Source: Gammaproteobacteria bacterium (GTDB lineage Bacteria > Pseudomonadota > Gammaproteobacteria > HyVt-429). Taken from it: DNA of 64,000 bases. The translations under genes were made by a program, and so were the position numbers. Shown here piece by piece: positions 1 through 64,000 of the stretch; positions within the stretch are counted from its first letter, which is position 1; every line of letters starts with the position of its first letter. The stretch is from the NCBI GenBank assembly GCA_013152415.1, contig JAADGI010000029.1:1-64000 (forward strand). Direction: 5' to 3'. A model generated the notes under the pieces. The model saw only the letters and a program-made list of their open reading frames with translations, was not told the origin of the DNA and did not search any database.

Positions 1-90
1 TGTATTTTAAATGATTGACTGAATCTTGTTCCCATTCTTAGGGCCCTCTAACTGATAAATTAGAGGCGACAACTATCCTGACACAGGGGG

Positions 91-1704
91 CTTAGTAAGT
101 CCCGCCGGTCCGCCTGTCACTATAAAAAGAGAACCTTCCGTCGCAACGGACTCTCGTCCCTCAGTAAGTCACGCCCCTATGGTGAAAAGTACCAACACTA
201 TTGGAGCGCTGTCGCAACGGACTCTCGTCCCTCAGTAAGTCACGCCCTTAAAAGGAGAAAGAAAATGCTGATGAAAAGAACGTCGCAACGGACTCTCGTC
301 CCTTAGTAAGTCCCGCCCCCGACTCCGTGACGAGTGGCAATTGGGGCGTGTCGCAACGGACTCTCGTCCCTTAGTAAGTCCCGCCTACAAAATGCCGCCA
401 TCAAAATGTTCAACCCTCGGTCGCAACGGACTCTCGTCCCTTAGTAAGTCCCGCCCATATCTTTGCCTCCATATGTGCCAGCTATTGCAGTCGCAACGGA
501 CTCTCGTCCCTTAGTAAGTCCCGCCTTCTTTTCGCAGTTCATTCGTGAAAGAGTAGTAGAGTCGCAACGGACTCTCGTCCCTTAGTAAGTCCCGCCCTAG
601 AAGAAGTGCTTCCCAGAAACTAGCGGACTTAGTCGCAACGGACTCTCGTCCCTTAGTAAGTCCCGCCTTTAGGAGGGCATATCATGAAGGTAATTAAAGG
701 GTCGCAACGGACTCTCGTCCCTTAGTAAGTCCCGCCAGAAGTTACGCAAAGGCCAGTATTTTTACTGCGGTCGCAACGGACTCTCGTCCCTTAGTAAGTC
801 CCGCCAACAATACTGTCCTCATACATTCCCCTATGTCCGTCGCAACGGACTCTCGTCCCTTAGTAAGTCCCGCCTCCTCGAGCATGACGTACCTGGCCTT
901 GGGCAGCAGTCGCAACGGACTCTCGTCCCTTAGTAAGTCCCGCCACAAATGAGAGTCTTCATTATCGTAATTGGTGGGTCGCAACGGACTCTCGTCCCTT
1001 AGTAAGTCCCGCCGCTCGTCGGTTTCGTAATCGCTCCTATTGTGAGTGTCGCAACGGACTCTCGTCCCTTAGTAAGTCCCGCCGGAACGTTCAAAGTACA
1101 TTTAGCACCATGAAGTAGGTCGCAACGGACTCTCGTCCCTTAGTAAGTCCCGCCTGCTCTAACTATCATTGCGTTTGGCGCGGAAGTCGCAACGGACTCT
1201 CGTCCCTTAGTAAGTCCCGCCGCAAAGGACGGGCAGTTGTTCTCGTCTCATGAGTCGCAACGGACTCTCGTCCCTTAGTAAGTCCCGCCAATAATCTATT
1301 GCAAGGAGTCCTTTGATGAAAGTCGCAACGGACTCTCGTCCCTTAGTAAGTCCCGCCAATATTATGTACTAGACAATATTCTTAGATAAAAGTCGCAACG
1401 GACTCTCGTCCCTTAGTAAGTCCCGCCATTGTTGCCGGCCCGAAGTGCGTGCCGCTTTGGTCGCAACGGACTCTCGTCCCTTAGTAAGTCCCGCCCCTGT
1501 AAAGCACTCAGAAAGATGTCTCTTGATGGTCGCAACGGACTCTCGTCCCTTAGTAAGTCCCGCCGAAACTATCGAAATCATTGATTTTCTACAGGAGAGT
1601 CGCAACGGACTCTCGTCCCTTAGTAAGTCCCGCCGATTCCTGAAAAGATAATCAAAATCGCTTTTAGTGTCGCAACGGACTCTCGTCCCTTAGTAAGTCC
1701 CGCC
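91..1704 (-). CRISPR. CRISPR array: 23 full 36-bp repeats (140-175 through 1669-1704), 22 spacers of 31-35 bp, plus a truncated 16-bp trailer repeat at 91-106
   Basis: Repeat on + strand: GTCGCAACGGACTCTCGTCCCTTAGTAAGTCCCGCC; starts at 140,211,282,350,420,490,561,632,701,770,839,909,978,1048,1119,1186,1254,1322,1392,1460,1529,1599,1669. Degenerate repeats at the left end place the leader on the right, so transcription is most likely on the - strand (crRNA repeat GGCGGGACTTACTAAGGGACGAGAGTCCGTTGCGAC). Confidence 0.98.
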
Positions 1705-1865
1705 AGGGCACCGCTAAGTACCTGTTTTCGGGGTTGTTCTGCCCCGTATTTGGCGGATCGAACGGACCACTCTCTTTGTGCAGTGTTCTCATGGCGTTTC
1801 TCACTTGCAACCCCTTGATAGTAAACCTATGGCGTGATGTTGTCACCTGCCCAGACCTCACTCCT
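1705..1865 (-). promoter_or_regulatory. Putative CRISPR leader between the array and cas2
   Basis: Non-coding ~160 bp between the last consensus repeat and the cas2 stop; lies opposite the degenerate-repeat end. Confidence 0.6.
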
Positions 1866-2153
1866 TTACACCACGATGACCGCTGGATAGTCCATTATTT
1901 CTGACCCATCCAGGCTGAAGGACTCGCGCAGTGTGTTGCCGTTCATGCGATAGAAGCGGATGTTGGCGGGGTCCTCGTAGCGTCGGCACAGGCCATTTAA
2001 GCGCCCACGCAGTCGCCGCATCTGGGTGGTGTTGCGCATGGCCAGTTCAAAGACGGAGTGTTGTACGCGAAAACCATGCCTCATTAACTCCTTTACCACC
2101 CGGTAGCGCAGGCGGTCGTGATGGACATCGAAACAGGCCAAGTAGTATTGCAT
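1866..2153 (-). CDS. cas2: CRISPR-associated endoribonuclease Cas2
   Basis: 95 aa; MQYYLACFDVHHDRLRYRVVKELMRHGFRVQHSVFELAM pattern typical of Cas2; adjacent to cas1 fusion and array. Confidence 0.93.
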   Translation of the reverse strand: MQYYLACFDVHHDRLRYRVVKELMRHGFRVQHSVFELAMRNTTQMRRLRGRLNGLCRRYEDPANIRFYRMNGNTLRESFSLDGSEIMDYPAVIVV

Positions 2154-2156
2154 GGT

Positions 2157-5081
2157 TTATCTCTCCCTATAAGGCCGGAATGCACTTTCTTCCCGCAACC
2201 ATGCGATCAACGAACGATTCTGCCGGTGCAGGTGGCCGTGCAGGCCCCGTGGACGGTCGTCGCCCCAGGCTGTGACCCCGGCAACAAAGCGTTCTTGCAA
2301 CACGCGCAGGTAATCGCGCAAGGCGGTCCGTTCCATTTCGCAACGCCCACCGCGCATGGAGAAGTTGTCGGGGCTAATCATGCGCTTGCGGATGATGTGC
2401 AAGGCGGTGCGCTCTACCAAGTGGCGGAAAGGCTCCATCATGTCCGAGGCCAAGGCGGCATGACCGGCACGGCGCTGATGGTAAACGCCCAGGGCCGACA
2501 GCAGACCGTCTACGCGCAGAGCGGCATCGGTGTGGGCGTAGAGAATGCTGTAGCCAAGATCAAGCAGGACGTTGAATGGGTCGAGGGCGGGGTGCCGTTG
2601 ACGCCGTTTAAAGTTCCATTCAGACCCAAGAACGGTACGGATACCGGCGAAAAACTCACGGGTCGCCTCGCCCTCTACGCCGTTCAACTCGGCGATGTCG
2701 GCGACCTCCAGGGCCTTGTCCGCAGCCCGCTTGAGCCGGGGACGGGCGGCCTGGGCGTCTAATGGCAGGCGGCGCAACACCTCGCGAAGATTGCGGATGC
2801 GGGCGGCCACCAGTTCCCGGGCCGGTTCCAGTCCGTGGGCTGTCTCCAGCAAGCGGTCTAATTGTAAGCGCCACAGGGCCAACCGGCCTGCCTCGTGGGC
2901 GGCGGAGGTCGCCACACCAAGGTACTCACCCGAACGGCGGACGAAATGTACCGGCACGCCACGGCGCATGGCCCCGCGCAGTGCCGGGGTGGTGATATGC
3001 TGCGGCCCGACCAGAACCAGGGACTCGAGGGTGTCCACAGGACGGTCCAGAAGTATCTCGCCCTCCCGGGAGACCCGCAGATGACCCTCGCTGATAGCGA
3101 CTGTCGATGGCTTGCCGGTAACGGCCACCAGGGCGCCCACCTCCTCTACCCCAACCAGCGTGGGTGCTGCCGGTGTGTGCCCCACCAGGCGCTCTACAAG
3201 TTGCTCCACGCGTTCCGCCTTCTCCACCGGGTTGAGTGCCAAACGGGTCTCACAATTGTGCCTGTTTGGAAGGGGCTTGGCTGTGGTTGGCTGTGCCGGT
3301 GGATCATCCGTGACTTCGCCTTGTTTGAAGTACAGACCGAGATAACGAAAGCCCTGCTCAAAATCGGTCTCGGCAGTTTTGTCTTCGCGCAACATCAGCT
3401 TTAGCTCGGCCAGGGAACGGCGTACTTCGGCCTCGGCGTCTTCCAGGCGGGTCGCGTCTTTACAGAGCACGACAAAGTCGTCGGCATAGCGGATCATCTT
3501 GAAGTTTTCCGCCGCCAGGTCGCGGTCGAAATCGTCCAGGACAAGATTTGACAGCAGGGGGCTGAGCGGTGACCCCTGTGGCAACCCACGTAAACGGGTG
3601 AGTTCACGGCCCTCGGCGATCAGCGGGGCGCGCATCCAGGCAAGACAATGGTCCACGACCGGGTCATGCCGGTACAGGGCGCGCAGCCGCACTTCGATGT
3701 CGTGCCAATCGACACTGGTAAAAAAATCCTCAATGTCGGACTCGAAGACGTAACAATAGCCCGCCTCCCAGGCCCGGCGAATGGCCTCGGCGGCACTGTG
3801 GCGCGAGTGGCCCCGACGGTAGCCGTGGCTGTTGCGGTGAAAGTATTTGTTGAGCGCGGGGGCGAGCACCTGGACCACGGCACGTTGGGCAACGCGCTCG
3901 GCAAAGAGGGGCACCGCCAACATGCGCTGGCCACCGTTCTTTTTGGGCAGGGATCGCAGATGCAGCGAATCGACCTGGCTGTCTCCCGGCCGCAGCCGTG
4001 CCGTGAGGTCCTCTTTGTGCTTGTCCGTCAGCAGGCGTGGTTCCCGTTTGTTACGGGTGGCGGCGATGCGCCAAGCCTGCTCCAGATTATAGTCGAGGGC
4101 GGCCCGTTGCAGCAGCGAGGCAGCGGGTCTCAAGAGGGGCACGGCGTTGGCGGTCTCACCGTCGACCGTCTCCAACCGGTAGCGGCCCAGACCGAAGGCG
4201 GGTTGTTCACCCATGCCCAGGTGCTGGCCCAACACCAGGCAACCGATATGAAATGTGGACAGGTCAGGCAACGGTGGGAACTGCAGTTCTCCCAACAGAC
4301 CGCTCAGGTGCTTCCAACGGGCACCGCTCTTGTAGCTGTCCTCGACCCAAAAGACGCGGCATTCGCTAAAGTTACAAGCAGCGGCCTTTGGGGTCGGCTT
4401 GGGTTCCTCATGGCCATGGTGCTGGATCAACGCGCGCAGGGCCTCGACATTACGGTGCAACAAAAAATCTGCATCCAGGTCGCCGGGGTTACTGCAATAG
4501 CGGGGCTTGCCGTCGGTCGACTCCCGTTGCTCCCGTACCGCTGCGGGCAGCAACATGCGCAGGGGCGAGGTCCAGCGCCATACCAGTGGGTGTTCATGAA
4601 TATAGGCCTGCCACAGGTTCAGTTCGTGTTGGAAGCGCTCCCCGTCGTAGGAAATGAACCGTTCCGGATCGAAGTCGTCGCCCGTGGCCAGCCGATCACG
4701 AATAGACACCAGCCGCAGATTACCGCGAAAGGGATCATTGCGCCGTTTGTCCCGCTGGGCGGAGGCAGGTAAACCCTCCAGTTTTTGAATAAGCACCCGC
4801 AACAACGGCAGACCAGGCTCGAACGCGGTGATGCCGAACCGGTAACGCTCACCGGAACGGTAAAACACCCGCCCGTCCTCAGCGCTCTCCACCAACAACT
4901 TACCGGCATAACTCACCCCCCGGGCGTCAATCAGGGTACGGATAAAGCCCGTCAACTGCCCCCGGTGAAAAAACGGTAGACGGGTGGACTCGGTAAACTC
5001 AAGCGTGATCTCGAGGCAATAGAAGGGAAGGATTTTGGGGAGCCAGTCGGTCCGAAGTTTCGCGCTGTTGCCTGACATCAA
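2157..5081 (-). CDS. Cas6-reverse transcriptase-Cas1 fusion protein
   Basis: 974 aa. N-terminal RAMP/Cas6-like part ending in glycine-rich loop GMGEQPAFGLGRYRL (~4190-4230); group II intron-like RT with SDIEDFFTSVDW, GLPQGSPLSPLLSNL and YADD (3477-3488); C-terminal Cas1 (RPVDTLESLVLVGPQHITTPALRGAMRRGVPVHFV, NGVEGEATREFF, GVYHQRRAGHAALASDMMEPFR). Confidence 0.93.
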   Translation of the reverse strand: MMSGNSAKLRTDWLPKILPFYCLEITLEFTESTRLPFFHRGQLTGFIRTLIDARGVSYAGKLLVESAEDGRVFYRSGERYRFGITAFEPGLPLLRVLIQKLEGLPASAQRDKRRNDPFRGNLRLVSIRDRLATGDDFDPERFISYDGERFQHELNLWQAYIHEHPLVWRWTSPLRMLLPAAVREQRESTDGKPRYCSNPGDLDADFLLHRNVEALRALIQHHGHEEPKPTPKAAACNFSECRVFWVEDSYKSGARWKHLSGLLGELQFPPLPDLSTFHIGCLVLGQHLGMGEQPAFGLGRYRLETVDGETANAVPLLRPAASLLQRAALDYNLEQAWRIAATRNKREPRLLTDKHKEDLTARLRPGDSQVDSLHLRSLPKKNGGQRMLAVPLFAERVAQRAVVQVLAPALNKYFHRNSHGYRRGHSRHSAAEAIRRAWEAGYCYVFESDIEDFFTSVDWHDIEVRLRALYRHDPVVDHCLAWMRAPLIAEGRELTRLRGLPQGSPLSPLLSNLVLDDFDRDLAAENFKMIRYADDFVVLCKDATRLEDAEAEVRRSLAELKLMLREDKTAETDFEQGFRYLGLYFKQGEVTDDPPAQPTTAKPLPNRHNCETRLALNPVEKAERVEQLVERLVGHTPAAPTLVGVEEVGALVAVTGKPSTVAISEGHLRVSREGEILLDRPVDTLESLVLVGPQHITTPALRGAMRRGVPVHFVRRSGEYLGVATSAAHEAGRLALWRLQLDRLLETAHGLEPARELVAARIRNLREVLRRLPLDAQAARPRLKRAADKALEVADIAELNGVEGEATREFFAGIRTVLGSEWNFKRRQRHPALDPFNVLLDLGYSILYAHTDAALRVDGLLSALGVYHQRRAGHAALASDMMEPFRHLVERTALHIIRKRMISPDNFSMRGGRCEMERTALRDYLRVLQERFVAGVTAWGDDRPRGLHGHLHRQNRSLIAWLREESAFRPYRER

Positions 5082-8000
5082 TCGGGAGAATCGATTTCTG
5101 AGATAGGCTGTATCAGGGTAATTCTCTTTTTGACTTCAATGTAGAGAACTTCAATGTTTAGCGTAGCGTCCTTATCTCTCACAAACTCTTTCGCTTTGCC
5201 TGTTAATTCTTTCTCTTTTCCACCGATCTTCCATTTTTCCTCTGTAGAATCAAATGAAAGCCATCCGATGTTAGCGCCCCCTCTGCCTTGATGGAATGAG
5301 AAATAAGAAGGAACACAACCATCCGAATACAATTTCTCCGGGTTAGGCAGTTTATTATTAACCACATGCCAAGCGAAGAGCTCACGTTCAGACCAGGCAC
5401 GTATTAGAGGATCGTTACTGTACAAGGCATAACGCTGTGCCTTTGTCAGCGGATAGGTAATTAACTCATTTTCATCTCGTTGTTTCCCGATCTCTTGCAA
5501 GCATCGCAGTGTGCCGGGATCAACCAGTCTGCCGAGGTCATTGGGGTCTGATATAAAATCGCTGATAGATTTATCTTCCATGGCGACACCGTTTTCCTGT
5601 GTAAAACAGTCCTTTATATTTCGCTCTTTGATGCACTTTACCTCGACCCTCACAGACCCTAAGCCCAGGGGCTTGCCCAAGCCCAGTTTGTGCAGAAACT
5701 CACCTCCCGGCGCGATAGCGGTCAGCAGCAGCTTCATTTCATGATCGTTCAGGTTGTAGTAATGGATAGCAAACGTGAACGCCTGATTTCTTACAATTGG
5801 TTGGCATTTGGTTTTCTGTCCCTTGTTGTTCCCGATATCCAACGTTGCATAGCTATTCGGACTGACATCGTCCGGGCATTGACGCAGGTATTCCTTGCGG
5901 CCATTGGGAACAAGATGGCTACCTTCCTTGTGAAAATAAAGGTATTCCGATGGTGGTTCTGGCGAGGATAGAATCTTGATCGTCACTTGTTCTCTGCGCT
6001 CTGGATCATTGTTATTATCAATGAATTTCGCATCGGTAAAACGCAGACGGGAAGCAAGGTTCCTTTGCTTGCCTGGGGCGTTACTCGTATCTTCTTCCAC
6101 CACGCCCAGCAGCACCTCCGCTGGCGTCAGCCAATCCACACCACGTTTGATGCTGCCCCAAGGCAACAAGGCTTTACTTACGAAATTAAACGCGTCATGG
6201 GATGTTAAATAGTAAAAGGGTTTTCGCCAGATGGATGAGGGGCTAATTTCCGAGACTATAGCGTTGTCCGTTTTGTAGAAAATAGTTTTGCCCACCAGTT
6301 TTTCCATTGCAGGTTTTTCTATTATGCCTGGTGTTTTCAGGATATTTTCATATGTGGCAATGACATCAGGCGGCACATCGAGATCATTTGCTTCTCCTTC
6401 TGCCTGGATTTGCCATTGCTCCCCGTTTTTTATGAGCACCCCCTTACGCGTTAATCGTTCATTTTGAGATTTTCGTACACTGAAATAACGATTCTCCAAC
6501 ACCCGCAAACTGGACTGGCTCAGCGTTTCGATGACATTACCGATCATGCCCCGCAGGCTGTTGGCGGGGAAGGCGACGTAACCTGCGTGGCGGTAGGCAT
6601 GAACCGTGGTTTCTTTCTCCTTATCCGGTTGTTCATGCTCATTGCCCACCAGGGTGTCGGTGACGGTTGTCAATGTGCAAGCAATTATTCCGGTATGCCG
6701 TTCCGGGATATAGAGATCGTGGCGAATTCCTTTTTCTTTGATGTCATCATACGCCGGGCAATTACCGTCATTCCATAGTGCCTTGACCGGCACGAAGGCG
6801 TAGGGGTTCAGTTGTTTGCCATTGGCCCGATTGATCGTGGGTGTTCCATCCTCCACGACCGAAGGAATTTTATGTTCCGGCTCGCCACCGCAATCATCTG
6901 CTGTGGTCTTCTTTGTGGCTTCCTGTTTACTATTTTTGTAGTCTTCATCGATTGTCTGCTTGAGTGCCTCAACCCACTCAGAAGGATTATTGGCCACTTC
7001 TGGCCCGAATCCATTTGAGATTACAGTGGCGAGATCGATCTTTTTGCCCTTCTCGTCCTTTTCGACAAGTTTTAACAAACCATAGCCCTTGGCCTTACCC
7101 CAACCGACCCAGAAATGGCCATCGGTGATCTCGCGCAGGGCAAGGTAGAGCAGGCCACACTGCCAATCCTCCCATTTATCCTTTTTGTGGAGAATCAGGC
7201 CGCCACCCTCAAGCTTGCTCCCCGGTGGGATGGCGCATGCACAATAGAGCGCCCCGTCCTTCACACCCCCGGTAAAACGGTCGATGGCAATGAAGAACTG
7301 CGTGTGGACATCGTCACCCTTATAGACGGGGGCCTTCCATTGGACCCGGCTTGCCTGGTTTGTGTCACCAAAAATCTTGCTAACCAACGGGTTGGCCTCT
7401 TCGACCGCCTTGTTGGGATCGTCGATTCGATTGTTGATCAGAGTGGCGGCAATGCGGGTAGCGATGTCACGCAAGGCGCCGGTGAGGCTTTCCGGCGGCA
7501 AAGTCGCCTTCTGGTCTGCATTTCGGTAACACACCAAATCGGGTAGACCCTGATCCTCTTTCTCATGGTTTCCCTTCCGTTTCTTTGGTGCCTGGCCCGG
7601 ATCGTGGACGAGGACGGGCTGCTGGGTGATGAGTGTTAATGGAACGTCCAGCAACTGTTTTTCAATAGAAGCAATACTTACATCAACAGAGTCACCGAAT
7701 AACACGTCGATATCTCTCTTATCATTATCCTTCACAAACCAGTTATGGATTGCGTCGGTGGAGATGCTCCGGTAACTGCATTTCTCAACCTCGAGCACAC
7801 CCCAGGACTTGGTCTTTTTCGCACCCAGGCCGTGGGTCAGATCGCCATCCCAACGTTTCAGAGCCTCAATAAGACCGTCGATTTCGCTCTCATCCACCCA
7901 GTCCATTTCCAGTTCGGCGGTAAAGCGCGCACCCTGCGGATAGACCTCGTGATAAAATAGGCCCTTCCCGTCCTGGGTACCCGTCTCTGGTCTGATTTTG

Positions 8001-8443
8001 ATACCGCTGCGCAGCCCCGTCATGCGATCCGGATGCCAATAACTGACTAGCGTGGGGTCGCAACCATCATAACGCGCATCCATGACCCGGACGCAGCCTC
8101 CCCGGTGTTCTCCGGAGCCGATATCGTCCGGGCCAAAAAGTTCTTTTCGGCAATCGTTATTGCGCGTCAATCCTCGGCGCAGGAATCCACGCAAGGTGCT
8201 GCCAGGCAGGACGAGCCGCTCCGACGGTCGTGTGTAACAGCATTGGTATGTGCCATTTTCTTTCAGATTTTCTTTGCTCGCAATATCTCTTTCCGATCCA
8301 TAAATTTTGCAACGTTCCGCTTCGATCTTGACCGCCTCACGCCCGTCGCCGACATGAACATCGGTCTTACAAACGAGTTCGACAATGAACTGCACACGAT
8401 AATATCGTCTCTCGTGCTTTTCGCTGGTTCTGGTCTCGGGCAT
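5078..8443 (-). CDS. Type III RAMP fusion protein with apparently three Cas7/Csm3-like units (C-terminal unit resembling the TIGR03986 RAMP family)
   Basis: ~1121 aa from the ATG at 8443 (ORF track extends to 8500). Three RAMP-like signatures: GSTLRGFLRRGLTR...GLGAKKTKSWG; PESLTGALRD...FIAIDRFTGGVKDGALY...WGKAKGYGLLKL; PANSLRGMIGNVIE...LGLGKPLGLGSVRVEV. ATGA overlap with the Cas6-RT-Cas1 gene. Confidence 0.85.
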   Translation of the reverse strand: MPETRTSEKHERRYYRVQFIVELVCKTDVHVGDGREAVKIEAERCKIYGSERDIASKENLKENGTYQCCYTRPSERLVLPGSTLRGFLRRGLTRNNDCRKELFGPDDIGSGEHRGGCVRVMDARYDGCDPTLVSYWHPDRMTGLRSGIKIRPETGTQDGKGLFYHEVYPQGARFTAELEMDWVDESEIDGLIEALKRWDGDLTHGLGAKKTKSWGVLEVEKCSYRSISTDAIHNWFVKDNDKRDIDVLFGDSVDVSIASIEKQLLDVPLTLITQQPVLVHDPGQAPKKRKGNHEKEDQGLPDLVCYRNADQKATLPPESLTGALRDIATRIAATLINNRIDDPNKAVEEANPLVSKIFGDTNQASRVQWKAPVYKGDDVHTQFFIAIDRFTGGVKDGALYCACAIPPGSKLEGGGLILHKKDKWEDWQCGLLYLALREITDGHFWVGWGKAKGYGLLKLVEKDEKGKKIDLATVISNGFGPEVANNPSEWVEALKQTIDEDYKNSKQEATKKTTADDCGGEPEHKIPSVVEDGTPTINRANGKQLNPYAFVPVKALWNDGNCPAYDDIKEKGIRHDLYIPERHTGIIACTLTTVTDTLVGNEHEQPDKEKETTVHAYRHAGYVAFPANSLRGMIGNVIETLSQSSLRVLENRYFSVRKSQNERLTRKGVLIKNGEQWQIQAEGEANDLDVPPDVIATYENILKTPGIIEKPAMEKLVGKTIFYKTDNAIVSEISPSSIWRKPFYYLTSHDAFNFVSKALLPWGSIKRGVDWLTPAEVLLGVVEEDTSNAPGKQRNLASRLRFTDAKFIDNNNDPERREQVTIKILSSPEPPSEYLYFHKEGSHLVPNGRKEYLRQCPDDVSPNSYATLDIGNNKGQKTKCQPIVRNQAFTFAIHYYNLNDHEMKLLLTAIAPGGEFLHKLGLGKPLGLGSVRVEVKCIKERNIKDCFTQENGVAMEDKSISDFISDPNDLGRLVDPGTLRCLQEIGKQRDENELITYPLTKAQRYALYSNDPLIRAWSERELFAWHVVNNKLPNPEKLYSDGCVPSYFSFHQGRGGANIGWLSFDSTEEKWKIGGKEKELTGKAKEFVRDKDATLNIEVLYIEVKKRITLIQPISEIDSPD

Positions 8444-8447
8444 CCTG

Positions 8448-10301
8448 TTACTCCTCAATCGGTGGTTGCCAGCTTTCATGTAGCTCGAGATTGACGGCAA
8501 TCTCGCCCCAACCGTTCTCCCTGATCCAGGGATTCAGTTCCCAGGGTTTGGGTCTCGAATCTTCATCTTCCATACCAGAGGCATCCGTTACCTCTGAATC
8601 TTTATCTTTCATGCCGGGGGCACCCATGACTTGAGGCAGACCGAGACGCTGCCATTCCCTGATCTTCTCTTCGGCCTTTTCTCTGTCTTTGATATCGAAA
8701 ACAAACACGCTGCCGGCATCGGTAAATACCTGTGTCTGGTAGAGTGGTTTTGAGCATTTACCGTAACGTTTCCACCAATAGTCGCCGCCCATGAGTGTCT
8801 GCCGGGCGTAGTAATGACTGAGCCTGAGGCTTTCATTAGATAGTTCATCCCAGATGCATCGGTAGCATTTTAATAGCTCACCCCCACCACCCGTTTGCGG
8901 GATATCCTGGATATCCTCCACATTAAACAAACGGGCCGGGGTTTGCAGCGCGATCACTATTTGATTTTTCTCGATGGGACGTTCCTGAACCGCAAAATCG
9001 AATCCACCCGATACGATCTCGACAATAGCGGGTGTTTTGGTCTTGCCCAATGGCAGGAACGACTGGCCTTTTGCAATCTCAGCAAGAATCTTGAGAAATT
9101 CTCTGACATCGGAATCAGTCACGCCGTTGCCGTATTTGGGGAAATCGATATTGCACAGCCAGACCTGCTCGGGGTCCGGCTTGACCATCTCGACCGCGAA
9201 CAGACCTTTGTCCTCCGCTGCACGTTTATTCAGATCGTGTTTATTACGCACGACCAACATACGCTCGATCTCACCCGGCCAACCGAGTTCACTACGGGCG
9301 CTGTTGAGATGCCTTTGCTTCCAGTCAGGCTGGAAGGCGGGTGCCACCTGTTTGATCAGCCCAGGCTCCTCCATATATGCAACATCACGCAGGTCACCAC
9401 CGGCGAATACCAACGACAGGGGAGGCACCACTGGGCGACAGGTGGCCTGGTGGTTTACAGACAAGGCATGAGTGACCCGCACAGCGTCGAAAAGAGGTTT
9501 GATTTGTTGCCATTGGGATTGTTTTTTCGCAACACGGGCAATCACCGCCTTAATCGCCGCACCCGGGATCGAATCGCTGGAAACGAGGGCATTACTCTTC
9601 TTCGGCCCGTGAAGGGCAAAACAAAATGGCCATAGGGGCCGCAAGCGCAACCCTACCCGGCCAGTTTGAATAATGTGCGCGATGGTCTCTTTGTCCAATT
9701 CACGACTGGCGCTGGTAAGCACTGCAGGTGCGGCGGTATCAGTGATGTTCACTTCATGCATCCTGCCCAATCCAACCCCCTTTTCCCCACCCAGTGCCGG
9801 TGTCATGAGCAGTCCCTTACGAATCCATTCCTTCAATTCTTTATCGGGCTTGTCATCCAACAACAGTATGTGTCCGGAAAAGATTAACGGCTTTTCCGGG
9901 GCATTATCACCACTGCCGCGCTCCTTGTTGTCCAACACCTTTGCAACCTGCAGCATCTTGCTTCCCACCGACCGGGTCCCGTCGTCAATTTTGATGCGGA
10001 TGCGCTCATCCGGTACCGTCTCCCCGTCGAGCGTCCAGAAGGGCTCGAAGATCAGACAACCGCGCTGATCGAGAGTATCGTCACTCTCTCCCAGCCACTT
10101 TTTGATATCGACTGTGGCCCCCAGCTTGTTCAGGAGCATCCAATTCTCTTTGAGATTGCCCCGTATCAAGCTTCCCGGCAGCGCGTAGCGTCCCTGAGGG
10201 TCACGGAACATATCGGCATCAACACCAAACGGAAGCGCGCCACTCTGCCGACTGATCACCGGCGGCAGGATCGATAACGTTACGCGGTACCACATGCTCA
10301 T
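8448..10301 (-). CDS. Type III RAMP protein; N-terminal Cas7-like unit plus a possible Cas5/Csx10-like second half
   Basis: 617 aa. N-term YALPGSLIRGNLKENW...GGEKGVGLGRMHEV typical RAMP; second half VGLRLRPLWPF...SDSIPGAAIKAVIARV...LPLGKTKTPA suggests another RAMP fold. 4-bp overlap with cas10. Confidence 0.75.
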   Translation of the reverse strand: MSMWYRVTLSILPPVISRQSGALPFGVDADMFRDPQGRYALPGSLIRGNLKENWMLLNKLGATVDIKKWLGESDDTLDQRGCLIFEPFWTLDGETVPDERIRIKIDDGTRSVGSKMLQVAKVLDNKERGSGDNAPEKPLIFSGHILLLDDKPDKELKEWIRKGLLMTPALGGEKGVGLGRMHEVNITDTAAPAVLTSASRELDKETIAHIIQTGRVGLRLRPLWPFCFALHGPKKSNALVSSDSIPGAAIKAVIARVAKKQSQWQQIKPLFDAVRVTHALSVNHQATCRPVVPPLSLVFAGGDLRDVAYMEEPGLIKQVAPAFQPDWKQRHLNSARSELGWPGEIERMLVVRNKHDLNKRAAEDKGLFAVEMVKPDPEQVWLCNIDFPKYGNGVTDSDVREFLKILAEIAKGQSFLPLGKTKTPAIVEIVSGGFDFAVQERPIEKNQIVIALQTPARLFNVEDIQDIPQTGGGGELLKCYRCIWDELSNESLRLSHYYARQTLMGGDYWWKRYGKCSKPLYQTQVFTDAGSVFVFDIKDREKAEEKIREWQRLGLPQVMGAPGMKDKDSEVTDASGMEDEDSRPKPWELNPWIRENGWGEIAVNLELHESWQPPIEE

Positions 10302-11947
10302 GGTTTTCCCCTTTTAAGGGGATTCTGGAGGTACTCCCAATATTCCAACGCAAACAACCATGGCTGTAATGCACGAATAGCACCGTAATACTCTTCGTGC
10401 TCCTGCTGCACCGAACTGGACAAGGCCGAGTCCTGAAGAGATGCTTTGTCGATTAGCGGAAAAATATCGCTTACAATCTTTCCAATATCTTCAATCTTTT
10501 CAATCTCTCTGGAATCCCCAACCTCTTCCATACACGTCATTTTTGGCACCTTGGTGGCGGTTCTTTCATAGCTGTTGTAAAACTTCACCACGTCCCGCCG
10601 AAATGCACCATGGATGTTGATCCCGGCAATCTTTTCTGAAAAACTGTCGAGCTTATACATATCCTTGTTATCCTTGTCATCCTCCATATTTTCTGCATAT
10701 AGCGGTTTGAACGGCAAGATATGGGCGCCGCATTTTTCGTAACGGCGTTTCCAGTGGCGGCTGATACGTTCGGTAGGGTAGTCCTCCGATTCGAGCAGAA
10801 GCGGGAAATAGAGATCAACGTTGCGCGAAAACATCTTGGCGTGTTCGGCCAGCTCCCGGGCCAACCTGGAAACCCGTTGAATCGGAGTATTGTGGGAACA
10901 GAAGACAAGCCCACCCGCGTGGGTGAGGGAGACACCGTTGATTTCCAACCCTTCCATTTCTTGGTAGAAAAGATGCAGTGTCGCAAACCCCGCCCACGCA
11001 GGAACAACCAATAGAATCTCATCACCTCCCCAAAGCAGCACTTCCAGCCGTAATGCTTCACCATTTTTCATGGTCTCCTTTGACTTAAAACTATTCACTA
11101 ACGCCTTAAGAAGGCCGGTACGTTTCTCTCTCAGTTTATTGTCAAACTCCATGACTTTATTCAGGCTGAGTTCAGCCTGGTGCTTGTTGAAATGGTTTCC
11201 GTCGAAGTAGAGCACCGCGATCTTGTCCTTGCAGGCGGCCACCTCCGGCGACTCTTTTAAACTCCATTCGCTCAGATCTTTCAAATCTTTTGTGAATTTG
11301 TTTACATCCGGGGGGCAACCCATTTCCCGATTGATAAAACTATTTTTTTGATCGGCACCGTATTGATAACGAGCATGGACCGATCTAGATAGACATTCTT
11401 CTTTTTTATCTATTTTTTTCTTGCTCGACGCTGGGCGGCACCCTTCTAGGAAGCAGGCAGGAGTCTTTTCCGGGGAATCGTCATGTGCCGCCTCAAGATC
11501 ACCAAAATATATCGACGGTATACGCATTTGCTGCAATCGGTTCTTGGCAAGAAGCACCCGACGAGAAACTACCTCGGCTGTCGACGGTTCCATTTCCACC
11601 GCCGAAACAACAAAACCAATTTGTGGCAGCACTTTTCCCAGATTTTCACCCAACGCTGACTTGCCGGAACCATTTAGATGGCCCCGTAGCGTCCCCTCCA
11701 GTTCGGTTTTATTATTCTCATTCGCACGAAATCGGAACAAACCCGTCGAACCACCACTTCGGATCTCCTCAACCTCAGAAATACCTTTAGTGGATTTGAT
11801 CACTTTGTTGACCGCATGCACCGCCTCACGCATGGCAATGCTACCTCCACGGCGTACACTTAGCTGGCCGGTATCTTCAATCACCGAATCAATATTTACG
11901 GCCTCGACTTGTAGCAACCAAGCTGGTTCTGGAATCGTCAAGCACAT
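10298..11947 (-). CDS. cas10: Cas10-like large subunit, compact, no recognisable HD domain, palm motif GGDE
   Basis: 549 aa; KIAVLYFDGNHFNKHQ and LLWGGDEILLVVPAW (GGDE at 11018-11029), cysteine motif CFLEGCRPA and SRSVHARYQYG typical of Cas10 palm/zinc region; flanked by RAMP genes. Confidence 0.85.
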   Translation of the reverse strand: MCLTIPEPAWLLQVEAVNIDSVIEDTGQLSVRRGGSIAMREAVHAVNKVIKSTKGISEVEEIRSGGSTGLFRFRANENNKTELEGTLRGHLNGSGKSALGENLGKVLPQIGFVVSAVEMEPSTAEVVSRRVLLAKNRLQQMRIPSIYFGDLEAAHDDSPEKTPACFLEGCRPASSKKKIDKKEECLSRSVHARYQYGADQKNSFINREMGCPPDVNKFTKDLKDLSEWSLKESPEVAACKDKIAVLYFDGNHFNKHQAELSLNKVMEFDNKLREKRTGLLKALVNSFKSKETMKNGEALRLEVLLWGGDEILLVVPAWAGFATLHLFYQEMEGLEINGVSLTHAGGLVFCSHNTPIQRVSRLARELAEHAKMFSRNVDLYFPLLLESEDYPTERISRHWKRRYEKCGAHILPFKPLYAENMEDDKDNKDMYKLDSFSEKIAGINIHGAFRRDVVKFYNSYERTATKVPKMTCMEEVGDSREIEKIEDIGKIVSDIFPLIDKASLQDSALSSSVQQEHEEYYGAIRALQPWLFALEYWEYLQNPLKRGKP

Positions 11948-11950
11948 GGT

Positions 11951-14767
11951 TCAATCCTCATATCGTTTGTCCAGGCCGGTACAACGTTCAGGCAGGAACA
12001 GTTTCTTAAATAGAATCAAGCCAGCCAGGCTCACTATGACAAACAGTAACGTGGTTATCCCGATCAGCAATTTGCTATCAAAACCGACTAACCCGAGGAC
12101 GACGAAACAAACAAGAATTATGACTTGATACAGGGTCAGGAACAAAAGGTAGTGCAGCTTGATATTCCCCAGCCCAGGCATTCGCATAAGGTAGTGAAGC
12201 TTGGCATTCCCCAGCCCAAGCATTCGTATAAAGAGAAATATTACCGTAGTTGTCAGCAGCATTGAGAAAACAAACTGGACCATGAACGCCAGTGCGTTGG
12301 TAATGGGCTCCAGTGAACACACTGCCGGTTTGAACCAAGACAGCACATCCCGCAAAACCAGAAATGCTTGCTTGGTGAGGGATATGAGGTAGGCCGCAAC
12401 CGGCATACCGATAATCTCTTTTATCGCATCCACGCTCAGCAGACCAACAAAAACTGCGGCAAATGTAATGACCAAACCTACACAGGTCAGGCGATCCCGC
12501 ACTTTGCACTTTTCATAGTCTTCTGTCTTTTCGATCTCCTCCTTGACGATGTTATGCGACTCTTTAAACCCCATCGCCCGGCTCTGGAGCTCATAAATTT
12601 CCTTACCTTGCTGCTGCTCGGTGACCTCATGGAACCAATAGCGATTGGTAAATTCCATGAATTCGTCACGCAACTTACCAAGGATGTCATGTTTAGTTTT
12701 GCCTTCACGCGACCCACCCAACTCCTGCTTTGGGGTTTTCGACCCTTCTTTGTCAGTGGAAGAGGGGGTGGCTTCGCTGATCTTGAATTCATATCCGCTG
12801 AATAGTGATTGGTAAAACAGATTCAACACCGTCATCCGACCATAAATGTGTGGGACATGGATCGGGGCAATCCGCTCGCGCGCCTCCCTGGAGAGCCCCA
12901 TGTAAACATGCGAATGATCGGTGAAACCGTGTAAGCTTCCGAGCTCCTCCCAACGCCGATAAACCTGGTACTTTTGTTGCTCCTGGCAAAATTGCCGACT
13001 GTAGGCAAACTCTCCCGGACTCGTATCCTTTTGTCGATCAACATGCAAGGCGATATGGTGTATACGATTGAACTCCTGTTTTGCCCATTGATTCGATGGA
13101 ACAGGCCCTGCCAATGCATAGGCAACATTGACAAACATCCTGTCATTGCGGGATTCATCCATCAATCGTTCTCTTGCTCGATCAATGTCCTCTGAGTCCT
13201 GATAAAATTTCGAAAGCAGGTGCGTGATGACGGAATTGAAATCCTCGATCTTAAATGACGTCGCGGGTGGATCACTTGAAAGGTCCTTAATCTGCATATC
13301 GCAGATTTTTTTCTCCTTCCACTGCTCGAGAAAGCTGGGATAGAGGATGCGCACCATTTGTGTAAAGTTGAGCCATCTTTCCAACTGCACACATTCTGGA
13401 TTTTGTTTACGTTCAAATAAATCGTGCCACCAGTTGGTCTGATCCGCACATTTGGGATCATCCCAGGAATTGTTTACCGATACGGGCATTTCAATCCGGA
13501 ATGCCAGGAGATCATGTTTTAAATGGTGACGATACAAGGAAACATCTTTAACCTCGGCACCATCAAATGGTGGTTTGCATTGGGTATCAGCATCACACTG
13601 GATGAGCTTTAGTGTGATATTATCTAATGATTCATGGGGTAACGAATATTCCTCTATGGATTTGATACCGCTTTCGGGACTCTCACCCATATGAAAAATC
13701 TGTTCCCGCAGCCGTGGTGAGAAATAGCGCACAACCTGGGCCTTGATCGCATCATCCTTGTATTCTTCATAGGGCCGAATGCCTTCCGGCTCCAATTTTG
13801 GGAACGCATATTTTCCGATTGGCGTATTCTTGTACTCTTTCGCAACACCTTTAGTGCCTGGCGCAATACCTTTGATTTCTGGGCGTTTATCACCGACATA
13901 CCCTAGCGAACAATAGAAGGTGGCGGAATAATAGCGCAGGGGACGGCCGGACCAGAGTACGGTAGCAAGCATATCGCTCACCAAATCATTGACACTCCCA
14001 GGGTCGTAGCTTAAGAAGTTGATCTCAAATTCCAACGTATACCGCCCCAGCCTAAAAAACATCAGGCACCGTGAGCGCCAATACTCGGATACAAATAACG
14101 TCGAAAAATAATCTACAAAACGTGGCGCACCGATAAACGTAACGCGCTTTACTTTGTTCAGATCATCCACATCATTGCTGCCTACAAAACCAAGCAGTAA
14201 GGCTTGTTTCAGACGGGGTAACTCTCCCCTGGCAAGACACTCTGTATAACCATCCCAACCATCACGGTTGGGACGCAGGGTGAGTAGTTTCTTCTCTTCC
14301 CACTCGCCAAGTGTCAATTTGGTCAGCTTCAGGTCGTCCAGATCGACGTACGGGACCTTCTCAATGGAACCAAATTGTTTGCAAAAAAACTCCTCGGATT
14401 TCTCCCAGTCCTGTCCCCGTTCAGCAAGCCCCAGCCAATAGTCGCGCTCAAAGGCAGCCAGGGTCTGCTGCTCTTCGGATAAGGTCTTGCCCAACGCGAC
14501 GGCTGCACGCTCCAGTAGTCCTGCGCCCTGCTTTCGCAGATAACGGCGAAGGTGGCATTTTGGGTGATCGATGTTGGATAAGACGCCGGGGAGAAGAGTT
14601 TCACCGGCTATCTCAAATTTAGGTGTGTCTGCTTCCAGAAATGTGGCGCGGGGTGGTTCACCTGTATCGAGGAATTTAATTGATTCACGGATCGCCTCGT
14701 ACAACCGGCTTCCCTTGTTCTTCTGTTGTTCTGATTCTCCCCCCATCCCTATGCTCCTGTCCATCAC
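11951..14767 (-). CDS. Large CRISPR-associated membrane protein; soluble N-terminal ~700 aa plus about four C-terminal transmembrane segments (possible divergent CorA-like effector)
   Basis: 938 aa; hydrophobic stretches LTCVGLVITFAAVFVGLLSV, ALAFMVQFVFSMLLTTTVIFLFI, LLFLTLYQVIILVCFVVLGLVGF, LLIGITTLLFVIVSLAGLILF preceded by charged coiled-coil RYWFHEVTEQQQGKEIYELQ; first gene of the cas operon, 3 bp from cas10. Confidence 0.7.
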   Translation of the reverse strand: MMDRSIGMGGESEQQKNKGSRLYEAIRESIKFLDTGEPPRATFLEADTPKFEIAGETLLPGVLSNIDHPKCHLRRYLRKQGAGLLERAAVALGKTLSEEQQTLAAFERDYWLGLAERGQDWEKSEEFFCKQFGSIEKVPYVDLDDLKLTKLTLGEWEEKKLLTLRPNRDGWDGYTECLARGELPRLKQALLLGFVGSNDVDDLNKVKRVTFIGAPRFVDYFSTLFVSEYWRSRCLMFFRLGRYTLEFEINFLSYDPGSVNDLVSDMLATVLWSGRPLRYYSATFYCSLGYVGDKRPEIKGIAPGTKGVAKEYKNTPIGKYAFPKLEPEGIRPYEEYKDDAIKAQVVRYFSPRLREQIFHMGESPESGIKSIEEYSLPHESLDNITLKLIQCDADTQCKPPFDGAEVKDVSLYRHHLKHDLLAFRIEMPVSVNNSWDDPKCADQTNWWHDLFERKQNPECVQLERWLNFTQMVRILYPSFLEQWKEKKICDMQIKDLSSDPPATSFKIEDFNSVITHLLSKFYQDSEDIDRARERLMDESRNDRMFVNVAYALAGPVPSNQWAKQEFNRIHHIALHVDRQKDTSPGEFAYSRQFCQEQQKYQVYRRWEELGSLHGFTDHSHVYMGLSREARERIAPIHVPHIYGRMTVLNLFYQSLFSGYEFKISEATPSSTDKEGSKTPKQELGGSREGKTKHDILGKLRDEFMEFTNRYWFHEVTEQQQGKEIYELQSRAMGFKESHNIVKEEIEKTEDYEKCKVRDRLTCVGLVITFAAVFVGLLSVDAIKEIIGMPVAAYLISLTKQAFLVLRDVLSWFKPAVCSLEPITNALAFMVQFVFSMLLTTTVIFLFIRMLGLGNAKLHYLMRMPGLGNIKLHYLLFLTLYQVIILVCFVVLGLVGFDSKLLIGITTLLFVIVSLAGLILFKKLFLPERCTGLDKRYED
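12149..12232. repeat. 42-bp imperfect tandem duplication inside the 938-aa membrane protein gene
   Basis: gtagtgcagcttgatattccccagcccaggcattcgcataag / gtagtgaagcttggcattccccagcccaagcattcgtataaa. Confidence 0.9.
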
Positions 14768-15532
14768 CAGTCTCTGCGGGCGTCACTTCTGGCTCCTCGC
14801 TCCGACCATACAATACAACGATTGTCATGACGCAAACACGTCAAGTTTCGAATCTGTAGAGGGCACTCTGTTATCAATTCTCACCCATTAGGACAAGAAC
14901 AGGGATATTTACTGGTTTTAGCGTTCCCTCACCCACCCTTGACCACATCTACCGACCGTTGCCTTTGATCGTGTCGATACCTCAATTCTGAGGATACTGG
15001 TGTAGGTGGTATTGATTTCCCCTGTGCACCTCAGGCCTCAACCCTGTGCTACCCGGCGTGAATAAAAGTCCAGTGGGTCGAGGTCGTCCTCCCAGACATG
15101 GGCTGGACCTTATCTGTGATAGCACGACGGACTCAAAAATACAATCACCACAGCAAAAACAGGGAATTCATTCCACCTTTTGCCCGTTTAACTGCTATCC
15201 CGTTAACCCCTCTCCCAGCAGGTTGGGGTGAGGGAGTCGAGGCAACCCATATATTTTATATATTCCCTCATCCTGGCCTTCTCCCGGAGGGAGAAGGTGT
15301 AAGTTCAATTTACAGGGGCGAGGGAGTCAAGATAACCCATTTGATTTTACTGGTAGGTTTTATCTGGACTCCGGCCTTCGCTGGAGTGACGGTGACTTTT
15401 CACACAGCCTTGAAAACGGGAATCCAGTAATGCATTGATTTTATTACTCTAGATTCCGGCTCTCCACTTCGCTGCGGAATGACGAATTAATCAGATGTTC
15501 CTTAGCATTAACTGTGAAGCCACAACCGCAGC

Positions 15533-16030
15533 CTAAAAGACCACCTTAATCCGCTGATTATTGACCCTCAATAAATAGTACCGGCCCTTGCCGTCTAGTA
15601 CGCGAACAATCACGTCTACCGAACTGCCGGGCTTCCAGAGGGGCCCCTCACGGGCAATGCGTTCGTATTGATGCCGCCGGGCCGGGTCTTTGAGTCGAAC
15701 CTCGTCAGAGAACTCCCCTTGCCAAATGTCACCACCCTGAATGAGCCATACGCTATCGGCATGGATATCGTCGGAGATCGGATCTTTATCTACGGCACTG
15801 ACCCAGATCAACACCAACATGGGTCGCTGAAGTGATGGATCTTCTCTCCTGGGGATACGATTTCGCCACATATCCGCCTGCAGGCGGTAATCACGGCCAT
15901 CGATGCTGATTTGCTCCTGGGCAAGGCTCAAGTCCATAGTCCCTACAGCGGGCAAGGTGTGCTCCGTTGCCTGACAAGTGCCAACCCATGCAAACAGCAT
16001 CACATATATACTTAAGTACAAGGCCTTCAA
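15533..16030 (-). CDS. Hypothetical secreted/periplasmic protein
   Basis: 165 aa with N-terminal signal peptide-like MKALYLSIYVMLFAWVGTCQATE. Confidence 0.6.
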   Translation of the reverse strand: MKALYLSIYVMLFAWVGTCQATEHTLPAVGTMDLSLAQEQISIDGRDYRLQADMWRNRIPRREDPSLQRPMLVLIWVSAVDKDPISDDIHADSVWLIQGGDIWQGEFSDEVRLKDPARRHQYERIAREGPLWKPGSSVDVIVRVLDGKGRYYLLRVNNQRIKVVF

Positions 16031-16076
16031 ACTACTCGCCCTCTAATCGAGCTTGTATTGCACCTGAATATAACCA

Positions 16077-18302
16077 TCATTGTTGGCGACGCCGCACCTC
16101 AGTAACATTAGGGAGTTGGGTCATGCGGCCCAAGACCCGGCTCAGCTTATCCAGGTCCGGAATTTCCAAGGTGATCACCATGTGCGTGATATTGGTACGT
16201 TTATCCATCTGGGTATTCACCGCCACCACATTCACCTTTTCATTGGCCAATACTGCGCTAATGTCCCGGAGCAAACCATGGCGGTCATAGGCGATGATCT
16301 CGATATCCACCGGGTAGGTGGCAAGTGCACGGGGCCCCCACTGGACCTCCACCAACCTTTCCTTGCCATCAATAATATAGCGCAGAATATTGGGGCAATC
16401 ACTCCTGTGAATGGTGATGCCACGGCCGTGGGTGATGTAACCGGAAATAGAATCACCGGGTAAGGGCTTGCAACAACCCGCCATATGGGTCAATAAATTT
16501 CCCACCCCCTCTATACTGACCGCCGCAGTGGGACTGCTTGATGTGGAACGGCGCTGTGGCAGGGGCGTTACTTGCTTGTGGGGATCGGATGTCACCAGCG
16601 CCTGGGCGGCACCACTGATCTGGGCATGGCGTATCTCACCACGGCCAATGGCCGCCAACATGTCGTCCACTTTCTTAAACTTCAAACCCTCGGCGATCTT
16701 GTCGTGACCAATGTCACTGACCCCCAAGCGGCGCAATTCACGGTCCAAGGCACTACGACCATCGGTTACATTTTGATCGTAGTTTTGTTGCTTGAACCAG
16801 GCCTGTACCTTGGCCCGGGCCCTGGAGGTGGCTAAATAACCCAGATCACGATTCATCCAGTCACGACTGGGTCCGCCCCTTTTCACCGTGAGTACTTCCA
16901 CTTGCTCGCCGGTCTTGAGACGATAGGTCAGAGGCACCATGCGACCGTTGACCTTGGCACCCCGGCAACGGTGGCCCACTTCGGTATGGATGCGATAGGC
17001 AAAATCCAGGGGGGTCGCCCCCAGAGGTAAGTCGATCACCATACCCACCGGGGTAAACACATAGACCCGGTCTTCAAACACTTCTGACTTAAATTGATCG
17101 ACAAAATCACTGGCGTCGGCAACCTCGTCTTTCCACTCCAATAACTGCCTTAGCCAGGCAATTTTGTCGTCAAAACCAGAATCAGCTCCGGAATCAATCT
17201 TGGCGCCTTCTTTGTATCGCCAATGGGCGGCAATACCCAATTCCGACTGACGGTGCATGCCATAAGTACGAATCTGCACTTCAATGGTCTTGCCCATGGG
17301 ACCCACCACTGCGGTATGGATCGATTGATAATTATTTTCCTTGGGGGTGGCTACATAGTCATCAAATTCACCGGCGATATAGGGCCACTGGGAATGCACT
17401 ACCCCCAGTGCGGCATAACAAGCCTTGATGTCATCCACCAACACCCGCACCGCTAAAATATCGAAGATGTTTTCAAACGAGACATGTTTGCGCTGCATCT
17501 TGCGCCAAATGCTATAGATATGTTTGGGTCGTCCGCTTACTTCGGCATCGACACCCGCTTCATGCAACTCCGCGCACAGGGTCTCCACAAAGCCTTCCAC
17601 AAAGCGTTCCCGGTCTACGCGACGCTCTGAAAGCCAACCTGCTATCTGTTGGTAGGATTCAGGATCTAAATAACGAAATGACAGATCTTCCAATTCCCAC
17701 TTCACCTGCCAAATCCCCAGGCGATTGGCCAGGGGCGCAAAGATATCCAGGGTCTCTTGGGCGATAGCGCGTTGACGGGTCTCGGACAGGGCACCCAGGG
17801 TACGCATATTATGGAGCCGATCGGCAAGCTTGATGAGCACCACGCGCACGTCCTGGACCATAGCCAACAACATCTTGCGCAGGCTCTCGGCCTCGGCATG
17901 GACCTTGAAGGCCTTCTGGGAGGGACTGGAAAAGTTCTGGATCACGTCCATCTTGGTCACCCCATCCACCAAAATGGCCACCTCCTCACCGAACTGTTCA
18001 CGGATCTGATTGAGACTGACATCGCTGTCTTCCACCACATCGTGGAGCATGGCAGCGGCCACCGTGGCGGCATCGAGATGAATAGAGTCCAGAATGCGCG
18101 CCACTGCCATAGCATGACTTACATAGGGTTCACCGGAAGCCCGGTACTGGCCCGCATGGGCCGCCAGGGCCAACATCCCGGCCTTTTGGATCAAGGCCAT
18201 CTCCGTTTCATCCCTTACTCCGGCCACCTCCTGTAACCACAGGTCTAAACGCTCTGCGGCATCAGTATCTGTCATGATGGCCTCATACGGCTGTGTCTTC
18301 AT
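16077..18302 (-). CDS. RelA/SpoT family (p)ppGpp synthetase, HD + synthetase + TGS + ACT
   Basis: 741 aa; HDVVED (18027-18044), GEFDDYVATPKENNYQSIHTAVVGP, TGS PVGMVIDLPLGATPLDFAYRIHTEVGHRCRGAKVNG, C-terminal ACT. Confidence 0.93.
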   Translation of the reverse strand: MKTQPYEAIMTDTDAAERLDLWLQEVAGVRDETEMALIQKAGMLALAAHAGQYRASGEPYVSHAMAVARILDSIHLDAATVAAAMLHDVVEDSDVSLNQIREQFGEEVAILVDGVTKMDVIQNFSSPSQKAFKVHAEAESLRKMLLAMVQDVRVVLIKLADRLHNMRTLGALSETRQRAIAQETLDIFAPLANRLGIWQVKWELEDLSFRYLDPESYQQIAGWLSERRVDRERFVEGFVETLCAELHEAGVDAEVSGRPKHIYSIWRKMQRKHVSFENIFDILAVRVLVDDIKACYAALGVVHSQWPYIAGEFDDYVATPKENNYQSIHTAVVGPMGKTIEVQIRTYGMHRQSELGIAAHWRYKEGAKIDSGADSGFDDKIAWLRQLLEWKDEVADASDFVDQFKSEVFEDRVYVFTPVGMVIDLPLGATPLDFAYRIHTEVGHRCRGAKVNGRMVPLTYRLKTGEQVEVLTVKRGGPSRDWMNRDLGYLATSRARAKVQAWFKQQNYDQNVTDGRSALDRELRRLGVSDIGHDKIAEGLKFKKVDDMLAAIGRGEIRHAQISGAAQALVTSDPHKQVTPLPQRRSTSSSPTAAVSIEGVGNLLTHMAGCCKPLPGDSISGYITHGRGITIHRSDCPNILRYIIDGKERLVEVQWGPRALATYPVDIEIIAYDRHGLLRDISAVLANEKVNVVAVNTQMDKRTNITHMVITLEIPDLDKLSRVLGRMTQLPNVTEVRRRQQ

Positions 18303-18700
18303 ACTTCCCCGTTACAAATCCATGTCTGATTCACCCACCTATCTTAGCCCAGTTGCCAATATTTTTTTTACGCCCCCAAAAACCGGCCCCAAGTGTGTGC
18401 CCAATAGCCTTACCAGTAGCCTTAAATAGACCCTGAGATTTTGAGCATTCGTTTATCCCGCACATCAAGGCGGACCTACAGGGGACGGTTTACACGGCGA
18501 TTGGGCGATCAATCTGGGCCATCAATAGACCCACAATCGACTGAATCGGCGCAAAGTAATTGTTTGGCGTAGTTTTTGCTTACTTCTTGTGTCAATCAGC
18601 CTTTTCTAAAGGCTCAAATGTAAGGGTGCCATCAAAACCAGGGCCGCCCGGGGTCCAGATGTGATTCAAAAACAATGTAGTACTAACTGGGTTAAATAAA

Positions 18701-20398
18701 ATGAAATTCCTGACTCATAGTCTGTTGTCCAAGATGATCATCCCCATCCTGGTGATTTTTGGTCTTGCTCTCGTTTTCCTGATCTATTACATCCCCCGTG
18801 AGATTGATGCCCGCATGGTAGAACAGGCGAAGTTTGCCGGCCAGCAGACCGCCACTCAGTTCAAGGCCTTACGTAAATACTACGTCAAAAATATAGTGAA
18901 TAAAGTCGTCAAAGGCTCAGACTTGCGCCCGGCAATCAATCATAAGGACAACGAAAAGACGTTCCCATTACCGGCGACCCTGATACACGACCTCAGCGAT
19001 ATATTAAAGAACGAAGGCACACAGGTGTCATTGTACAGCGCCTACCCCTTTCCAAATCGCAAACAACGAAAACTGGATGCGTTCCAGAGTAGTGCGTGGG
19101 AACATTTAAAAAAAGACCCCGAGTCGGTCCATCTGAAAAAGGAGAAGCTCAATGGCAATACTTATTTAAGAATCGCCATAGCCGACAGGATGGTTGCGGA
19201 TACGTGTGTCCGCTGTCACAACTCCCACCCCCAAACACCAAAGAATGACTGGAAGTTGGGCGATGTACGTGGAGTATTGGAGATACGCAGTGACATCTCT
19301 ACACAGGTAGCCGCCAACAATACGACCAGTATTAAAATAATTGCGGTACTCATCCTGGTTCTGGTGGCTATCATCGCAACGATTGTTGTCGTTTATCGGC
19401 GTGTCGTCACGCACAAGCTGGATCAGGTGCGCAACACACTCGAACAACTGGCAAAGGGTGAAGGAGACCTCACGGTCCGCATCGATGAAGTGGGTAATGA
19501 TGAAATCACGGACGTGGCCCATTGGATCAATGAGTTTTTAGGCCAGCATCGAAACTTCATTAATCAGATTGCCGATTCCACCGCACAACTTGCGGCGTCG
19601 GCCGAGGAGTTGGCAGCCATCACTGTTGAGACCAGCACAGGACTCAGCTCTCAGGAAACACAGACCGATATGGTGGCCACCGCCGTAAACGAAATGGCGG
19701 CCACCGTTCAGGAAGTGGCCACCAACGCTGCCAACGCCGAATCGGCAGCGAAGGAAGCCGACCGAGAGGCACAGGGCGGACGGGCTGTCGTCAGTCAGAG
19801 CGCCGAGTCCATTCGATTACTGGCACAAGAAGTTGAGAATGCCTCGGATGTGATCAAACACCTGCACTCCGATAGTGAAGACATCGGTGGTGTCCTCGAT
19901 GTCATCAAAGGTATCGCCGAACAAACCAATCTGTTGGCCCTGAATGCAGCGATTGAGGCCGCACGGGCGGGGGAAAAGGGCCGTGGTTTCGCTGTGGTGG
20001 CAGACGAGGTAAGAACTCTCGCCAGTCGAACCCAGCAGTCCACCAACGAGATACAGGAAATGATCGAACGCCTGCAACAGGGCACCCAAAATGCCGTTGA
20101 GGTCATGGAGAGAGGCCGGGCAGCGGCAGAAGCCAGTGTCGAACAGTCGGCTGAGGCTGGCAATTCACTGGATGCCATTACCCGGACAGTGAGCCGCATC
20201 TCCGAGATTAACGTCCAGATTGCCAGTGCTGCGGAGGAACAGAGCACCGTAGCAGAAGAAATCAACAGGAATGTCATTAGTATTAACGATATTGCCCAAC
20301 AAACCTCCAATGGCGGACAAAATATTACCCAGGCAAGCGAAGAATTGACCAAGCTGGCCCACACCTTACAAAAGGCTATCGGTCGCTACAAATATTAA
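18701..20398 (+). CDS. Methyl-accepting chemotaxis protein with N-terminal Tll0287-like (DUF3365) heme-binding sensor
   Basis: 565 aa; CVRCH (CXXCH, 19205-19219), HAMP, and MCP signalling hairpin [40 protein letters not shown]. Confidence 0.92.
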
Positions 20399-20428
20399 CT
20401 GTCCCACATGCGTCGTCGCCCCCGGCAC

Positions 20429-20463
20429 CCCCTCCAAAGGATTTTTTTGCCCTTTGGAGGAGA
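20429..20463. terminator. Stem-loop downstream of the MCP gene
   Basis: CCTCCAAAGG-ATTTTTTTGC-CCTTTGGAGG perfect 10-bp stem; U-tract is in the loop, so not a classical intrinsic terminator. Confidence 0.45.
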
Positions 20464-20653
20464 TCTATCCAGGCCCCATCTAAGCTGATTTCTTTGGTTG
20501 GCACTATCATTGTGCATCTGCTTGGTCGCGCAAACATAAGCGACATCCTTAACGTTCCCCTGGAACCCGCTTCCCTGTAAAGTACACGGCCTTTCGCAGC
20601 AGTGACATTCACAACTGTAGTCCCATGATGACACGAACCGGGAATCGCTTTAA

Positions 20654-22333
20654 ATGAGTTTTGTAAACGGCCTTCACTTTAATAATATCCGTGGCGATAT
20701 CTATGGTGGCCTTACCGCTGCCGTAGTCGCCCTGCCCCTGGCCCTGGCCTTTGGGGTCTCTTCCGGTGCCGGCCCTATCGCCGGTGTCTACGGTGCCATC
20801 TTTGTGGGTTTTTTTGCCGCCCTTTTTGGCGGTACTCCGGCCCAGGTCTCGGGTCCCACCGGTCCCATGACCGTGGTGATGGCACTTATATTCACCCAAT
20901 ACACCGCCATGTTTCCAAACGACCCAGGCCACGGTGCTGCCCTGGCCTTCACCGTGGTCGTCATGGGCGGATTATTTCAGATACTCTTTGGCGTGATCAA
21001 GATCGGACGTTTTATTCAACTGGTCCCTCACCCGGTGACATCCGGATTCATGAGTGGCATCGGGGTGATCATTATTTTGCTGCAACTGGGGCCCTTACTC
21101 GGACACGCCACGACGGGCGGGCCTCTAAGCTCAGCCCAGGCCCTGCCTGAGATCTTTGCCAACCCCGCAGTTTATGCCTTATTGCTGGGCTTGCTGTCTT
21201 TGGCAATCGTCTACTTCCTGCCCAAACGCATTAACCAGATAATCCCTTCGCCACTGGTGGCACTATTAGCAGGCACTGGGACGCTTTTGCTTTTTATCCC
21301 CGAGGGCGAGGTAAGTCTCCTCGGTGAGGTCCCCACCGGCCTGCCCGGCCTGCACCTGCCGATACTCAACCTGGACTGGAGCCTGTTGACGGACATGGTG
21401 AAGTCAGCATTGGTATTAGCCATGCTCGGCACCATCGACTCCCTGCTGACTTCTTTAGTAGCCGACAATATCACCCGCACCCACCATAAATCCGACCGTG
21501 AGTTGATCGGTCAGGGTATTGGCAATACCGTGGCGGGATTATTTGGTGGCCTGCCGGGAGCCGGTGCCACCATGCGCACCGTAGTCAATGTACATGCCGG
21601 GGGACGTACACCCCTATCCGGTGCCTTGCACGCATTGATCCTTTTGGCGGTGGTGCTGGGTGCAGGTGGATTGGCACAGTATATTCCCCACGCGGTGCTC
21701 GCCGGAATTCTGATTAAGGTCGGCACCGACATCATCGACTGGGATTATCTGAAGCGATTGCGCAATGCACCCAAGGCCGGCGTGGCAATCATGTTTGTGG
21801 TGTTTTTTGTTACCGTCTTCGTGGACCTCATCTCAGCCGTTGCTATCGGCATGGTCATGGCCAGCTTTCTCTTTCTGCAACGCATGACCGACCTGCAGGT
21901 AAAAAGCATTACCGCGATTAACCATCCCCATGAAGAGGCACCACTGACCGATCACGAGGCCACTATCCTTGGCGAAACCAAAGGCCAGATTCTGCTCTAC
22001 CATATGGAAGGTCCTCTGAGCTTTGGCGCCGCCAAAGGCATGGTTAAACGCTGGGCCGAATTCAATGACTACCAGGCTCTGGTGATGGACCTGACCGATG
22101 TGCCGGCGCTCGACTTTACCGCCACCCGTGCCATTGATGACATGATCAGCGACACCCTGGCGATGAAACGCGTTGTATTTCTGGTCAGCGCACGACCCAG
22201 GGTTATGAAGTTTTTGGTATCGCAAGGTGTCATTGCCAAACTCAACCCAAATCACATACACAAAACCCGAGTCGGTGCCTTGTGTCACGCTGCCCAAATA
22301 TTAGACTTTGAACCCGAGGGCTGTGAGACCTAA
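20654..22333 (+). CDS. SulP family inorganic anion transporter with STAS domain
   Basis: 559 aa; GPTGPMTVVMALIFTQY, IGQGIGNTVAGLFGGLPGAGATMRTVVNVHAGGRTPLSG. Confidence 0.9.
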   Translation: MSFVNGLHFNNIRGDIYGGLTAAVVALPLALAFGVSSGAGPIAGVYGAIFVGFFAALFGGTPAQVSGPTGPMTVVMALIFTQYTAMFPNDPGHGAALAFTVVVMGGLFQILFGVIKIGRFIQLVPHPVTSGFMSGIGVIIILLQLGPLLGHATTGGPLSSAQALPEIFANPAVYALLLGLLSLAIVYFLPKRINQIIPSPLVALLAGTGTLLLFIPEGEVSLLGEVPTGLPGLHLPILNLDWSLLTDMVKSALVLAMLGTIDSLLTSLVADNITRTHHKSDRELIGQGIGNTVAGLFGGLPGAGATMRTVVNVHAGGRTPLSGALHALILLAVVLGAGGLAQYIPHAVLAGILIKVGTDIIDWDYLKRLRNAPKAGVAIMFVVFFVTVFVDLISAVAIGMVMASFLFLQRMTDLQVKSITAINHPHEEAPLTDHEATILGETKGQILLYHMEGPLSFGAAKGMVKRWAEFNDYQALVMDLTDVPALDFTATRAIDDMISDTLAMKRVVFLVSARPRVMKFLVSQGVIAKLNPNHIHKTRVGALCHAAQILDFEPEGCET

Positions 22334-22364
22334 GTTTTATAGTGATCCGGGAGAAACTGGAAAA

Positions 22365-24512
22365 TCAAGCAGATTGCGGGCTCAACGGACAATCTTTGGC
22401 GTGGCCTTCACCGAGTTCCACCCATATATGCCTTAAGGCATGATCTTCACTACGGAAAAACCGCTCACTCCCCGCTTTGTCATAAAAACCGGAACGCTTG
22501 AGCACATCCAAGGCCTGGCGCTTGAGTCCGGCAAACAACATCTCGATGCCTATACTTTCGAGGCGTTCTACCAAGACGGTAAGCATCTCCTCACCGGTGG
22601 CATCAATATAGTTAATTCCATCCGACACCACGACGACATAGCGCAATTCAGGCTTTTGTGAACTGCGCTCCAATACCTTATCTTCAAAATAACTGGTATT
22701 GGCAAAATATAATGAGCCATCAAAACGTATCATGGAGATATTCGGGCAAGTTTCCAGATCATAGAGTTCTGCATCACGAAAGGTCCCGTCTTTGTGCCGG
22801 CCCAGTATAGCGACCCGAGGGCGCATGGTACGAAACAGATACAAACCCAAGGCCATACCGGCACCCATAATGATGCCGTAGTCCAAATGAGGCGCCAGCG
22901 CCAGGGTCAGGAAAAAACTGGCGGCGGCCACAAAACCGTCATAAGGTTGTGCCTTCCAAATATGCACAAAGGCCTTGGGGTGAACCAGACCGGCTACCGC
23001 CATCATGATGACCGCCGCCAGGGTGGCCTGGGGCAGGTGATAAAGTAACGGGGTAAAAAATAACAACACCGCCACCACCACAAAGGTGGTGACTACCGAT
23101 GAGAAACCGGTTATGGCCCCCGCACCGATATTCACTGCGGATCGTGAGAATGACCCGGATACCGGATAGCTCTGAAACAAACTGCCGACAATATTACCCA
23201 GCCCCTGGCCGATCAATTCCTGATTGGCATCAACACGTTGACGGGTACGCGTCGCCATGGCCTTGGCTATGGAGATGGCTTCCATAAAGCCAAGCAAGGC
23301 GATGGTGATGGCGGCAGGGATAAGCTGAACCATAACACCGATATTAAATTCTGGAATTCTGAATGCGGGTAGCCCCTGTGGAACCTTGCCGACTACTGCG
23401 CCACCCCCGCTGAGGACGAGCTCACCTTTGCTGTTAATCAGCGATAAATGCCACAGATGGCCGTCGGTCTGGAGTCCCTTGGGTAATTCGTCATTCAAGT
23501 AGTAATGTGCCAGACCATCTTTTTTTGATAGCGCCTGCCTGAACCGCACTGCCTTGAGTTCATCGAGTTCTGACTTAATGGTCCTTTTACGCCGCTCCTT
23601 TTTTAAACGCAAAGAATCCAGACGGTGCTTGGCATCTAAGGTGTGAGTGTTGTCGAGCCCATGCTCCGCCAAGGTCGCATCAAACTCTTGAGTCGCCACC
23701 TGTAAAAGTTCATCAAACTCGATAAACTCTTTACGTGCACTGATCTGGCGAATGACCAGATCCCTTAAGGTGGAATTCACAATCTGTTTGGTCTTTACCT
23801 TCTCTATTCGCTCAAAGTTGGTGAAATAGGAAATCAGGGTCGTCACCACCACCGCAATCAACACATAGGGCAAGCGTGGCAAAAAGCGGCCTACCAGGAT
23901 AATGATCGAGAACGCCAACACCGCAAGACCAAGGGTAGGCCAGTGAGTGCTGTGAACAATAGCAACAAGCGTATTCCATATAGTCTCGGCATAGTAGGCC
24001 CCCTTTTCTGCATGCACCCCAAAGACCTTGCTCAACTGTGATGTGGCAATGATAATCGCGGCGGCATTGGTAAAACCCACAATGACAGGATGAGCCAGAA
24101 AATTAACCAAGGCACCTAGCCTGAGCATTCCCAAACACAGTTCAAATATGCCCACCATAAGTGACAAGGTGATGGCGTAAGCAATAAAGCCTTCGGTCCC
24201 CGCAGTGGCCAGGGGCTCCAGGGCCGCAGCGGTAAGAATGGAAACGATAGCCACCGGCCCGGTCTGCAACTGGCGGGAAGAACCAAACAGGGCCGATACC
24301 ATGGGAGGCATGAAGGCAGCATATAACCCATAGTAGGCTGGCATACCCGCCAACTGGGCATAGGCCATAGACTGGGGTATCAACACCAGGGCAACGGTAA
24401 TGCCGGCCATAACGTCGGTGCGCAACACACTCTTGTCACGCAATTCACCGAGCCAGGCCGAGGCTGGAAACAAACGCCTCACCCACAAATGCAGGACAGT
24501 GCTATTGATCAC
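22365..24512 (-). CDS. SulP family inorganic anion transporter with STAS domain and a long central insertion
   Basis: 715 aa; VLIPQSMAYAQLAGMPAYYGLYAAFMPPMVSALFGSSRQLQTGPVAIVS; C-terminal STAS; ~140-aa charged insertion around 23395-23820. Confidence 0.92.
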   Translation of the reverse strand: MINSTVLHLWVRRLFPASAWLGELRDKSVLRTDVMAGITVALVLIPQSMAYAQLAGMPAYYGLYAAFMPPMVSALFGSSRQLQTGPVAIVSILTAAALEPLATAGTEGFIAYAITLSLMVGIFELCLGMLRLGALVNFLAHPVIVGFTNAAAIIIATSQLSKVFGVHAEKGAYYAETIWNTLVAIVHSTHWPTLGLAVLAFSIIILVGRFLPRLPYVLIAVVVTTLISYFTNFERIEKVKTKQIVNSTLRDLVIRQISARKEFIEFDELLQVATQEFDATLAEHGLDNTHTLDAKHRLDSLRLKKERRKRTIKSELDELKAVRFRQALSKKDGLAHYYLNDELPKGLQTDGHLWHLSLINSKGELVLSGGGAVVGKVPQGLPAFRIPEFNIGVMVQLIPAAITIALLGFMEAISIAKAMATRTRQRVDANQELIGQGLGNIVGSLFQSYPVSGSFSRSAVNIGAGAITGFSSVVTTFVVVAVLLFFTPLLYHLPQATLAAVIMMAVAGLVHPKAFVHIWKAQPYDGFVAAASFFLTLALAPHLDYGIIMGAGMALGLYLFRTMRPRVAILGRHKDGTFRDAELYDLETCPNISMIRFDGSLYFANTSYFEDKVLERSSQKPELRYVVVVSDGINYIDATGEEMLTVLVERLESIGIEMLFAGLKRQALDVLKRSGFYDKAGSERFFRSEDHALRHIWVELGEGHAKDCPLSPQSA

Positions 24513-24713
24513 TTTGGAACAACACAGAAACGAACGCAGGAATAGGATTATGCACGATACTCAATCTTAGCCATGTGTATGTTATACAGCCTGCAACAAC
24601 TTCAAACCAACATTGATGACCTTTCCAGAAGGGGGGGTCTGTTAGAAGTAAGCCGGATTTATTTCTTACTGGTTTCAACGACATGCGTGATGAAACGCGA
24701 CTACAAAACTATC

Positions 24714-25808
24714 CTATCCACGACTTTGATGCAAGCTTGGGCGGCTCTCCCGCCTGCTGTCATCGCGGTACGCCACCAGCTCGCGCAACACACTGGTGGC
24801 ATAGCTTCCAGCGGCCAAATCGAATTGCAGGATGAGCTGTTGATCCATCCATTCCCAGGTGAAATTTTTGACCGGACAACGTAAAGATCGGCGTGCCGAT
24901 TCCAGGCCAGCGGCCTCCAGACCTGCACACCAATCTGATAACGGTTCCAAGACCTGTCGCTCCCACTCTACTATTGATGCAGGCAGTGGACCCCGCCCCC
25001 ACAGGGGGCCGGTGGGGTGTATCGCCTGATCCGTAATACGCTCCACTACCGTGTCATCAACGTCATCCTGGTAAAATACATTACGCCGACCGTCAAGTAT
25101 AAATACATCCCCAGGCTGAGCCTTGTTCCAGGTTCCGGCCTCAACCCTTTGTGACAAGACCGCGTTAAACAACATTGAGCGGGCGGCGGAAAAATAGAGC
25201 CCCCGTTGGTGCCGGTTCTTGACTCGCCGCCCCTTAAACAGGGCAACCGCCCAATCGAGATTACGATTCTCGATCCCAAAGCGTTGCTCACCAAAATAGT
25301 TGGGCACCCCCTCCTTGGCGATGACTTGGAGACGCGCCTGCAGCGCCTCGGGTACCACAGCAATATCCCGCAAGCTGATACGAAAGCGGTTAGCCTTGAG
25401 GGCACCAGGCCGAAGCTTACGGCTGTGGCGACGGGTCTCGACTATACGGATATCAGGGGCTTCCAATTGCTGAAGCGGACTCTCTCTGTCCCGAGGGAGG
25501 CGCAGACTAAACCATTGCCTTGTCAGGGCATGACGATCCTTGAGCCCAGCGTAGCCTATATCCACTTTGGGCAGCGACAATAGCTTGGCCAATTGACGAA
25601 TCACCCAGTCGGTATTGGTATTGCGTTTTTCGATTTGCACCAAGAGATGCTCACCACTACCAGTGGGGATGAAGCTCAATTGCTCATCGACAACAAAATC
25701 CTCCGGTGTGCAACGTATGGCCGCCTGGACCTCGGGCCGACCCCAGGCATAGGCCAGATTGAACACCGAAGGTCCAATACTGAATGTCGAAACAGTATCC
25801 ATGAGCAA
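24714..25808 (-). CDS. truD: tRNA pseudouridine(13) synthase TruD
   Basis: 364 aa; EKRNTNTDWVIRQLAK...GYAGLKDRHALTRQWFSL, PNYFGEQRFG. Confidence 0.93.
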   Translation of the reverse strand: MLMDTVSTFSIGPSVFNLAYAWGRPEVQAAIRCTPEDFVVDEQLSFIPTGSGEHLLVQIEKRNTNTDWVIRQLAKLLSLPKVDIGYAGLKDRHALTRQWFSLRLPRDRESPLQQLEAPDIRIVETRRHSRKLRPGALKANRFRISLRDIAVVPEALQARLQVIAKEGVPNYFGEQRFGIENRNLDWAVALFKGRRVKNRHQRGLYFSAARSMLFNAVLSQRVEAGTWNKAQPGDVFILDGRRNVFYQDDVDDTVVERITDQAIHPTGPLWGRGPLPASIVEWERQVLEPLSDWCAGLEAAGLESARRSLRCPVKNFTWEWMDQQLILQFDLAAGSYATSVLRELVAYRDDSRRESRPSLHQSRG

Positions 25809-25888
25809 ATTAAATTGATTTAATAAACTGCATTAGATTCATTACTGCTCTATTCTTACGTAAACTAGACAATGATAAAGGGTTGAAT

Positions 25889-26707
25889 ATGACAGCAAGA
25901 CACTTTCCCCTCATCTTGCCCCCGAGTGAATTGGTCCCTCGACTGGGTGAGGACGATCTGGTCATCGTCGATGTCGATGCGACCGAGTCTTTCCTTCAGG
26001 GGCACATCCCGGGTGCGCTGCACCTGGACTATGCCGACATCATCAAAGTCAGTAAACCCGCCATGGGTTTACTGCCCGATGCTGCACAGGTGTCAAGCGT
26101 CTTGTCCGAATTGGGCATTCAATCTGACAGCCATATCGTCGCCTATGATGATGAGGGTGGTGGCCGAGCCGGCCGCCTGTTATGGACCCTGGCAGCAATG
26201 GGGCACAAGCACTACTCGCTGCTGGATGGGGGTATTCGTGCCTGGCGGCACGACAAATACCCTGTCAATCAGGAGCTAAAAGAAGTCACCAAGAGTCAAT
26301 ACCAGACCACCTTTGCCGGGGACGCCGTTGCAGATCGAGACTATGTATTGGCCCACCTCGACGACAAGAACATTGCCTTACTCGATACCCGTTCGCCACA
26401 AGAGTATCACGGCGAAAAGAAACTCGCCGACCGGGTTGGCCACATCCCCGGTGCGGTCAATTACAATTGGGTCCTGGCCATGGATCACCGTAACAGTCTG
26501 CGGCTACGGCCTGAAACAGAGTTGCGCCAGGAAATGATCGAGCTTGGAGTTACCGAGGACAAGGAGATTATCGTCTATTGTCAGACCCACCACCGCTCTG
26601 CCCACACCTATATCATGCTAAAGGCCCTGGGCTATCCACGGCTACGGGCCTACCCTGGGTCCTGGTCCGAATGGGGCAACCTGGCTGACACGCCCATTGA
26701 GATATAA
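25889..26707 (+). CDS. Sulfurtransferase with two rhodanese domains
   Basis: DVDATESFLQGHIPGALHLDY...YDDEGGGRAGRLLWTL...VYCQTHHRSAHTYIMLKALGY; ATG at 25889 (ORF track uses an upstream TTG). Confidence 0.88.
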   Translation: MTARHFPLILPPSELVPRLGEDDLVIVDVDATESFLQGHIPGALHLDYADIIKVSKPAMGLLPDAAQVSSVLSELGIQSDSHIVAYDDEGGGRAGRLLWTLAAMGHKHYSLLDGGIRAWRHDKYPVNQELKEVTKSQYQTTFAGDAVADRDYVLAHLDDKNIALLDTRSPQEYHGEKKLADRVGHIPGAVNYNWVLAMDHRNSLRLRPETELRQEMIELGVTEDKEIIVYCQTHHRSAHTYIMLKALGYPRLRAYPGSWSEWGNLADTPIEI

Positions 26708-26804
26708 GAAGGACGGTGTTCTCGCAAAGGCGCAAGGAAAGACGGGTATTCCTTCGCTCAAACAATACGAGCAGAAGTTCTGGTAGCGTGGTTCTTAGGG
26801 CCTG

Positions 26805-27437
26805 CTAGCCAACTCGACCCAACAGCCGACGCCGAAATCCAACACCCAGGTCTTCGGCGATGCGCTCACAGGCAGCAATATCCACACCGTCCAGACCATC
26901 AATAGCGGTCAGCGTAATCTTGGGGACATAACGGCGAGCACGGCCAACAAAATCCAGCATGGCGTCGTAGGATCGAGGCAATGATGGGCGACAGTGATAC
27001 TCGTAGGTCGTAGCATCCTGGGCATTGAGGGAGACGGACAAGGCGTCCACCCGGCCCTCTAATTGTGGGGTTATATCCTGGTTGTAGAGCAGATTGGCAA
27101 GACCATCGGTGTTGACCCTGACCTTGTTTCCCTGGGCACGCACCTGGGAAGCCACCGATAACAGGGTATCAAGACGTTGGCTAGGCTCACCGAGCCCACA
27201 AAACACGACCTCCCGGTAACCCTTTAGATCGCCCAAATCACTCAGTATCTCACTCACATCTGGGTCCTGGGGCAAACGTAGCCTATACCCCTGCACATCC
27301 CACTGGTGATTGAATTTAGGGCAAAAACGGCAACGTAGGCTACAACGATTGGTGATGTTGAGATAGAGATTATTGTGCAGGGTGTAGGTGATGATGGGGG
27401 CATCACTGTCTTTTATGGAATCAAGTGGCGGCGACAT
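26805..27437 (-). CDS. Radical SAM protein, TatD-linked type
   Basis: 210 aa; YLNITNRCSLRCRFCPKF (CX3CX2C), EVVFCGLGEPSQRLDTLL. Confidence 0.8.
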   Translation of the reverse strand: MSPPLDSIKDSDAPIITYTLHNNLYLNITNRCSLRCRFCPKFNHQWDVQGYRLRLPQDPDVSEILSDLGDLKGYREVVFCGLGEPSQRLDTLLSVASQVRAQGNKVRVNTDGLANLLYNQDITPQLEGRVDALSVSLNAQDATTYEYHCRPSLPRSYDAMLDFVGRARRYVPKITLTAIDGLDGVDIAACERIAEDLGVGFRRRLLGRVG

Positions 27438-27728
27438 GGTGAGTGCAGACTATCCCACCACCCGAGACACCTCATTGACCTGGATCAACACACCCCTTGC
27501 AGCGTCAATAAGGGCCCCTGGATTTGCTTGGGTAGCGTCATTTTCGTAAGGCCTGCCCCTGCCATAATCGGGGCACTGAGGGCCGACAGGACGAACGTAT
27601 CGGAGCGAGCCTGGAAAATCTCGACGTTTTCTGTAAATTTTTTGACAAAAAAACGTGCCTTCTGCGCGGCAATTGTTAAAATACGCGCCCCTATGAACAG
27701 TCCGACGACCCGGAAAGGTCCCTCTTCG

Positions 27729-28847
27729 ATGATAGTTATACTCAAATCCGATCTCGACAGAAACAGCGCAGAATTCAAAAAGATTTTCGATTTCCTGAAA
27801 AATCGGAAAAATATCTCCACCCGTATCCACGAAGAAGTCGGGGTGCAACAAACCCTGACTGAGATTTACCTGGTGGGCGATACCGCGACCTTGGAAAAAT
27901 CGGAGATCGAAGGCCTGCCCGGTGTGGAGCGGGTGGTCCGGGTGTCGCGGGAATATCGCATCCTGGGACGTCATCGGGATGACAACCGCCCCACCGGATT
28001 TGACTACAACGGGGTACGGTTTTCTCAAGACACCCTCAACATCTTTGCCGGTCTGTGTGCGGTGGACATACCCAAGCACGTGGAGATGATGATGAAGGCC
28101 CTGCAGCAGCACGGCCAGGTTTGCACCCGCATGGGGGCCTACAAGCCCCGCACCAACCCCTATTCCTTTCAGGGCCACGGCAAAAGCTGCCTGCCCTGGG
28201 TCTTTGAACTCGCCGGCAAATATGGCATCAAGGTCATCGCCATGGAGATTACCCACGAGGACCATGTCGACGAGGTCCGTGAGGCCCTCCACCAGACCGG
28301 CAATCCCACCGGGGTGCTGTTACAGATCGGCACCCGCAACACCCAGAATTTTGAACTGCTCAAAAGTGTGGGCCGTCAAAGGGAGTTTCCAGTACTGCTC
28401 AAACGGGGCTTCGGTATCACCCTGGAGGAATCTTTAAACGCAGCGGAATACCTGGCCAGCGAAGGCAACCACAAGGTCATCTTTGGCCTGCGCGGCATGA
28501 AGACCAATATGGGTGATCCCCATCGCAACTTCGTCGACTTCGCCCACGTCGCCGCCGTCAAACGCCTCACCCGTATGCCCATCTGTATCGATCCCTCCCA
28601 TTCAGTGGGGTTCCGGCACCGGGCACCGGATGGCCTGCTTGATGTCCAGCACGTCACCGCCCAGGGCGTCATCGCCGGTGCCAATATGATCCTGGTGGAT
28701 TTTCACCCGGTACCGGAAAAGGCCCTGGTGGACGGACCCCAGGCCCTGACCCTGAAAGAACTGCCCTTCTTTCTGGAAGACGTCGCCATCGCCCGGGAGG
28801 CCTATCTCAAACGTGTGACCCTGGCAAAAAAGGCGTTGAGTTCGTAA
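27729..28847 (+). CDS. aroF: 3-deoxy-7-phosphoheptulonate synthase, class I-beta with N-terminal ACT-like domain
   Basis: MIVILKSDLDRNSAEFKKIF...; CTRMGAYKPRTNPYSFQGHG, VLLKRGFGITLEESLNAAEYL, ICIDPSHSVGFR. Confidence 0.9.
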   Translation: MIVILKSDLDRNSAEFKKIFDFLKNRKNISTRIHEEVGVQQTLTEIYLVGDTATLEKSEIEGLPGVERVVRVSREYRILGRHRDDNRPTGFDYNGVRFSQDTLNIFAGLCAVDIPKHVEMMMKALQQHGQVCTRMGAYKPRTNPYSFQGHGKSCLPWVFELAGKYGIKVIAMEITHEDHVDEVREALHQTGNPTGVLLQIGTRNTQNFELLKSVGRQREFPVLLKRGFGITLEESLNAAEYLASEGNHKVIFGLRGMKTNMGDPHRNFVDFAHVAAVKRLTRMPICIDPSHSVGFRHRAPDGLLDVQHVTAQGVIAGANMILVDFHPVPEKALVDGPQALTLKELPFFLEDVAIAREAYLKRVTLAKKALSS

Positions 28848-28883
28848 GTTACTGCCCTTCGCGTCTCTGCGTCGGAAACCGCA

Positions 28884-29074
28884 TTAAACGCAAAGATCGC
28901 GGAGGCGCAAAGAACGCAGAGTAAAAAGAGTTCAGTTATTCCCTGGGTCAACCTGAACAGTAAATAGCGAGCGAGTGTTTTTAATACCACTTAAGGCCTA
29001 GAGCAACTTTATCTATAAATTATACTGATCGATCTACTTTGCGGCCTCTGCGCCTCCGCGATCTTTGCGTTAAA
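28884..29074. repeat. Intergenic inverted repeat, 'cgcaaag' family
   Basis: ttaaacgcaaagatcgcggaggcgc ... gcgcctccgcgatctttgcgttaa. Confidence 0.8.
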
Positions 29075-29105
29075 TCCCCGAACTAAAAAAATCCACAGGA
29101 TACAT

Positions 29106-29462
29106 TTATCCCCCGGTATAGACACACCCGGCAGTACAGGTCTCCTGAATAACGACCTTGGACAATAGGGGCAGTTCCGGCTGCAGCCGCTGCCAGATCC
29201 AGTGGGCCAGATTCTCGCTGGTGGGGTTTTCCAAACCTTCGATCTCATTGAGATAATGGTGATCAAGCTGCTCAAACAGCGGCTTGAAGGCCGCAGACAA
29301 GTCCGCAAAATCCTGTACCCAGCCCTCCGGCTCCTGCACCGGGCCGGATACATGAATCTCCACCCGAAAACTGTGGCCATGCAGACGCCGGCACTTGTGC
29401 CCTGCGGGGACATTGGGCAGGGAGTGGGCGGCCTCGATATAGAAAACTTTGAATATTTCCAT
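29106..29462 (-). CDS. queD: 6-carboxy-5,6,7,8-tetrahydropterin synthase (QueD/PTPS family)
   Basis: [63 protein letters not shown]. Confidence 0.9.
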
Positions 29463-29510
29463 TGGCTCAATGCGACAACAAGGTGTGCCTGGCGGATGCC
29501 ACAAACGCGG

Positions 29511-30920
29511 TCAGATCACCTTGGAAAAACGCTGCCCGTCACCATCGATCTGCCGATAGGCATCGAACACCATACTGATATTACGTATCAATAACCGCCC
29601 CTTGGGGGTGACCAGCAGTTGTCTATCTCCGGATGTCATCAGCCCATCGGCCATCATGGCCTCAAGATTTTTCAACTCCACATCAAAATACTCTTCAAAT
29701 TCAATGCCATGGGCCTTTTCGATGGCATCAAAGTCAATCGCAAATTGACACATCAGTTGGTTGATGACATCGCGCCGAATAAGGTCGTCGCGAGTAAGGA
29801 CGACACCACGCTGTATCGCCAATTGGCTGCTGTCGATGAGCCGGTAATAGTCTTCCAGATCATGGGCATTTTGGGCATAACAGTCCCCGACCCGGGAGAT
29901 GGCACTGGTCCCCATCGCCACGAGCTCACAATCCGCATGGGTGGCATAGCCCTGGAAGTTTCGATACAGGCTGCCATTTTCCAGGGCAAGACTCAGGTCA
30001 TCTTCTTTACGCGCAAAGTGGTCCATACCGATGTAGACATAGCCTGCATCCAACAGGCCCTCGATGCTCGCCCGCAAGATGGCCAGCTTGGTCTCGGCAC
30101 TCGGCAGGTCTTCTTCATTGATCTGACGCTGCACCTTAAACCGCTGTGGTAAATGGGCATAGTTGAATATAGACAGGCGATCCGGCTGGGCGTCGATCAC
30201 CAACTGTAGGGTTTTGCTGAAGCTCTCCGGAGTCTGTAGAGGCAGGCCGTAGATCAGATCCAGGCTCACCGATTTGAATTTGAGTGCCCTGGCCCGCACC
30301 AGGGTGCTGAAGGTCAGCTCGGCAGGCTGTATCCGGTTTACCGCCGCCTGGACCTGGGGATCCAGGTCCTGAACCCCCATGGACAACCTGTTAAAGCCGA
30401 TGTCGCGCAGGGTGTCGAGGGTGTCGGCCTCCAAGGCCCGTGGATCGATCTCGATGCCGTATTCGCCCTCGTCATTGTCCAACAGGGTGAAATTCCGCCT
30501 GCTGTGGCCCATCAAATCCACCATCTGCTGGGTACTGAGGAAGGTGGGGGTCCCACCTCCCCAATGGAGCTGGGTGACGACCCGTTCGCGGGGAAAAAGA
30601 TAGCCCATCATCTGGATCTCACGGTGCAAACGCCTTAAATAATCTGCGGCATGTTTGCGATTCTTGGTGACAATCTTGTTGCAGGCGCAGTAGTAACACA
30701 CCGTGTCACAGAAGGGGATGTGAAAATACAGTGACAGGGGCCTGAGACGATTACCCGCATTGCTAAGAACAGTTTGCCGACGGAAACTGCCGGCATCAAA
30801 ATCAGGGGTAAATTCCACGGCGGTGGGATAGGAGGTGTAGCGGGGCCCCGCCCGGTCATATTTTTCCAGCAAGGCCTGATCAAATTCCAGCCCATAACGG
30901 TGTCTTGGGTGTATCGCCAT
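29511..30920 (-). CDS. hemN: Oxygen-independent coproporphyrinogen III oxidase HemN
   Basis: 469 aa; YTSYPTAVEFTPDF, LYFHIPFCDTVCYYCACNKIVTKN, LHWGGGTPTFLS. Confidence 0.93.
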   Translation of the reverse strand: MAIHPRHRYGLEFDQALLEKYDRAGPRYTSYPTAVEFTPDFDAGSFRRQTVLSNAGNRLRPLSLYFHIPFCDTVCYYCACNKIVTKNRKHAADYLRRLHREIQMMGYLFPRERVVTQLHWGGGTPTFLSTQQMVDLMGHSRRNFTLLDNDEGEYGIEIDPRALEADTLDTLRDIGFNRLSMGVQDLDPQVQAAVNRIQPAELTFSTLVRARALKFKSVSLDLIYGLPLQTPESFSKTLQLVIDAQPDRLSIFNYAHLPQRFKVQRQINEEDLPSAETKLAILRASIEGLLDAGYVYIGMDHFARKEDDLSLALENGSLYRNFQGYATHADCELVAMGTSAISRVGDCYAQNAHDLEDYYRLIDSSQLAIQRGVVLTRDDLIRRDVINQLMCQFAIDFDAIEKAHGIEFEEYFDVELKNLEAMMADGLMTSGDRQLLVTPKGRLLIRNISMVFDAYRQIDGDGQRFSKVI

Positions 30921-31197
30921 TACATATTAACCCTGTGTTCGAAAACTGATGCCTTTTACCCTGATAGACCCAGGGCCTGCATTGATCCAGAACAAGTCAC
31001 ACCTCTAAATATCGGCCTGATGGGCAAAAAAATTTACTTTGGAGGGGAACTTTTTCGAAATCGCTATTGTCCCACTTCCCATGCATGGTTGTCCTGAACG
31101 TCTCCGTCGTGCCGCCCCAACGGCAACTGGAAGAACGAAGATCGGCCATGATGTTAGGTCTTAACAATCAACCTGAGTTTCCAAAGGAGACAGGAAT

Positions 31198-31461
31198 ATG
31201 TCAGTAGCTAAGAAAATCTCTGGTTTTGCCCTCGCCACGGCCGCCGCCGCCATGTTCGCCGGCGCACCGATGATGGCATCCGCAGCCGAAGCCGATGGTG
31301 CCACCATCCATTGTATGGGTGTGAACGCCTGTAAGGGTAAATCCAGCTGCAAAACCGCCAGTAGCGCCTGTAAGGGTCAAAACAGTTGTAAAGGTAAGGG
31401 ATACGTAAAAGTTTCCAAGGAAACTTGCGACCAACTGGGTGGTGAAGTAGGCAAGCATTAG
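31198..31461 (+). CDS. Bufferin-type (BufA2-like) RiPP precursor
   Basis: 87 aa with signal peptide and six cysteines in IHCMGVNACKGKSSCKTASSACKGQNSCKGKG...ETC; RBS AAAGGAGA upstream; directly upstream of a DUF692/MNIO gene. Confidence 0.85.
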   Translation: MSVAKKISGFALATAAAAMFAGAPMMASAAEADGATIHCMGVNACKGKSSCKTASSACKGQNSCKGKGYVKVSKETCDQLGGEVGKH

Positions 31462-31485
31462 TCCTACTGTTGTAATGTAGACAGA

Positions 31486-31515
31486 CGGCCGGGTCGCCCT
31501 ACGGGCTTCCCGGCC
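31486..31515 (+). promoter_or_regulatory. Intercistronic stem-loop between precursor and MNIO gene
   Basis: CGGCCGGG-tcGCCCtaCGGGCtt-CCCGGCCG (nested GC-rich stem). Confidence 0.55.
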
Positions 31516-31541
31516 GATCTTATTTCTGACAGACTCATCTC

Positions 31542-32393
31542 ATGAGCAAAAACAAGACCCCCACTCGACCCTATCTGGGCTTCGGCCTTGGACTGCGTAC
31601 CGATCACTACGACGCGGTTATCAAGCAAAAGCCCGATGTGGATTGGTTCGAGATTATTTCAGAAAACTATATGGTGCCAGGGGGCAAGCCCCTCTATTAC
31701 CTGGACAAGATTCGTCAGGACTACCCCATGGTCATGCACGGAGTGTCCATGTCCCTGGGCAGCAGTGACCCCCTCAATCAAGCCTACCTAAAAGACCTCA
31801 AGGCCCTGATAAAAAGGGTTGAGCCACAGTGGGTCTCCGATCACCTGTGTTGGGGGGGCGTACACGGCAAGAATCTGCATGACCTACTGCCCCTGCCCTA
31901 CAACGAAGACACCATTGCCTATGTGGCGGACCGCATCAATCAGGTCCAGGACACCCTGGGTCGGCAAATACTGATCGAGAATGTGTCCAGTTACGTAAGC
32001 TATACCGCCTCTACCATGAGCGAGTGGGAATTTTTAGCCACCCTCACGGAACGGGCAGATTGCCTGATCCTGCTCGACATCAACAATATCTATGTCAGCG
32101 CCTTTAACCACGAATTCGATGCCCTCGAATACCTGAATGCAATCCCTATCGAACGAGTACAACAATTCCACCTCGCCGGTCACCAGAACAACGGCCACTA
32201 TATCGTCGATACCCACGACCACCCGGTCATCGACCCGGTGTGGGAACTCTATGCCCATGCCGTACGGCGCTTCGGCGCGGTGTCTACCATGATCGAACGT
32301 GATGACAATATTCCACCTCTTGAGGCACTGCTGACAGAACTCGATCATGCCCGTAGCATCGCCAAACCGATTCTTGAGGAGTCTGTCGCGTGA
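31542..32393 (+). CDS. DUF692 multinuclear non-heme iron oxidative enzyme (MNIO; BufB-like)
   Basis: 283 aa; GFGLGLRTDHYDAVIKQKPDVDWFEIISENYMV...VSDHLCWGG...LLDINNIYVSAFNHEFD. Confidence 0.92.
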   Translation: MSKNKTPTRPYLGFGLGLRTDHYDAVIKQKPDVDWFEIISENYMVPGGKPLYYLDKIRQDYPMVMHGVSMSLGSSDPLNQAYLKDLKALIKRVEPQWVSDHLCWGGVHGKNLHDLLPLPYNEDTIAYVADRINQVQDTLGRQILIENVSSYVSYTASTMSEWEFLATLTERADCLILLDINNIYVSAFNHEFDALEYLNAIPIERVQQFHLAGHQNNGHYIVDTHDHPVIDPVWELYAHAVRRFGAVSTMIERDDNIPPLEALLTELDHARSIAKPILEESVA

Positions 32394-33169
32394 CTGCCCT
32401 GGAACAATTACAGACTGATTTTCAGAATTTCCTGCTCACACTCGGCGACAGTATGGATGAACATGTCGTAGGTACCACCAAGTTCGGAACGCAGGAACGA
32501 TTGGCCGTCTACGCAGATGCCTACCGCCTGCGTCTGTTAGAGGCACTGGAAGACAATTACCCGGCCTTGCACACTTTGCTCGGTGATGAAGAGTTTGATC
32601 GCCTGGGCCGACGTTATATTGATGCCCACCCCTCTAGCCATCCTTCCATTCGGTGGTTTGGCCACAAAATGCATGAACTGCTCCGCGAAGAAACGCCCTA
32701 TCGGAGTCAACCGGTATTGAGTGAAATGGCGCTATTTGAGTGGACCTTGCGGGGTGCCTTTGATGCAGCAGATGAATCGGTGTGTGCCATTGATGACATA
32801 ACCGGGGTGACCCCGCAGGCCTGGCCAAAAATGCGATTACAATTTCACCCCTCGGTAACGCGCCTGAACCTGGTCTGGAACGTACCCGCCCTGTGGAAGA
32901 AAATCGATCAAGACAAGGCACCAGACAAACCAAAAGCAGAAGAATATCCGGCCTCATGGGTCATCTGGCGGCAGGAACTACAACAGTTCTACCGTTCCGT
33001 CGCGACAGACGAAGGCTGGGCCCTGGATGCCATGATCGATGGCCAGAACTTCGGTGATATTTGTGGTGGCCTGTGCGAATGGATAGACGAACAAAACGTT
33101 GCCGTACGAGCCGCAGGGTTTTTGAAACAATGGATCAACGACGGCATGGTGACATCGATTAATGTTTAA
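32390..33169 (+). CDS. DUF2063-type putative DNA-binding/partner protein (BufC-like)
   Basis: 259 aa; ERLAVYADAYRLRLLEALEDNYPALHTLLGDEEFDRLGRRYIDAHPSSHPSIRWFG; 4-bp overlap with the MNIO gene. Confidence 0.88.
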   Translation: MTALEQLQTDFQNFLLTLGDSMDEHVVGTTKFGTQERLAVYADAYRLRLLEALEDNYPALHTLLGDEEFDRLGRRYIDAHPSSHPSIRWFGHKMHELLREETPYRSQPVLSEMALFEWTLRGAFDAADESVCAIDDITGVTPQAWPKMRLQFHPSVTRLNLVWNVPALWKKIDQDKAPDKPKAEEYPASWVIWRQELQQFYRSVATDEGWALDAMIDGQNFGDICGGLCEWIDEQNVAVRAAGFLKQWINDGMVTSINV

Positions 33170-33179
33170 TACACACTTA

Positions 33180-33355
33180 GCCGCAAAGACGCCAAGGCGC
33201 AAAGATTCATTCTTAAATTCAAACACAAACCCCAGTTTACTGCTCTACCTTTGCAGCCAAAGGTCTTTAAAAAGACGTTGGCTGTGTTGAGTTTCGCTAC
33301 GCTCAGCCCAACCTACATTTTTATCTTTTTCTTTGCGCCTTGGCGTCTTTGCGGC
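33180..33355. repeat. Intergenic inverted repeat with perfect 25-bp arms, 'cgcaaag' family
   Basis: gccgcaaagacgccaaggcgcaaag ... ctttgcgccttggcgtctttgcggc. Confidence 0.9.
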
Positions 33356-33384
33356 AAAAGTGCATAACAAACCAGATTGCCATA

Positions 33385-34365
33385 ATGATCAAAAAGCATC
33401 ACTCAGACATAAAGCCATCGGAGATTACGGACAAGGAAACCTATCTCAATCGCCGGCAATTCCTGCAGGGCGGGGCAGCCCTGGCGCTGGGACTTGGTTT
33501 GCCGGGCTGTGATGCCTCCGAACCCAAACTTGCTGCGCCCCCTCCTGCAAGCTCCAGAAAGAAATTAGCATCAACAAAAAATGGGGCCTTTAGTATTAAC
33601 GAGGCCCAAACAAGCTACAAAGACATCACCCGTTACAATAATTTTTACGAATTCTCTACCGATAAGGCAGGTCCGGCAAAATTATCCAAGGCCTTTGTTA
33701 CCCGGCCCTGGACCCTTACTGTAGACGGTGAGGTCAGCAAACCCCAGACCTTTGATATCGAAGACATATTAAAAAGCTTCCCCCTGGAAGAGCGTATCTA
33801 TCGTCTGCGTTGTGTGGAGGCCTGGTCCATGGTGATCCCTTGGATCGGTTTTCCCCTGGCCGACCTCATCAAAAAAACAGACCCCACCTCACGAGCCAAG
33901 TATGTGGCCTTTGAAACCCTCTACGACCCCAAACAAATGCCGGGGCAACAAACGGGACTCTTCGGTAGCGGCCTTAAGTGGCCCTATGTGGAGGGATTAC
34001 GTATAGACGAGGCCATGCACCCCCTCACCCTGCTCTCGGTAGGGCTTTATGGCGAGGTGTTAGCTAATCAAAATGGTGCCCCTATTCGGCTTGTGGTGCC
34101 CTGGAAGTATGGATTCAAAAGCATCAAGTCCATCGTCAAAATAACGCTGCTCGAAAAACAACCCCCCACGACCTGGAATATTTCGGCCCCCAGAGAATAC
34201 GGGTTTTATTCCAACGTCAATCCCAAGGTGCCCCACCCACGCTGGAGCCAGGCCCGGGAACGCCGCATTGGTGAATTCAGCAAACGCAAGACCTTGATGT
34301 TTAATGGCTACGCCGACCAAGTGACGTCCCTTTATACGGGGATGGATTTGAAAAAATTTTATTAG
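33385..34365 (+). CDS. msrP: Protein-methionine-sulfoxide reductase catalytic subunit MsrP (Tat-exported molybdoenzyme)
   Basis: Twin-arginine [69 protein letters not shown]. Confidence 0.93.
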
Positions 34366-34411
34366 ATGAGGGGAATATAATATGGCTCATCAAAATTACT
34401 TTGAGTAATGA

Positions 34412-34537
34412 TGCTCTCGCCAAGACGCAAAGCCCGCGGAGATAGAGCAAATGTAGTATGGATGTCGGGCTAAAGCCCGACCTACAAGCCGAGGGCAATA
34501 ATGATTCCTTTGCGTACTTGGCGGCTTGGCGAGAGCA
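34412..34537. repeat. Intergenic inverted repeat, 'cgccaag' family
   Basis: tgctctcgccaag ... cttggcgagagca. Confidence 0.8.
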
Positions 34538-34565
34538 ATACTATTCTCACTTGTAACTATTCTTT

Positions 34566-35273
34566 ATGATATCCATGATTTCCCGATCAGAGTTCATCAT
34601 CCACTGGGTCAAGCCCACTCTCTTCATCCTGGCCCTATTACCCCTGGCGAATTTGCTATGGGATGGCTATACCGACGCACTGGGTGCTGAACCCATTGAG
34701 GCCATCAGCCAACGCAGTGGCGACTGGATTCTTCGATTTCTGCTGCTGACCCTGACGATTACCCCCCTACGGCGTATTAGCGGTTGGAACGAGTTGGCAC
34801 GACTGCGGCGTATGCTCGGCCTGTTTGCCTTCTTTTACGCCTGCCTGCACTTTCTCAACTACCTTGTCCTCGACCAGGGTTTGGACCTGGCCTTTATCAT
34901 GGAGGATGTGATTGAACATAAATATGTCCTTATTGGCTTTAGCAGCTTTTTATTACTGATTCCCCTGGCCCTCACCTCCACTAAGGCTATGATCCGCCGC
35001 CTGGGGGGACGCCGCTGGCAGAAACTCCACCGCCTGATCTATCTCATCAGCATCGGTGGTGTGGTGCATTACTACTGGTTGGTCAAGTCGGATATCCGCG
35101 AGCCCTTACTCTATGCCTTTTTGCTGACAGTATTGCTCGGCTATCGCTGGTATCATCACCGGTCACGAACAATGTCTGGGGCGGCACAAAATGGCCAAAT
35201 AAATCCGGCCCTACAAAACATTGTAGGTGCGAATTCATTCGCACATAAAGGAAACTCTGCGAAGGACAACTAA
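34566..35273 (+). CDS. msrQ: Heme-binding subunit MsrQ (ferric reductase-like membrane protein)
   Basis: 235 aa; ILRFLLLTLTITPLRRISGWNELARLRRMLGLFAFFYACLHFLNYLVLDQ; downstream of msrP. Confidence 0.92.
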   Translation: MISMISRSEFIIHWVKPTLFILALLPLANLLWDGYTDALGAEPIEAISQRSGDWILRFLLLTLTITPLRRISGWNELARLRRMLGLFAFFYACLHFLNYLVLDQGLDLAFIMEDVIEHKYVLIGFSSFLLLIPLALTSTKAMIRRLGGRRWQKLHRLIYLISIGGVVHYYWLVKSDIREPLLYAFLLTVLLGYRWYHHRSRTMSGAAQNGQINPALQNIVGANSFAHKGNSAKDN

Positions 35274-35334
35274 AATGACCGAATAAATTCGACCTTACAA
35301 AATATTGTAGGTGCGAATTCATTCGCACATAAAG
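35192..35334. repeat. Two direct copies (84-bp offset) of a 'tgtaggtgcgaattcattcgcacataaag' element
   Basis: Copies at about 35221-35250 and 35305-35334, preceded in both by a related ccgaataaatccggcc-like stretch. Confidence 0.85.
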
Positions 35335-35357
35335 TCCCACAAAAACCGAAGAATGGA

Positions 35358-35440
35358 CTCTCGCAAAGAATGGTTGGGTTTATTCGACTGATAATATTCA
35401 GTCGCCTTTAACTTTGCGTTCTCAGCGCCTTTGCGAGAGC
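35358..35440. repeat. Intergenic inverted repeat, 'ctctcgcaaag' family
   Basis: ctctcgcaaag ... ctttgcgagag. Confidence 0.65.
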
Positions 35441-35489
35441 ATCACGCTTTTCCCATAAAACGATACGAGCCGACTTAAACAAATCATTC

Positions 35490-37316
35490 ATGCGCCCGAG
35501 ACGAACCGACCTCCCCGCCAGATCACGAAACGATTGGAAAACACTCGGCACCCTCATGCCCTACCTGTGGACCTTTCGGGTCCGCATTGGCATTGCCATG
35601 CTGTTCCTGATGCTGGCCAAACTGGCCAACATTGGGGTGCCCGTTACACTCAAACATATTGTCGATGCCCTGGATATAAACCAACACGAGGCCATCGTCG
35701 CGGTCCCCTTGGCCCTGTTGGTAGCCTACGGCCTATTGCGCCTGGGGACATCACTCTTTAACGAATTACGCAATGCCATCTTTGCCCGTGCCTCCCAACA
35801 GTCCATTCGCCAGGTTGCACTAAAAGTTTTCCGTCATCTGCATGACCTGTCACTGCGCTTTCATCTTGACCGTCAGACAGGTGGCCTGTCCCGGGACCTG
35901 GAGCGGGGGACGCGCAGCATCAGTCAACTGTTGCACTACCTGGTATTTAGCATCCTGCCCACCTTTTTTGAGATTGCTGTAGTGACGACTATCTTACTGC
36001 TCAACTACGACAGCAGCTTTGCCATCGTCACCTTCATCACCGTCGTCTGTTATGTCATCTATACCTATTATGTCACCAACTGGCGCACTAAATTCCGGGT
36101 GTGGATGAACCGCATGGATTCGGAGGCCAATACCCGGGCCATTGATTCCTTGATTAACTACGAGACCGTTAAATATTTTGGCAACGAAGAATACGAGGCC
36201 CTACGTTATGACCACCGCATGAAAGAGTGGGAACAGGCCTCGGTCAAAAGCCAGACCTCGTTGGCACTATTGAACACCGGTCAGGGTGTTATCATTGCCA
36301 GCGGCCTGACCGTTCTCATGATCATGGCAGGACAAGGCGTGGCCCAGGGTAAATTAACGCTGGGGGACTTTGTCCTGATCAACGCCTTTCTCATACAACT
36401 CTATATCCCCCTCAATTTCCTGGGCTCCGTCTTCCGAGAAATCAGTCACTGTTTGACCGACATGGATCGCTTGTTTGGTCTGCTGGATGAGACCACCGAT
36501 ATTATTGACCCGATTGATGCCAAGTCATTAAATATTGGCAACGGTGAAGTCTGCTTTGAAAATGTTAGTTTCTCTTATCGGGATGATCGCCCTATCCTGC
36601 GTGACGTGAGCTTCACCATCGCCGCAGGTCACAAGGCCGCTATTGTGGGCACCAGCGGCGCAGGTAAGTCCACCCTTGCCAGATTATTATTTCGTTTTTA
36701 TGACGTTGATCAGGGCCGAGTCACCATCAATGGCCAGGACATCCGGGACGTATCCCTAAAAAGTCTGCGTAAAACCATTGGTATCGTACCCCAAGACACG
36801 GTGCTGTTTAACGACACTATTTTTTACAACATCCGCTATGGCCGTCCAACCGCCAGCCGTGATGAGGTTGAACAGGCGGCACAACTTGCCCACTTGCATA
36901 CATTTATTGCCTCGCTACCGGAAGGCTACGAGACACGGGTGGGTGAACGGGGCCTCAAACTGTCCGGCGGTGAAAAGCAGCGTATTGCCATCGCCCGCGC
37001 AGTGTTAAAGGACCCTAAAATCCTGATCTTCGATGAGGCCACCTCGGCCCTGGACTCCCATTCGGAACAGGCCATCCAGCAGGCCTTGAGTGAAGTGGCC
37101 ATGAACCACACCACCCTGGTTATCGCCCATCGCCTCTCCACCATAATTGATGCCGATGAGATACTGGTGCTGGAGCAAGGTCAAGTCGTTGAGCGCGGCA
37201 GTCACCCACAGTTACTGAGCTTAGAAGGTGTCTATGCCCGTATGTGGGCACTACAATTACAAGACTCCCCCACGACCCCACCATCTCCTTCACGGCAAAA
37301 AATTAACACCTTTTAA
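35490..37316 (+). CDS. ATM1-type heavy-metal/thiol ABC exporter (permease-ATPase fusion)
   Basis: 608 aa; Walker A GTSGAGKST, signature LSGGEKQR, Walker B ILIFDEAT. Confidence 0.9.
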   Translation: MRPRRTDLPARSRNDWKTLGTLMPYLWTFRVRIGIAMLFLMLAKLANIGVPVTLKHIVDALDINQHEAIVAVPLALLVAYGLLRLGTSLFNELRNAIFARASQQSIRQVALKVFRHLHDLSLRFHLDRQTGGLSRDLERGTRSISQLLHYLVFSILPTFFEIAVVTTILLLNYDSSFAIVTFITVVCYVIYTYYVTNWRTKFRVWMNRMDSEANTRAIDSLINYETVKYFGNEEYEALRYDHRMKEWEQASVKSQTSLALLNTGQGVIIASGLTVLMIMAGQGVAQGKLTLGDFVLINAFLIQLYIPLNFLGSVFREISHCLTDMDRLFGLLDETTDIIDPIDAKSLNIGNGEVCFENVSFSYRDDRPILRDVSFTIAAGHKAAIVGTSGAGKSTLARLLFRFYDVDQGRVTINGQDIRDVSLKSLRKTIGIVPQDTVLFNDTIFYNIRYGRPTASRDEVEQAAQLAHLHTFIASLPEGYETRVGERGLKLSGGEKQRIAIARAVLKDPKILIFDEATSALDSHSEQAIQQALSEVAMNHTTLVIAHRLSTIIDADEILVLEQGQVVERGSHPQLLSLEGVYARMWALQLQDSPTTPPSPSRQKINTF

Positions 37317-38974
37317 CTCGGCACACGTCGATAGTAATCTCTCAGCTCATCAATATTGCTCTGTTTTTCGCTGGCATTCCACGACAACGCATCCGCCATC
37401 ACCCCGGCGCAATATTCTATCGCAGACTCGCTGGGCTGTCCCAAGCCACCAATCCCAAGACGACGTACCATCAAGTCGGTCAATTTTACCACCATCTCAT
37501 GCTCAAGGACGTAGAGTACTTCTGCCTTAATGGAACACGGGGTGCCTGGAATGCGCTCTTTCATGGCCTCATCCTTGTCCACATAGGACATAATACGGTC
37601 TATATTCGTGCCATAATGCCTTGTCATGTTTTCAATCACGGCCTTATCGACAAGGCCTGATAGTTTTTCCTGCTGGTAATTTTGGAACGCAGAAAAATTC
37701 TTAATCTCCCCCCCATACAGAGGTGTATAGCGGGACACAGATGCCGGGCCACACTTCCCGGAGCGCACCTCAACCAGATCAATGGTCTTTTCTGCAACAC
37801 TGCGGGCGGTGGTATATTTAACACCAAAGACCGACACCAGACCCTCCAGCCCACTCACTTTTTTATGATCCGTTGTTATGGTCTCTTCTGACAACATTGG
37901 GAACACGTTCTCTTTGAATCTCTTTTTCACAGGGACAAGACCGATATGCACATGCGACGGCTTAATAGCCAAGTCTTTCTCCAGAGAGCACAGTGTTACT
38001 ACATCTTCCACACAAACATCCAACTGTGCCTGGGTTAAGGCATTATCCTTTTCTGGATCTTCGGCCGGGAAATACCAGGTACCCACCATAGATGATCCCT
38101 TCCAGGGTGCGGAAAATAAAAGCCTGCTGCTTAGTGGGCCTGTACCGGAAGATGACTGGACTTTTGCCCCAAAGGCCTTGTTGGATACCTCAAACGGATA
38201 TACGAGATTGACAGCCTTGGCAAACTCACCCTGAGCGGTGCCATCAGGCAACCACTTATGGTGGTTAAGCTTGCTCCACGGACCGGTTGCATCAATAACA
38301 AAGTTGGCGTTGACTGTTACGGGGCCTCCACTTAGCAGGTCTGATGCAGATACCCCTTCAACCCGGCCCTGGTTTAACACAAGCCCGCTTACCGCCATGT
38401 AATTATAGACATGGGCACCCCGTGCCTTGGCCGACATGATAAACGACAACACCATCCGTTCCGAATCGTAGACCTGCGCGTCATACCATTGCGTGCCACC
38501 GTTTGTCTTGTGTTGGGCATGAGCTGATATGTTGTCGCCAATATAGACCCTTGATACCCGCCTCGCCTCAAGGCCTTTGCTGTCAGTTTTTGATACCCAA
38601 TCATCGTAGCGACTAAGCAGGTTGTAGAGGAGCGCTCCTACAGCAGTCGCAAGCTTTCCCTTAGCTGTCCAGGGATAAGAAGGCATGATGCATTCCATGG
38701 GCTGCACCAGATGGGGAGCGATACGCATATAGGTATCTCGCTCTCGCTTTGAATCAAGAACACGCTTGATATTTAGCGTTTGCAGGTAGCGGATACCGCC
38801 GTGTATGACCTTGAGACTGTTGGCCGAGGTTGCTGAACCGAAATCACCCTTCTCAAGCAAAATTACGGACAGGCCCCGCGAAGCCGCCTCCCAGGCATGG
38901 GCAGCACCGTATATGCCGCCACCCACCACCACAACATCGTATTGGTCATGAATAAGGACTTGCCTGGCTTTCAT
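37313..38974 (-). CDS. FAD-dependent glycerol-3-phosphate dehydrogenase/oxidase family protein
   Basis: 553 aa; DVVVVGGGIYGAAHAWEAASRGLSVILLEKGDFGSATSANSLKVIHGGIRYLQ. Confidence 0.85.
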   Translation of the reverse strand: MKARQVLIHDQYDVVVVGGGIYGAAHAWEAASRGLSVILLEKGDFGSATSANSLKVIHGGIRYLQTLNIKRVLDSKRERDTYMRIAPHLVQPMECIMPSYPWTAKGKLATAVGALLYNLLSRYDDWVSKTDSKGLEARRVSRVYIGDNISAHAQHKTNGGTQWYDAQVYDSERMVLSFIMSAKARGAHVYNYMAVSGLVLNQGRVEGVSASDLLSGGPVTVNANFVIDATGPWSKLNHHKWLPDGTAQGEFAKAVNLVYPFEVSNKAFGAKVQSSSGTGPLSSRLLFSAPWKGSSMVGTWYFPAEDPEKDNALTQAQLDVCVEDVVTLCSLEKDLAIKPSHVHIGLVPVKKRFKENVFPMLSEETITTDHKKVSGLEGLVSVFGVKYTTARSVAEKTIDLVEVRSGKCGPASVSRYTPLYGGEIKNFSAFQNYQQEKLSGLVDKAVIENMTRHYGTNIDRIMSYVDKDEAMKERIPGTPCSIKAEVLYVLEHEMVVKLTDLMVRRLGIGGLGQPSESAIEYCAGVMADALSWNASEKQSNIDELRDYYRRVPS

Positions 38975-38984
38975 AAGCGATGAT

Positions 38985-40169
38985 TCAAGATTCGTCAGAT
39001 TGGTGTTTAACGAAGCTTTCTACTCTCGCATAAATGCCATTCACTGTTTCTTTGAATTTATCGTAGCTATGCTCCCTTTTGACATACTCTTTTGCATTGG
39101 CCGACAGCTTCCGACACAAACTGGCATCTGCCTCCAGTTTTAACAGACCGCTAGAAAAAGACCTTTCATCGGGCTCTACCAACAGAGAAATATCGTCGTT
39201 CAGGACCTGGGTGTGGGTGGGAAGATCCGTCGCCAGCACGGGAACACCGGAATCCAGATAAGAATATATTTTCATGGGTGTATTGATGCCCTGGGTACGC
39301 GGTGAGACCAGCGTATCGGCCTGACTCATATAGTGGCCAATTTCATCTACACCACGCGGACCCAAAAAGTGTACCGTACCCCCCAAGCCAAGATCACCCA
39401 CCATGGTCCGATATTTCTCAATATCATCTACTCGTCCCCCCACGACAAGCAGGCTTAAACTTCCGGATTGGGCTTGAGCCAACTTGAATGCGCCCAACAG
39501 CAAATCGATCCCCTGGTAAGGCTCCAGATTGCCGATATACATCACAACAAATCCTTGCAGATTGAGTTCATCCCGAAGGAGTGACGGCGCTGCATCGGTC
39601 CCATTCGACCTTAGCAGGGACACATCACACAACACTACAATACTATCGTCACTCCTGTAAGCACGAATATCATCGGCCAGGGCATCACACATGGGTACCA
39701 CCATGCAGGCATATCGTATAGGCAAAGACTCCATCCACCGCAACAAAGCACCACAATTTTTCAAGACCGGATAACGATCAATCACCTGCGCAGACAACAG
39801 AGAATCCATGTCTGCGATATAGGGCGTAGAAGTGAAGGGTTTGGTTAACATGGCCATAAATGCAGATTCCTCAACTGCATGTATGACGTCATAGCGGACC
39901 CTGGCCAAGCGGGACAACATGCTAAAGAAAAATAATATGTCACATACTATTTTTTTAAAGGAAATACCGGGACGCACATTAGAAAGACCCAGCATTTTAG
40001 GGGTCCTAAAGACACGAAGCCTGGGATATTCGCGATCACGCCCCTCATGATAAGTCAACAAATCAACTTCATCGCCACGATCACTCAAGACATTGAGCAA
40101 CATATCAACAGCGATGGGTGTACCACGCTCCTGATAATAGGGGTGAGGGGCCAGTACCAGTACTTTCAC
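38985..40169 (-). CDS. Glycosyltransferase, GT4-like
   Basis: 394 aa; MKVLVLAPHPYYQERGTPIAVDMLLNVLSDRG...YIGNLEPYQGIDLLLGAFKLAQ. Confidence 0.85.
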   Translation of the reverse strand: MKVLVLAPHPYYQERGTPIAVDMLLNVLSDRGDEVDLLTYHEGRDREYPRLRVFRTPKMLGLSNVRPGISFKKIVCDILFFFSMLSRLARVRYDVIHAVEESAFMAMLTKPFTSTPYIADMDSLLSAQVIDRYPVLKNCGALLRWMESLPIRYACMVVPMCDALADDIRAYRSDDSIVVLCDVSLLRSNGTDAAPSLLRDELNLQGFVVMYIGNLEPYQGIDLLLGAFKLAQAQSGSLSLLVVGGRVDDIEKYRTMVGDLGLGGTVHFLGPRGVDEIGHYMSQADTLVSPRTQGINTPMKIYSYLDSGVPVLATDLPTHTQVLNDDISLLVEPDERSFSSGLLKLEADASLCRKLSANAKEYVKREHSYDKFKETVNGIYARVESFVKHQSDES

Positions 40170-42028
40170 CGGCGAGCCCGAATAAGCATTCTTGACACTG
40201 CAATATCACGAATAACGACTGACGACGGACCCAGCGCAGGGTCAAAGCGAATACGATGGCACTTCTTAAAAGCTATTGGAAACACAATCTCTTCATCACC
40301 TGACTTATAGGTGTATTTTAGAGAATTCTCTTCCTTGAAACCCCCACCATCATCCACATAAATTCTGAAAATACCACGTTGGGCCGTATTTAATCTCAAT
40401 CGCAGCAGTGTATTACCTTTTATATAACGGCATAACCTGGACGACCAAACTACCCATGGATCATCCCCGGTAGACGTAAACCGGATTTCAGAACGCTGTC
40501 GATTGACTTTTAGATTATTAACTTTCTCCGCCACCAAATCCTTATACTTTATGGGCTGAAACCCACTTAGCTTCACATCATAGAGGGGTGGTTTGTAATA
40601 GGGTATGACGTAGTTTGTCAGTGCATCCACATGTACAGCGACAACCCCCGCTATCGCCACAACTACAATACCCCTATAGAGTGTCTTTGATGTAATCTGT
40701 ATCGACTTGACTTGAAATAGCGCCCATTTCCCGCGCAAGCCAACATACACTGTATCCCATGCCATAAAAAATAATATCAACACAGCCATCAGGGCTGGAA
40801 GCAAATATTTACCTTGTATCTGGATATCGTTATGTATATTGGTCCAGGTATACATGAATACCTGAAAAACACATGCGCCAAACAATAGGGATTCAAAAAT
40901 AAAGCGCCGAATATTCTTCTTATCCAGTTTTTGTCGCAGGCCGCTATATGAAAAATCTGCCAAGCGAAACACATAATACAACATTGCTATTGCAAAAATG
41001 GACTGATAAAACACATATTGCAAGTTTCCAACTCTTAATCGTAACCAATCCAAATTACCAATCGTCGATTTTAAGCTCTCACCAATAAAATTCCTATAGT
41101 TGTCCAGCCATAGACCACGAAATCCAATATTTATCGCCGCAAAACCGTGCGCCTGGCTCACCATTAATCTCCGGTGCTTATCAACCATATCTTGTTGAAT
41201 CTGCATGGCCAGAGGATCATCGATACCGTAGTGATATATGTTAAATAAAATCCACCAGCCACCCCCGATAATCACCATGACTAATGCCAAAACGCTATAC
41301 CGTGCCCATTGCACCGGTCGCAACGTAGTCAGTGCCACATAAGCTATAAACAACAACACAAAGGGCACTATTAACCATGCGCTGAATTTAGACAGAATCA
41401 CCAGGCCCGTCGCTATACCCAACTGAGCAAATCGAAAGGGAGTCAAGCCTTGACGGTAAGTAATCACCATAAACGTAAATAGTAGAGTAGCGGAAAATAT
41501 GGCTGCACTATCATCATTGTTGTACGAGGCAATAAAAGCCACCTGAGGTAACAAACCAAATAGTGTGGCACCCAATAGCGCCAAAAATGGGCTTTGCGAC
41601 AAAACAAAAAAACAGTAAAAACTTATCGCTACTGCTGCGGCTATCAATAAAGCCGAGCCTTTACGAAAAGCAATAAAGCGTTTTTTTTCGCTTTCGGTAT
41701 CGTATAACTGCGCAACTGCCGCTGATACGATATAGCTTAGAGGGGGACGTAATGTGCGCGTACCGCCATGGGAGGTGAAATACACTTGTTGCTCATCGTC
41801 TGGCAGTACTGCTAGTCGATGGTGATTAAAAATAAAAGCCGTGGCCTCATTATTAGAACGATAATCAGGGCCAGCACCTTGAGGAAGAATGCTGGAGGCC
41901 CAAAGATAGTAGACCAAAAATACAAGGAAAACCCCAAAGCTGGCAAGGAGGATCTTATTGTTATTTAATAATACGGGCGACTTCCGAAAGATGTCATACA
42001 TAATGGGGAATATATCAGTCCCAACCAC
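40166..42028 (-). CDS. Multi-pass membrane protein, possibly GT-C type glycosyltransferase/DUF2142-like
   Basis: 620 aa, many TM segments; 4-bp overlap with the glycosyltransferase. Confidence 0.55.
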   Translation of the reverse strand: MVGTDIFPIMYDIFRKSPVLLNNNKILLASFGVFLVFLVYYLWASSILPQGAGPDYRSNNEATAFIFNHHRLAVLPDDEQQVYFTSHGGTRTLRPPLSYIVSAAVAQLYDTESEKKRFIAFRKGSALLIAAAVAISFYCFFVLSQSPFLALLGATLFGLLPQVAFIASYNNDDSAAIFSATLLFTFMVITYRQGLTPFRFAQLGIATGLVILSKFSAWLIVPFVLLFIAYVALTTLRPVQWARYSVLALVMVIIGGGWWILFNIYHYGIDDPLAMQIQQDMVDKHRRLMVSQAHGFAAINIGFRGLWLDNYRNFIGESLKSTIGNLDWLRLRVGNLQYVFYQSIFAIAMLYYVFRLADFSYSGLRQKLDKKNIRRFIFESLLFGACVFQVFMYTWTNIHNDIQIQGKYLLPALMAVLILFFMAWDTVYVGLRGKWALFQVKSIQITSKTLYRGIVVVAIAGVVAVHVDALTNYVIPYYKPPLYDVKLSGFQPIKYKDLVAEKVNNLKVNRQRSEIRFTSTGDDPWVVWSSRLCRYIKGNTLLRLRLNTAQRGIFRIYVDDGGGFKEENSLKYTYKSGDEEIVFPIAFKKCHRIRFDPALGPSSVVIRDIAVSRMLIRARR

Positions 42029-42165
42029 ATTCGCACAACGAACTGGAGCTAATAGTTCAATACAAATTGAAAAAGGACTAACTTAAAAATGAAATCGGCG
42101 GGCAAAAAAAATGCGCCACATAAAGCGCATCTGATGATATTATTGCGGCCTGAGCCGTGTACCCG

Positions 42166-43395
42166 CTAACTAAGGCGTGTACTCAAGTCTGCTTCTGCAG
42201 CCACCTTGGCCAGCAGTAACTCTTCTCCAATATGCTCCCATTCGGAAGATACCAAGCCGATGATACCCGACAGGCGCTTGGAAAAATTGGGATAGCTCTC
42301 GCTGGCGTCTTCGTGCAGACAGGAACCTGCCGACTCAAGAAACGGGATCATGCCCTCAATCTTGCGCAGCTTCTCCATCTTGATTCGAATATCCTCGTCT
42401 TCTTGCTTGGCGTCGAAGTATTCCTCCGGGTTGGCCGCCAGGGTCTCAGCCGCCTTATTGAAATTGGTAAAATCCAGGCTAAACATACCAAAGGCACGTT
42501 GGTAGAGCTTAAAATAGTCGAGCACAAAGTCCTGGATCTTACCCAAACGCGGGTATTTCTTCAGCGCAACGACGAACAACTTGAAGATATCCTGGTAGGG
42601 CTTGGCATTCAGGCTCACCACCCGATCCGGCTCACGCATCTCCGGATTCTTGGCCATCTGGCACATGCAGCGTAAGCCTTCCAATAACTCGGTAATATCA
42701 TTGCCCTTTAATCGGGATGCACGCTGGGCATCGGCCAGATTGCTACGGGCCTCGGCATAATCGAAGGTCTCCAGTAGCTCCTGCTTGATATTGGCTTCAA
42801 GCTCATCGGTGGTGTCTTTAACACCCTTGGATTCTGAGGTTCCCAGCTTACCGGACAGGCGCTCTTTCAACCGCACGCTGGCCTCCTGGGCGATACGGTG
42901 TTCGTGGGTGCGTTTGGCCTCAATTTCCTTACAAGTCAGATAGGCCTCCATGTGGCGATTGAAGGCGATGATGCTGTTCTGGAAATTCTGGGTAAAGGTG
43001 ACGAAGGGTCCGAAAAAGGCATCCCCCTCATCCGGGGTAATATTGAGGCGCGAGACGTACTGCTTGAGATAGTTAACCTTTTTGCTGATGACACCAACAC
43101 TGGTCCCTACCCGAGCGCTAATCTTGGCAATGGCACTGAAGGCATGATGAAGGTCCTTGTTGATCCGCAGGATCTCGACCAGCTTGCGCAACATGGTCTC
43201 TTCACCACTGGCGCGCATAAACAATGCCCGTACGCTACGCTTGGCATCGTCCAGTTGGGCCCCCGATAGCAGGGCATTCTGTTCGATATAGACCAAGCCC
43301 GTCATCACCACAAGCATCTCTTTGTGCTTGGATGTGGCCGGTTTAGTATCCGGTCGCACCTGATAGCTGGTGCGTAATTGTGAAACAATGCCCAT
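42166..43395 (-). CDS. Conserved-looking cytosolic protein of unknown function
   Basis: 409 aa, alpha-helical, no motif I recognise. Confidence 0.6.
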   Translation of the reverse strand: MGIVSQLRTSYQVRPDTKPATSKHKEMLVVMTGLVYIEQNALLSGAQLDDAKRSVRALFMRASGEETMLRKLVEILRINKDLHHAFSAIAKISARVGTSVGVISKKVNYLKQYVSRLNITPDEGDAFFGPFVTFTQNFQNSIIAFNRHMEAYLTCKEIEAKRTHEHRIAQEASVRLKERLSGKLGTSESKGVKDTTDELEANIKQELLETFDYAEARSNLADAQRASRLKGNDITELLEGLRCMCQMAKNPEMREPDRVVSLNAKPYQDIFKLFVVALKKYPRLGKIQDFVLDYFKLYQRAFGMFSLDFTNFNKAAETLAANPEEYFDAKQEDEDIRIKMEKLRKIEGMIPFLESAGSCLHEDASESYPNFSKRLSGIIGLVSSEWEHIGEELLLAKVAAEADLSTRLS

Positions 43396-43699
43396 GGAAG
43401 CGTTTTATCAGCAGTTCATCTCGTACAAGTCCAAAGTTGCTGTAATGCCAAAGCTCCGTTTCTGACAAGGTCAACACGCGTAATTTCAGCATGCGAGCCG
43501 GTATGCCCATCCCACAACCGACTGTCACCACTATAGCAAGCTTCCTTAGACTAAGCACAACAAATATAGGCAAAAATCGACCGGCGGCGGGTATTTTCCG
43601 ATGGCCTGAAGAACCCTCACTGCCTCTGTTTGGCGGGTTTATTGCCCACGGCACACCCACCCCCCGTAACCCCATTTATGGGGTCTGCAGGAATGGCTC

Positions 43700-45070
43700 T
43701 CACCCCCTTTGCCGACCTTTGCCCCCTCTACCCCCTCTTTTAGGGACGCTCTTTCGCCCTTTATAGGGGTTCTCACCTGCTTGAAAATCGATTCGCACCG
43801 GAGTGCCCTCAAGCTTCAGGGCCTTGCGGAATTGGTTGGCCAGGTAACGTCGATAGGCCTTGGGGACCTGCTCTACCTGATTGCCATGGATACGGATCAG
43901 GGGTGGGTTTCGCCCCGCCTGATGGGCAAATTTCAACTTAATGGGGCGACCACGTCCCATAGGAGGGGCGGTATTACGGATGGCCTGTTCAAGGATACGA
44001 TTGAGCTTTGAAGTGGCGCATTCGGCCATGGCCGATCGATAGGCCCGATCTATCGCTGGGAACAAATCCCCCACGCCGGTGCCATGCAGGGCTGAGATGA
44101 AATGGGGTTCCAGGAATCTCAAAAATGGCAACTTACGGTGGACTTCCCGGCGGATCCAGTCCCTTTGTCCGGCCTCAAGCTTGTCCCACTTATTGACTGC
44201 CAGCACCATAGACTTGCCTGCATCCAACACAAACCCAGCCAGTGAGGCATCCTGGGCACTCACCTCCCTTTGGGCATCGAGCAAAAATACGACCACATTG
44301 GAGGCCTCAATAGCCTGCAAAGTCTTGATGACTGAAAACTTTTCCAGGGTATCGTCGATACGTGAGCGCCGTCTCACCCCGGCAGTATCGATCAATACGT
44401 AAGGCTTGCCCTTTCGCTCCAAGGGGATATGAATACTGTCCCGCGTGGTTCCGGGTTCATCGAATACCACTACCCTCTGTTCCCCGAGGAGCGCATTGAC
44501 CAAAGTAGACTTTCCAGCGTTGGGGCGACCGGCAACGGCAACATGGGGGACGTCCTTATCTACTGCCTCAGTCTCAATCACGGGCAAATGACTCAGGGCC
44601 CGCTCCATGAGTGCAGTCACTCCCTGACCATGGGCCGCCGAGATGGGGACAGGCTCACCAAGGCCCAGTGCAAAAAAAGCTGCTGCGGCCAGTTCCTTTT
44701 CTATACCCTCAGACTTATTGACCACCACCAACACAGGTTTTTGGGCGCGGCGTAGTGTATTGGCAATATCCTGATCAAGCCCTGTCAGCCCCTCTTTGTT
44801 GTCGGTTAAGAACAACACCACATCGGCCTCGTCGATGGCCTGGGTAGTTTGACTGAACACAAGCCCGGTGAGTCCATCCAGGTCACCCTCCAGACCACCC
44901 GTATCTACGATCAGGTAGGGACGGTCACCAATACGGCCTATGCCATACAAGCGGTCACGTGTCAGACCGGGTGTATCGGCCACCAAGGCATCACGACTGC
45001 GTGTCAAGCGATTAAATAATGTGGACTTACCTACATTAGGCCGCCCCACTAATACCACAACAGACGTCAT
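43700..45070 (-). CDS. der: Ribosome biogenesis GTPase Der (EngA)
   Basis: Tandem GTPases: VGRPNVGKSTLFNRLT and AGRPNAGKSTLVNALLG. Confidence 0.97.
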   Translation of the reverse strand: MTSVVVLVGRPNVGKSTLFNRLTRSRDALVADTPGLTRDRLYGIGRIGDRPYLIVDTGGLEGDLDGLTGLVFSQTTQAIDEADVVLFLTDNKEGLTGLDQDIANTLRRAQKPVLVVVNKSEGIEKELAAAAFFALGLGEPVPISAAHGQGVTALMERALSHLPVIETEAVDKDVPHVAVAGRPNAGKSTLVNALLGEQRVVVFDEPGTTRDSIHIPLERKGKPYVLIDTAGVRRRSRIDDTLEKFSVIKTLQAIEASNVVVFLLDAQREVSAQDASLAGFVLDAGKSMVLAVNKWDKLEAGQRDWIRREVHRKLPFLRFLEPHFISALHGTGVGDLFPAIDRAYRSAMAECATSKLNRILEQAIRNTAPPMGRGRPIKLKFAHQAGRNPPLIRIHGNQVEQVPKAYRRYLANQFRKALKLEGTPVRIDFQAGENPYKGRKSVPKRGGRGGKGRQRG

Positions 45071-45131
45071 TGATTAGGGGCCACCCTACAAGACGTCAAA
45101 CTACAGCTTGGATAAACCCAAAGACCGCGCA

Positions 45132-46295
45132 TCAAGTACCGACATGAAATACCGTCAGTTCCCCCTTCGGTGTCAGCAAAAACATCCTTGAGCCCGACGC
45201 AATCGGTCGTGTTACTGTCAATGTATGGCCCACCTTCAGACGGCCTACCAAACGTCCATCCGAAACTGTCATCACGTACAGATAACCACGCTCATCCAAC
45301 ACCACCAGATATTCACCAACCCGAGTCGGTGCCGTTAACCCACGGCCCTTTAAATCTTTCTGCAGCCAGATTGGCTTGCCCCCGGCACGATCCAGGGCAA
45401 GGACCCCGGCTTTTTCGTCGGACACGAAAACCTTGTCATCATCAACTGCAATATCATTGAAAGTGGAGGCCTTTTGTTCCCATAGGATACGCCCGCTTTT
45501 CAGGTCCATGGCAACCACCTTACCCTGATACGCTGCAGTGTAGAGCACATCACCGACTGCCACTGGTTGCGCATCCACATCAATGAGACGCTCAAGCTCA
45601 TTGCGCCCATGGGCAAAACCTACACTGCTTTCCCACAACACCCCGCCACTTTGCAGGTCGTTGGCCGCCAACTTACCACTGGCAAAACCATTTATGACCT
45701 TGGTACCATGAATGTATGGGGCCGCGGTACCGCGCAGACTCAGGCTCGGTACGCCACGTTCGTATATCCAAATGCTATGACCGTCTTCAGCGGCCAAACC
45801 AAAAACCTTGCCGTCCACAGTACGCGCCACCACGATACCCTGATTGGCCACTGGAGGTGACAATATCTCGCTCGATAATTGACTGCGCCAGCTCATCTTT
45901 CCGTTGACCGCATCAAGTGCAATGACTTCACCATCTCGTGTCCCGACCAATACCAGCCCTTCACCGACACCGGTTGCACCTGTAACCGGTAGTTTGGTTT
46001 GGATGCTCCACAATGTTTTTCCCGTCTGGGCATCGTACGCACTGACTTGCCCACGGCTATCGGCTACATAGACAACATCATTCAGAACCGCAGGCACCAA
46101 CTTTAGAAAAACCTTTGCGCTGCCACTTCCCGTGTCACGCTCCCAAATCTTCTTGACCGAAACCGAAGATCTAATATCCTTTAATGCCCCTGAGGTGGCC
46201 GATGACGCACTGGCCTTACGATTCTTCAAAAAGGACAACCCACCACAGGCCGAAAGAAAAGACACCAACACAATTGTAGTCACTATTTTTTTCAT
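45132..46295 (-). CDS. bamB: Outer membrane assembly lipoprotein BamB
   Basis: 387 aa; lipobox FLSACGG; PQQ-like beta-propeller repeats. Confidence 0.93.
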   Translation of the reverse strand: MKKIVTTIVLVSFLSACGGLSFLKNRKASASSATSGALKDIRSSVSVKKIWERDTGSGSAKVFLKLVPAVLNDVVYVADSRGQVSAYDAQTGKTLWSIQTKLPVTGATGVGEGLVLVGTRDGEVIALDAVNGKMSWRSQLSSEILSPPVANQGIVVARTVDGKVFGLAAEDGHSIWIYERGVPSLSLRGTAAPYIHGTKVINGFASGKLAANDLQSGGVLWESSVGFAHGRNELERLIDVDAQPVAVGDVLYTAAYQGKVVAMDLKSGRILWEQKASTFNDIAVDDDKVFVSDEKAGVLALDRAGGKPIWLQKDLKGRGLTAPTRVGEYLVVLDERGYLYVMTVSDGRLVGRLKVGHTLTVTRPIASGSRMFLLTPKGELTVFHVGT

Positions 46296-46300
46296 GATCT

Positions 46301-46966
46301 TTAACCCGCCTCCACCATATCATCCAACTTCATTCTGATAACCCTTTGCGCATCTGTTAAACCAGGGGCCAGGCTAGCCAATGCCTTTCGGTATTTTTCT
46401 CTGGCCAGCGATGTATCACCCTGTGCAGCCAACAGGTCAGCCTCCAATTCCAGATACTGGGCAGTGTAGCCCCCTGTTTGTTCTCTACGCACCAACTTCA
46501 GCGCCGCATCCAACTCCCCTTTATCCTCCAGTATACGTGCCAAACGTAAACGGGCGACATGAACCGTCGACGGCTCAATGGCATTGTCTATCGCCCATTG
46601 CAGTTGACGCTGAGCATTATCAATATCACCGGTTTGATAACTCACATGTGCGATAAACAGCGCACCCTTACCGGCATAGGGCGTGGCTGCATAATCCTTC
46701 ATCAATCTGCCTCCAAGTTTTTGTGCGGCCTCGGTCTGTTTTGATGCATTTTGAATCATCATCTGTTCAAATATCTTCGAGGCGTTTTCGGCCCGTTGCA
46801 CGCGGTAGTCTTTCCACCAGTTATTTCCAAAAACAAGGGCCGCACCAATAACCAAACCAGCAACAGTGGAGCTACCATTCTTCTTCCACCATTCTCTAAC
46901 CTTCTCAAACTCTTGGTCTTCGCTCTCAAACGGATCCAAAATAATGCTCCTATAAAATATTACCAA
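46301..46966 (-). CDS. yfgM: YfgM-like TPR membrane protein
   Basis: DQEFEKVREWWKKNGSSTVAGLVIGAALVFGNNWWKDYR; upstream of bamB. Exact start uncertain. Confidence 0.88.
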   Translation of the reverse strand: MVIFYRSIILDPFESEDQEFEKVREWWKKNGSSTVAGLVIGAALVFGNNWWKDYRVQRAENASKIFEQMMIQNASKQTEAAQKLGGRLMKDYAATPYAGKGALFIAHVSYQTGDIDNAQRQLQWAIDNAIEPSTVHVARLRLARILEDKGELDAALKLVRREQTGGYTAQYLELEADLLAAQGDTSLAREKYRKALASLAPGLTDAQRVIRMKLDDMVEAG

Positions 46967-47159
46967 ACAGAAAGATCGTATATGCGGTTTAACCGCTGTC
47001 CCGCTAATTAATTACCGTCATGCTGGAAACGGCGAAGCCGTTATCCGGTATCCAGCAAACTATAGAAAAACTGGATTCCGGGTCAAGCCCAAAATGACGA
47101 ACCCTTATATTTCGAGATTCTATCTCACAACTTACCGCCAAAGGGCAGAAAGAATTTAT

Positions 47160-48434
47160 CTAGTCTATTTGATCAAGCTTCTCTGCTAAATACCGGGCCA
47201 CCGATCCCATGGCGATTTGCTGCTGGGGCACCTCATGGCGTAACGGCTTAACCGTTGCATGGTTGGCAGCCATCTCATCATCTCCCAATATCACCGCATA
47301 ACGGGCACCGCTTCGATCGGCCCGCTTCATTTGTGCCTTGAAACTGCCACCATTGCAATTGCATTGAACCTGCAAGCCGGCATCCCGCATCTCTTCAGCC
47401 ACCGCTATACCACGGATCTGAGCGGCATCACCGACCATGATCATAAAAACAGCCGGATCCGTGCTATCACCCGGGATCTGCTGCTCTGACATCAACTCCA
47501 CCAAACGTTCCATGCCCAAGGCAAAGCCTATGGCCGGGGTCGGCTTGCCCCCCAGCTGAACGACCAGACCATCGTAGCGACCACCAGCACACACCGTTCC
47601 CTGGGCTCCCAGGCTTTGAGTGGTCCACTCAAATACGGTGCGGACATAATAGTCCAATCCACGCACCAAACGAGGGTTCACATTATAGGTAATGCCTGCA
47701 TTGTCCAGCGAGGCCTGTAATTGCCCGAAGTGCTCAACGGATTCCTGGTCGAGAAAATCCAGCAAACTGGGGGCAGCTTGAATAACAGCCTGCATATCGG
47801 GGTTTTTACTGTCCAGGATACGCAGTGGGTTGTGCTCCAACCGGCGCACACTATCGGCATCCAATTCGCTCTCGTGCGCACTAAAATAGGTTACCAAGGC
47901 CTGTCGATAGACCTCCCGTGACTGGGGGGTCCCCAGGGAGTTGATCTCAAGATTTAAATCTTTTAAACCCAGGCTACGCCATAGCCGGGCAGACATCACA
48001 ACAAGTTCTGCATCGATATCGGGGCCCGGTACACCGAAGGCTTCAACCCCCATCTGATAAAACTGGCGATAGCGTCCCCGTTGAGGGCGCTCATGACGAA
48101 ACATGGGGCCGGCATACCACCAACGCTGTAATTGACTGCGAAAGTCCCCAGATTGAATACCGGCACGCACCACACCTGCAGTGCCCTCCGGGCGCAGACT
48201 GAGCTTGTCCCCATTTCGATCAGCAAAGGAGTACATCTCCTTTTCAACAATGTCGGTGTGCTGACCAATGGATCGAGCAAACAACTCTGTCTTCTCGAGA
48301 ATAGGCAGACGTACTTCACGGTATCCATAGGCATGGAACACCGAACGGGCTACGCGCTCAACACGCTGCCAGCGCTCTAGTCGCTCGGGAAGAAGGTCAT
48401 TCATCCCACGAATGGCCTGAATAGAATTACTCAC
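47160..48434 (-). CDS. hisS: Histidyl-tRNA synthetase
   Basis: 424 aa; [53 protein letters not shown]. Confidence 0.97.
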
Positions 48435-48447
48435 AATGAAACCTTAT

Positions 48448-49425
48448 TTACGGGTCGGCTTGGCTGTTCCCCAACTCCAATCGCGCGAACTCACGCCGCA
48501 CATAGGGGGTTAAGTCTACAGGTTTGCCATTGTAATGAAGTTTGACCCCGGCGGCATTGCCAAAAAACAATTGTAACGGGGGTTTGCCGTCGACGATAAG
48601 AGACTTCCCTGCAGGAATTGTATCGTACACCAAACGCTTTTGTTGGGCATCACGAATATCGGTCCAGCAGGCTTGAGTGAAATCCAACCTGAGACGGGCA
48701 TAGCCAGGTTGAAGTACCGTGGCACTGTCTACAGATGCAGGGCTGACAAGTGTAGGCACGGTGTCTTCACCGGCTTCACCGCCAACTTCCTGCGGAGACA
48801 AAACCTCAGGGGATGGCGTTACGGGAGTTATGGTGGCATCGGCTACTGGGGCATTCGAGACAACAACTGGGCTCACCTCGAGCTCTGATAGCTGCGGTTT
48901 AGTCCCTACACCTGCACCCACACCAACGCCAGGTACCTCCAGCGGAACTTCGACACCACCATCGAGTGTGGCCAATTTTGATTCTTCGCGACCCTGCCAC
49001 CACACGATCAACATCCCCATCAGTACACCCGCTAAAAGATAGCTGAATAATTTAACGTGCCGATCACTGCTTTTAACTTCGTGTTGGGCCTGAGGGCTGA
49101 CCTCACATGGTGACTCACTACCCTCGACTGGAGTCGGTTGGGATTCTTGGATCACCTCGGTCTCAGACAATCCCACCAGCCGGGCATAATTGCGCAGATA
49201 ACCACGCACATAGGTTGGACCCGGCAGGGCCTGATAATCATCCTGCTCCAAGGCAGAGATCTGCCGTGGCGACAGACGTAACTCTGAAGCGACATCCTCG
49301 ACGCTCATACCCAATTCGGTTCGTGCCCTCACCAACATATTTCCGGGACCGGGGGGGGTGGAGCTTAATCTTGGTTCTTCTGATTCTGTCACTAACTTTT
49401 CCTGGTTGTAGTTATCTACGAGCAC
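48448..49425 (-). CDS. rodZ: RodZ-like helix-turn-helix/DUF4115 membrane protein
   Basis: HTH LVRARTELGMSVEDVASELRLSPRQISALEQDDY; TM; C-terminal CWTDIRDAQQKRLVYDTIPAGKSL. Confidence 0.88.
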   Translation of the reverse strand: MLVDNYNQEKLVTESEEPRLSSTPPGPGNMLVRARTELGMSVEDVASELRLSPRQISALEQDDYQALPGPTYVRGYLRNYARLVGLSETEVIQESQPTPVEGSESPCEVSPQAQHEVKSSDRHVKLFSYLLAGVLMGMLIVWWQGREESKLATLDGGVEVPLEVPGVGVGAGVGTKPQLSELEVSPVVVSNAPVADATITPVTPSPEVLSPQEVGGEAGEDTVPTLVSPASVDSATVLQPGYARLRLDFTQACWTDIRDAQQKRLVYDTIPAGKSLIVDGKPPLQLFFGNAAGVKLHYNGKPVDLTPYVRREFARLELGNSQADP

Positions 49426-50176
49426 GTTGATTCAGTTGCTGGGCCTCTTTGGAACTTGGAAACCGTGCCCGTAATCGACGCAAATATCGATCCGCAACTT
49501 CGCTATCACCTAATTTGCGTTCAGTTCGTACCCCCCAGTAGAGGATAGCGGGAGTATCGGGTCCGATCTCGAAATAACGCTGAACATAGGCCCGTGCAGA
49601 AAGATAGTTGCGCCGCTGATAACTGATTTTAGCCATGTGTTCGAGCGCGGGGTGAAGACGAGGGTTGAGGGTGAGGGCAGTACGAAAATAACGCTCAGCG
49701 GCACTGGTGTCCGGTCTGGCTCGACTCAGTATGCACTCACCCGCTTTGAGATTGACTAATTCTGGGGTACGGTACAGGGGGTTGGTCAAGGCCATCTTAA
49801 AATGCTCAAAGGCCTCCTTATACTTTCCCTGCTTACACAAGAATACACCGTACTCTTGCTGCGCCTCTGCATACTCCGGTTTTCTGGATATGGCACGGCG
49901 AAAATGGGTCTCGGCCCCTTTATCGTTGCCCAACCGTAGCTGCAACACCGCCATCACATAATTGGCCACGGGATGGGCGCTGTCGATCTCCAGGGCTTGA
50001 TTCAATTCCTGTAAGGCCACCTTATACTGATTTCGCTGCATGTAGCTGGCACCCAACTGGGCATGGAGCAAGGCACGCCTATCTGTCGGTTTTTCCTTGA
50101 CCAGGGTACTTCCCGAACAACCGACAAGAAACAGGGCCAAAACCAAAACCACATGCGCCAATCGAAAATTTTTCAT
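49412..50176 (-). CDS. pilW: Type IV pilus biogenesis/stability protein PilW (TPR lipoprotein)
   Basis: Lipobox [36 protein letters not shown]. Confidence 0.88.
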
Positions 50177-51267
50177 AGGCTCAACCCGCCGAGAAGTTGA
50201 CCTGAACGCCGGGTGCGGTCCTGCACCTTGCCTGCCAACTGGCCACAGGCAGCATCAATATCTTCACCACGGGTTTTACGTGTCATGGTGACTATCCCGC
50301 CACGGTGCAATATCTCACGAAATCGATCAATGGCCTGCTCGCTGGAACGCTGATAGCCACTTCCAGGAAAGGGATTGAATGGAATAAGATTCACCTTCGC
50401 CGGAACATCACTGAGAAGGCCCAGTAGCTGATGCGCCTGGGACTCATTATCGTTAATACCGTCTAACATCGTGTACTCAAAGGTAACGCGACTGCGGGGC
50501 TGATGCCTGACATAGCGCCGACAAGCCGCCAGCAACGGGGCAATGGGGTATTTACGATTCAGCGGCACCAGTTGATCGCGAAGTTCGTCGTTGGGGGCAT
50601 GCAGAGACACCGCCAGACTCACAGCACAGATCTCGGCCAATCGATCAATACCCGGGATCACGCCAGCAGTACTGAGTGTGACCCGGCGACGGGAAAGCCC
50701 ATAGGCCATGTCATCCAGCATGAGGTTCATGGCCGGCACCACATTATCGAAATTGAGCAAGGGTTCGCCCATGCCCATTAACACCACATTGCTGATCACC
50801 CGTGCGGTACCCGGCCCGGAGCCCAGAGCCTGACTCGCCAACCACAGTTGTCCAATAATCTCACCGGTGCTCAGACTCCGACTGTAGCCCTGCCGGGCAG
50901 TCGCACAGAAAGTACAATTCAAGACACAGCCCACCTGGGAAGAGACACACAGAGTGCCCCGATCGGCCTCGGGGATAAACACCGTCTCAATACAATTGCC
51001 ATCGGACAGGCCTAACAACCACTTATAAGTGCCATCAATAGAGACTTGCTCGTTGACAATCTGCGGCAACTCCACCGCCGCGACCTCGTCGAGACGGGAA
51101 CGCAGGGCCTTGCCCAGATTCGTCATGTGCGCGAAATCACACACACCGGATTGATGTATCCACTTGGTCACCTGATCAGAACGAAATGGTTTTTCTGCAA
51201 GCCCTGAAAAGAAACCGCGCAAACCTTGTCTGTCCAGGTCAAGTAAATTCGTCCGATTAGCCGGCAT
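50173..51267 (-). CDS. rlmN: 23S rRNA (adenine2503-C2)-methyltransferase RlmN
   Basis: 364 aa; [31 protein letters not shown]. Confidence 0.96.
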
Positions 51268-51400
51268 GAAATGAGAGAACCCCGTTTATATACGCTACAA
51301 CACTATACGCCATCTTGCTTGGCCCCAAACGGGTCCCACTCGTCCCAGAGGGTGACGAGCAGACACAAGACCCGTGAAAATTTGATCGCGTAGTTTAACG

Positions 51401-52777
51401 TCAAGCCCTGGGCCGGGCAATGAGGCCATCTTGATAAAGGGCCTCATAATCCACCCACAGCCACTCACCCGGAGCCGCCGCCCGCTGGGGCACATACACC
51501 GAGGTGTAGTCTGCGGCGCGACCACGCCGATAGCCTGGCGGTGGGTGACCCCCTCCCTCCACCAAAATACGCCGCCGATGGCCAATTTGACTCTGCAAGT
51601 GGGCCTTGCGCACCAAACCCGTAGCCTCCCGCAAACAAGCGGCACGTCGCTTACGCTCAAGCTTGGGCACCTGCTTGGGGATACTGGCCGCCGGGGTATC
51701 CGGCCGATTTGAATAACTGAAGATATGCGGATAACAGATTTCTAGTGCCTGGGCCATCTCCAGGGTGTCGTCGAAGGCGGCTTTGGTCTCGGTGGGGAAA
51801 CCCACCATAAGATCGGCCCCAAGCACCAACCCGGGTACGGCCTCGCGTAACTGACCGATACGCCGATAAACCTCTTCGGCACTATAACGCCGCTTCATGC
51901 GTTTAAGGATGAGGGTATTACCACTTTGCAGGGACAAATGGAGATGGGGACAAAGCCGCTGATCCTTTGCCATCAGGCTCATCAACTCGGTGCTGATATG
52001 GGCCGGATCGATAGAGCTAATGCGTATCCTAAAATCACCTTCGACGCCCAGTAACCCCTCTAATAAGGTCACAAGGCTGTGTGTGTGGGTATGGCCGATA
52101 TTCAGGTCAGCCCCATAGGCCCCCACGTCTACACCACAGAGCACGATCTCACGATAGCCATTTAGCAACAGGCGTTCCATCTGGTGACGAATCAGACTCG
52201 GGGCCAGGGAACGTTGTGGTCCACGGGCACGATGGATAATGCAGTAGGTACAGGACTGATCGCAGCCCTGCTGAATTTGAACAAAGGCCCGGGTGTGCCC
52301 CTCCAGGCCAGTGATCAATTGTTCCGGCAGGGTGACCTGCTCATGTAAATCACCCACCATCACCCGCGCCAGTTTTCCTGCTTCCAACAACGGCAACAAT
52401 CGGTGCAATTCCAACTTGCGGTCATTGCCAAGCACCAGGTCGACACCGGGAATGCGGGCACAGGCCTGGGGATCCATCTGTGCGTAACAACCGGTGACCA
52501 CCACCCAGGCCCCTGGATTGCGCCGTATTGCCCTGCGAACCAATTGGCGGGCCTGGCGATCGGCCTCTGCGGTCACCGTACAGGTATTGATGATAGTCAT
52601 ATCGGCACCTGCCTGATGATCTACCACTTGCCACTGGTTGCCGCGCAGAGACTCGCCGATGACCTCGGACTCAAAAAAGTTGACCTTGCAACCCATGGTC
52701 TCGATGGCAACGCGTCGCGACGCACTGCGCTCTTTTTGGGAGATGAGCCCGCTCAGGGGGATCGTGGCTGTTGCCAT
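51401..52777 (-). CDS. mtaB: tRNA t6A37 methylthiotransferase, MtaB-like
   Basis: 458 aa; ETMGCKVNFFESE, IQQGCDQSCTYCIIHRARGPQRS. Confidence 0.88.
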   Translation of the reverse strand: MATATIPLSGLISQKERSASRRVAIETMGCKVNFFESEVIGESLRGNQWQVVDHQAGADMTIINTCTVTAEADRQARQLVRRAIRRNPGAWVVVTGCYAQMDPQACARIPGVDLVLGNDRKLELHRLLPLLEAGKLARVMVGDLHEQVTLPEQLITGLEGHTRAFVQIQQGCDQSCTYCIIHRARGPQRSLAPSLIRHQMERLLLNGYREIVLCGVDVGAYGADLNIGHTHTHSLVTLLEGLLGVEGDFRIRISSIDPAHISTELMSLMAKDQRLCPHLHLSLQSGNTLILKRMKRRYSAEEVYRRIGQLREAVPGLVLGADLMVGFPTETKAAFDDTLEMAQALEICYPHIFSYSNRPDTPAASIPKQVPKLERKRRAACLREATGLVRKAHLQSQIGHRRRILVEGGGHPPPGYRRGRAADYTSVYVPQRAAAPGEWLWVDYEALYQDGLIARPRA

Positions 52778-53033
52778 ATTAGCTCTTTTGCCCTTCCAAA
52801 AAATATAACATTTTTCTTTGCCACAGAGACACAGAGGGCACAGACCTCGGCACCCCCTCGTGGGGTAGAATACACTGCATGCTACGCTTGTTGGCCGTCA
52901 TAATGACTTGGGTGCACCCCGTTGCCTTAGGCAGCACAAATGATGATGGGCAAGCACTGACCAGGTTTATTTCTTTGTGGACTCTTATGTGTCTCTGTGA
53001 CAAATCACGTGGACACCCAAACAAAAAAGGGTG

Positions 53034-53228
53034 TTAGCCCGCTTCTTCGATCCAGGTCATCTGGATGGCCTCAAGAATTTTTTCGCCACAGTGCTCTGGA
53101 TCGTCATCAAATCCTTCAAGTGCCGCCACCCAAGCCATCAAATCCGGAAAAGATATCGTCAACGGATCCACATCGGGGTGTCGATCGGCCAGGGCGATGG
53201 CAATCTCTCGGCTGTCTGTCCATTTCAT
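53034..53228 (-). CDS. iscX: Fe-S assembly protein IscX
   Basis: 64 aa; MKWTDSREIAIALADRHPDVDPLTISFPDLMAWVAALEGFDDDPEHCGEKILEAIQMTWIEE. Confidence 0.93.
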   Translation of the reverse strand: MKWTDSREIAIALADRHPDVDPLTISFPDLMAWVAALEGFDDDPEHCGEKILEAIQMTWIEEAG

Positions 53229-53243
53229 AATCGGTATCCTCTA

Positions 53244-53582
53244 TCAGTGAGCTTCAGAAGCAAGATTGATGGTGTAACGGGGAATCTCGACCACCACGTC
53301 CTCGGTACCCACGATAGTCTGGCAACTCAAGCGTGATTCGGGTTCCAGACCCCAGGCCTTGTCCAACAGATCTTCCTCTTCCTCTTGCGGTTCATTGAGG
53401 CCATCAAAGCCCTGACGAATAATGACATGGCAAGTGGTACAGGCGCAGGCCTTTTCACAGGCATGCTCAATGTCGATACCCTGGTCCAGGGCCGCATCGC
53501 AAATGCTGGTCCCCGAGGGGACTTCAATTTCGGCACCCTCGGGACAAATCTCAGCATGGGGCAAGAAGGTAATCTTGGGCAT
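53244..53582 (-). CDS. fdx: ISC-type [2Fe-2S] ferredoxin
   Basis: MPKITFLPHAEICPEGAEIEVPSGTSICDAALDQGIDIEHACEKACACTTCHVII. Confidence 0.95.
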   Translation of the reverse strand: MPKITFLPHAEICPEGAEIEVPSGTSICDAALDQGIDIEHACEKACACTTCHVIIRQGFDGLNEPQEEEEDLLDKAWGLEPESRLSCQTIVGTEDVVVEIPRYTINLASEAH

Positions 53583-53589
53583 TACACGC

Positions 53590-55467
53590 TTAGTCCTTAA
53601 ATTCGTCGATGCGGTGACCCGCCAGGGCCTGACGAATCCCGGCATCCATACGTCGAGCGGCAAACTCCTGGGTCGCGGCGTTGAGTGCTTCTATGGCACG
53701 TTTTATAACAAGGTAGTCATTGCCGTCCCGTGCAACCATCAATTCCTGGATTCGGGAATTGATCAACTCACGCTCATCTTTATTGAGCAAGGTCTCGCCG
53801 TCTTGCAGCAAGGCCGATCGAAGCGCTTCGATACTGCGATCTGCATCCACTCTTTGTTCACTCAGGCTACGTGCCGTCACATCATCACCAGCATGCTCGA
53901 TGGCATCACGGAGCATGGTTTCGATCTCTTGCTCACTCAGGCCGTAAGAGGGTTTGACCTCCACATGGCTTTCGACCCCGCTGGTCTGCTCCCGTGCCTT
54001 CACTGCCAACAGGCCATCGGCATCCACCTGAAAAGTGACCTGAATACGTGCCGCCCCGGCTACCATAGGCGGTATGCCGCGCAACTCAAAATGAGACAGG
54101 GAACGACAGTCTGATACCAACTCCCGTTCACCTTGCAACACATGCACCGATAGGGCGGTCTGACCATCCTTAAAGGTAGTAAAGGTCTGTGCCCGGGCAG
54201 TGGGAATGGTTGAATTCCGAGGGATAATCTTCTCCACCATCCCCCCCATGATCTCAATCCCCAGTGACAACGGAATAACATCCAGCAACAACAGGTCACT
54301 GTCAGACTGATTACCAACCAATATGTCGGCCTGTAGCGCCGCCCCCATAGCCACGACCTTGTCAGGGTCAATATCGTCCAAGGGGGGGCGACCGAAAAAT
54401 GCCGCCACCGTTTTCCTCACCAAAGGGACCCGGGTTGAACCCCCCACCAACACCACACCCTGTATGTCACCCGCATTTAGGTCAGCGTCTCGTAAGGTGC
54501 GTCGACACGACAACATGGTCTTCTTGATCGCAGGGGCAATCAGCTCGTCCAAAGTCTCACGGTCCAGGCTGCCGCGCCACTCACCACCCTGGGGACGCTG
54601 CAAAACCCACTCGGTCGAATCGGCATTGCTTAAGGTCTCCTTGGCGGCCCGGGCAAGCTTAAGGAGCCGTCGCTGTAGGTGCAGATCACCGTCCAAGCTT
54701 ATATCGACCTGAGACATGATCCACCGGGCAATGGCATGATCGAGGTCATCACCCCCCAGGGCCGAATCCCCCCCCGTGGCTAAAACCTCAAACACACCCC
54801 GATGCAGGCGCAATATGGATATATCGAAAGTCCCGCCACCCAGGTCATAGACTGCATATACGCCTTCCGGGTTCTGCTCGAGCCCATAGGCAATAGCTGC
54901 CGCAGTGGGTTCACTCAGTAAGCGCAATACATTGATCCCCGCAATCCTGGCAGCATCTTTGGTAGCTTGACGCTGGGCCTCATCAAAATAGGCCGGCACG
55001 GTAATCACAGCACCGTTGAGTTCACCACCAAGAGATTGTTCGGCCCGTTGTTTAAGATCAAGCAGGATATCAGCGGAGATTTCCACCGGACTGTAATTGC
55101 CGGCAACCGTCTTGATACGGGGCATATCCGATTGTGACGGCTCAAACTCATAGGGCAGGACATCACCCAAACCCTTTACATCCCCCACACCACGCCCCAT
55201 CAAGCGCTTTACGGAAGACACCGTGTTGAGGGGATCTTGCTGCAACATCTCGGCCGCAGCCTGGCCCACTACCGGCTGGGCCGCAGCTCGATAACGAACC
55301 ACAGAGGGTAGCAAATGCTGACCCTGGGCATCGGCCAGGGTTTCGGCCACGCCACTACGCACCGTGGCAACCAGCGAATTGGTCGTGCCCAAATCAATAC
55401 CCACCGCCAGTCGATGCTGGTGGGGTGCGGTTGAAAGTCCCGGCTCGCTGATTTGTAATAAGGCCAT
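53590..55467 (-). CDS. hscA: Fe-S assembly chaperone HscA
   Basis: 625 aa Hsp70 family; [18 protein letters not shown], located in isc operon. Confidence 0.97.
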
Positions 55468-55793
55468 GTTATATCCGACAAATTAAAGAAGAAGGCTAAG
55501 CAAAGGAATTTGTGGGTCATTCAAGCTGGTGATTGGCTCTGGCAAAGGCACCAAGCCCGCAAAAAATGATCGGGCTTATTTAACAAGGCATTTGACCCTG
55601 CGGACAATACCGTTCTTCATCAGGAAATTCACTGAAGTTCGACCCTCAATATCGCTTCTACCCTTAACCGCCTTTGCGAGAGTATCAGTTCTGAAATCAT
55701 ACACTTGGCCGTTTCCCTGCGTCGAGATTTACCCACAGATTTTCCTGATGAGTCAATTAAAGAATGTTAGCGCTAGATTCAGGCACAGGAAGT

Positions 55794-56357
55794 CTAACCG
55801 AGTTCTTCTTCCAGTTCTTCGACTTCCCGTTGGAGTTTGCTGAGAAACTGCATTTCCCGCACCAGATTCCGGGCCCGCTTAAGGGCCTCCTCTCCTTCCT
55901 CGGCCAAGGCCACCTCAAGAGAGGCGATATTTTTATCCAATAGTCGTGTCACATCATTGGCCAGCGTCACTATCCGCTCACCTGGATTATCACTGCCACG
56001 TACCGCATCCAGTGTCTCACGCAAGGCCATCTGCTCCATGAGAAACTCCGGGTCCATGACGGTATCGGTCTCGGCATTGATATCGATACCCCGCAGGCCA
56101 AGCATATAACACCCTCGCTGCAGGGGGTCTTTAAGGGATTGATAGGCCTCGTTGACCCGAGCCGTCATCTGCATGGATAACCGCCGCTCCTGGTCGGTGG
56201 CGTTTACAAAACGATCTGGGTGTATACGGCGCTGAAGGTCCCTGTAGCGCAAAGAAAGCCTGCCAAGGTCTACTTGAAAGTCGACCGGGATTTCAAACAA
56301 CTCAAAATAATTCTTTCCAAGGCCGGCCTGCATGGCTGATAGTCCGCCCTGAGTCAA
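55794..56357 (-). CDS. hscB: Co-chaperone HscB
   Basis: J-domain with [19 protein letters not shown]. Confidence 0.95.
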
Positions 56358-56677
56358 ACTGTAAAGCTTTCACCACAACCACAGGTATCCTTCACATTTG
56401 GATTGTTGAACTGAAAGCCCTCATTCAACCCCTCCTTGGTATAATCCAACTCTGTGCCGTCCAGGTGCAACAAACTTTTGGGGTCCACAAACAGTTTGAC
56501 GCCGTAGGATTCAAAAACCTGGTCACTGCTATCGACCTCATCTACAAACTCCAGCACATAGGCAAACCCGGAGCAACCCGTAGTCTTTATACCCACACGA
56601 ATCCCGGCGCCCTTACCACGATTCTCTAAAAATTTACGCACATGGTCTGCTGCGCCTTCGGTCATGCTGATCGCCAT
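56354..56677 (-). CDS. iscA: Fe-S assembly scaffold IscA
   Basis: [44 protein letters not shown]...CGCGESF. Confidence 0.95.
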
Positions 56678-56729
56678 ATCCGTTCCCATCTGTTTAGCAC
56701 CAATACCCAATAGCGTAGTCAATTGTCAC

Positions 56730-57137
56730 TCAGGCAGCGCCTTCACTGCCTGAAATTTCACCGCGCTTTTCACGAATATTCGTAACTGCCGCCTTGATTG
56801 CATCCTCGGCCAGCACCGAACAATGAATTTTTACCGGCGGCAAGGCAAGCTCTTCAGCAATCTGTGTGTTCTTGATTTCTGCCGCCTCATCCAGGGTTTT
56901 GCCCTTGACCCATTCGGTCACCAATGAACTGGAAGCGATGGCAGAGCCGCATCCATAGGTTTTGAAACGCGCATCTTCGATGATGCCGTCTTCACTGACC
57001 CTGATCTGAAGTTTCATGACATCACCGCAGGCTGGGGCACCCACCATGCCGGTACCGATGGAGGCATCTTCTTTGTCGAAGGAACCTACATTGCGTGGAT
57101 GTTCGTAGTGATCTAGAACCTTATCGCTATACGCCAT
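56730..57137 (-). CDS. iscU: Fe-S cluster scaffold IscU
   Basis: MAYSDKVLDHYEHPRNVGSFDKEDASIGTGMVGAPACGDVMKLQI. Confidence 0.98.
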   Translation of the reverse strand: MAYSDKVLDHYEHPRNVGSFDKEDASIGTGMVGAPACGDVMKLQIRVSEDGIIEDARFKTYGCGSAIASSSLVTEWVKGKTLDEAAEIKNTQIAEELALPPVKIHCSVLAEDAIKAAVTNIREKRGEISGSEGAA

Positions 57138-57177
57138 AACATCTATACTCCTGAATGTGCCACTTTATCAGCACGGC

Positions 57178-58392
57178 TTAATGGGCCGCCCACTGAACTG
57201 AATTTAAATCAACACCGTCTTTAAACATTTCCCACAACGGCGACAGGTCGCGTAATCGCCCAATACTGTCCCGAACCACTTTAATGGCGTAGTCGACTTC
57301 TTCTTCGCTGCTGAACCGGCCCAGAGTGAAGCGAATAGAACTATGCGCCAATTCGTCGTTACGTCCCAGAGCACGCAATACATAAGACGGTTCCAGACTG
57401 GCCGAAGTACATGCCGAACCACTGGAAACGGCCATGTCCTTGAGGGCCATAATCAGGGATTCGCCCTCAACGAAATTGAAGCTGATATTTAAGTTGCCAG
57501 CGATGCGCTGGTCCATATCTCCATTGACATAGACCTCTTCCATATCCTGTAGCCCTTGGTATAGACGGTCTCGTAGGTGGCGGATACGATCTGTCTCCAC
57601 GGCCATCTCTTCCCTGGCAAGACGGAAGGCCTCTCCCATACCCACAATCTGGTGAGTGGGCAGAGTCCCGGAACGCAGACCCCGTTCGTGACCACCCCCA
57701 TGCATCTGGGCCTCCAGGCGCACCCGGGGTTTACGCCGCACATAGAGTGCACCGATACCCTTGGGGCCATAGACCTTGTGGGCTGAAAAGGACATCAAAT
57801 CCACATTCATCTCATTGACGTCTACGGCTACCTTACCGGCGCTCTGGGCTGCATCGCTGTGAAAAATAATTTTTCGTTCCCGAGTCAGCTTGCCAATGGC
57901 AGCAAGGTCCTGGACAACACCAATTTCATTGTTGACGTGCATAATCGACACCAGGATGGTGTCATCACGCAAGGCGGCCTCGAGTTTGGCAAGATCTATT
58001 AGCCCATTTTCCTCGGGCTCGAGGTAGGTCACCTCATAACCCTCCCGTTCCAACTGACGGCAGGTATCGAGAACGGCTTTGTGCTCTGTTTTGCAGGTGA
58101 CAATGTGCTTGCCCTTTTTGTGATAGAAATGGGCAGCACCCTTGATGGCCAGATTGTCCGACTCGGTGGCCCCCGAGGTCCAAATGACCTCACGAGGATC
58201 GGCCCCTATCAACGCAGCCACCTCCCTACGCGCCTGCTCAACGGCCTTTTCAGCCGACCAACCGAAGCTGTGTGAGCGCGATGCCGGATTACCAAACTCA
58301 CCCTCGGCGGTGAGGTACTGCATCATCTCTTCCGCCACCCTCGGGTCTACCGGGGTGGTCGCAGAATAATCCATGTAAATCGGCTTTTTCAT
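57178..58392 (-). CDS. iscS: Cysteine desulfurase IscS
   Basis: [23 protein letters not shown]...[18 protein letters not shown]...[20 protein letters not shown]. Confidence 0.98.
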
Positions 58393-58477
58393 ACATTTCT
58401 CCGCAGACTTCTGGCGTCTGCATTCGACCACGCATCCCTGTCGGCCATGGTATTTTTAAACCTCAAACACACCAGCC

Positions 58478-58939
58478 TTATAAATCGGAGAGACTGGCCT
58501 CGGCACGATTCGCTTGACGCGAGGCGACTTCCTGGACGTTGGGTCGATTCACCAACTCGGCCAGACTGATGCCACTAAGAAACTCACGGATGCGCTCACT
58601 CAGGTCTTCCCACAGATAGTGGGTAAGACAACGCTCATCACTGGAACAATTTTGATCCCCACCACAGCGGGTGGCATCAATCTGCTCATTGATGGCAATA
58701 ATAATCTCGGCCACCGATATCTTGTCTGGAACCATGGCCAGTGTATAGCCCCCCCCGGGTCCACGGGTGCTCTTGACCAGACCCTGGCGCCGTAATCGCG
58801 CAAACAGCTGCTCAAGATAAGAAAGTGAAATCCCCTGACGTGCGGCAATCTGGGCCAGGGTAACGGCGCCCTTATCAAAATGTATCGCCAAATCCAACAT
58901 GGCCGTGACCGCATAGCGGCCCTTGGTCGTTAATTTCAT
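58478..58939 (-). CDS. iscR: Fe-S responsive regulator IscR
   Basis: [21 protein letters not shown]; cysteines [13 protein letters not shown]. Confidence 0.97.
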
Positions 58940-59091
58940 AAATCTACCCCATTGTACGTGCTTACTGCGGAAGCGGTATTCCGGCCACCGCACGAACATG
59001 CGGTGTCTCGCAGATCGCGAGCGGCTATCCCAAGCGCTGTTCTGGTACGCCGACTATCTCTACCCTGCTAGTGTAGCCATTCCTGACCACT

Positions 59092-59880
59092 TTAGTCAAC
59101 TTTTCCTTCCCGGGGTTCCGTACCCCCCCCAGGGGGCTCATCTTCAAGTTTATCCACCGCCAAAACGGGCAACTCCACCTGCTCCAGGTTTATCCCGGAC
59201 TGCTTGAGCTTTTGACACATCATCTCCATCTTGGCATCCACCGCATGGAGGTGGTCAAGGATGGTATCCACCGCCTGGGCCACCGGATCGGATACCTGCC
59301 TGGCCTGACCATAGGCATCAAAACCGATCTTCTTTGCCATCTCCACCTGCCTGGCACCGGGTTTACTGGGTTGGGTCACCACATGAGCCGGTATCCCCAC
59401 CACCGTGGCCCCCTCCGGCACGTCTTTAACCACTACCGAGTTCGAGCCCACCCGTACGCCGTTGCCGAGCTTGATGGGACCGAGGATCTTGGCCCCCGCA
59501 CCCACCACCACATTATCACCCAGGGTAGGATGGCGCTTCACCGCTTGCCACGTGGTCCCTCCCAAGGTGACACCATGATACAGGGTGCAGTCGTCGCCAA
59601 TCTGGGCGGTCTCTCCAATCACCACCCCCATACCATGGTCGATAAAAAAGCGCCGGCCAATCTGGGCACCGGGGTGTATTTCAATCCCGGTAAACCAGCG
59701 TGCCACATGAGACAGAACCCGTGCCAACCACAGAAAACGCCACCCCCATAGCCTGTGGGTCAGGCGGTGAAACAACACCGCATGGACCCCTGGATAGGCA
59801 GTCAGGATCTCGATGGTGGAACGGGCTGCGGGGTCCCGTTCAAAAACGCAGTGGATATCCTCTTTCAGACGGGCAAACAT
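59092..59880 (-). CDS. cysE: Serine O-acetyltransferase CysE
   Basis: [42 protein letters not shown]; left-handed beta-helix hexapeptides. Confidence 0.95.
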
Positions 59881-59930
59881 GGCTCTCCTCTCTAGGGCTG
59901 AGCGCATTAGGCAATTCCCGACTATTTCTG

Positions 59931-60686
59931 TCAAGGTTGACGGGGCTGCTGTTTTTGTACCTGGGTCAAAATACCACGCAAAATATTGACCTCTTCGGCC
60001 GTCAGGTCTGTGCGGTTAAACATCCGTGTCAGCTTGCGCATGAGTCTGCGTGGGTGCTCGGGGTCAAGAAAATCAAGTTCAACCAAAACCCGCTCCAGGT
60101 GCTCATAAAAACCCTGGCGATTCTGCTGGGTGGCCAAGGCAGGCGATGTCCCCATGGGGGATGACGCCACTACAGGGACATCGGTACGGGCACTCCCATG
60201 GGCCAACAGGATCTCATAGGCCATGATTTGCACCGCAGAGGCAAGATTCAAGGATGTAAACTCTCCCTGGGTGGGGATGGTCACCAGGTAACGACATTGA
60301 TCCACCGCCTCGTTAGTAAGCCCGGCCCGCTCCTGACCAAACAACAGGGCAACGGTGGCGTGTTCAAGCGTGGCGTGTTCAAGCAGGGTTTGGGCACATT
60401 CTCGAGGGGTCAACATCGGCCACTCAATACTCCGGCGACGGGCACTGGTACCGATGACCAAACCACAATCGGCAATGGCCTCATCTAATGTATGACATAC
60501 CATGGCCCCCTCAAGCACGGCATCGGCACCTGAGGCCCGGGCGGTCGCCTCTGCACCGGGAAAACCCTGGGGTGAGACCAGGCAGAGCTGGCTCAGGCCC
60601 ATATTCTTCATGGCCCGGGCCGCACCGCCGATATTGCCCGGGTGAGTGGTGTCGACAAGAACGATACGAATACGATCTAAGGACAT
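59931..60686 (-). CDS. trmJ: tRNA (cytidine/uridine-2'-O-)-methyltransferase TrmJ
   Basis: [51 protein letters not shown]. Confidence 0.95.
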
Positions 60687-60712
60687 CTGTGTTTTTTCAC
60701 CCTGCCGATCCC

Positions 60713-60855
60713 CTCACCAAGACGCCAAGCACACCAAGGCAAAGACGATTCTGTGAATCCCTCAGCGGGGGCGAAAACTTCACGCGTATGTTCGATCTCA
60801 TTGTTGTTGAATATATTCAATCATTCGTTTGCGGGCTTGGCGCCTTGATGAGAGC
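60713..60855. repeat. Intergenic imperfect inverted repeat, 'gacgccaag' family
   Basis: ctcaccaagacgccaag ... cttggcgccttgatgag. Confidence 0.6.
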
Positions 60856-61101
60856 CCATTATCCGCTTGGCGTCCACAAATTGTGCTGTAGGGCCATCTT
60901 TCCAATATTACCCCTGCGGCCGATGCTGTAATTTGCTAAAGTCCCGGCCCGGCCCGATAGGGTATGGCCCCACGCATTCAAGCGTTGTGCCCTTCTCTAA
61001 AAACATAGAAAACGACTCATGCCTAATGACCTACAAGGCTGGAGTGTAACAGTCCACAGGTCTGACACCGATTTCCATCAACAGTAATTACGGAGCACTC
61101 C

Positions 61102-61899
61102 ATGCATCCCATGCTCAACACTGCGGTCAAGGCAGCACGCCAAGCCGGAAACATCATCATGCGCCACATGGGCCGAATCGATCAGTTAACGATCGAAAGC
61201 AAGGGCCGCCACGATTTTGTGACTGAAATTGATCGAAACGCGGAATTTGCCATCATCGAAACCATCCGCTCGGCCTACCCTGGGCATGCCATTATCGCCG
61301 AAGAGAGCGGCCAGCATCCCGGTGAGGGCTATGAATGGATCATCGACCCACTTGATGGCACCACCAATTACTTGCATGGGCTCCCTCAGTTTGCGGTATC
61401 CATATGTGTCAGCAAAAACGGGGTCCTCGATCAAGCCGTGATCTTCGACCCGGTCAAAAACGAGTTATTCACGGCCTCTCGCGGCCAGGGGGCCCAGCTC
61501 AATAGCCGACGTTTGCGCGTCAGCACAGTATCGCACATGTCCGACACCCTGCTGGCCACGGGATTTCCCATCCGCCAGCCCGAGCACATGGATGCCTGGG
61601 TCAAGATGTTCAGTGCCATCCTGCCACGAACCAGCGGTATACGCCGGGCAGGCTCTGCGGCCCTGGATCTGGCCTACGTGGCAGCCGGCCGTTTCGATGG
61701 CTTCTGGGAGATCGGCCTGCATTCCTGGGATATGGCCGCAGGCTGCCTGTTGATACAAGAGGCAGGGGGGATGACGGGAGACTTTCTCGGCGGACAAAAA
61801 GTCCTCGAGAGTGGCAATATTATCGCCGGCAATCCCGATATTTATCCACAGCTCCTGCGCTTGATCGGCCCCCATGTCACTGCCAAGCTCAGCATCTGA
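61102..61899 (+). CDS. suhB: Inositol monophosphatase family protein SuhB
   Basis: 265 aa; EWIIDPLDGTTNYLHGLPQFAVSI; WDMAAGCLLIQEAGG. Confidence 0.95.
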   Translation: MHPMLNTAVKAARQAGNIIMRHMGRIDQLTIESKGRHDFVTEIDRNAEFAIIETIRSAYPGHAIIAEESGQHPGEGYEWIIDPLDGTTNYLHGLPQFAVSICVSKNGVLDQAVIFDPVKNELFTASRGQGAQLNSRRLRVSTVSHMSDTLLATGFPIRQPEHMDAWVKMFSAILPRTSGIRRAGSAALDLAYVAAGRFDGFWEIGLHSWDMAAGCLLIQEAGGMTGDFLGGQKVLESGNIIAGNPDIYPQLLRLIGPHVTAKLSI

Positions 61900-61963
61900 G
61901 CTGTGCCAGTCTGCACCGAAGATTTTAGTTTAAACTGAGCCGGAGAGCATTCGGAACCCAAAC

Positions 61964-64000
61964 ATGCAACAACAATTGTTCAACGGTAGCGACGGAACCG
62001 GCACTGACGAGGCCACCCTCGTCACCAGTCAATCCGATCTGTCGGGCCACACCCCCATGATGCAGCAATACCTGCGTATCAAGGCCGAGCAACCCGACAT
62101 GCTGCTGCTGTATCGCATGGGCGATTTCTACGAACTGTTTTTTGATGATGCCGCCCGTGCCTCTGAACTGTTGGATATTGTGCTGACCTCCCGGGGCAGT
62201 TCAGCGGGAGAGCCGATCCCCATGGCAGGTATTCCGGTGCACGCCCTGGAACAGTATTTGGTCAAACTGGTCAATCAAGACCAGGCGGTGGCTATTTGTG
62301 AACAGATCGGTGAACCCGGAAAGACCAAGGGGCCCGTAGAGAGAAAGGTGGTACGCATTGTCACCCCCGGGACCCTGACCGACGAGGCCCTGCTCGATGA
62401 GCGCCAGGACAATTTTTTGGTCGCCCTCTACCAGGACAGCGATATTTACGGCCTGGCGGCATTGGCACTTTCCAGCGGCCACTTCATCATTCAGGAATGT
62501 CAGGATCACGAGGCCCTGCTCGATGAATTGGCCCGGATCAGCCCGGCTGAAATCCTGACTCAACAACATAGCGACTGGACTCTAGGTGAATTTCAAAAGA
62601 GAGTACGTCAACTGTCGACACGCTTCTATGAAATTGATACTGCGCCACAAACCCTGAGTGAGCATTTTGCTGGCGAGGATCTGGCTGACCTGGGCTGTAC
62701 CGATCTCAAGGTGGCCACTGTGGCGGCAGCCTGCCTGTTGCGCTATGCAACAGACACCCAGCGCAGTGGCCTGCCCCATATCCAGAAATTGCATGTTGAA
62801 TATCGCCACCAACATCTTGTGCTCGACCCTGCCAGTCGCCGCAACCTGGAAATCGATATTAACCTCAAGGGCGGTCGCGACAACACCCTGCTCGCCGTTC
62901 TCGATAACTGCAGTACCGCCATGGGGGCACGGTTGTTACGTCACTGGCTACACACCCCGTTGCGTGATCACGACGCCATACGCCAGCGCCTGCAGGTTGT
63001 CACCGCACTACTGGATAAGCACGCCTTCGAAGACATCCATAGCACCCTGCGTCGGGTAGGCGACATCGAACGTATCCTCGCTCGATTGGCCTTAGGTAGC
63101 GCACGCCCACGTGATCTATTGCGCCTGGGCGTTGCCTTGGCCAGCCTGCCGCAATTGCGGACACAGTTACAGCCTTTTGATTCACCGCTGCTGCACAGCC
63201 TGGTAGAGGAGATGGGTGAGTTTGCCGAGATTGTCGAATTACTCAATCGCGCATTGGTCGATGAGCCGCCCCAATCGATCCGGGATGGCGGTGTCATACG
63301 GACCGGCTACGATGGTCCATTGGATAAACTGCGCCAACTAAGCGACAACGCCGGTAATTATTTAATAGAACTTGAAGCGCGGGAACAATCCCGTACCGGC
63401 ATCCCAAAGCTCCGGGTACGCTACAACCGGGTACACGGCTACTATATTGAGATCAGCAAGGCCCAGACGGGTGATATTCCGTCGGACTACAGTCGACGAC
63501 AAACCCTCAAAAATGTAGAACGCTACATCACCCCGGAGCTCAAGACCCTGGAAGATCAGGTGCTGGGGGCAAAAGAAAAGTCCCTGGCATTAGAGAAGGC
63601 TCTGTACGAGGACCTATTGGACCGATTAAAGGAGCACCTGGCACCACTGCAATCATGCAGTCGCGCCCTGGCGCAACTGGACGTGCTTAATAACTTTGCT
63701 GAACGGGCCCATGCCCTCAATCTCACTGCGGCTATTCTTAGCGACACCCCGGGCATCCAAATTTGTGGTGGCCGCCATCTCATCGTAGAAAAAAATATTG
63801 GCCAGGCCTTTATTGCCAATGATATTGAGTTAGACCAGGATCGGCGCATGCTGGTCATCACCGGGCCTAATATGGGCGGCAAGTCTACCTACATGCGCCA
63901 AACCGCCATCATCGCACTACTCGCCCATACAGGCAGTTTCATCCCTGCCACATCCGCGCGTATTGGCCCCATGGACCGCATCTTTACCCGCATTGGCGCC
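61964..64000 (+). CDS. mutS: DNA mismatch repair protein MutS (truncated by window end)
   Basis: Read directly: ATG at 61964, [34 protein letters not shown]..., Walker [17 protein letters not shown] near the end; frame open to 64000. Not in the ORF track because no stop is inside the window. Confidence 0.96.

What the first reader, a model, noticed from the sequence alone, without database searches (positions are those of the whole stretch)
2157..5081. Cas6-RT-Cas1 triple fusion
Seen: one 974-aa ORF has a Cas6-like glycine loop (GMGEQPAFGLGRYRL), an RT palm with YADD, and a Cas1 with the conserved E/H/D/E-region motifs. Known: RT-Cas1 of Marinomonas mediterranea acquires spacers from RNA, and Cas6-RT-Cas1 fusions are known in a few gammaproteobacteria (e.g. 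Thiomicrospira). All RT motifs look intact, so RNA spacer acquisition is plausible.
Basis: partly seen in the sequence, partly recalled or inferred. Interest (0 to 1): 0.75.

Follow-up and report, generated by a model that had tools for sequence, protein, structure and literature searches.

The report
Cas6-RT-Cas1 CRISPR adaptation protein, type III
This is an apparently intact member of a known family of bacterial immune proteins that can probably write RNA into CRISPR memory, sitting in a complete CRISPR operon whose target-sensing complex is built from unusually fused proteins and is coupled to a membrane-channel protein; it is real and well preserved, but of a kind already described.

Summary
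Window 2157-5081(-) is one uninterrupted Cas6-RT-Cas1 ORF. It aligns end to end with the solved Thiomicrospira Cas6-RT-Cas1 (PDB 7KFT/7KFU, E 7.7e-125, 32% identity), and a confident AlphaFold2 model finds the same structure first. Four of the five residues tested by mutation there are kept (Cas6 R48, RT D534, RT-helix K568, Cas1 H868); the fifth, R835, is H830 here and varies in relatives. The gene lies in a complete operon: CorA-like membrane protein, Cas10 (GGDE), a 617-aa RAMP protein, an 1140-aa fused multi-Cas7 protein, Cas6-RT-Cas1, Cas2, array. Five relatives carry the same effector set, and PDB 9WXH holds homologues of its three core proteins. Repeats keep a covarying hairpin 8 nt from the 3' end, fitting Cas6 processing. 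Spacers pooled over related arrays favour crRNAs antisense to coding strands (106/156; type I-F control in the same genome 20/48), which is usual for type III and does not prove RNA origin. No protospacer was found. Cas6-RT-Cas1 fusions are established (clades 8 and 11), so this is a new member of a known kind. The least explained part is the CorA/type III-D signal, an open question in the literature.

The parts
2157..5081 (-). cas6-RT-cas1 fusion, 974 aa (or 973 from the ATG at 5078)
   Evidence: full-length phmmer match to 7KFT; Pfam RVT_1 and Cas_Cas1; AF2 model best matched by 7KFU_C
4155..5033 (-). Cas6 domain, about residues 17-309: H39, R48, glycine loop 289-299
   Evidence: alignments to 7KFT residues 9-307 and to MMB-1 Cas6 6DD5
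3312..4008 (-). RT domain, about residues 359-590: motif A D449, PQG 501-503, YADD 532-535, RT-helix K568
   Evidence: Pfam RVT_1, residue mapping
2160..3122 (-). Cas1 domain, residues 654-974: E803, H868, D880, E883
   Evidence: Pfam Cas_Cas1, own-genome search C2:2295-3122, residue mapping
1866..2153 (-). cas2, 95 aa
   Evidence: Pfam CRISPR_Cas2 1.9e-13
5078..8500 (-). 1140-aa fused multi-Cas7 (RAMP) protein; TIGR03986-type C-terminal half
   Evidence: Pfam RAMPs 2.2e-37, NCBIfam TIGR03986 4.5e-64; 9WXH chain D 6.7e-55; split into two genes in L021, L022, L036, L053
8448..10301 (-). 617-aa RAMP protein (Csm4/Cas5-type, III-D)
   Evidence: PADLOC Csm4 1.3e-34; 9WXH chain C 9.6e-42
10298..11947 (-). 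cas10, 549 aa, GGDE cyclase motif (G307-E310), no HD domain match
   Evidence: PADLOC Cas10 5.1e-24; 9WXH chain B 1.3e-36; GGDE and DGN invariant in six homologues
11951..14767 (-). CorA-like CRISPR-associated membrane protein, 938 aa, with about 330 residues before the family match
   Evidence: PADLOC CorA 6.6e-69, residues 334-819; at the head of the operon in L020, L021, L022, L036, L053
140..1704 (-). CRISPR array, 23 complete repeats of 36 nt, 31-35 nt spacers; crRNA strand is minus, oldest end at the left
   Evidence: degenerate repeats at 140-246 and the position of cas2 place the leader on the right
91..106 (-). 16 nt of a further repeat, cut by a mobile-element end; the other 20 nt are at the end of contig C16
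1705..1865 (-). presumed leader between cas2 and the array
   Evidence: position only

Best explanation
A functional Cas6-RT-Cas1/Cas2 adaptation and crRNA-processing module of a type III-D-like CRISPR system. Inferred mechanism: the Cas6 domain cuts the pre-crRNA 8 nt from the 3' end of each repeat below a short hairpin. Cas1-Cas2 integrates prespacers beside the leader at 1705-1865. The RT domain lets RNA as well as DNA prespacers be copied and kept. The Cas10/multi-Cas7 complex recognises transcripts complementary to the crRNA, and Cas10 then makes a nucleotide signal that opens the CorA-like channel. Shown here: gene identity, intact catalytic residues, operon conservation, a repeat hairpin with compensatory changes, and, in the pooled set, spacer orientation consistent with mRNA targeting. 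Inferred from characterised relatives: the enzyme activities, RNA capture and the signalling step.
For: End-to-end homology to a biochemically characterised Cas6-RT-Cas1 (PMC8102632). Cas6 R48 (R37 there), RT D534 (D540), K568 (K574) and Cas1 H868 (H873) conserved; catalytic positions invariant in ten homologues except R48K and K568Q in one divergent row. Good AF2 model with 7KFU as top match. Cas2 and array directly downstream. The same effector set in L020, L021, L022, L036 and L053; window, L020, L021, L028 and L032 form one supported clade (SH-aLRT 99). Repeat hairpin ending 8 nt before the 3' end with both-sided changes in three of four pairs across eight repeats. Pooled spacers: target strand called coding in 106 of 156 (p 9e-6), against 20 of 48 for the type I-F array of the same genome (Fisher p 0.002).
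Against: No protospacer in phages, plasmids, own genome, or for exact cores of seven spacers in IMG/VR; the single 22-nt match fails in its flanks. The window's own 25 spacers alone show no significant strand call (14 of 25). The residue whose mutation cut RNA ligation by more than 99% in the Thiomicrospira enzyme (R835) is H830 here, though R and Q also alternate among relatives. MMB-1 acquires spacers in either orientation (PMC5576922), so orientation is not a test of RNA origin.
Confidence: 0.85

Rival explanations
1. The protein is an active integrase and crRNA processor, but its RT no longer captures RNA; spacers come from DNA and the sense bias comes from selection for transcript-targeting crRNAs.
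For: Type III arrays in general show about 65% coding-strand targeting, attributable to selection or acquisition (PMC8482600); the 68% here is the same size. R835 is replaced by H830. The Thiomicrospira complex fully integrates only dsDNA in vitro (PMC8102632).
Against: All RT catalytic motifs and the RT-helix lysine are kept. A decayed relative (L053/L061) shows what loss looks like: the ORF ends before YADD and no Cas1 follows.
Confidence: 0.2
2. The module is silent or adaptation-inactive in this host: a relic with an intact ORF.
For: A mobile element interrupts the old end of the array, and no spacer could be traced to a target.
Against: The insertion is at the leader-distal end. Leader-proximal repeats are identical while only distal ones diverge, the usual picture of an array that grew at the leader. 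Catalytic residues are conserved across homologues of 27-56% identity.
Confidence: 0.1
3. Chance or mis-assembled joining of three genes.
For: None beyond the draft nature of the genome (36 contigs).
Against: The same three-domain order in ten full-length homologues from different genomes and in a solved protein.
Confidence: 0.005

Closest known systems
Thiomicrospira Cas6-RT-Cas1/Cas2 (PDB 7KFT, 7KFU; PMC8102632)
   Same: Domain order, length (984 against 974), catalytic residues, RT-helix lysine, cas2 and type III context.
   Different: 32% identity over the aligned part; YADD instead of FADD; Cas1 R835 is H830.
Marinomonas mediterranea MMB-1 Cas6-RT-Cas1 (6DD5; RNA spacer acquisition shown in the literature)
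   Same: Cas6 domain homologous over residues 7-308; same fusion.
   Different: MMB-1 has a type III-B Cmr effector (PMC5576922); here a III-D-like set of large or fused proteins plus CorA.
PDB 9WXH/9WXI/9WXJ, Cas10 plus two RAMP proteins (no paper found in the library)
   Same: All three window effector proteins match chains B, C and D; chain D is a 1235-aa single-chain multi-Cas7 protein like the 1140-aa one here.
   Different: Host, function and any RT or CorA association of that complex are unknown to me.
CorA-associated type III-D loci (PMC12669027, PMC11229360)
   Same: Cas10 without a detected HD domain, III-D-type RAMP proteins, CorA-like gene, no SAM-AMP-degrading enzyme matched in the operon.
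   Different: CorA here has about 330 residues before the family match; which signal it senses is unknown for III-D.

Membership tests
Cas6-RT-Cas1 fusion proteins | Cas6, RT and Cas1 domains in that order in one ORF | tested here: met
Cas6-RT-Cas1 fusion proteins | RT catalytic motifs (motif A Asp, PQG, xADD) | tested here: met
   D449, 501-503, D534, D535 invariant in ten homologues
Cas6-RT-Cas1 fusion proteins | Cas1 integrase residues | tested here: met
   E803, H868, D880, E883 invariant; H868 equals H873 of Thiomicrospira
Cas6-RT-Cas1 fusion proteins | Cas6 active-site Arg and glycine-rich loop | tested here: met
   R48 equals R37; loop 289-299 invariant
Cas6-RT-Cas1 fusion proteins | adjacent cas2 and CRISPR array | tested here: met
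Cas6-RT-Cas1 fusion proteins | placement in RT-CRISPR clade 8 of Toro et al. | not tested
   tree built only with relatives found here; no clade reference sequences on hand
RNA-acquiring RT-Cas1 systems | RT-dependent spacer acquisition from RNA | not testable with these tools
   needs an acquisition assay; spacer orientation is compatible but not diagnostic
Type III-D-like effector with CorA | Cas10 with an active-type palm motif and III-D-type RAMP proteins | tested here: met
   GGDE invariant; PADLOC III-D RAMP matches
Type III-D-like effector with CorA | Cas7 catalytic aspartates for target RNA cleavage | tested here: inconclusive
   candidate Asp positions in the second Cas7 unit are not invariant across six homologues
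Subtype III-E (Cas7-11e) | single effector without Cas10; model cut-off 700 bits | tested here: not met
   134.5 bits, and Cas10 is present
Subtype III-I (Cas7-11i) | model cut-off 800 bits and Cas10 without cyclase | tested here: not met
   41.7 bits; GGDE present
SAM-AMP signalling of the CorA-1 kind | NrN, DEDD or SAM-lyase partner beside corA | tested here: not met
   no such match among the operon proteins in Pfam, PADLOC or NCBIfam

The most novel reading that the evidence does not exclude
The operon is a nearly consolidated type III-D effector (three proteins, with the Cas7 units fused into one chain) in which Cas6-RT-Cas1 supplies RNA-derived spacers and Cas10 makes a signal other than SAM-AMP, or SAM-AMP without a dedicated degrading enzyme, for a CorA channel with a new N-terminal sensor or regulatory region.
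Probability: 0.25. Interest if true: 0.6.

Novelty: new member of a known kind. Interest (0 to 1): 0.32.

Why it matters
It adds a complete, apparently intact Cas6-RT-Cas1 locus with array and effector from an uncultured gammaproteobacterial lineage, with five relatives for comparison. The effector side joins two open questions in one operon: what CorA senses in type III-D systems (left open in PMC12669027), and how multi-protein type III complexes fuse towards single-chain effectors. The Cas7 units are separate genes in four relatives and one gene here and in Sedimenticola L020.

Tried and rejected
Protospacer search with 25 spacers in phages, plasmids and own genome, and exact 20-22-nt cores of seven spacers in IMG/VR. 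One 22-nt hit was rejected because only 23 of 32 positions agree in a 64% GC contig.

Three of the window's spacers span a Shine-Dalgarno plus ATG on the target strand, which first looked like a mark of mRNA 5' ends. Pooled, there are 5 in 156 against 0 on the other strand. A T7-like gene density alone predicts 2.7, so I do not claim enrichment.

AlphaFold2 of the CorA protein gave pLDDT 39 and was not used. A profile of CorA found nothing in the PDB. IMG/VR gave no relative of the fusion. The purine rule alone (104 against 41) was replaced by a calibrated codon model, because purine content identifies the coding strand only 54-65% of the time.

Full report
Observation. The ORF at 2157-5081 on the minus strand is present, uninterrupted and 974 aa long. 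The first codon is TTG, overlapping the stop of the upstream gene, and the next codon is ATG, so 973 aa is equally possible. Pfam recognises RVT_1 and Cas1. The Cas6 part has no Pfam match but aligns with the Cas6 regions of two solved fusions. phmmer against the PDB gives a single alignment to the Thiomicrospira Cas6-RT-Cas1 over query 17-962, E 7.7e-125, with 32% identity over 878 aligned positions. An AlphaFold2 model built from ten homologues is confident (pLDDT 82; only residues 1-9 and the 596-649 linker form segments below 50), and its best PDB match is 7KFU chain C. The TM-score over the whole chain is low (0.41), which I read as different domain placement, because the Cas1 domain alone superposes at TM 0.88 on 7KFT_D.

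Active sites. PMC8102632 reports mutants of the Thiomicrospira protein. After correcting for three extra residues in the deposited construct (inferred from the positions of R37 and the FADD motif), R37 (Cas6) is R48 here, D540 (RT) is D534, K574 (RT-helix) is K568, H873 (Cas1) is H868, and R835 is H830. In an alignment of the window protein with nine homologues 27-56% identical to it, the catalytic positions do not vary, except R48K and K568Q in the long-branched L031. Position 830 is R in seven, Q in two and H only in the window. R835A cut ssRNA ligation by more than 99% and DNA ligation by 55-65%, so H830 is the one reason to doubt full RNA capture. Because Q also occurs naturally, I give it little weight.

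Operon. Reading along the minus strand: CorA-like (11951-14767), Cas10 (10298-11947), a 617-aa RAMP protein (8448-10301), an 1140-aa fused RAMP protein (5078-8500), Cas6-RT-Cas1, Cas2 (1866-2153), then the array. The gaps are a few bases or overlaps. The three core effector proteins match chains B, C and D of PDB 9WXH/9WXI/9WXJ; no paper on that entry was found in the library. The 1140-aa protein scores far below the III-E and III-I model cut-offs (134.5 against 700 and 41.7 against 800 bits), and Cas10 with an invariant GGDE is present. So it is not III-E or III-I; it is best described as III-D-like. GGDE is among the cyclase-motif variants seen in loci with known effectors (PMC11229360).

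Relatives. One scan of 85,462 species genomes returned 18 clear relatives of the fusion, all Pseudomonadota and most of them Gammaproteobacteria. The CorA-Cas10-RAMP-RAMP set precedes the fusion in L020 (Sedimenticola), L021, L022 and L036. It also precedes a truncated Cas6-RT in L053, where the ORF stops before YADD and no Cas1 is found in the 6.6 kb searched beyond: there the Cas6 part seems to have been kept after adaptation was lost. The 1140-aa protein is one gene in the window and in L020 (1216 aa) but two genes in L021, L022, L036 and L053. On the tree, window, L020, L021, L028 and L032 form one clade (99); L022 and L036 fall elsewhere, so the label needs at least two changes and effector and adaptation modules have probably been exchanged. 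In a sample of 369 genomes of the class only five, the window's own included, matched the fusion.

Array and processing. The window starts at the end of a contig. The array has 23 whole repeats, with the two distal copies diverged and the leader side uniform. Contig C16 ends with three more repeats and the first 20 nt of a fourth; window 91-106 is exactly the missing 16 nt. Both flanking stretches occur elsewhere in the genome, eight and four copies in all, so mobile-element sequence has split the old end of the array. In crRNA orientation the repeat ends GGAC-GAGA-GUCC-GUUGCGAC. Seven relatives keep a four-pair stem ending 8 nt from the 3' end, and three of the four pairs change on both sides among the eight. 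The alignment was placed by hand on that stem, and the individual folds are not more stable than shuffles, so this is supportive rather than conclusive. Repeats of L020, L021 and L033 do not show the full stem.

Spacers. No target was found, as reported for RT-linked arrays of Arthrospira (PMC5513706). A codon model calibrated on host, T7 and T4 genes (62-81% correct per 34-mer) calls the strand complementary to the crRNA as coding for 106 of 156 spacers pooled over the window and its relatives, p 9e-6. The 48 spacers of the type I-F array in the same genome give 20 of 48. The pooled test treats spacers as independent, and the window alone is not significant (14 of 25). The size of the bias equals that reported for type III in general (65%, PMC8482600), where selection suffices. 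It therefore supports transcript targeting, not RNA origin.

Signal. The literature states that it is unclear what CorA senses in III-D loci, which lack known SAM-AMP-degrading enzymes (PMC12669027). This operon is another such case: no NrN, DEDD or lyase was matched. The CorA protein carries about 330 residues before the family match, weakly alignable with L021, whereas the CorA of L053 has only 609 residues in all. Its structure could not be modelled.

Judgement. The fusion family, its enzymes and RNA acquisition in relatives are established knowledge (PMC8102632, PMC5541045, PMC5576922). The interest here is that of a well-preserved new member with an instructive effector.

Noticed in passing
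window 1-106 and L014 (contig C16) 8648-8971: The CRISPR array is split inside a repeat at a contig break; both flanks are multi-copy sequences, and the two repeat halves (20 + 16 nt) add up to exactly one 36-nt repeat.
   Followed up: partly
L015 (contig C8) and G000:C8:63021-65922: The same genome has a type I-F system (cas1, cas2-3, csy1, csy2 by reading of the ORFs) with a 49-repeat array; phage-antirepressor-like (Bro-N) genes seem to sit among its cas genes.
   Followed up: partly
L053 591-2078 and L061: A relative keeps the CorA/Cas10/RAMP operon but its Cas6-RT ORF ends before YADD and no Cas1 follows in the stretch searched: Cas6 apparently kept after loss of adaptation.
   Followed up: partly
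window 11951-14767: The CorA-like protein is far longer (938 aa) than the 609-aa one of L053, with an unassigned N-terminal region; a 42-nt tandem duplication at 12143-12226 lies in its membrane-spanning end.
   Followed up: partly
window 247-281, 668-700, 1290-1321: Three spacers span a Shine-Dalgarno plus ATG on the strand complementary to the crRNA; suggestive but not beyond what gene-dense phage DNA would give when pooled.
   Followed up: yes
window 140-1704 compared with G000:C8:63021-65922: Spacers of the RT-linked array are AT-richer (58%) than those of the type I-F array of the same genome (51% GC, 49% AT).
   Followed up: no

Follow-up and report, generated by a model that had tools for sequence, protein, structure and literature searches.

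A III-D2-like CRISPR locus with a triple Cas7 fusion, and related loci in which the same Cas7 genes are separate

The locus described here occupies the beginning of a 64,000-nucleotide stretch of gammaproteobacterial DNA (contig JAADGI010000029.1), which we refer to in its entirety as the window. On the minus strand, a gene for a CorA-like protein is followed by genes for Cas10, a 617-aa RAMP protein, Cas7x3, Cas6-RT-Cas1 and Cas2, and then by a CRISPR array.

91..1704, minus strand: CRISPR array, 23 repeats of 36 nt plus one truncated, spacers of 31-35 nt
1866..2153, minus strand: Cas2, 95 aa
2157..5081, minus strand: Cas6-RT-Cas1 fusion, 974 aa (RT motif YADD at 3477-3488)
5078..8443, minus strand: cas7x3, triple Cas7 fusion (Cas7-2x + Cas7-insertion/TIGR03986), 1121 aa
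5081..5608, minus strand: Cas7x3 C-terminal extension (residues 946-1121), modelled with low confidence
5609..6808, minus strand: Cas7 unit 3, Cas7-insertion type with a short insertion, residues 546-945
6809..6928, minus strand: Cas7x3 junction, from the end of the Cas7-2x part to the NPYAFVPV start of the Cas7-insertion part, residues 506-545
7049..7660, minus strand: Cas7 unit 2, residues ~262-465
7739..8404, minus strand: Cas7 unit 1, residues ~14-235
8448..10301, minus strand: Cas7/Cas5(Csx10)-like protein, 617 aa, homologue of chain C of PDB entry 9wxh
10298..11947, minus strand: Cas10, 549 aa (GGDE at 11018-11029, DGN at 11195-11203)
11951..14767, minus strand: CorA-like membrane effector, 938 aa (PADLOC CorA)

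The cas7x3 gene is a single open frame running from 8443 down to 5078, which encodes 1121 aa from the ATG used in an earlier note on this DNA (an alternative TTG start, 57 nt upstream, would give 1140 aa). That note had described three successive RAMP-like units in one polypeptide, each with an N-terminal P(G/E/A)xSL(R/T)G motif and a glycine-rich GxxKxxGxG element. The three units and the three N-terminal motifs are borne out, since the Pfam RAMPs family (PF03787) matches three stretches of the protein (E 2e-37) and the pattern P..[ST]LxG occurs exactly three times (PGSTLRG at P80, PPESLTG at P316 and PANSLRG at P626), which happened in 0 of 20,000 shuffles of the protein. The glycine element fares less evenly, its strict form being limited to units 2 and 3 (GWGKAKGYG at 447 and GLGKPLGLG at 921) while that of unit 1 is degenerate (GAKKTKSWG at 207). 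Cas7x3 also scores 217.8 bits against the type III RAMP family TIGR03986, above the NCBIfam cut-off of 161.35.

For fold prediction, Cas7x3 was modelled as two pieces, residues 1-510 (from 12 sequences) and 501-1121 (from 10 sequences), because full-length alignments with unfused relatives were misregistered, the units being homologous to one another. The first model (mean pLDDT 68.5) superposes from residue 10 to 502 on Cas7-2x of the III-Dv system, which is itself a double Cas7 fold (Z 16.4, rmsd 5.6, 411 aligned), and Foldseek matched it to 8s9t_D with an E of 1.7e-19. The second, whose mean pLDDT is 50.1 with core blocks at 70-88, matches the III-Dv Cas7-insertion protein 8s9t_E (Z 16.1, 328 aligned, rmsd 15.3), Cas7-11 8d1v over a range that ends in the C-terminal Cas7 of the latter (Z 16.1, 237 aligned, rmsd 3.8) and also single Csm3/Cas7 chains. 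By these models the chain is made of 2 + 1 Cas7 folds, where unit 3, given a pLDDT of only ~50 for its piece, leans on clear sequence similarity plus a low-confidence partial model. Cas7x3 is thus confirmed as a real single chain with three Cas7/RAMP folds (the model of the third being of low confidence), and not the one or two that the earlier note had named as grounds for dropping its reading.

The neighbouring genes complete the picture of a type III system. Cas10 is retained beside the triple Cas7, as had been claimed, with its GGDE motif in place, and an HD domain was reported in it by none of the profile libraries searched. In the CorA-like protein, the PADLOC profile PDLC01174 matches residues 334-819 (E 6.6e-69), the N-terminal ~250 aa match no family and are not seen in the relatives compared, and there are additional hydrophobic segments at the C-terminus; this 938-aa form may be a fusion or reflect an unusual start. 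Within its gene, between membrane segments, a 42-nt unit is tandemly duplicated (12143-12226, 88% identical), and the intergenic DNA upstream of the operon has two direct repeats 90 nt apart that resemble extragenic repeats (15225-15347). No gene for Cas11 or Csx19 was identified at the locus. Nor was a SAM-AMP degrading enzyme (NrN, DEDD or lyase) recognised in the interval from CorA to Cas10, either here or in the loci L074, L081 and L079; III-D loci with CorA have been noted to be devoid of the known enzymes of this kind (PMC12669027). The Cas6-RT-Cas1 protein agrees in its three-part architecture with known fusions (PMC5513706), with a Pfam CRISPR_Cas6 match at its N-terminus that, at 16.0 bits, is under the cut-off of 25. 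As for the array, its repeat reads GGCGGGACTTACTAAGGGACGAGAGTCCGTTGCGAC on the presumed transcribed strand, and the two array-distal repeats are degenerate, which is consistent with transcription from the cas2 side. The same repeat, with 1-2 mismatches, is found at 208647-208754 of contig C16 of genome G000, where the array may continue unless a second array exists. Its spacers gave zero matches to phage records.

How does this locus compare with known systems? The III-D2 variant, in which Cas7x3 occurs with Cas10 and Cas6 retained, has been proposed as an intermediate towards III-E (PMC8730458, PMC12669027). The window shares with it the three Cas7 domains fused in one protein and a Cas10 with GGDE, and may differ from it in the joining of Cas6 to RT-Cas1 and in having a CorA effector. 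Furthermore, the PDB entries 9wxh, 9wxi and 9wxj (Cas10, a RAMP protein and a TIGR03986 RAMP protein) contain homologues of all three effector proteins of the window: Cas7x3 matches the fused 1235-aa TIGR03986 chain of 9wxh (chain D; E 6.3e-55), the 617-aa protein E 9.6e-42 and Cas10 E 1.3e-36. This complex, which has the same triple fusion at about 25-32% identity, was compared by sequence only, being absent from our fold library (entries to April 2026), and no paper describing the three entries was found in the literature searched. In view of the III-D2 description and these homologues, the arrangement is already known in kind, and the earlier idea of an "independent or intermediate route" to backbone consolidation has to be divided: the intermediate has been published as III-D2, and independence gets some support relative to the 9wxh fusion (see below). 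The III-Dv system of Synechocystis shares the Cas7-2x and Cas7-insertion folds, a fusion of Cas7-Cas5 type and Cas10. However, its Cas7-2x and Cas7-insertion are two proteins instead of one chain, it requires Csx19, and it has three active aspartates where two are predicted in the window. Several Cas7 units per chain are also found in Cas7-11e (gRAMP) of III-E and Cas7-11i of III-I, but III-E combines four Cas7 units with Cas11 and lacks Cas10, and III-I has a fused Cas11 and a Cas10 without polymerase domain. Membership of either family was rejected, the scores being 134.3 bits for Cas7-11e (NCBIfam cut-off 700, and the locus has Cas10) and 41.8 bits for Cas7-11i (cut-off 800).

What is new comes from the relatives, which were gathered by profile searches of whole genomes and then of the loci fetched from them. 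Eleven loci (L039-L042 and L074-L080) have the genes for Cas10, a ~600-aa RAMP protein, Cas7-2x (~450-595 aa) and Cas7-insertion in the same order, and in all of them the last two are separate genes, often overlapping by a few bases (4 nt in L040) and intact except in L075, truncated at a contig end, and L039, apparently broken. A CorA gene was detected at eight of these loci; a full or almost full Cas6-RT-Cas1 is seen at five (L040, L074, L076, L077 and L078) and a partial one in L041 and L079, and contig ends may hide others. In L039, Cas10 and the RAMP gene are separated by a pair of almost identical ORFs of ~300 aa (12181-14035; start of the proteins MKNNHKAKYINPFTDFGFKKLFGE), which appear to resemble Rpn-type PD-(D/E)XK nuclease proteins. 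Another relative, L043, starts at a contig end, so that the fusion state of its Cas7 genes is not readable; L057 (genome G745) was considered as its missing upstream part and rejected, since it belongs to another system of III-D type with its own Cas7 double unit. Searches of genome and viral contigs with peptide patterns, taken from the single protein or from a two-row alignment, returned no relatives, which is not evidence of absence since the patterns fell in poorly conserved stretches, and tblastn gave zero phage matches and one distant plasmid match.

The relatives also make it possible to follow the residues that would cut RNA. In III-Dv, three active sites have been reported, formed by D26 of Cas7-Cas5-Cas11 and by D33 and D246 of Cas7-2x, with none in Cas7-insertion (PMC11026444). 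The check that the earlier note had proposed, a catalytic Asp in each Cas7 unit, succeeds for unit 2 and fails for the other two. Unit 2 has a catalytic-type Asp, D302 (window 7538-7540), which aligns, to within one position, with D654 of DiCas7-11, in which D429 and D654 are the catalytic residues. Unit 1 has Q67 at the catalytic position and zero Asp across residues 54-76, while unit 3 has T612 and no Asp, as in all Cas7-insertion relatives examined. (The catalytic loops differ in length, so that paired residues may be off by about one position, with no effect on the absence of Asp from unit 1.) Outside Cas7x3, the 617-aa protein has D28 (window 10218-10220), the equivalent of which is an Asp in 13 of 13 sets of proteins. 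Across these sets the Cas7-2x part is left with 0 to 2 of its catalytic Asp, the catalytic position being Asn in unit 1 of 7/13 and Asp in unit 2 of 6/13, and GGDE and DGN of Cas10 are unchanged in all 13; in 9wxh, by alignment, unit 1 has N and unit 2 has V in place of the Asp. As judged from these alignments, a catalytic Asp survives in the window's effector only in unit 2 of Cas7x3 and in the 617-aa protein, and the capacity of the fusion to cut RNA seems to be partly lost. With D28 and D302 alone and the geometry of III-Dv (cut positions 43, 37 and 31), one would expect two RNA cuts spaced by 12 nt, a predicted pattern that is new here together with that of the aspartates.

Is the fusion genuine, and is it old? 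That a sequencing error merged two overlapping genes is conceivable to the extent that a single indel could do so where the Cas7 genes of relatives overlap slightly, but we regard this as extremely improbable and rejected it. The join is clean: the Cas7-2x part runs to ~510, about 35 residues without homologue follow and separate it from NPYAFVPV at 546, all in one unchanged frame with stops in both other frames across the junction, and another fused homologue exists as a solved protein (9wxh). Alternatively, the fusion could be old and common to all III-D2-like Cas7x3, the unfused relatives having arisen by gene fission, in favour of which the window protein and 9wxh chain D have identical domain order and are similar over most of their length (E 6e-55). 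The trees speak against it. Both single-gene and concatenated trees place 9wxh with the unfused L042 and L039, and the window with the other loci, and constraining the two fusions to a common branch costs 157 lnL units and is rejected (AU p 2e-43), in trees where no more than two tips are fused, a number of deep nodes are weak, the 9wxh rows come from printed (incomplete) alignments and a contig end hides the fusion state of L043. Since a common branch is rejected, two independent fusions cost fewer steps than one fusion with some three or more fissions, and more distant outgroup loci are unfused too. An ancient shared fusion therefore appears unlikely, and the window fusion is best read as separate in origin from that of 9wxh, which, with the related loci where Cas7-2x and Cas7-insertion are unfused, is the other new element here.

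A third question is whether slicing matters at all in this clade, or whether the complex is mainly an RNA-triggered alarm, from Cas10 to CorA, in which slicing is biologically unimportant. The repeated loss of the Asp of units 1 and 2 next to an invariant GGDE favours such a pure sensor, as does the finding that type III systems end Cas10 signalling by cleaving and releasing the target (PMC11026444), so that lost cutting sites would be expected to prolong the signal. Yet none of the sets lacks the Asp of the 617-aa type protein, and the window has retained D302, so at least some cutting is probably selected. We thus hold the purely signalling complex to be a serious but less probable alternative to a signalling complex with limited slicing.

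The reading that we prefer, with a probability of roughly 0.8, is that of a type III-D system, III-D2-like by architecture, in which Cas7-2x and Cas7-insertion have been fused into Cas7x3 and which combines RNA-guided signalling from Cas10 to CorA with limited slicing. Starting from what was computed (the three folds, the locus, the relatives, the residues and the tree), we infer a stoichiometry of one Cas7x3, one 617-aa Cas7/Cas5-like subunit and one Cas10, which would assemble on a crRNA of fixed length cut by the Cas6 domain of Cas6-RT-Cas1. Once foreign RNA is bound, the GGDE palm of Cas10 (a motif present in Cas10 proteins whose loci have a known effector; PMC11229360) would become active and produce a presumptive nucleotide messenger, which would open the CorA-like membrane effector. 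Cleavage of the target RNA would be confined to the sites of D28 and D302, the middle site being presumably dead, and new spacers could possibly be acquired from RNA by reverse transcription, of which RT-Cas1 proteins are capable (PMC5513706, PMC11014452).

What this might mean for III-D systems can be put only tentatively: the same two adjacent genes may have given rise to triple-Cas7 fusions on more than one occasion, and the cutting sites of the CorA clade may be decaying under selection for alarm over slicer. An advantage of the window is that it provides a second such fusion, a Cas7x3 sampled beside unfused relatives of the same genes, so that the step from several proteins to one chain could be studied as a before-and-after pair. 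The two-site pattern with its 12-nt spacing is a testable prediction, and backbone fusion may be connected with the loss of slicing and with membrane signalling.
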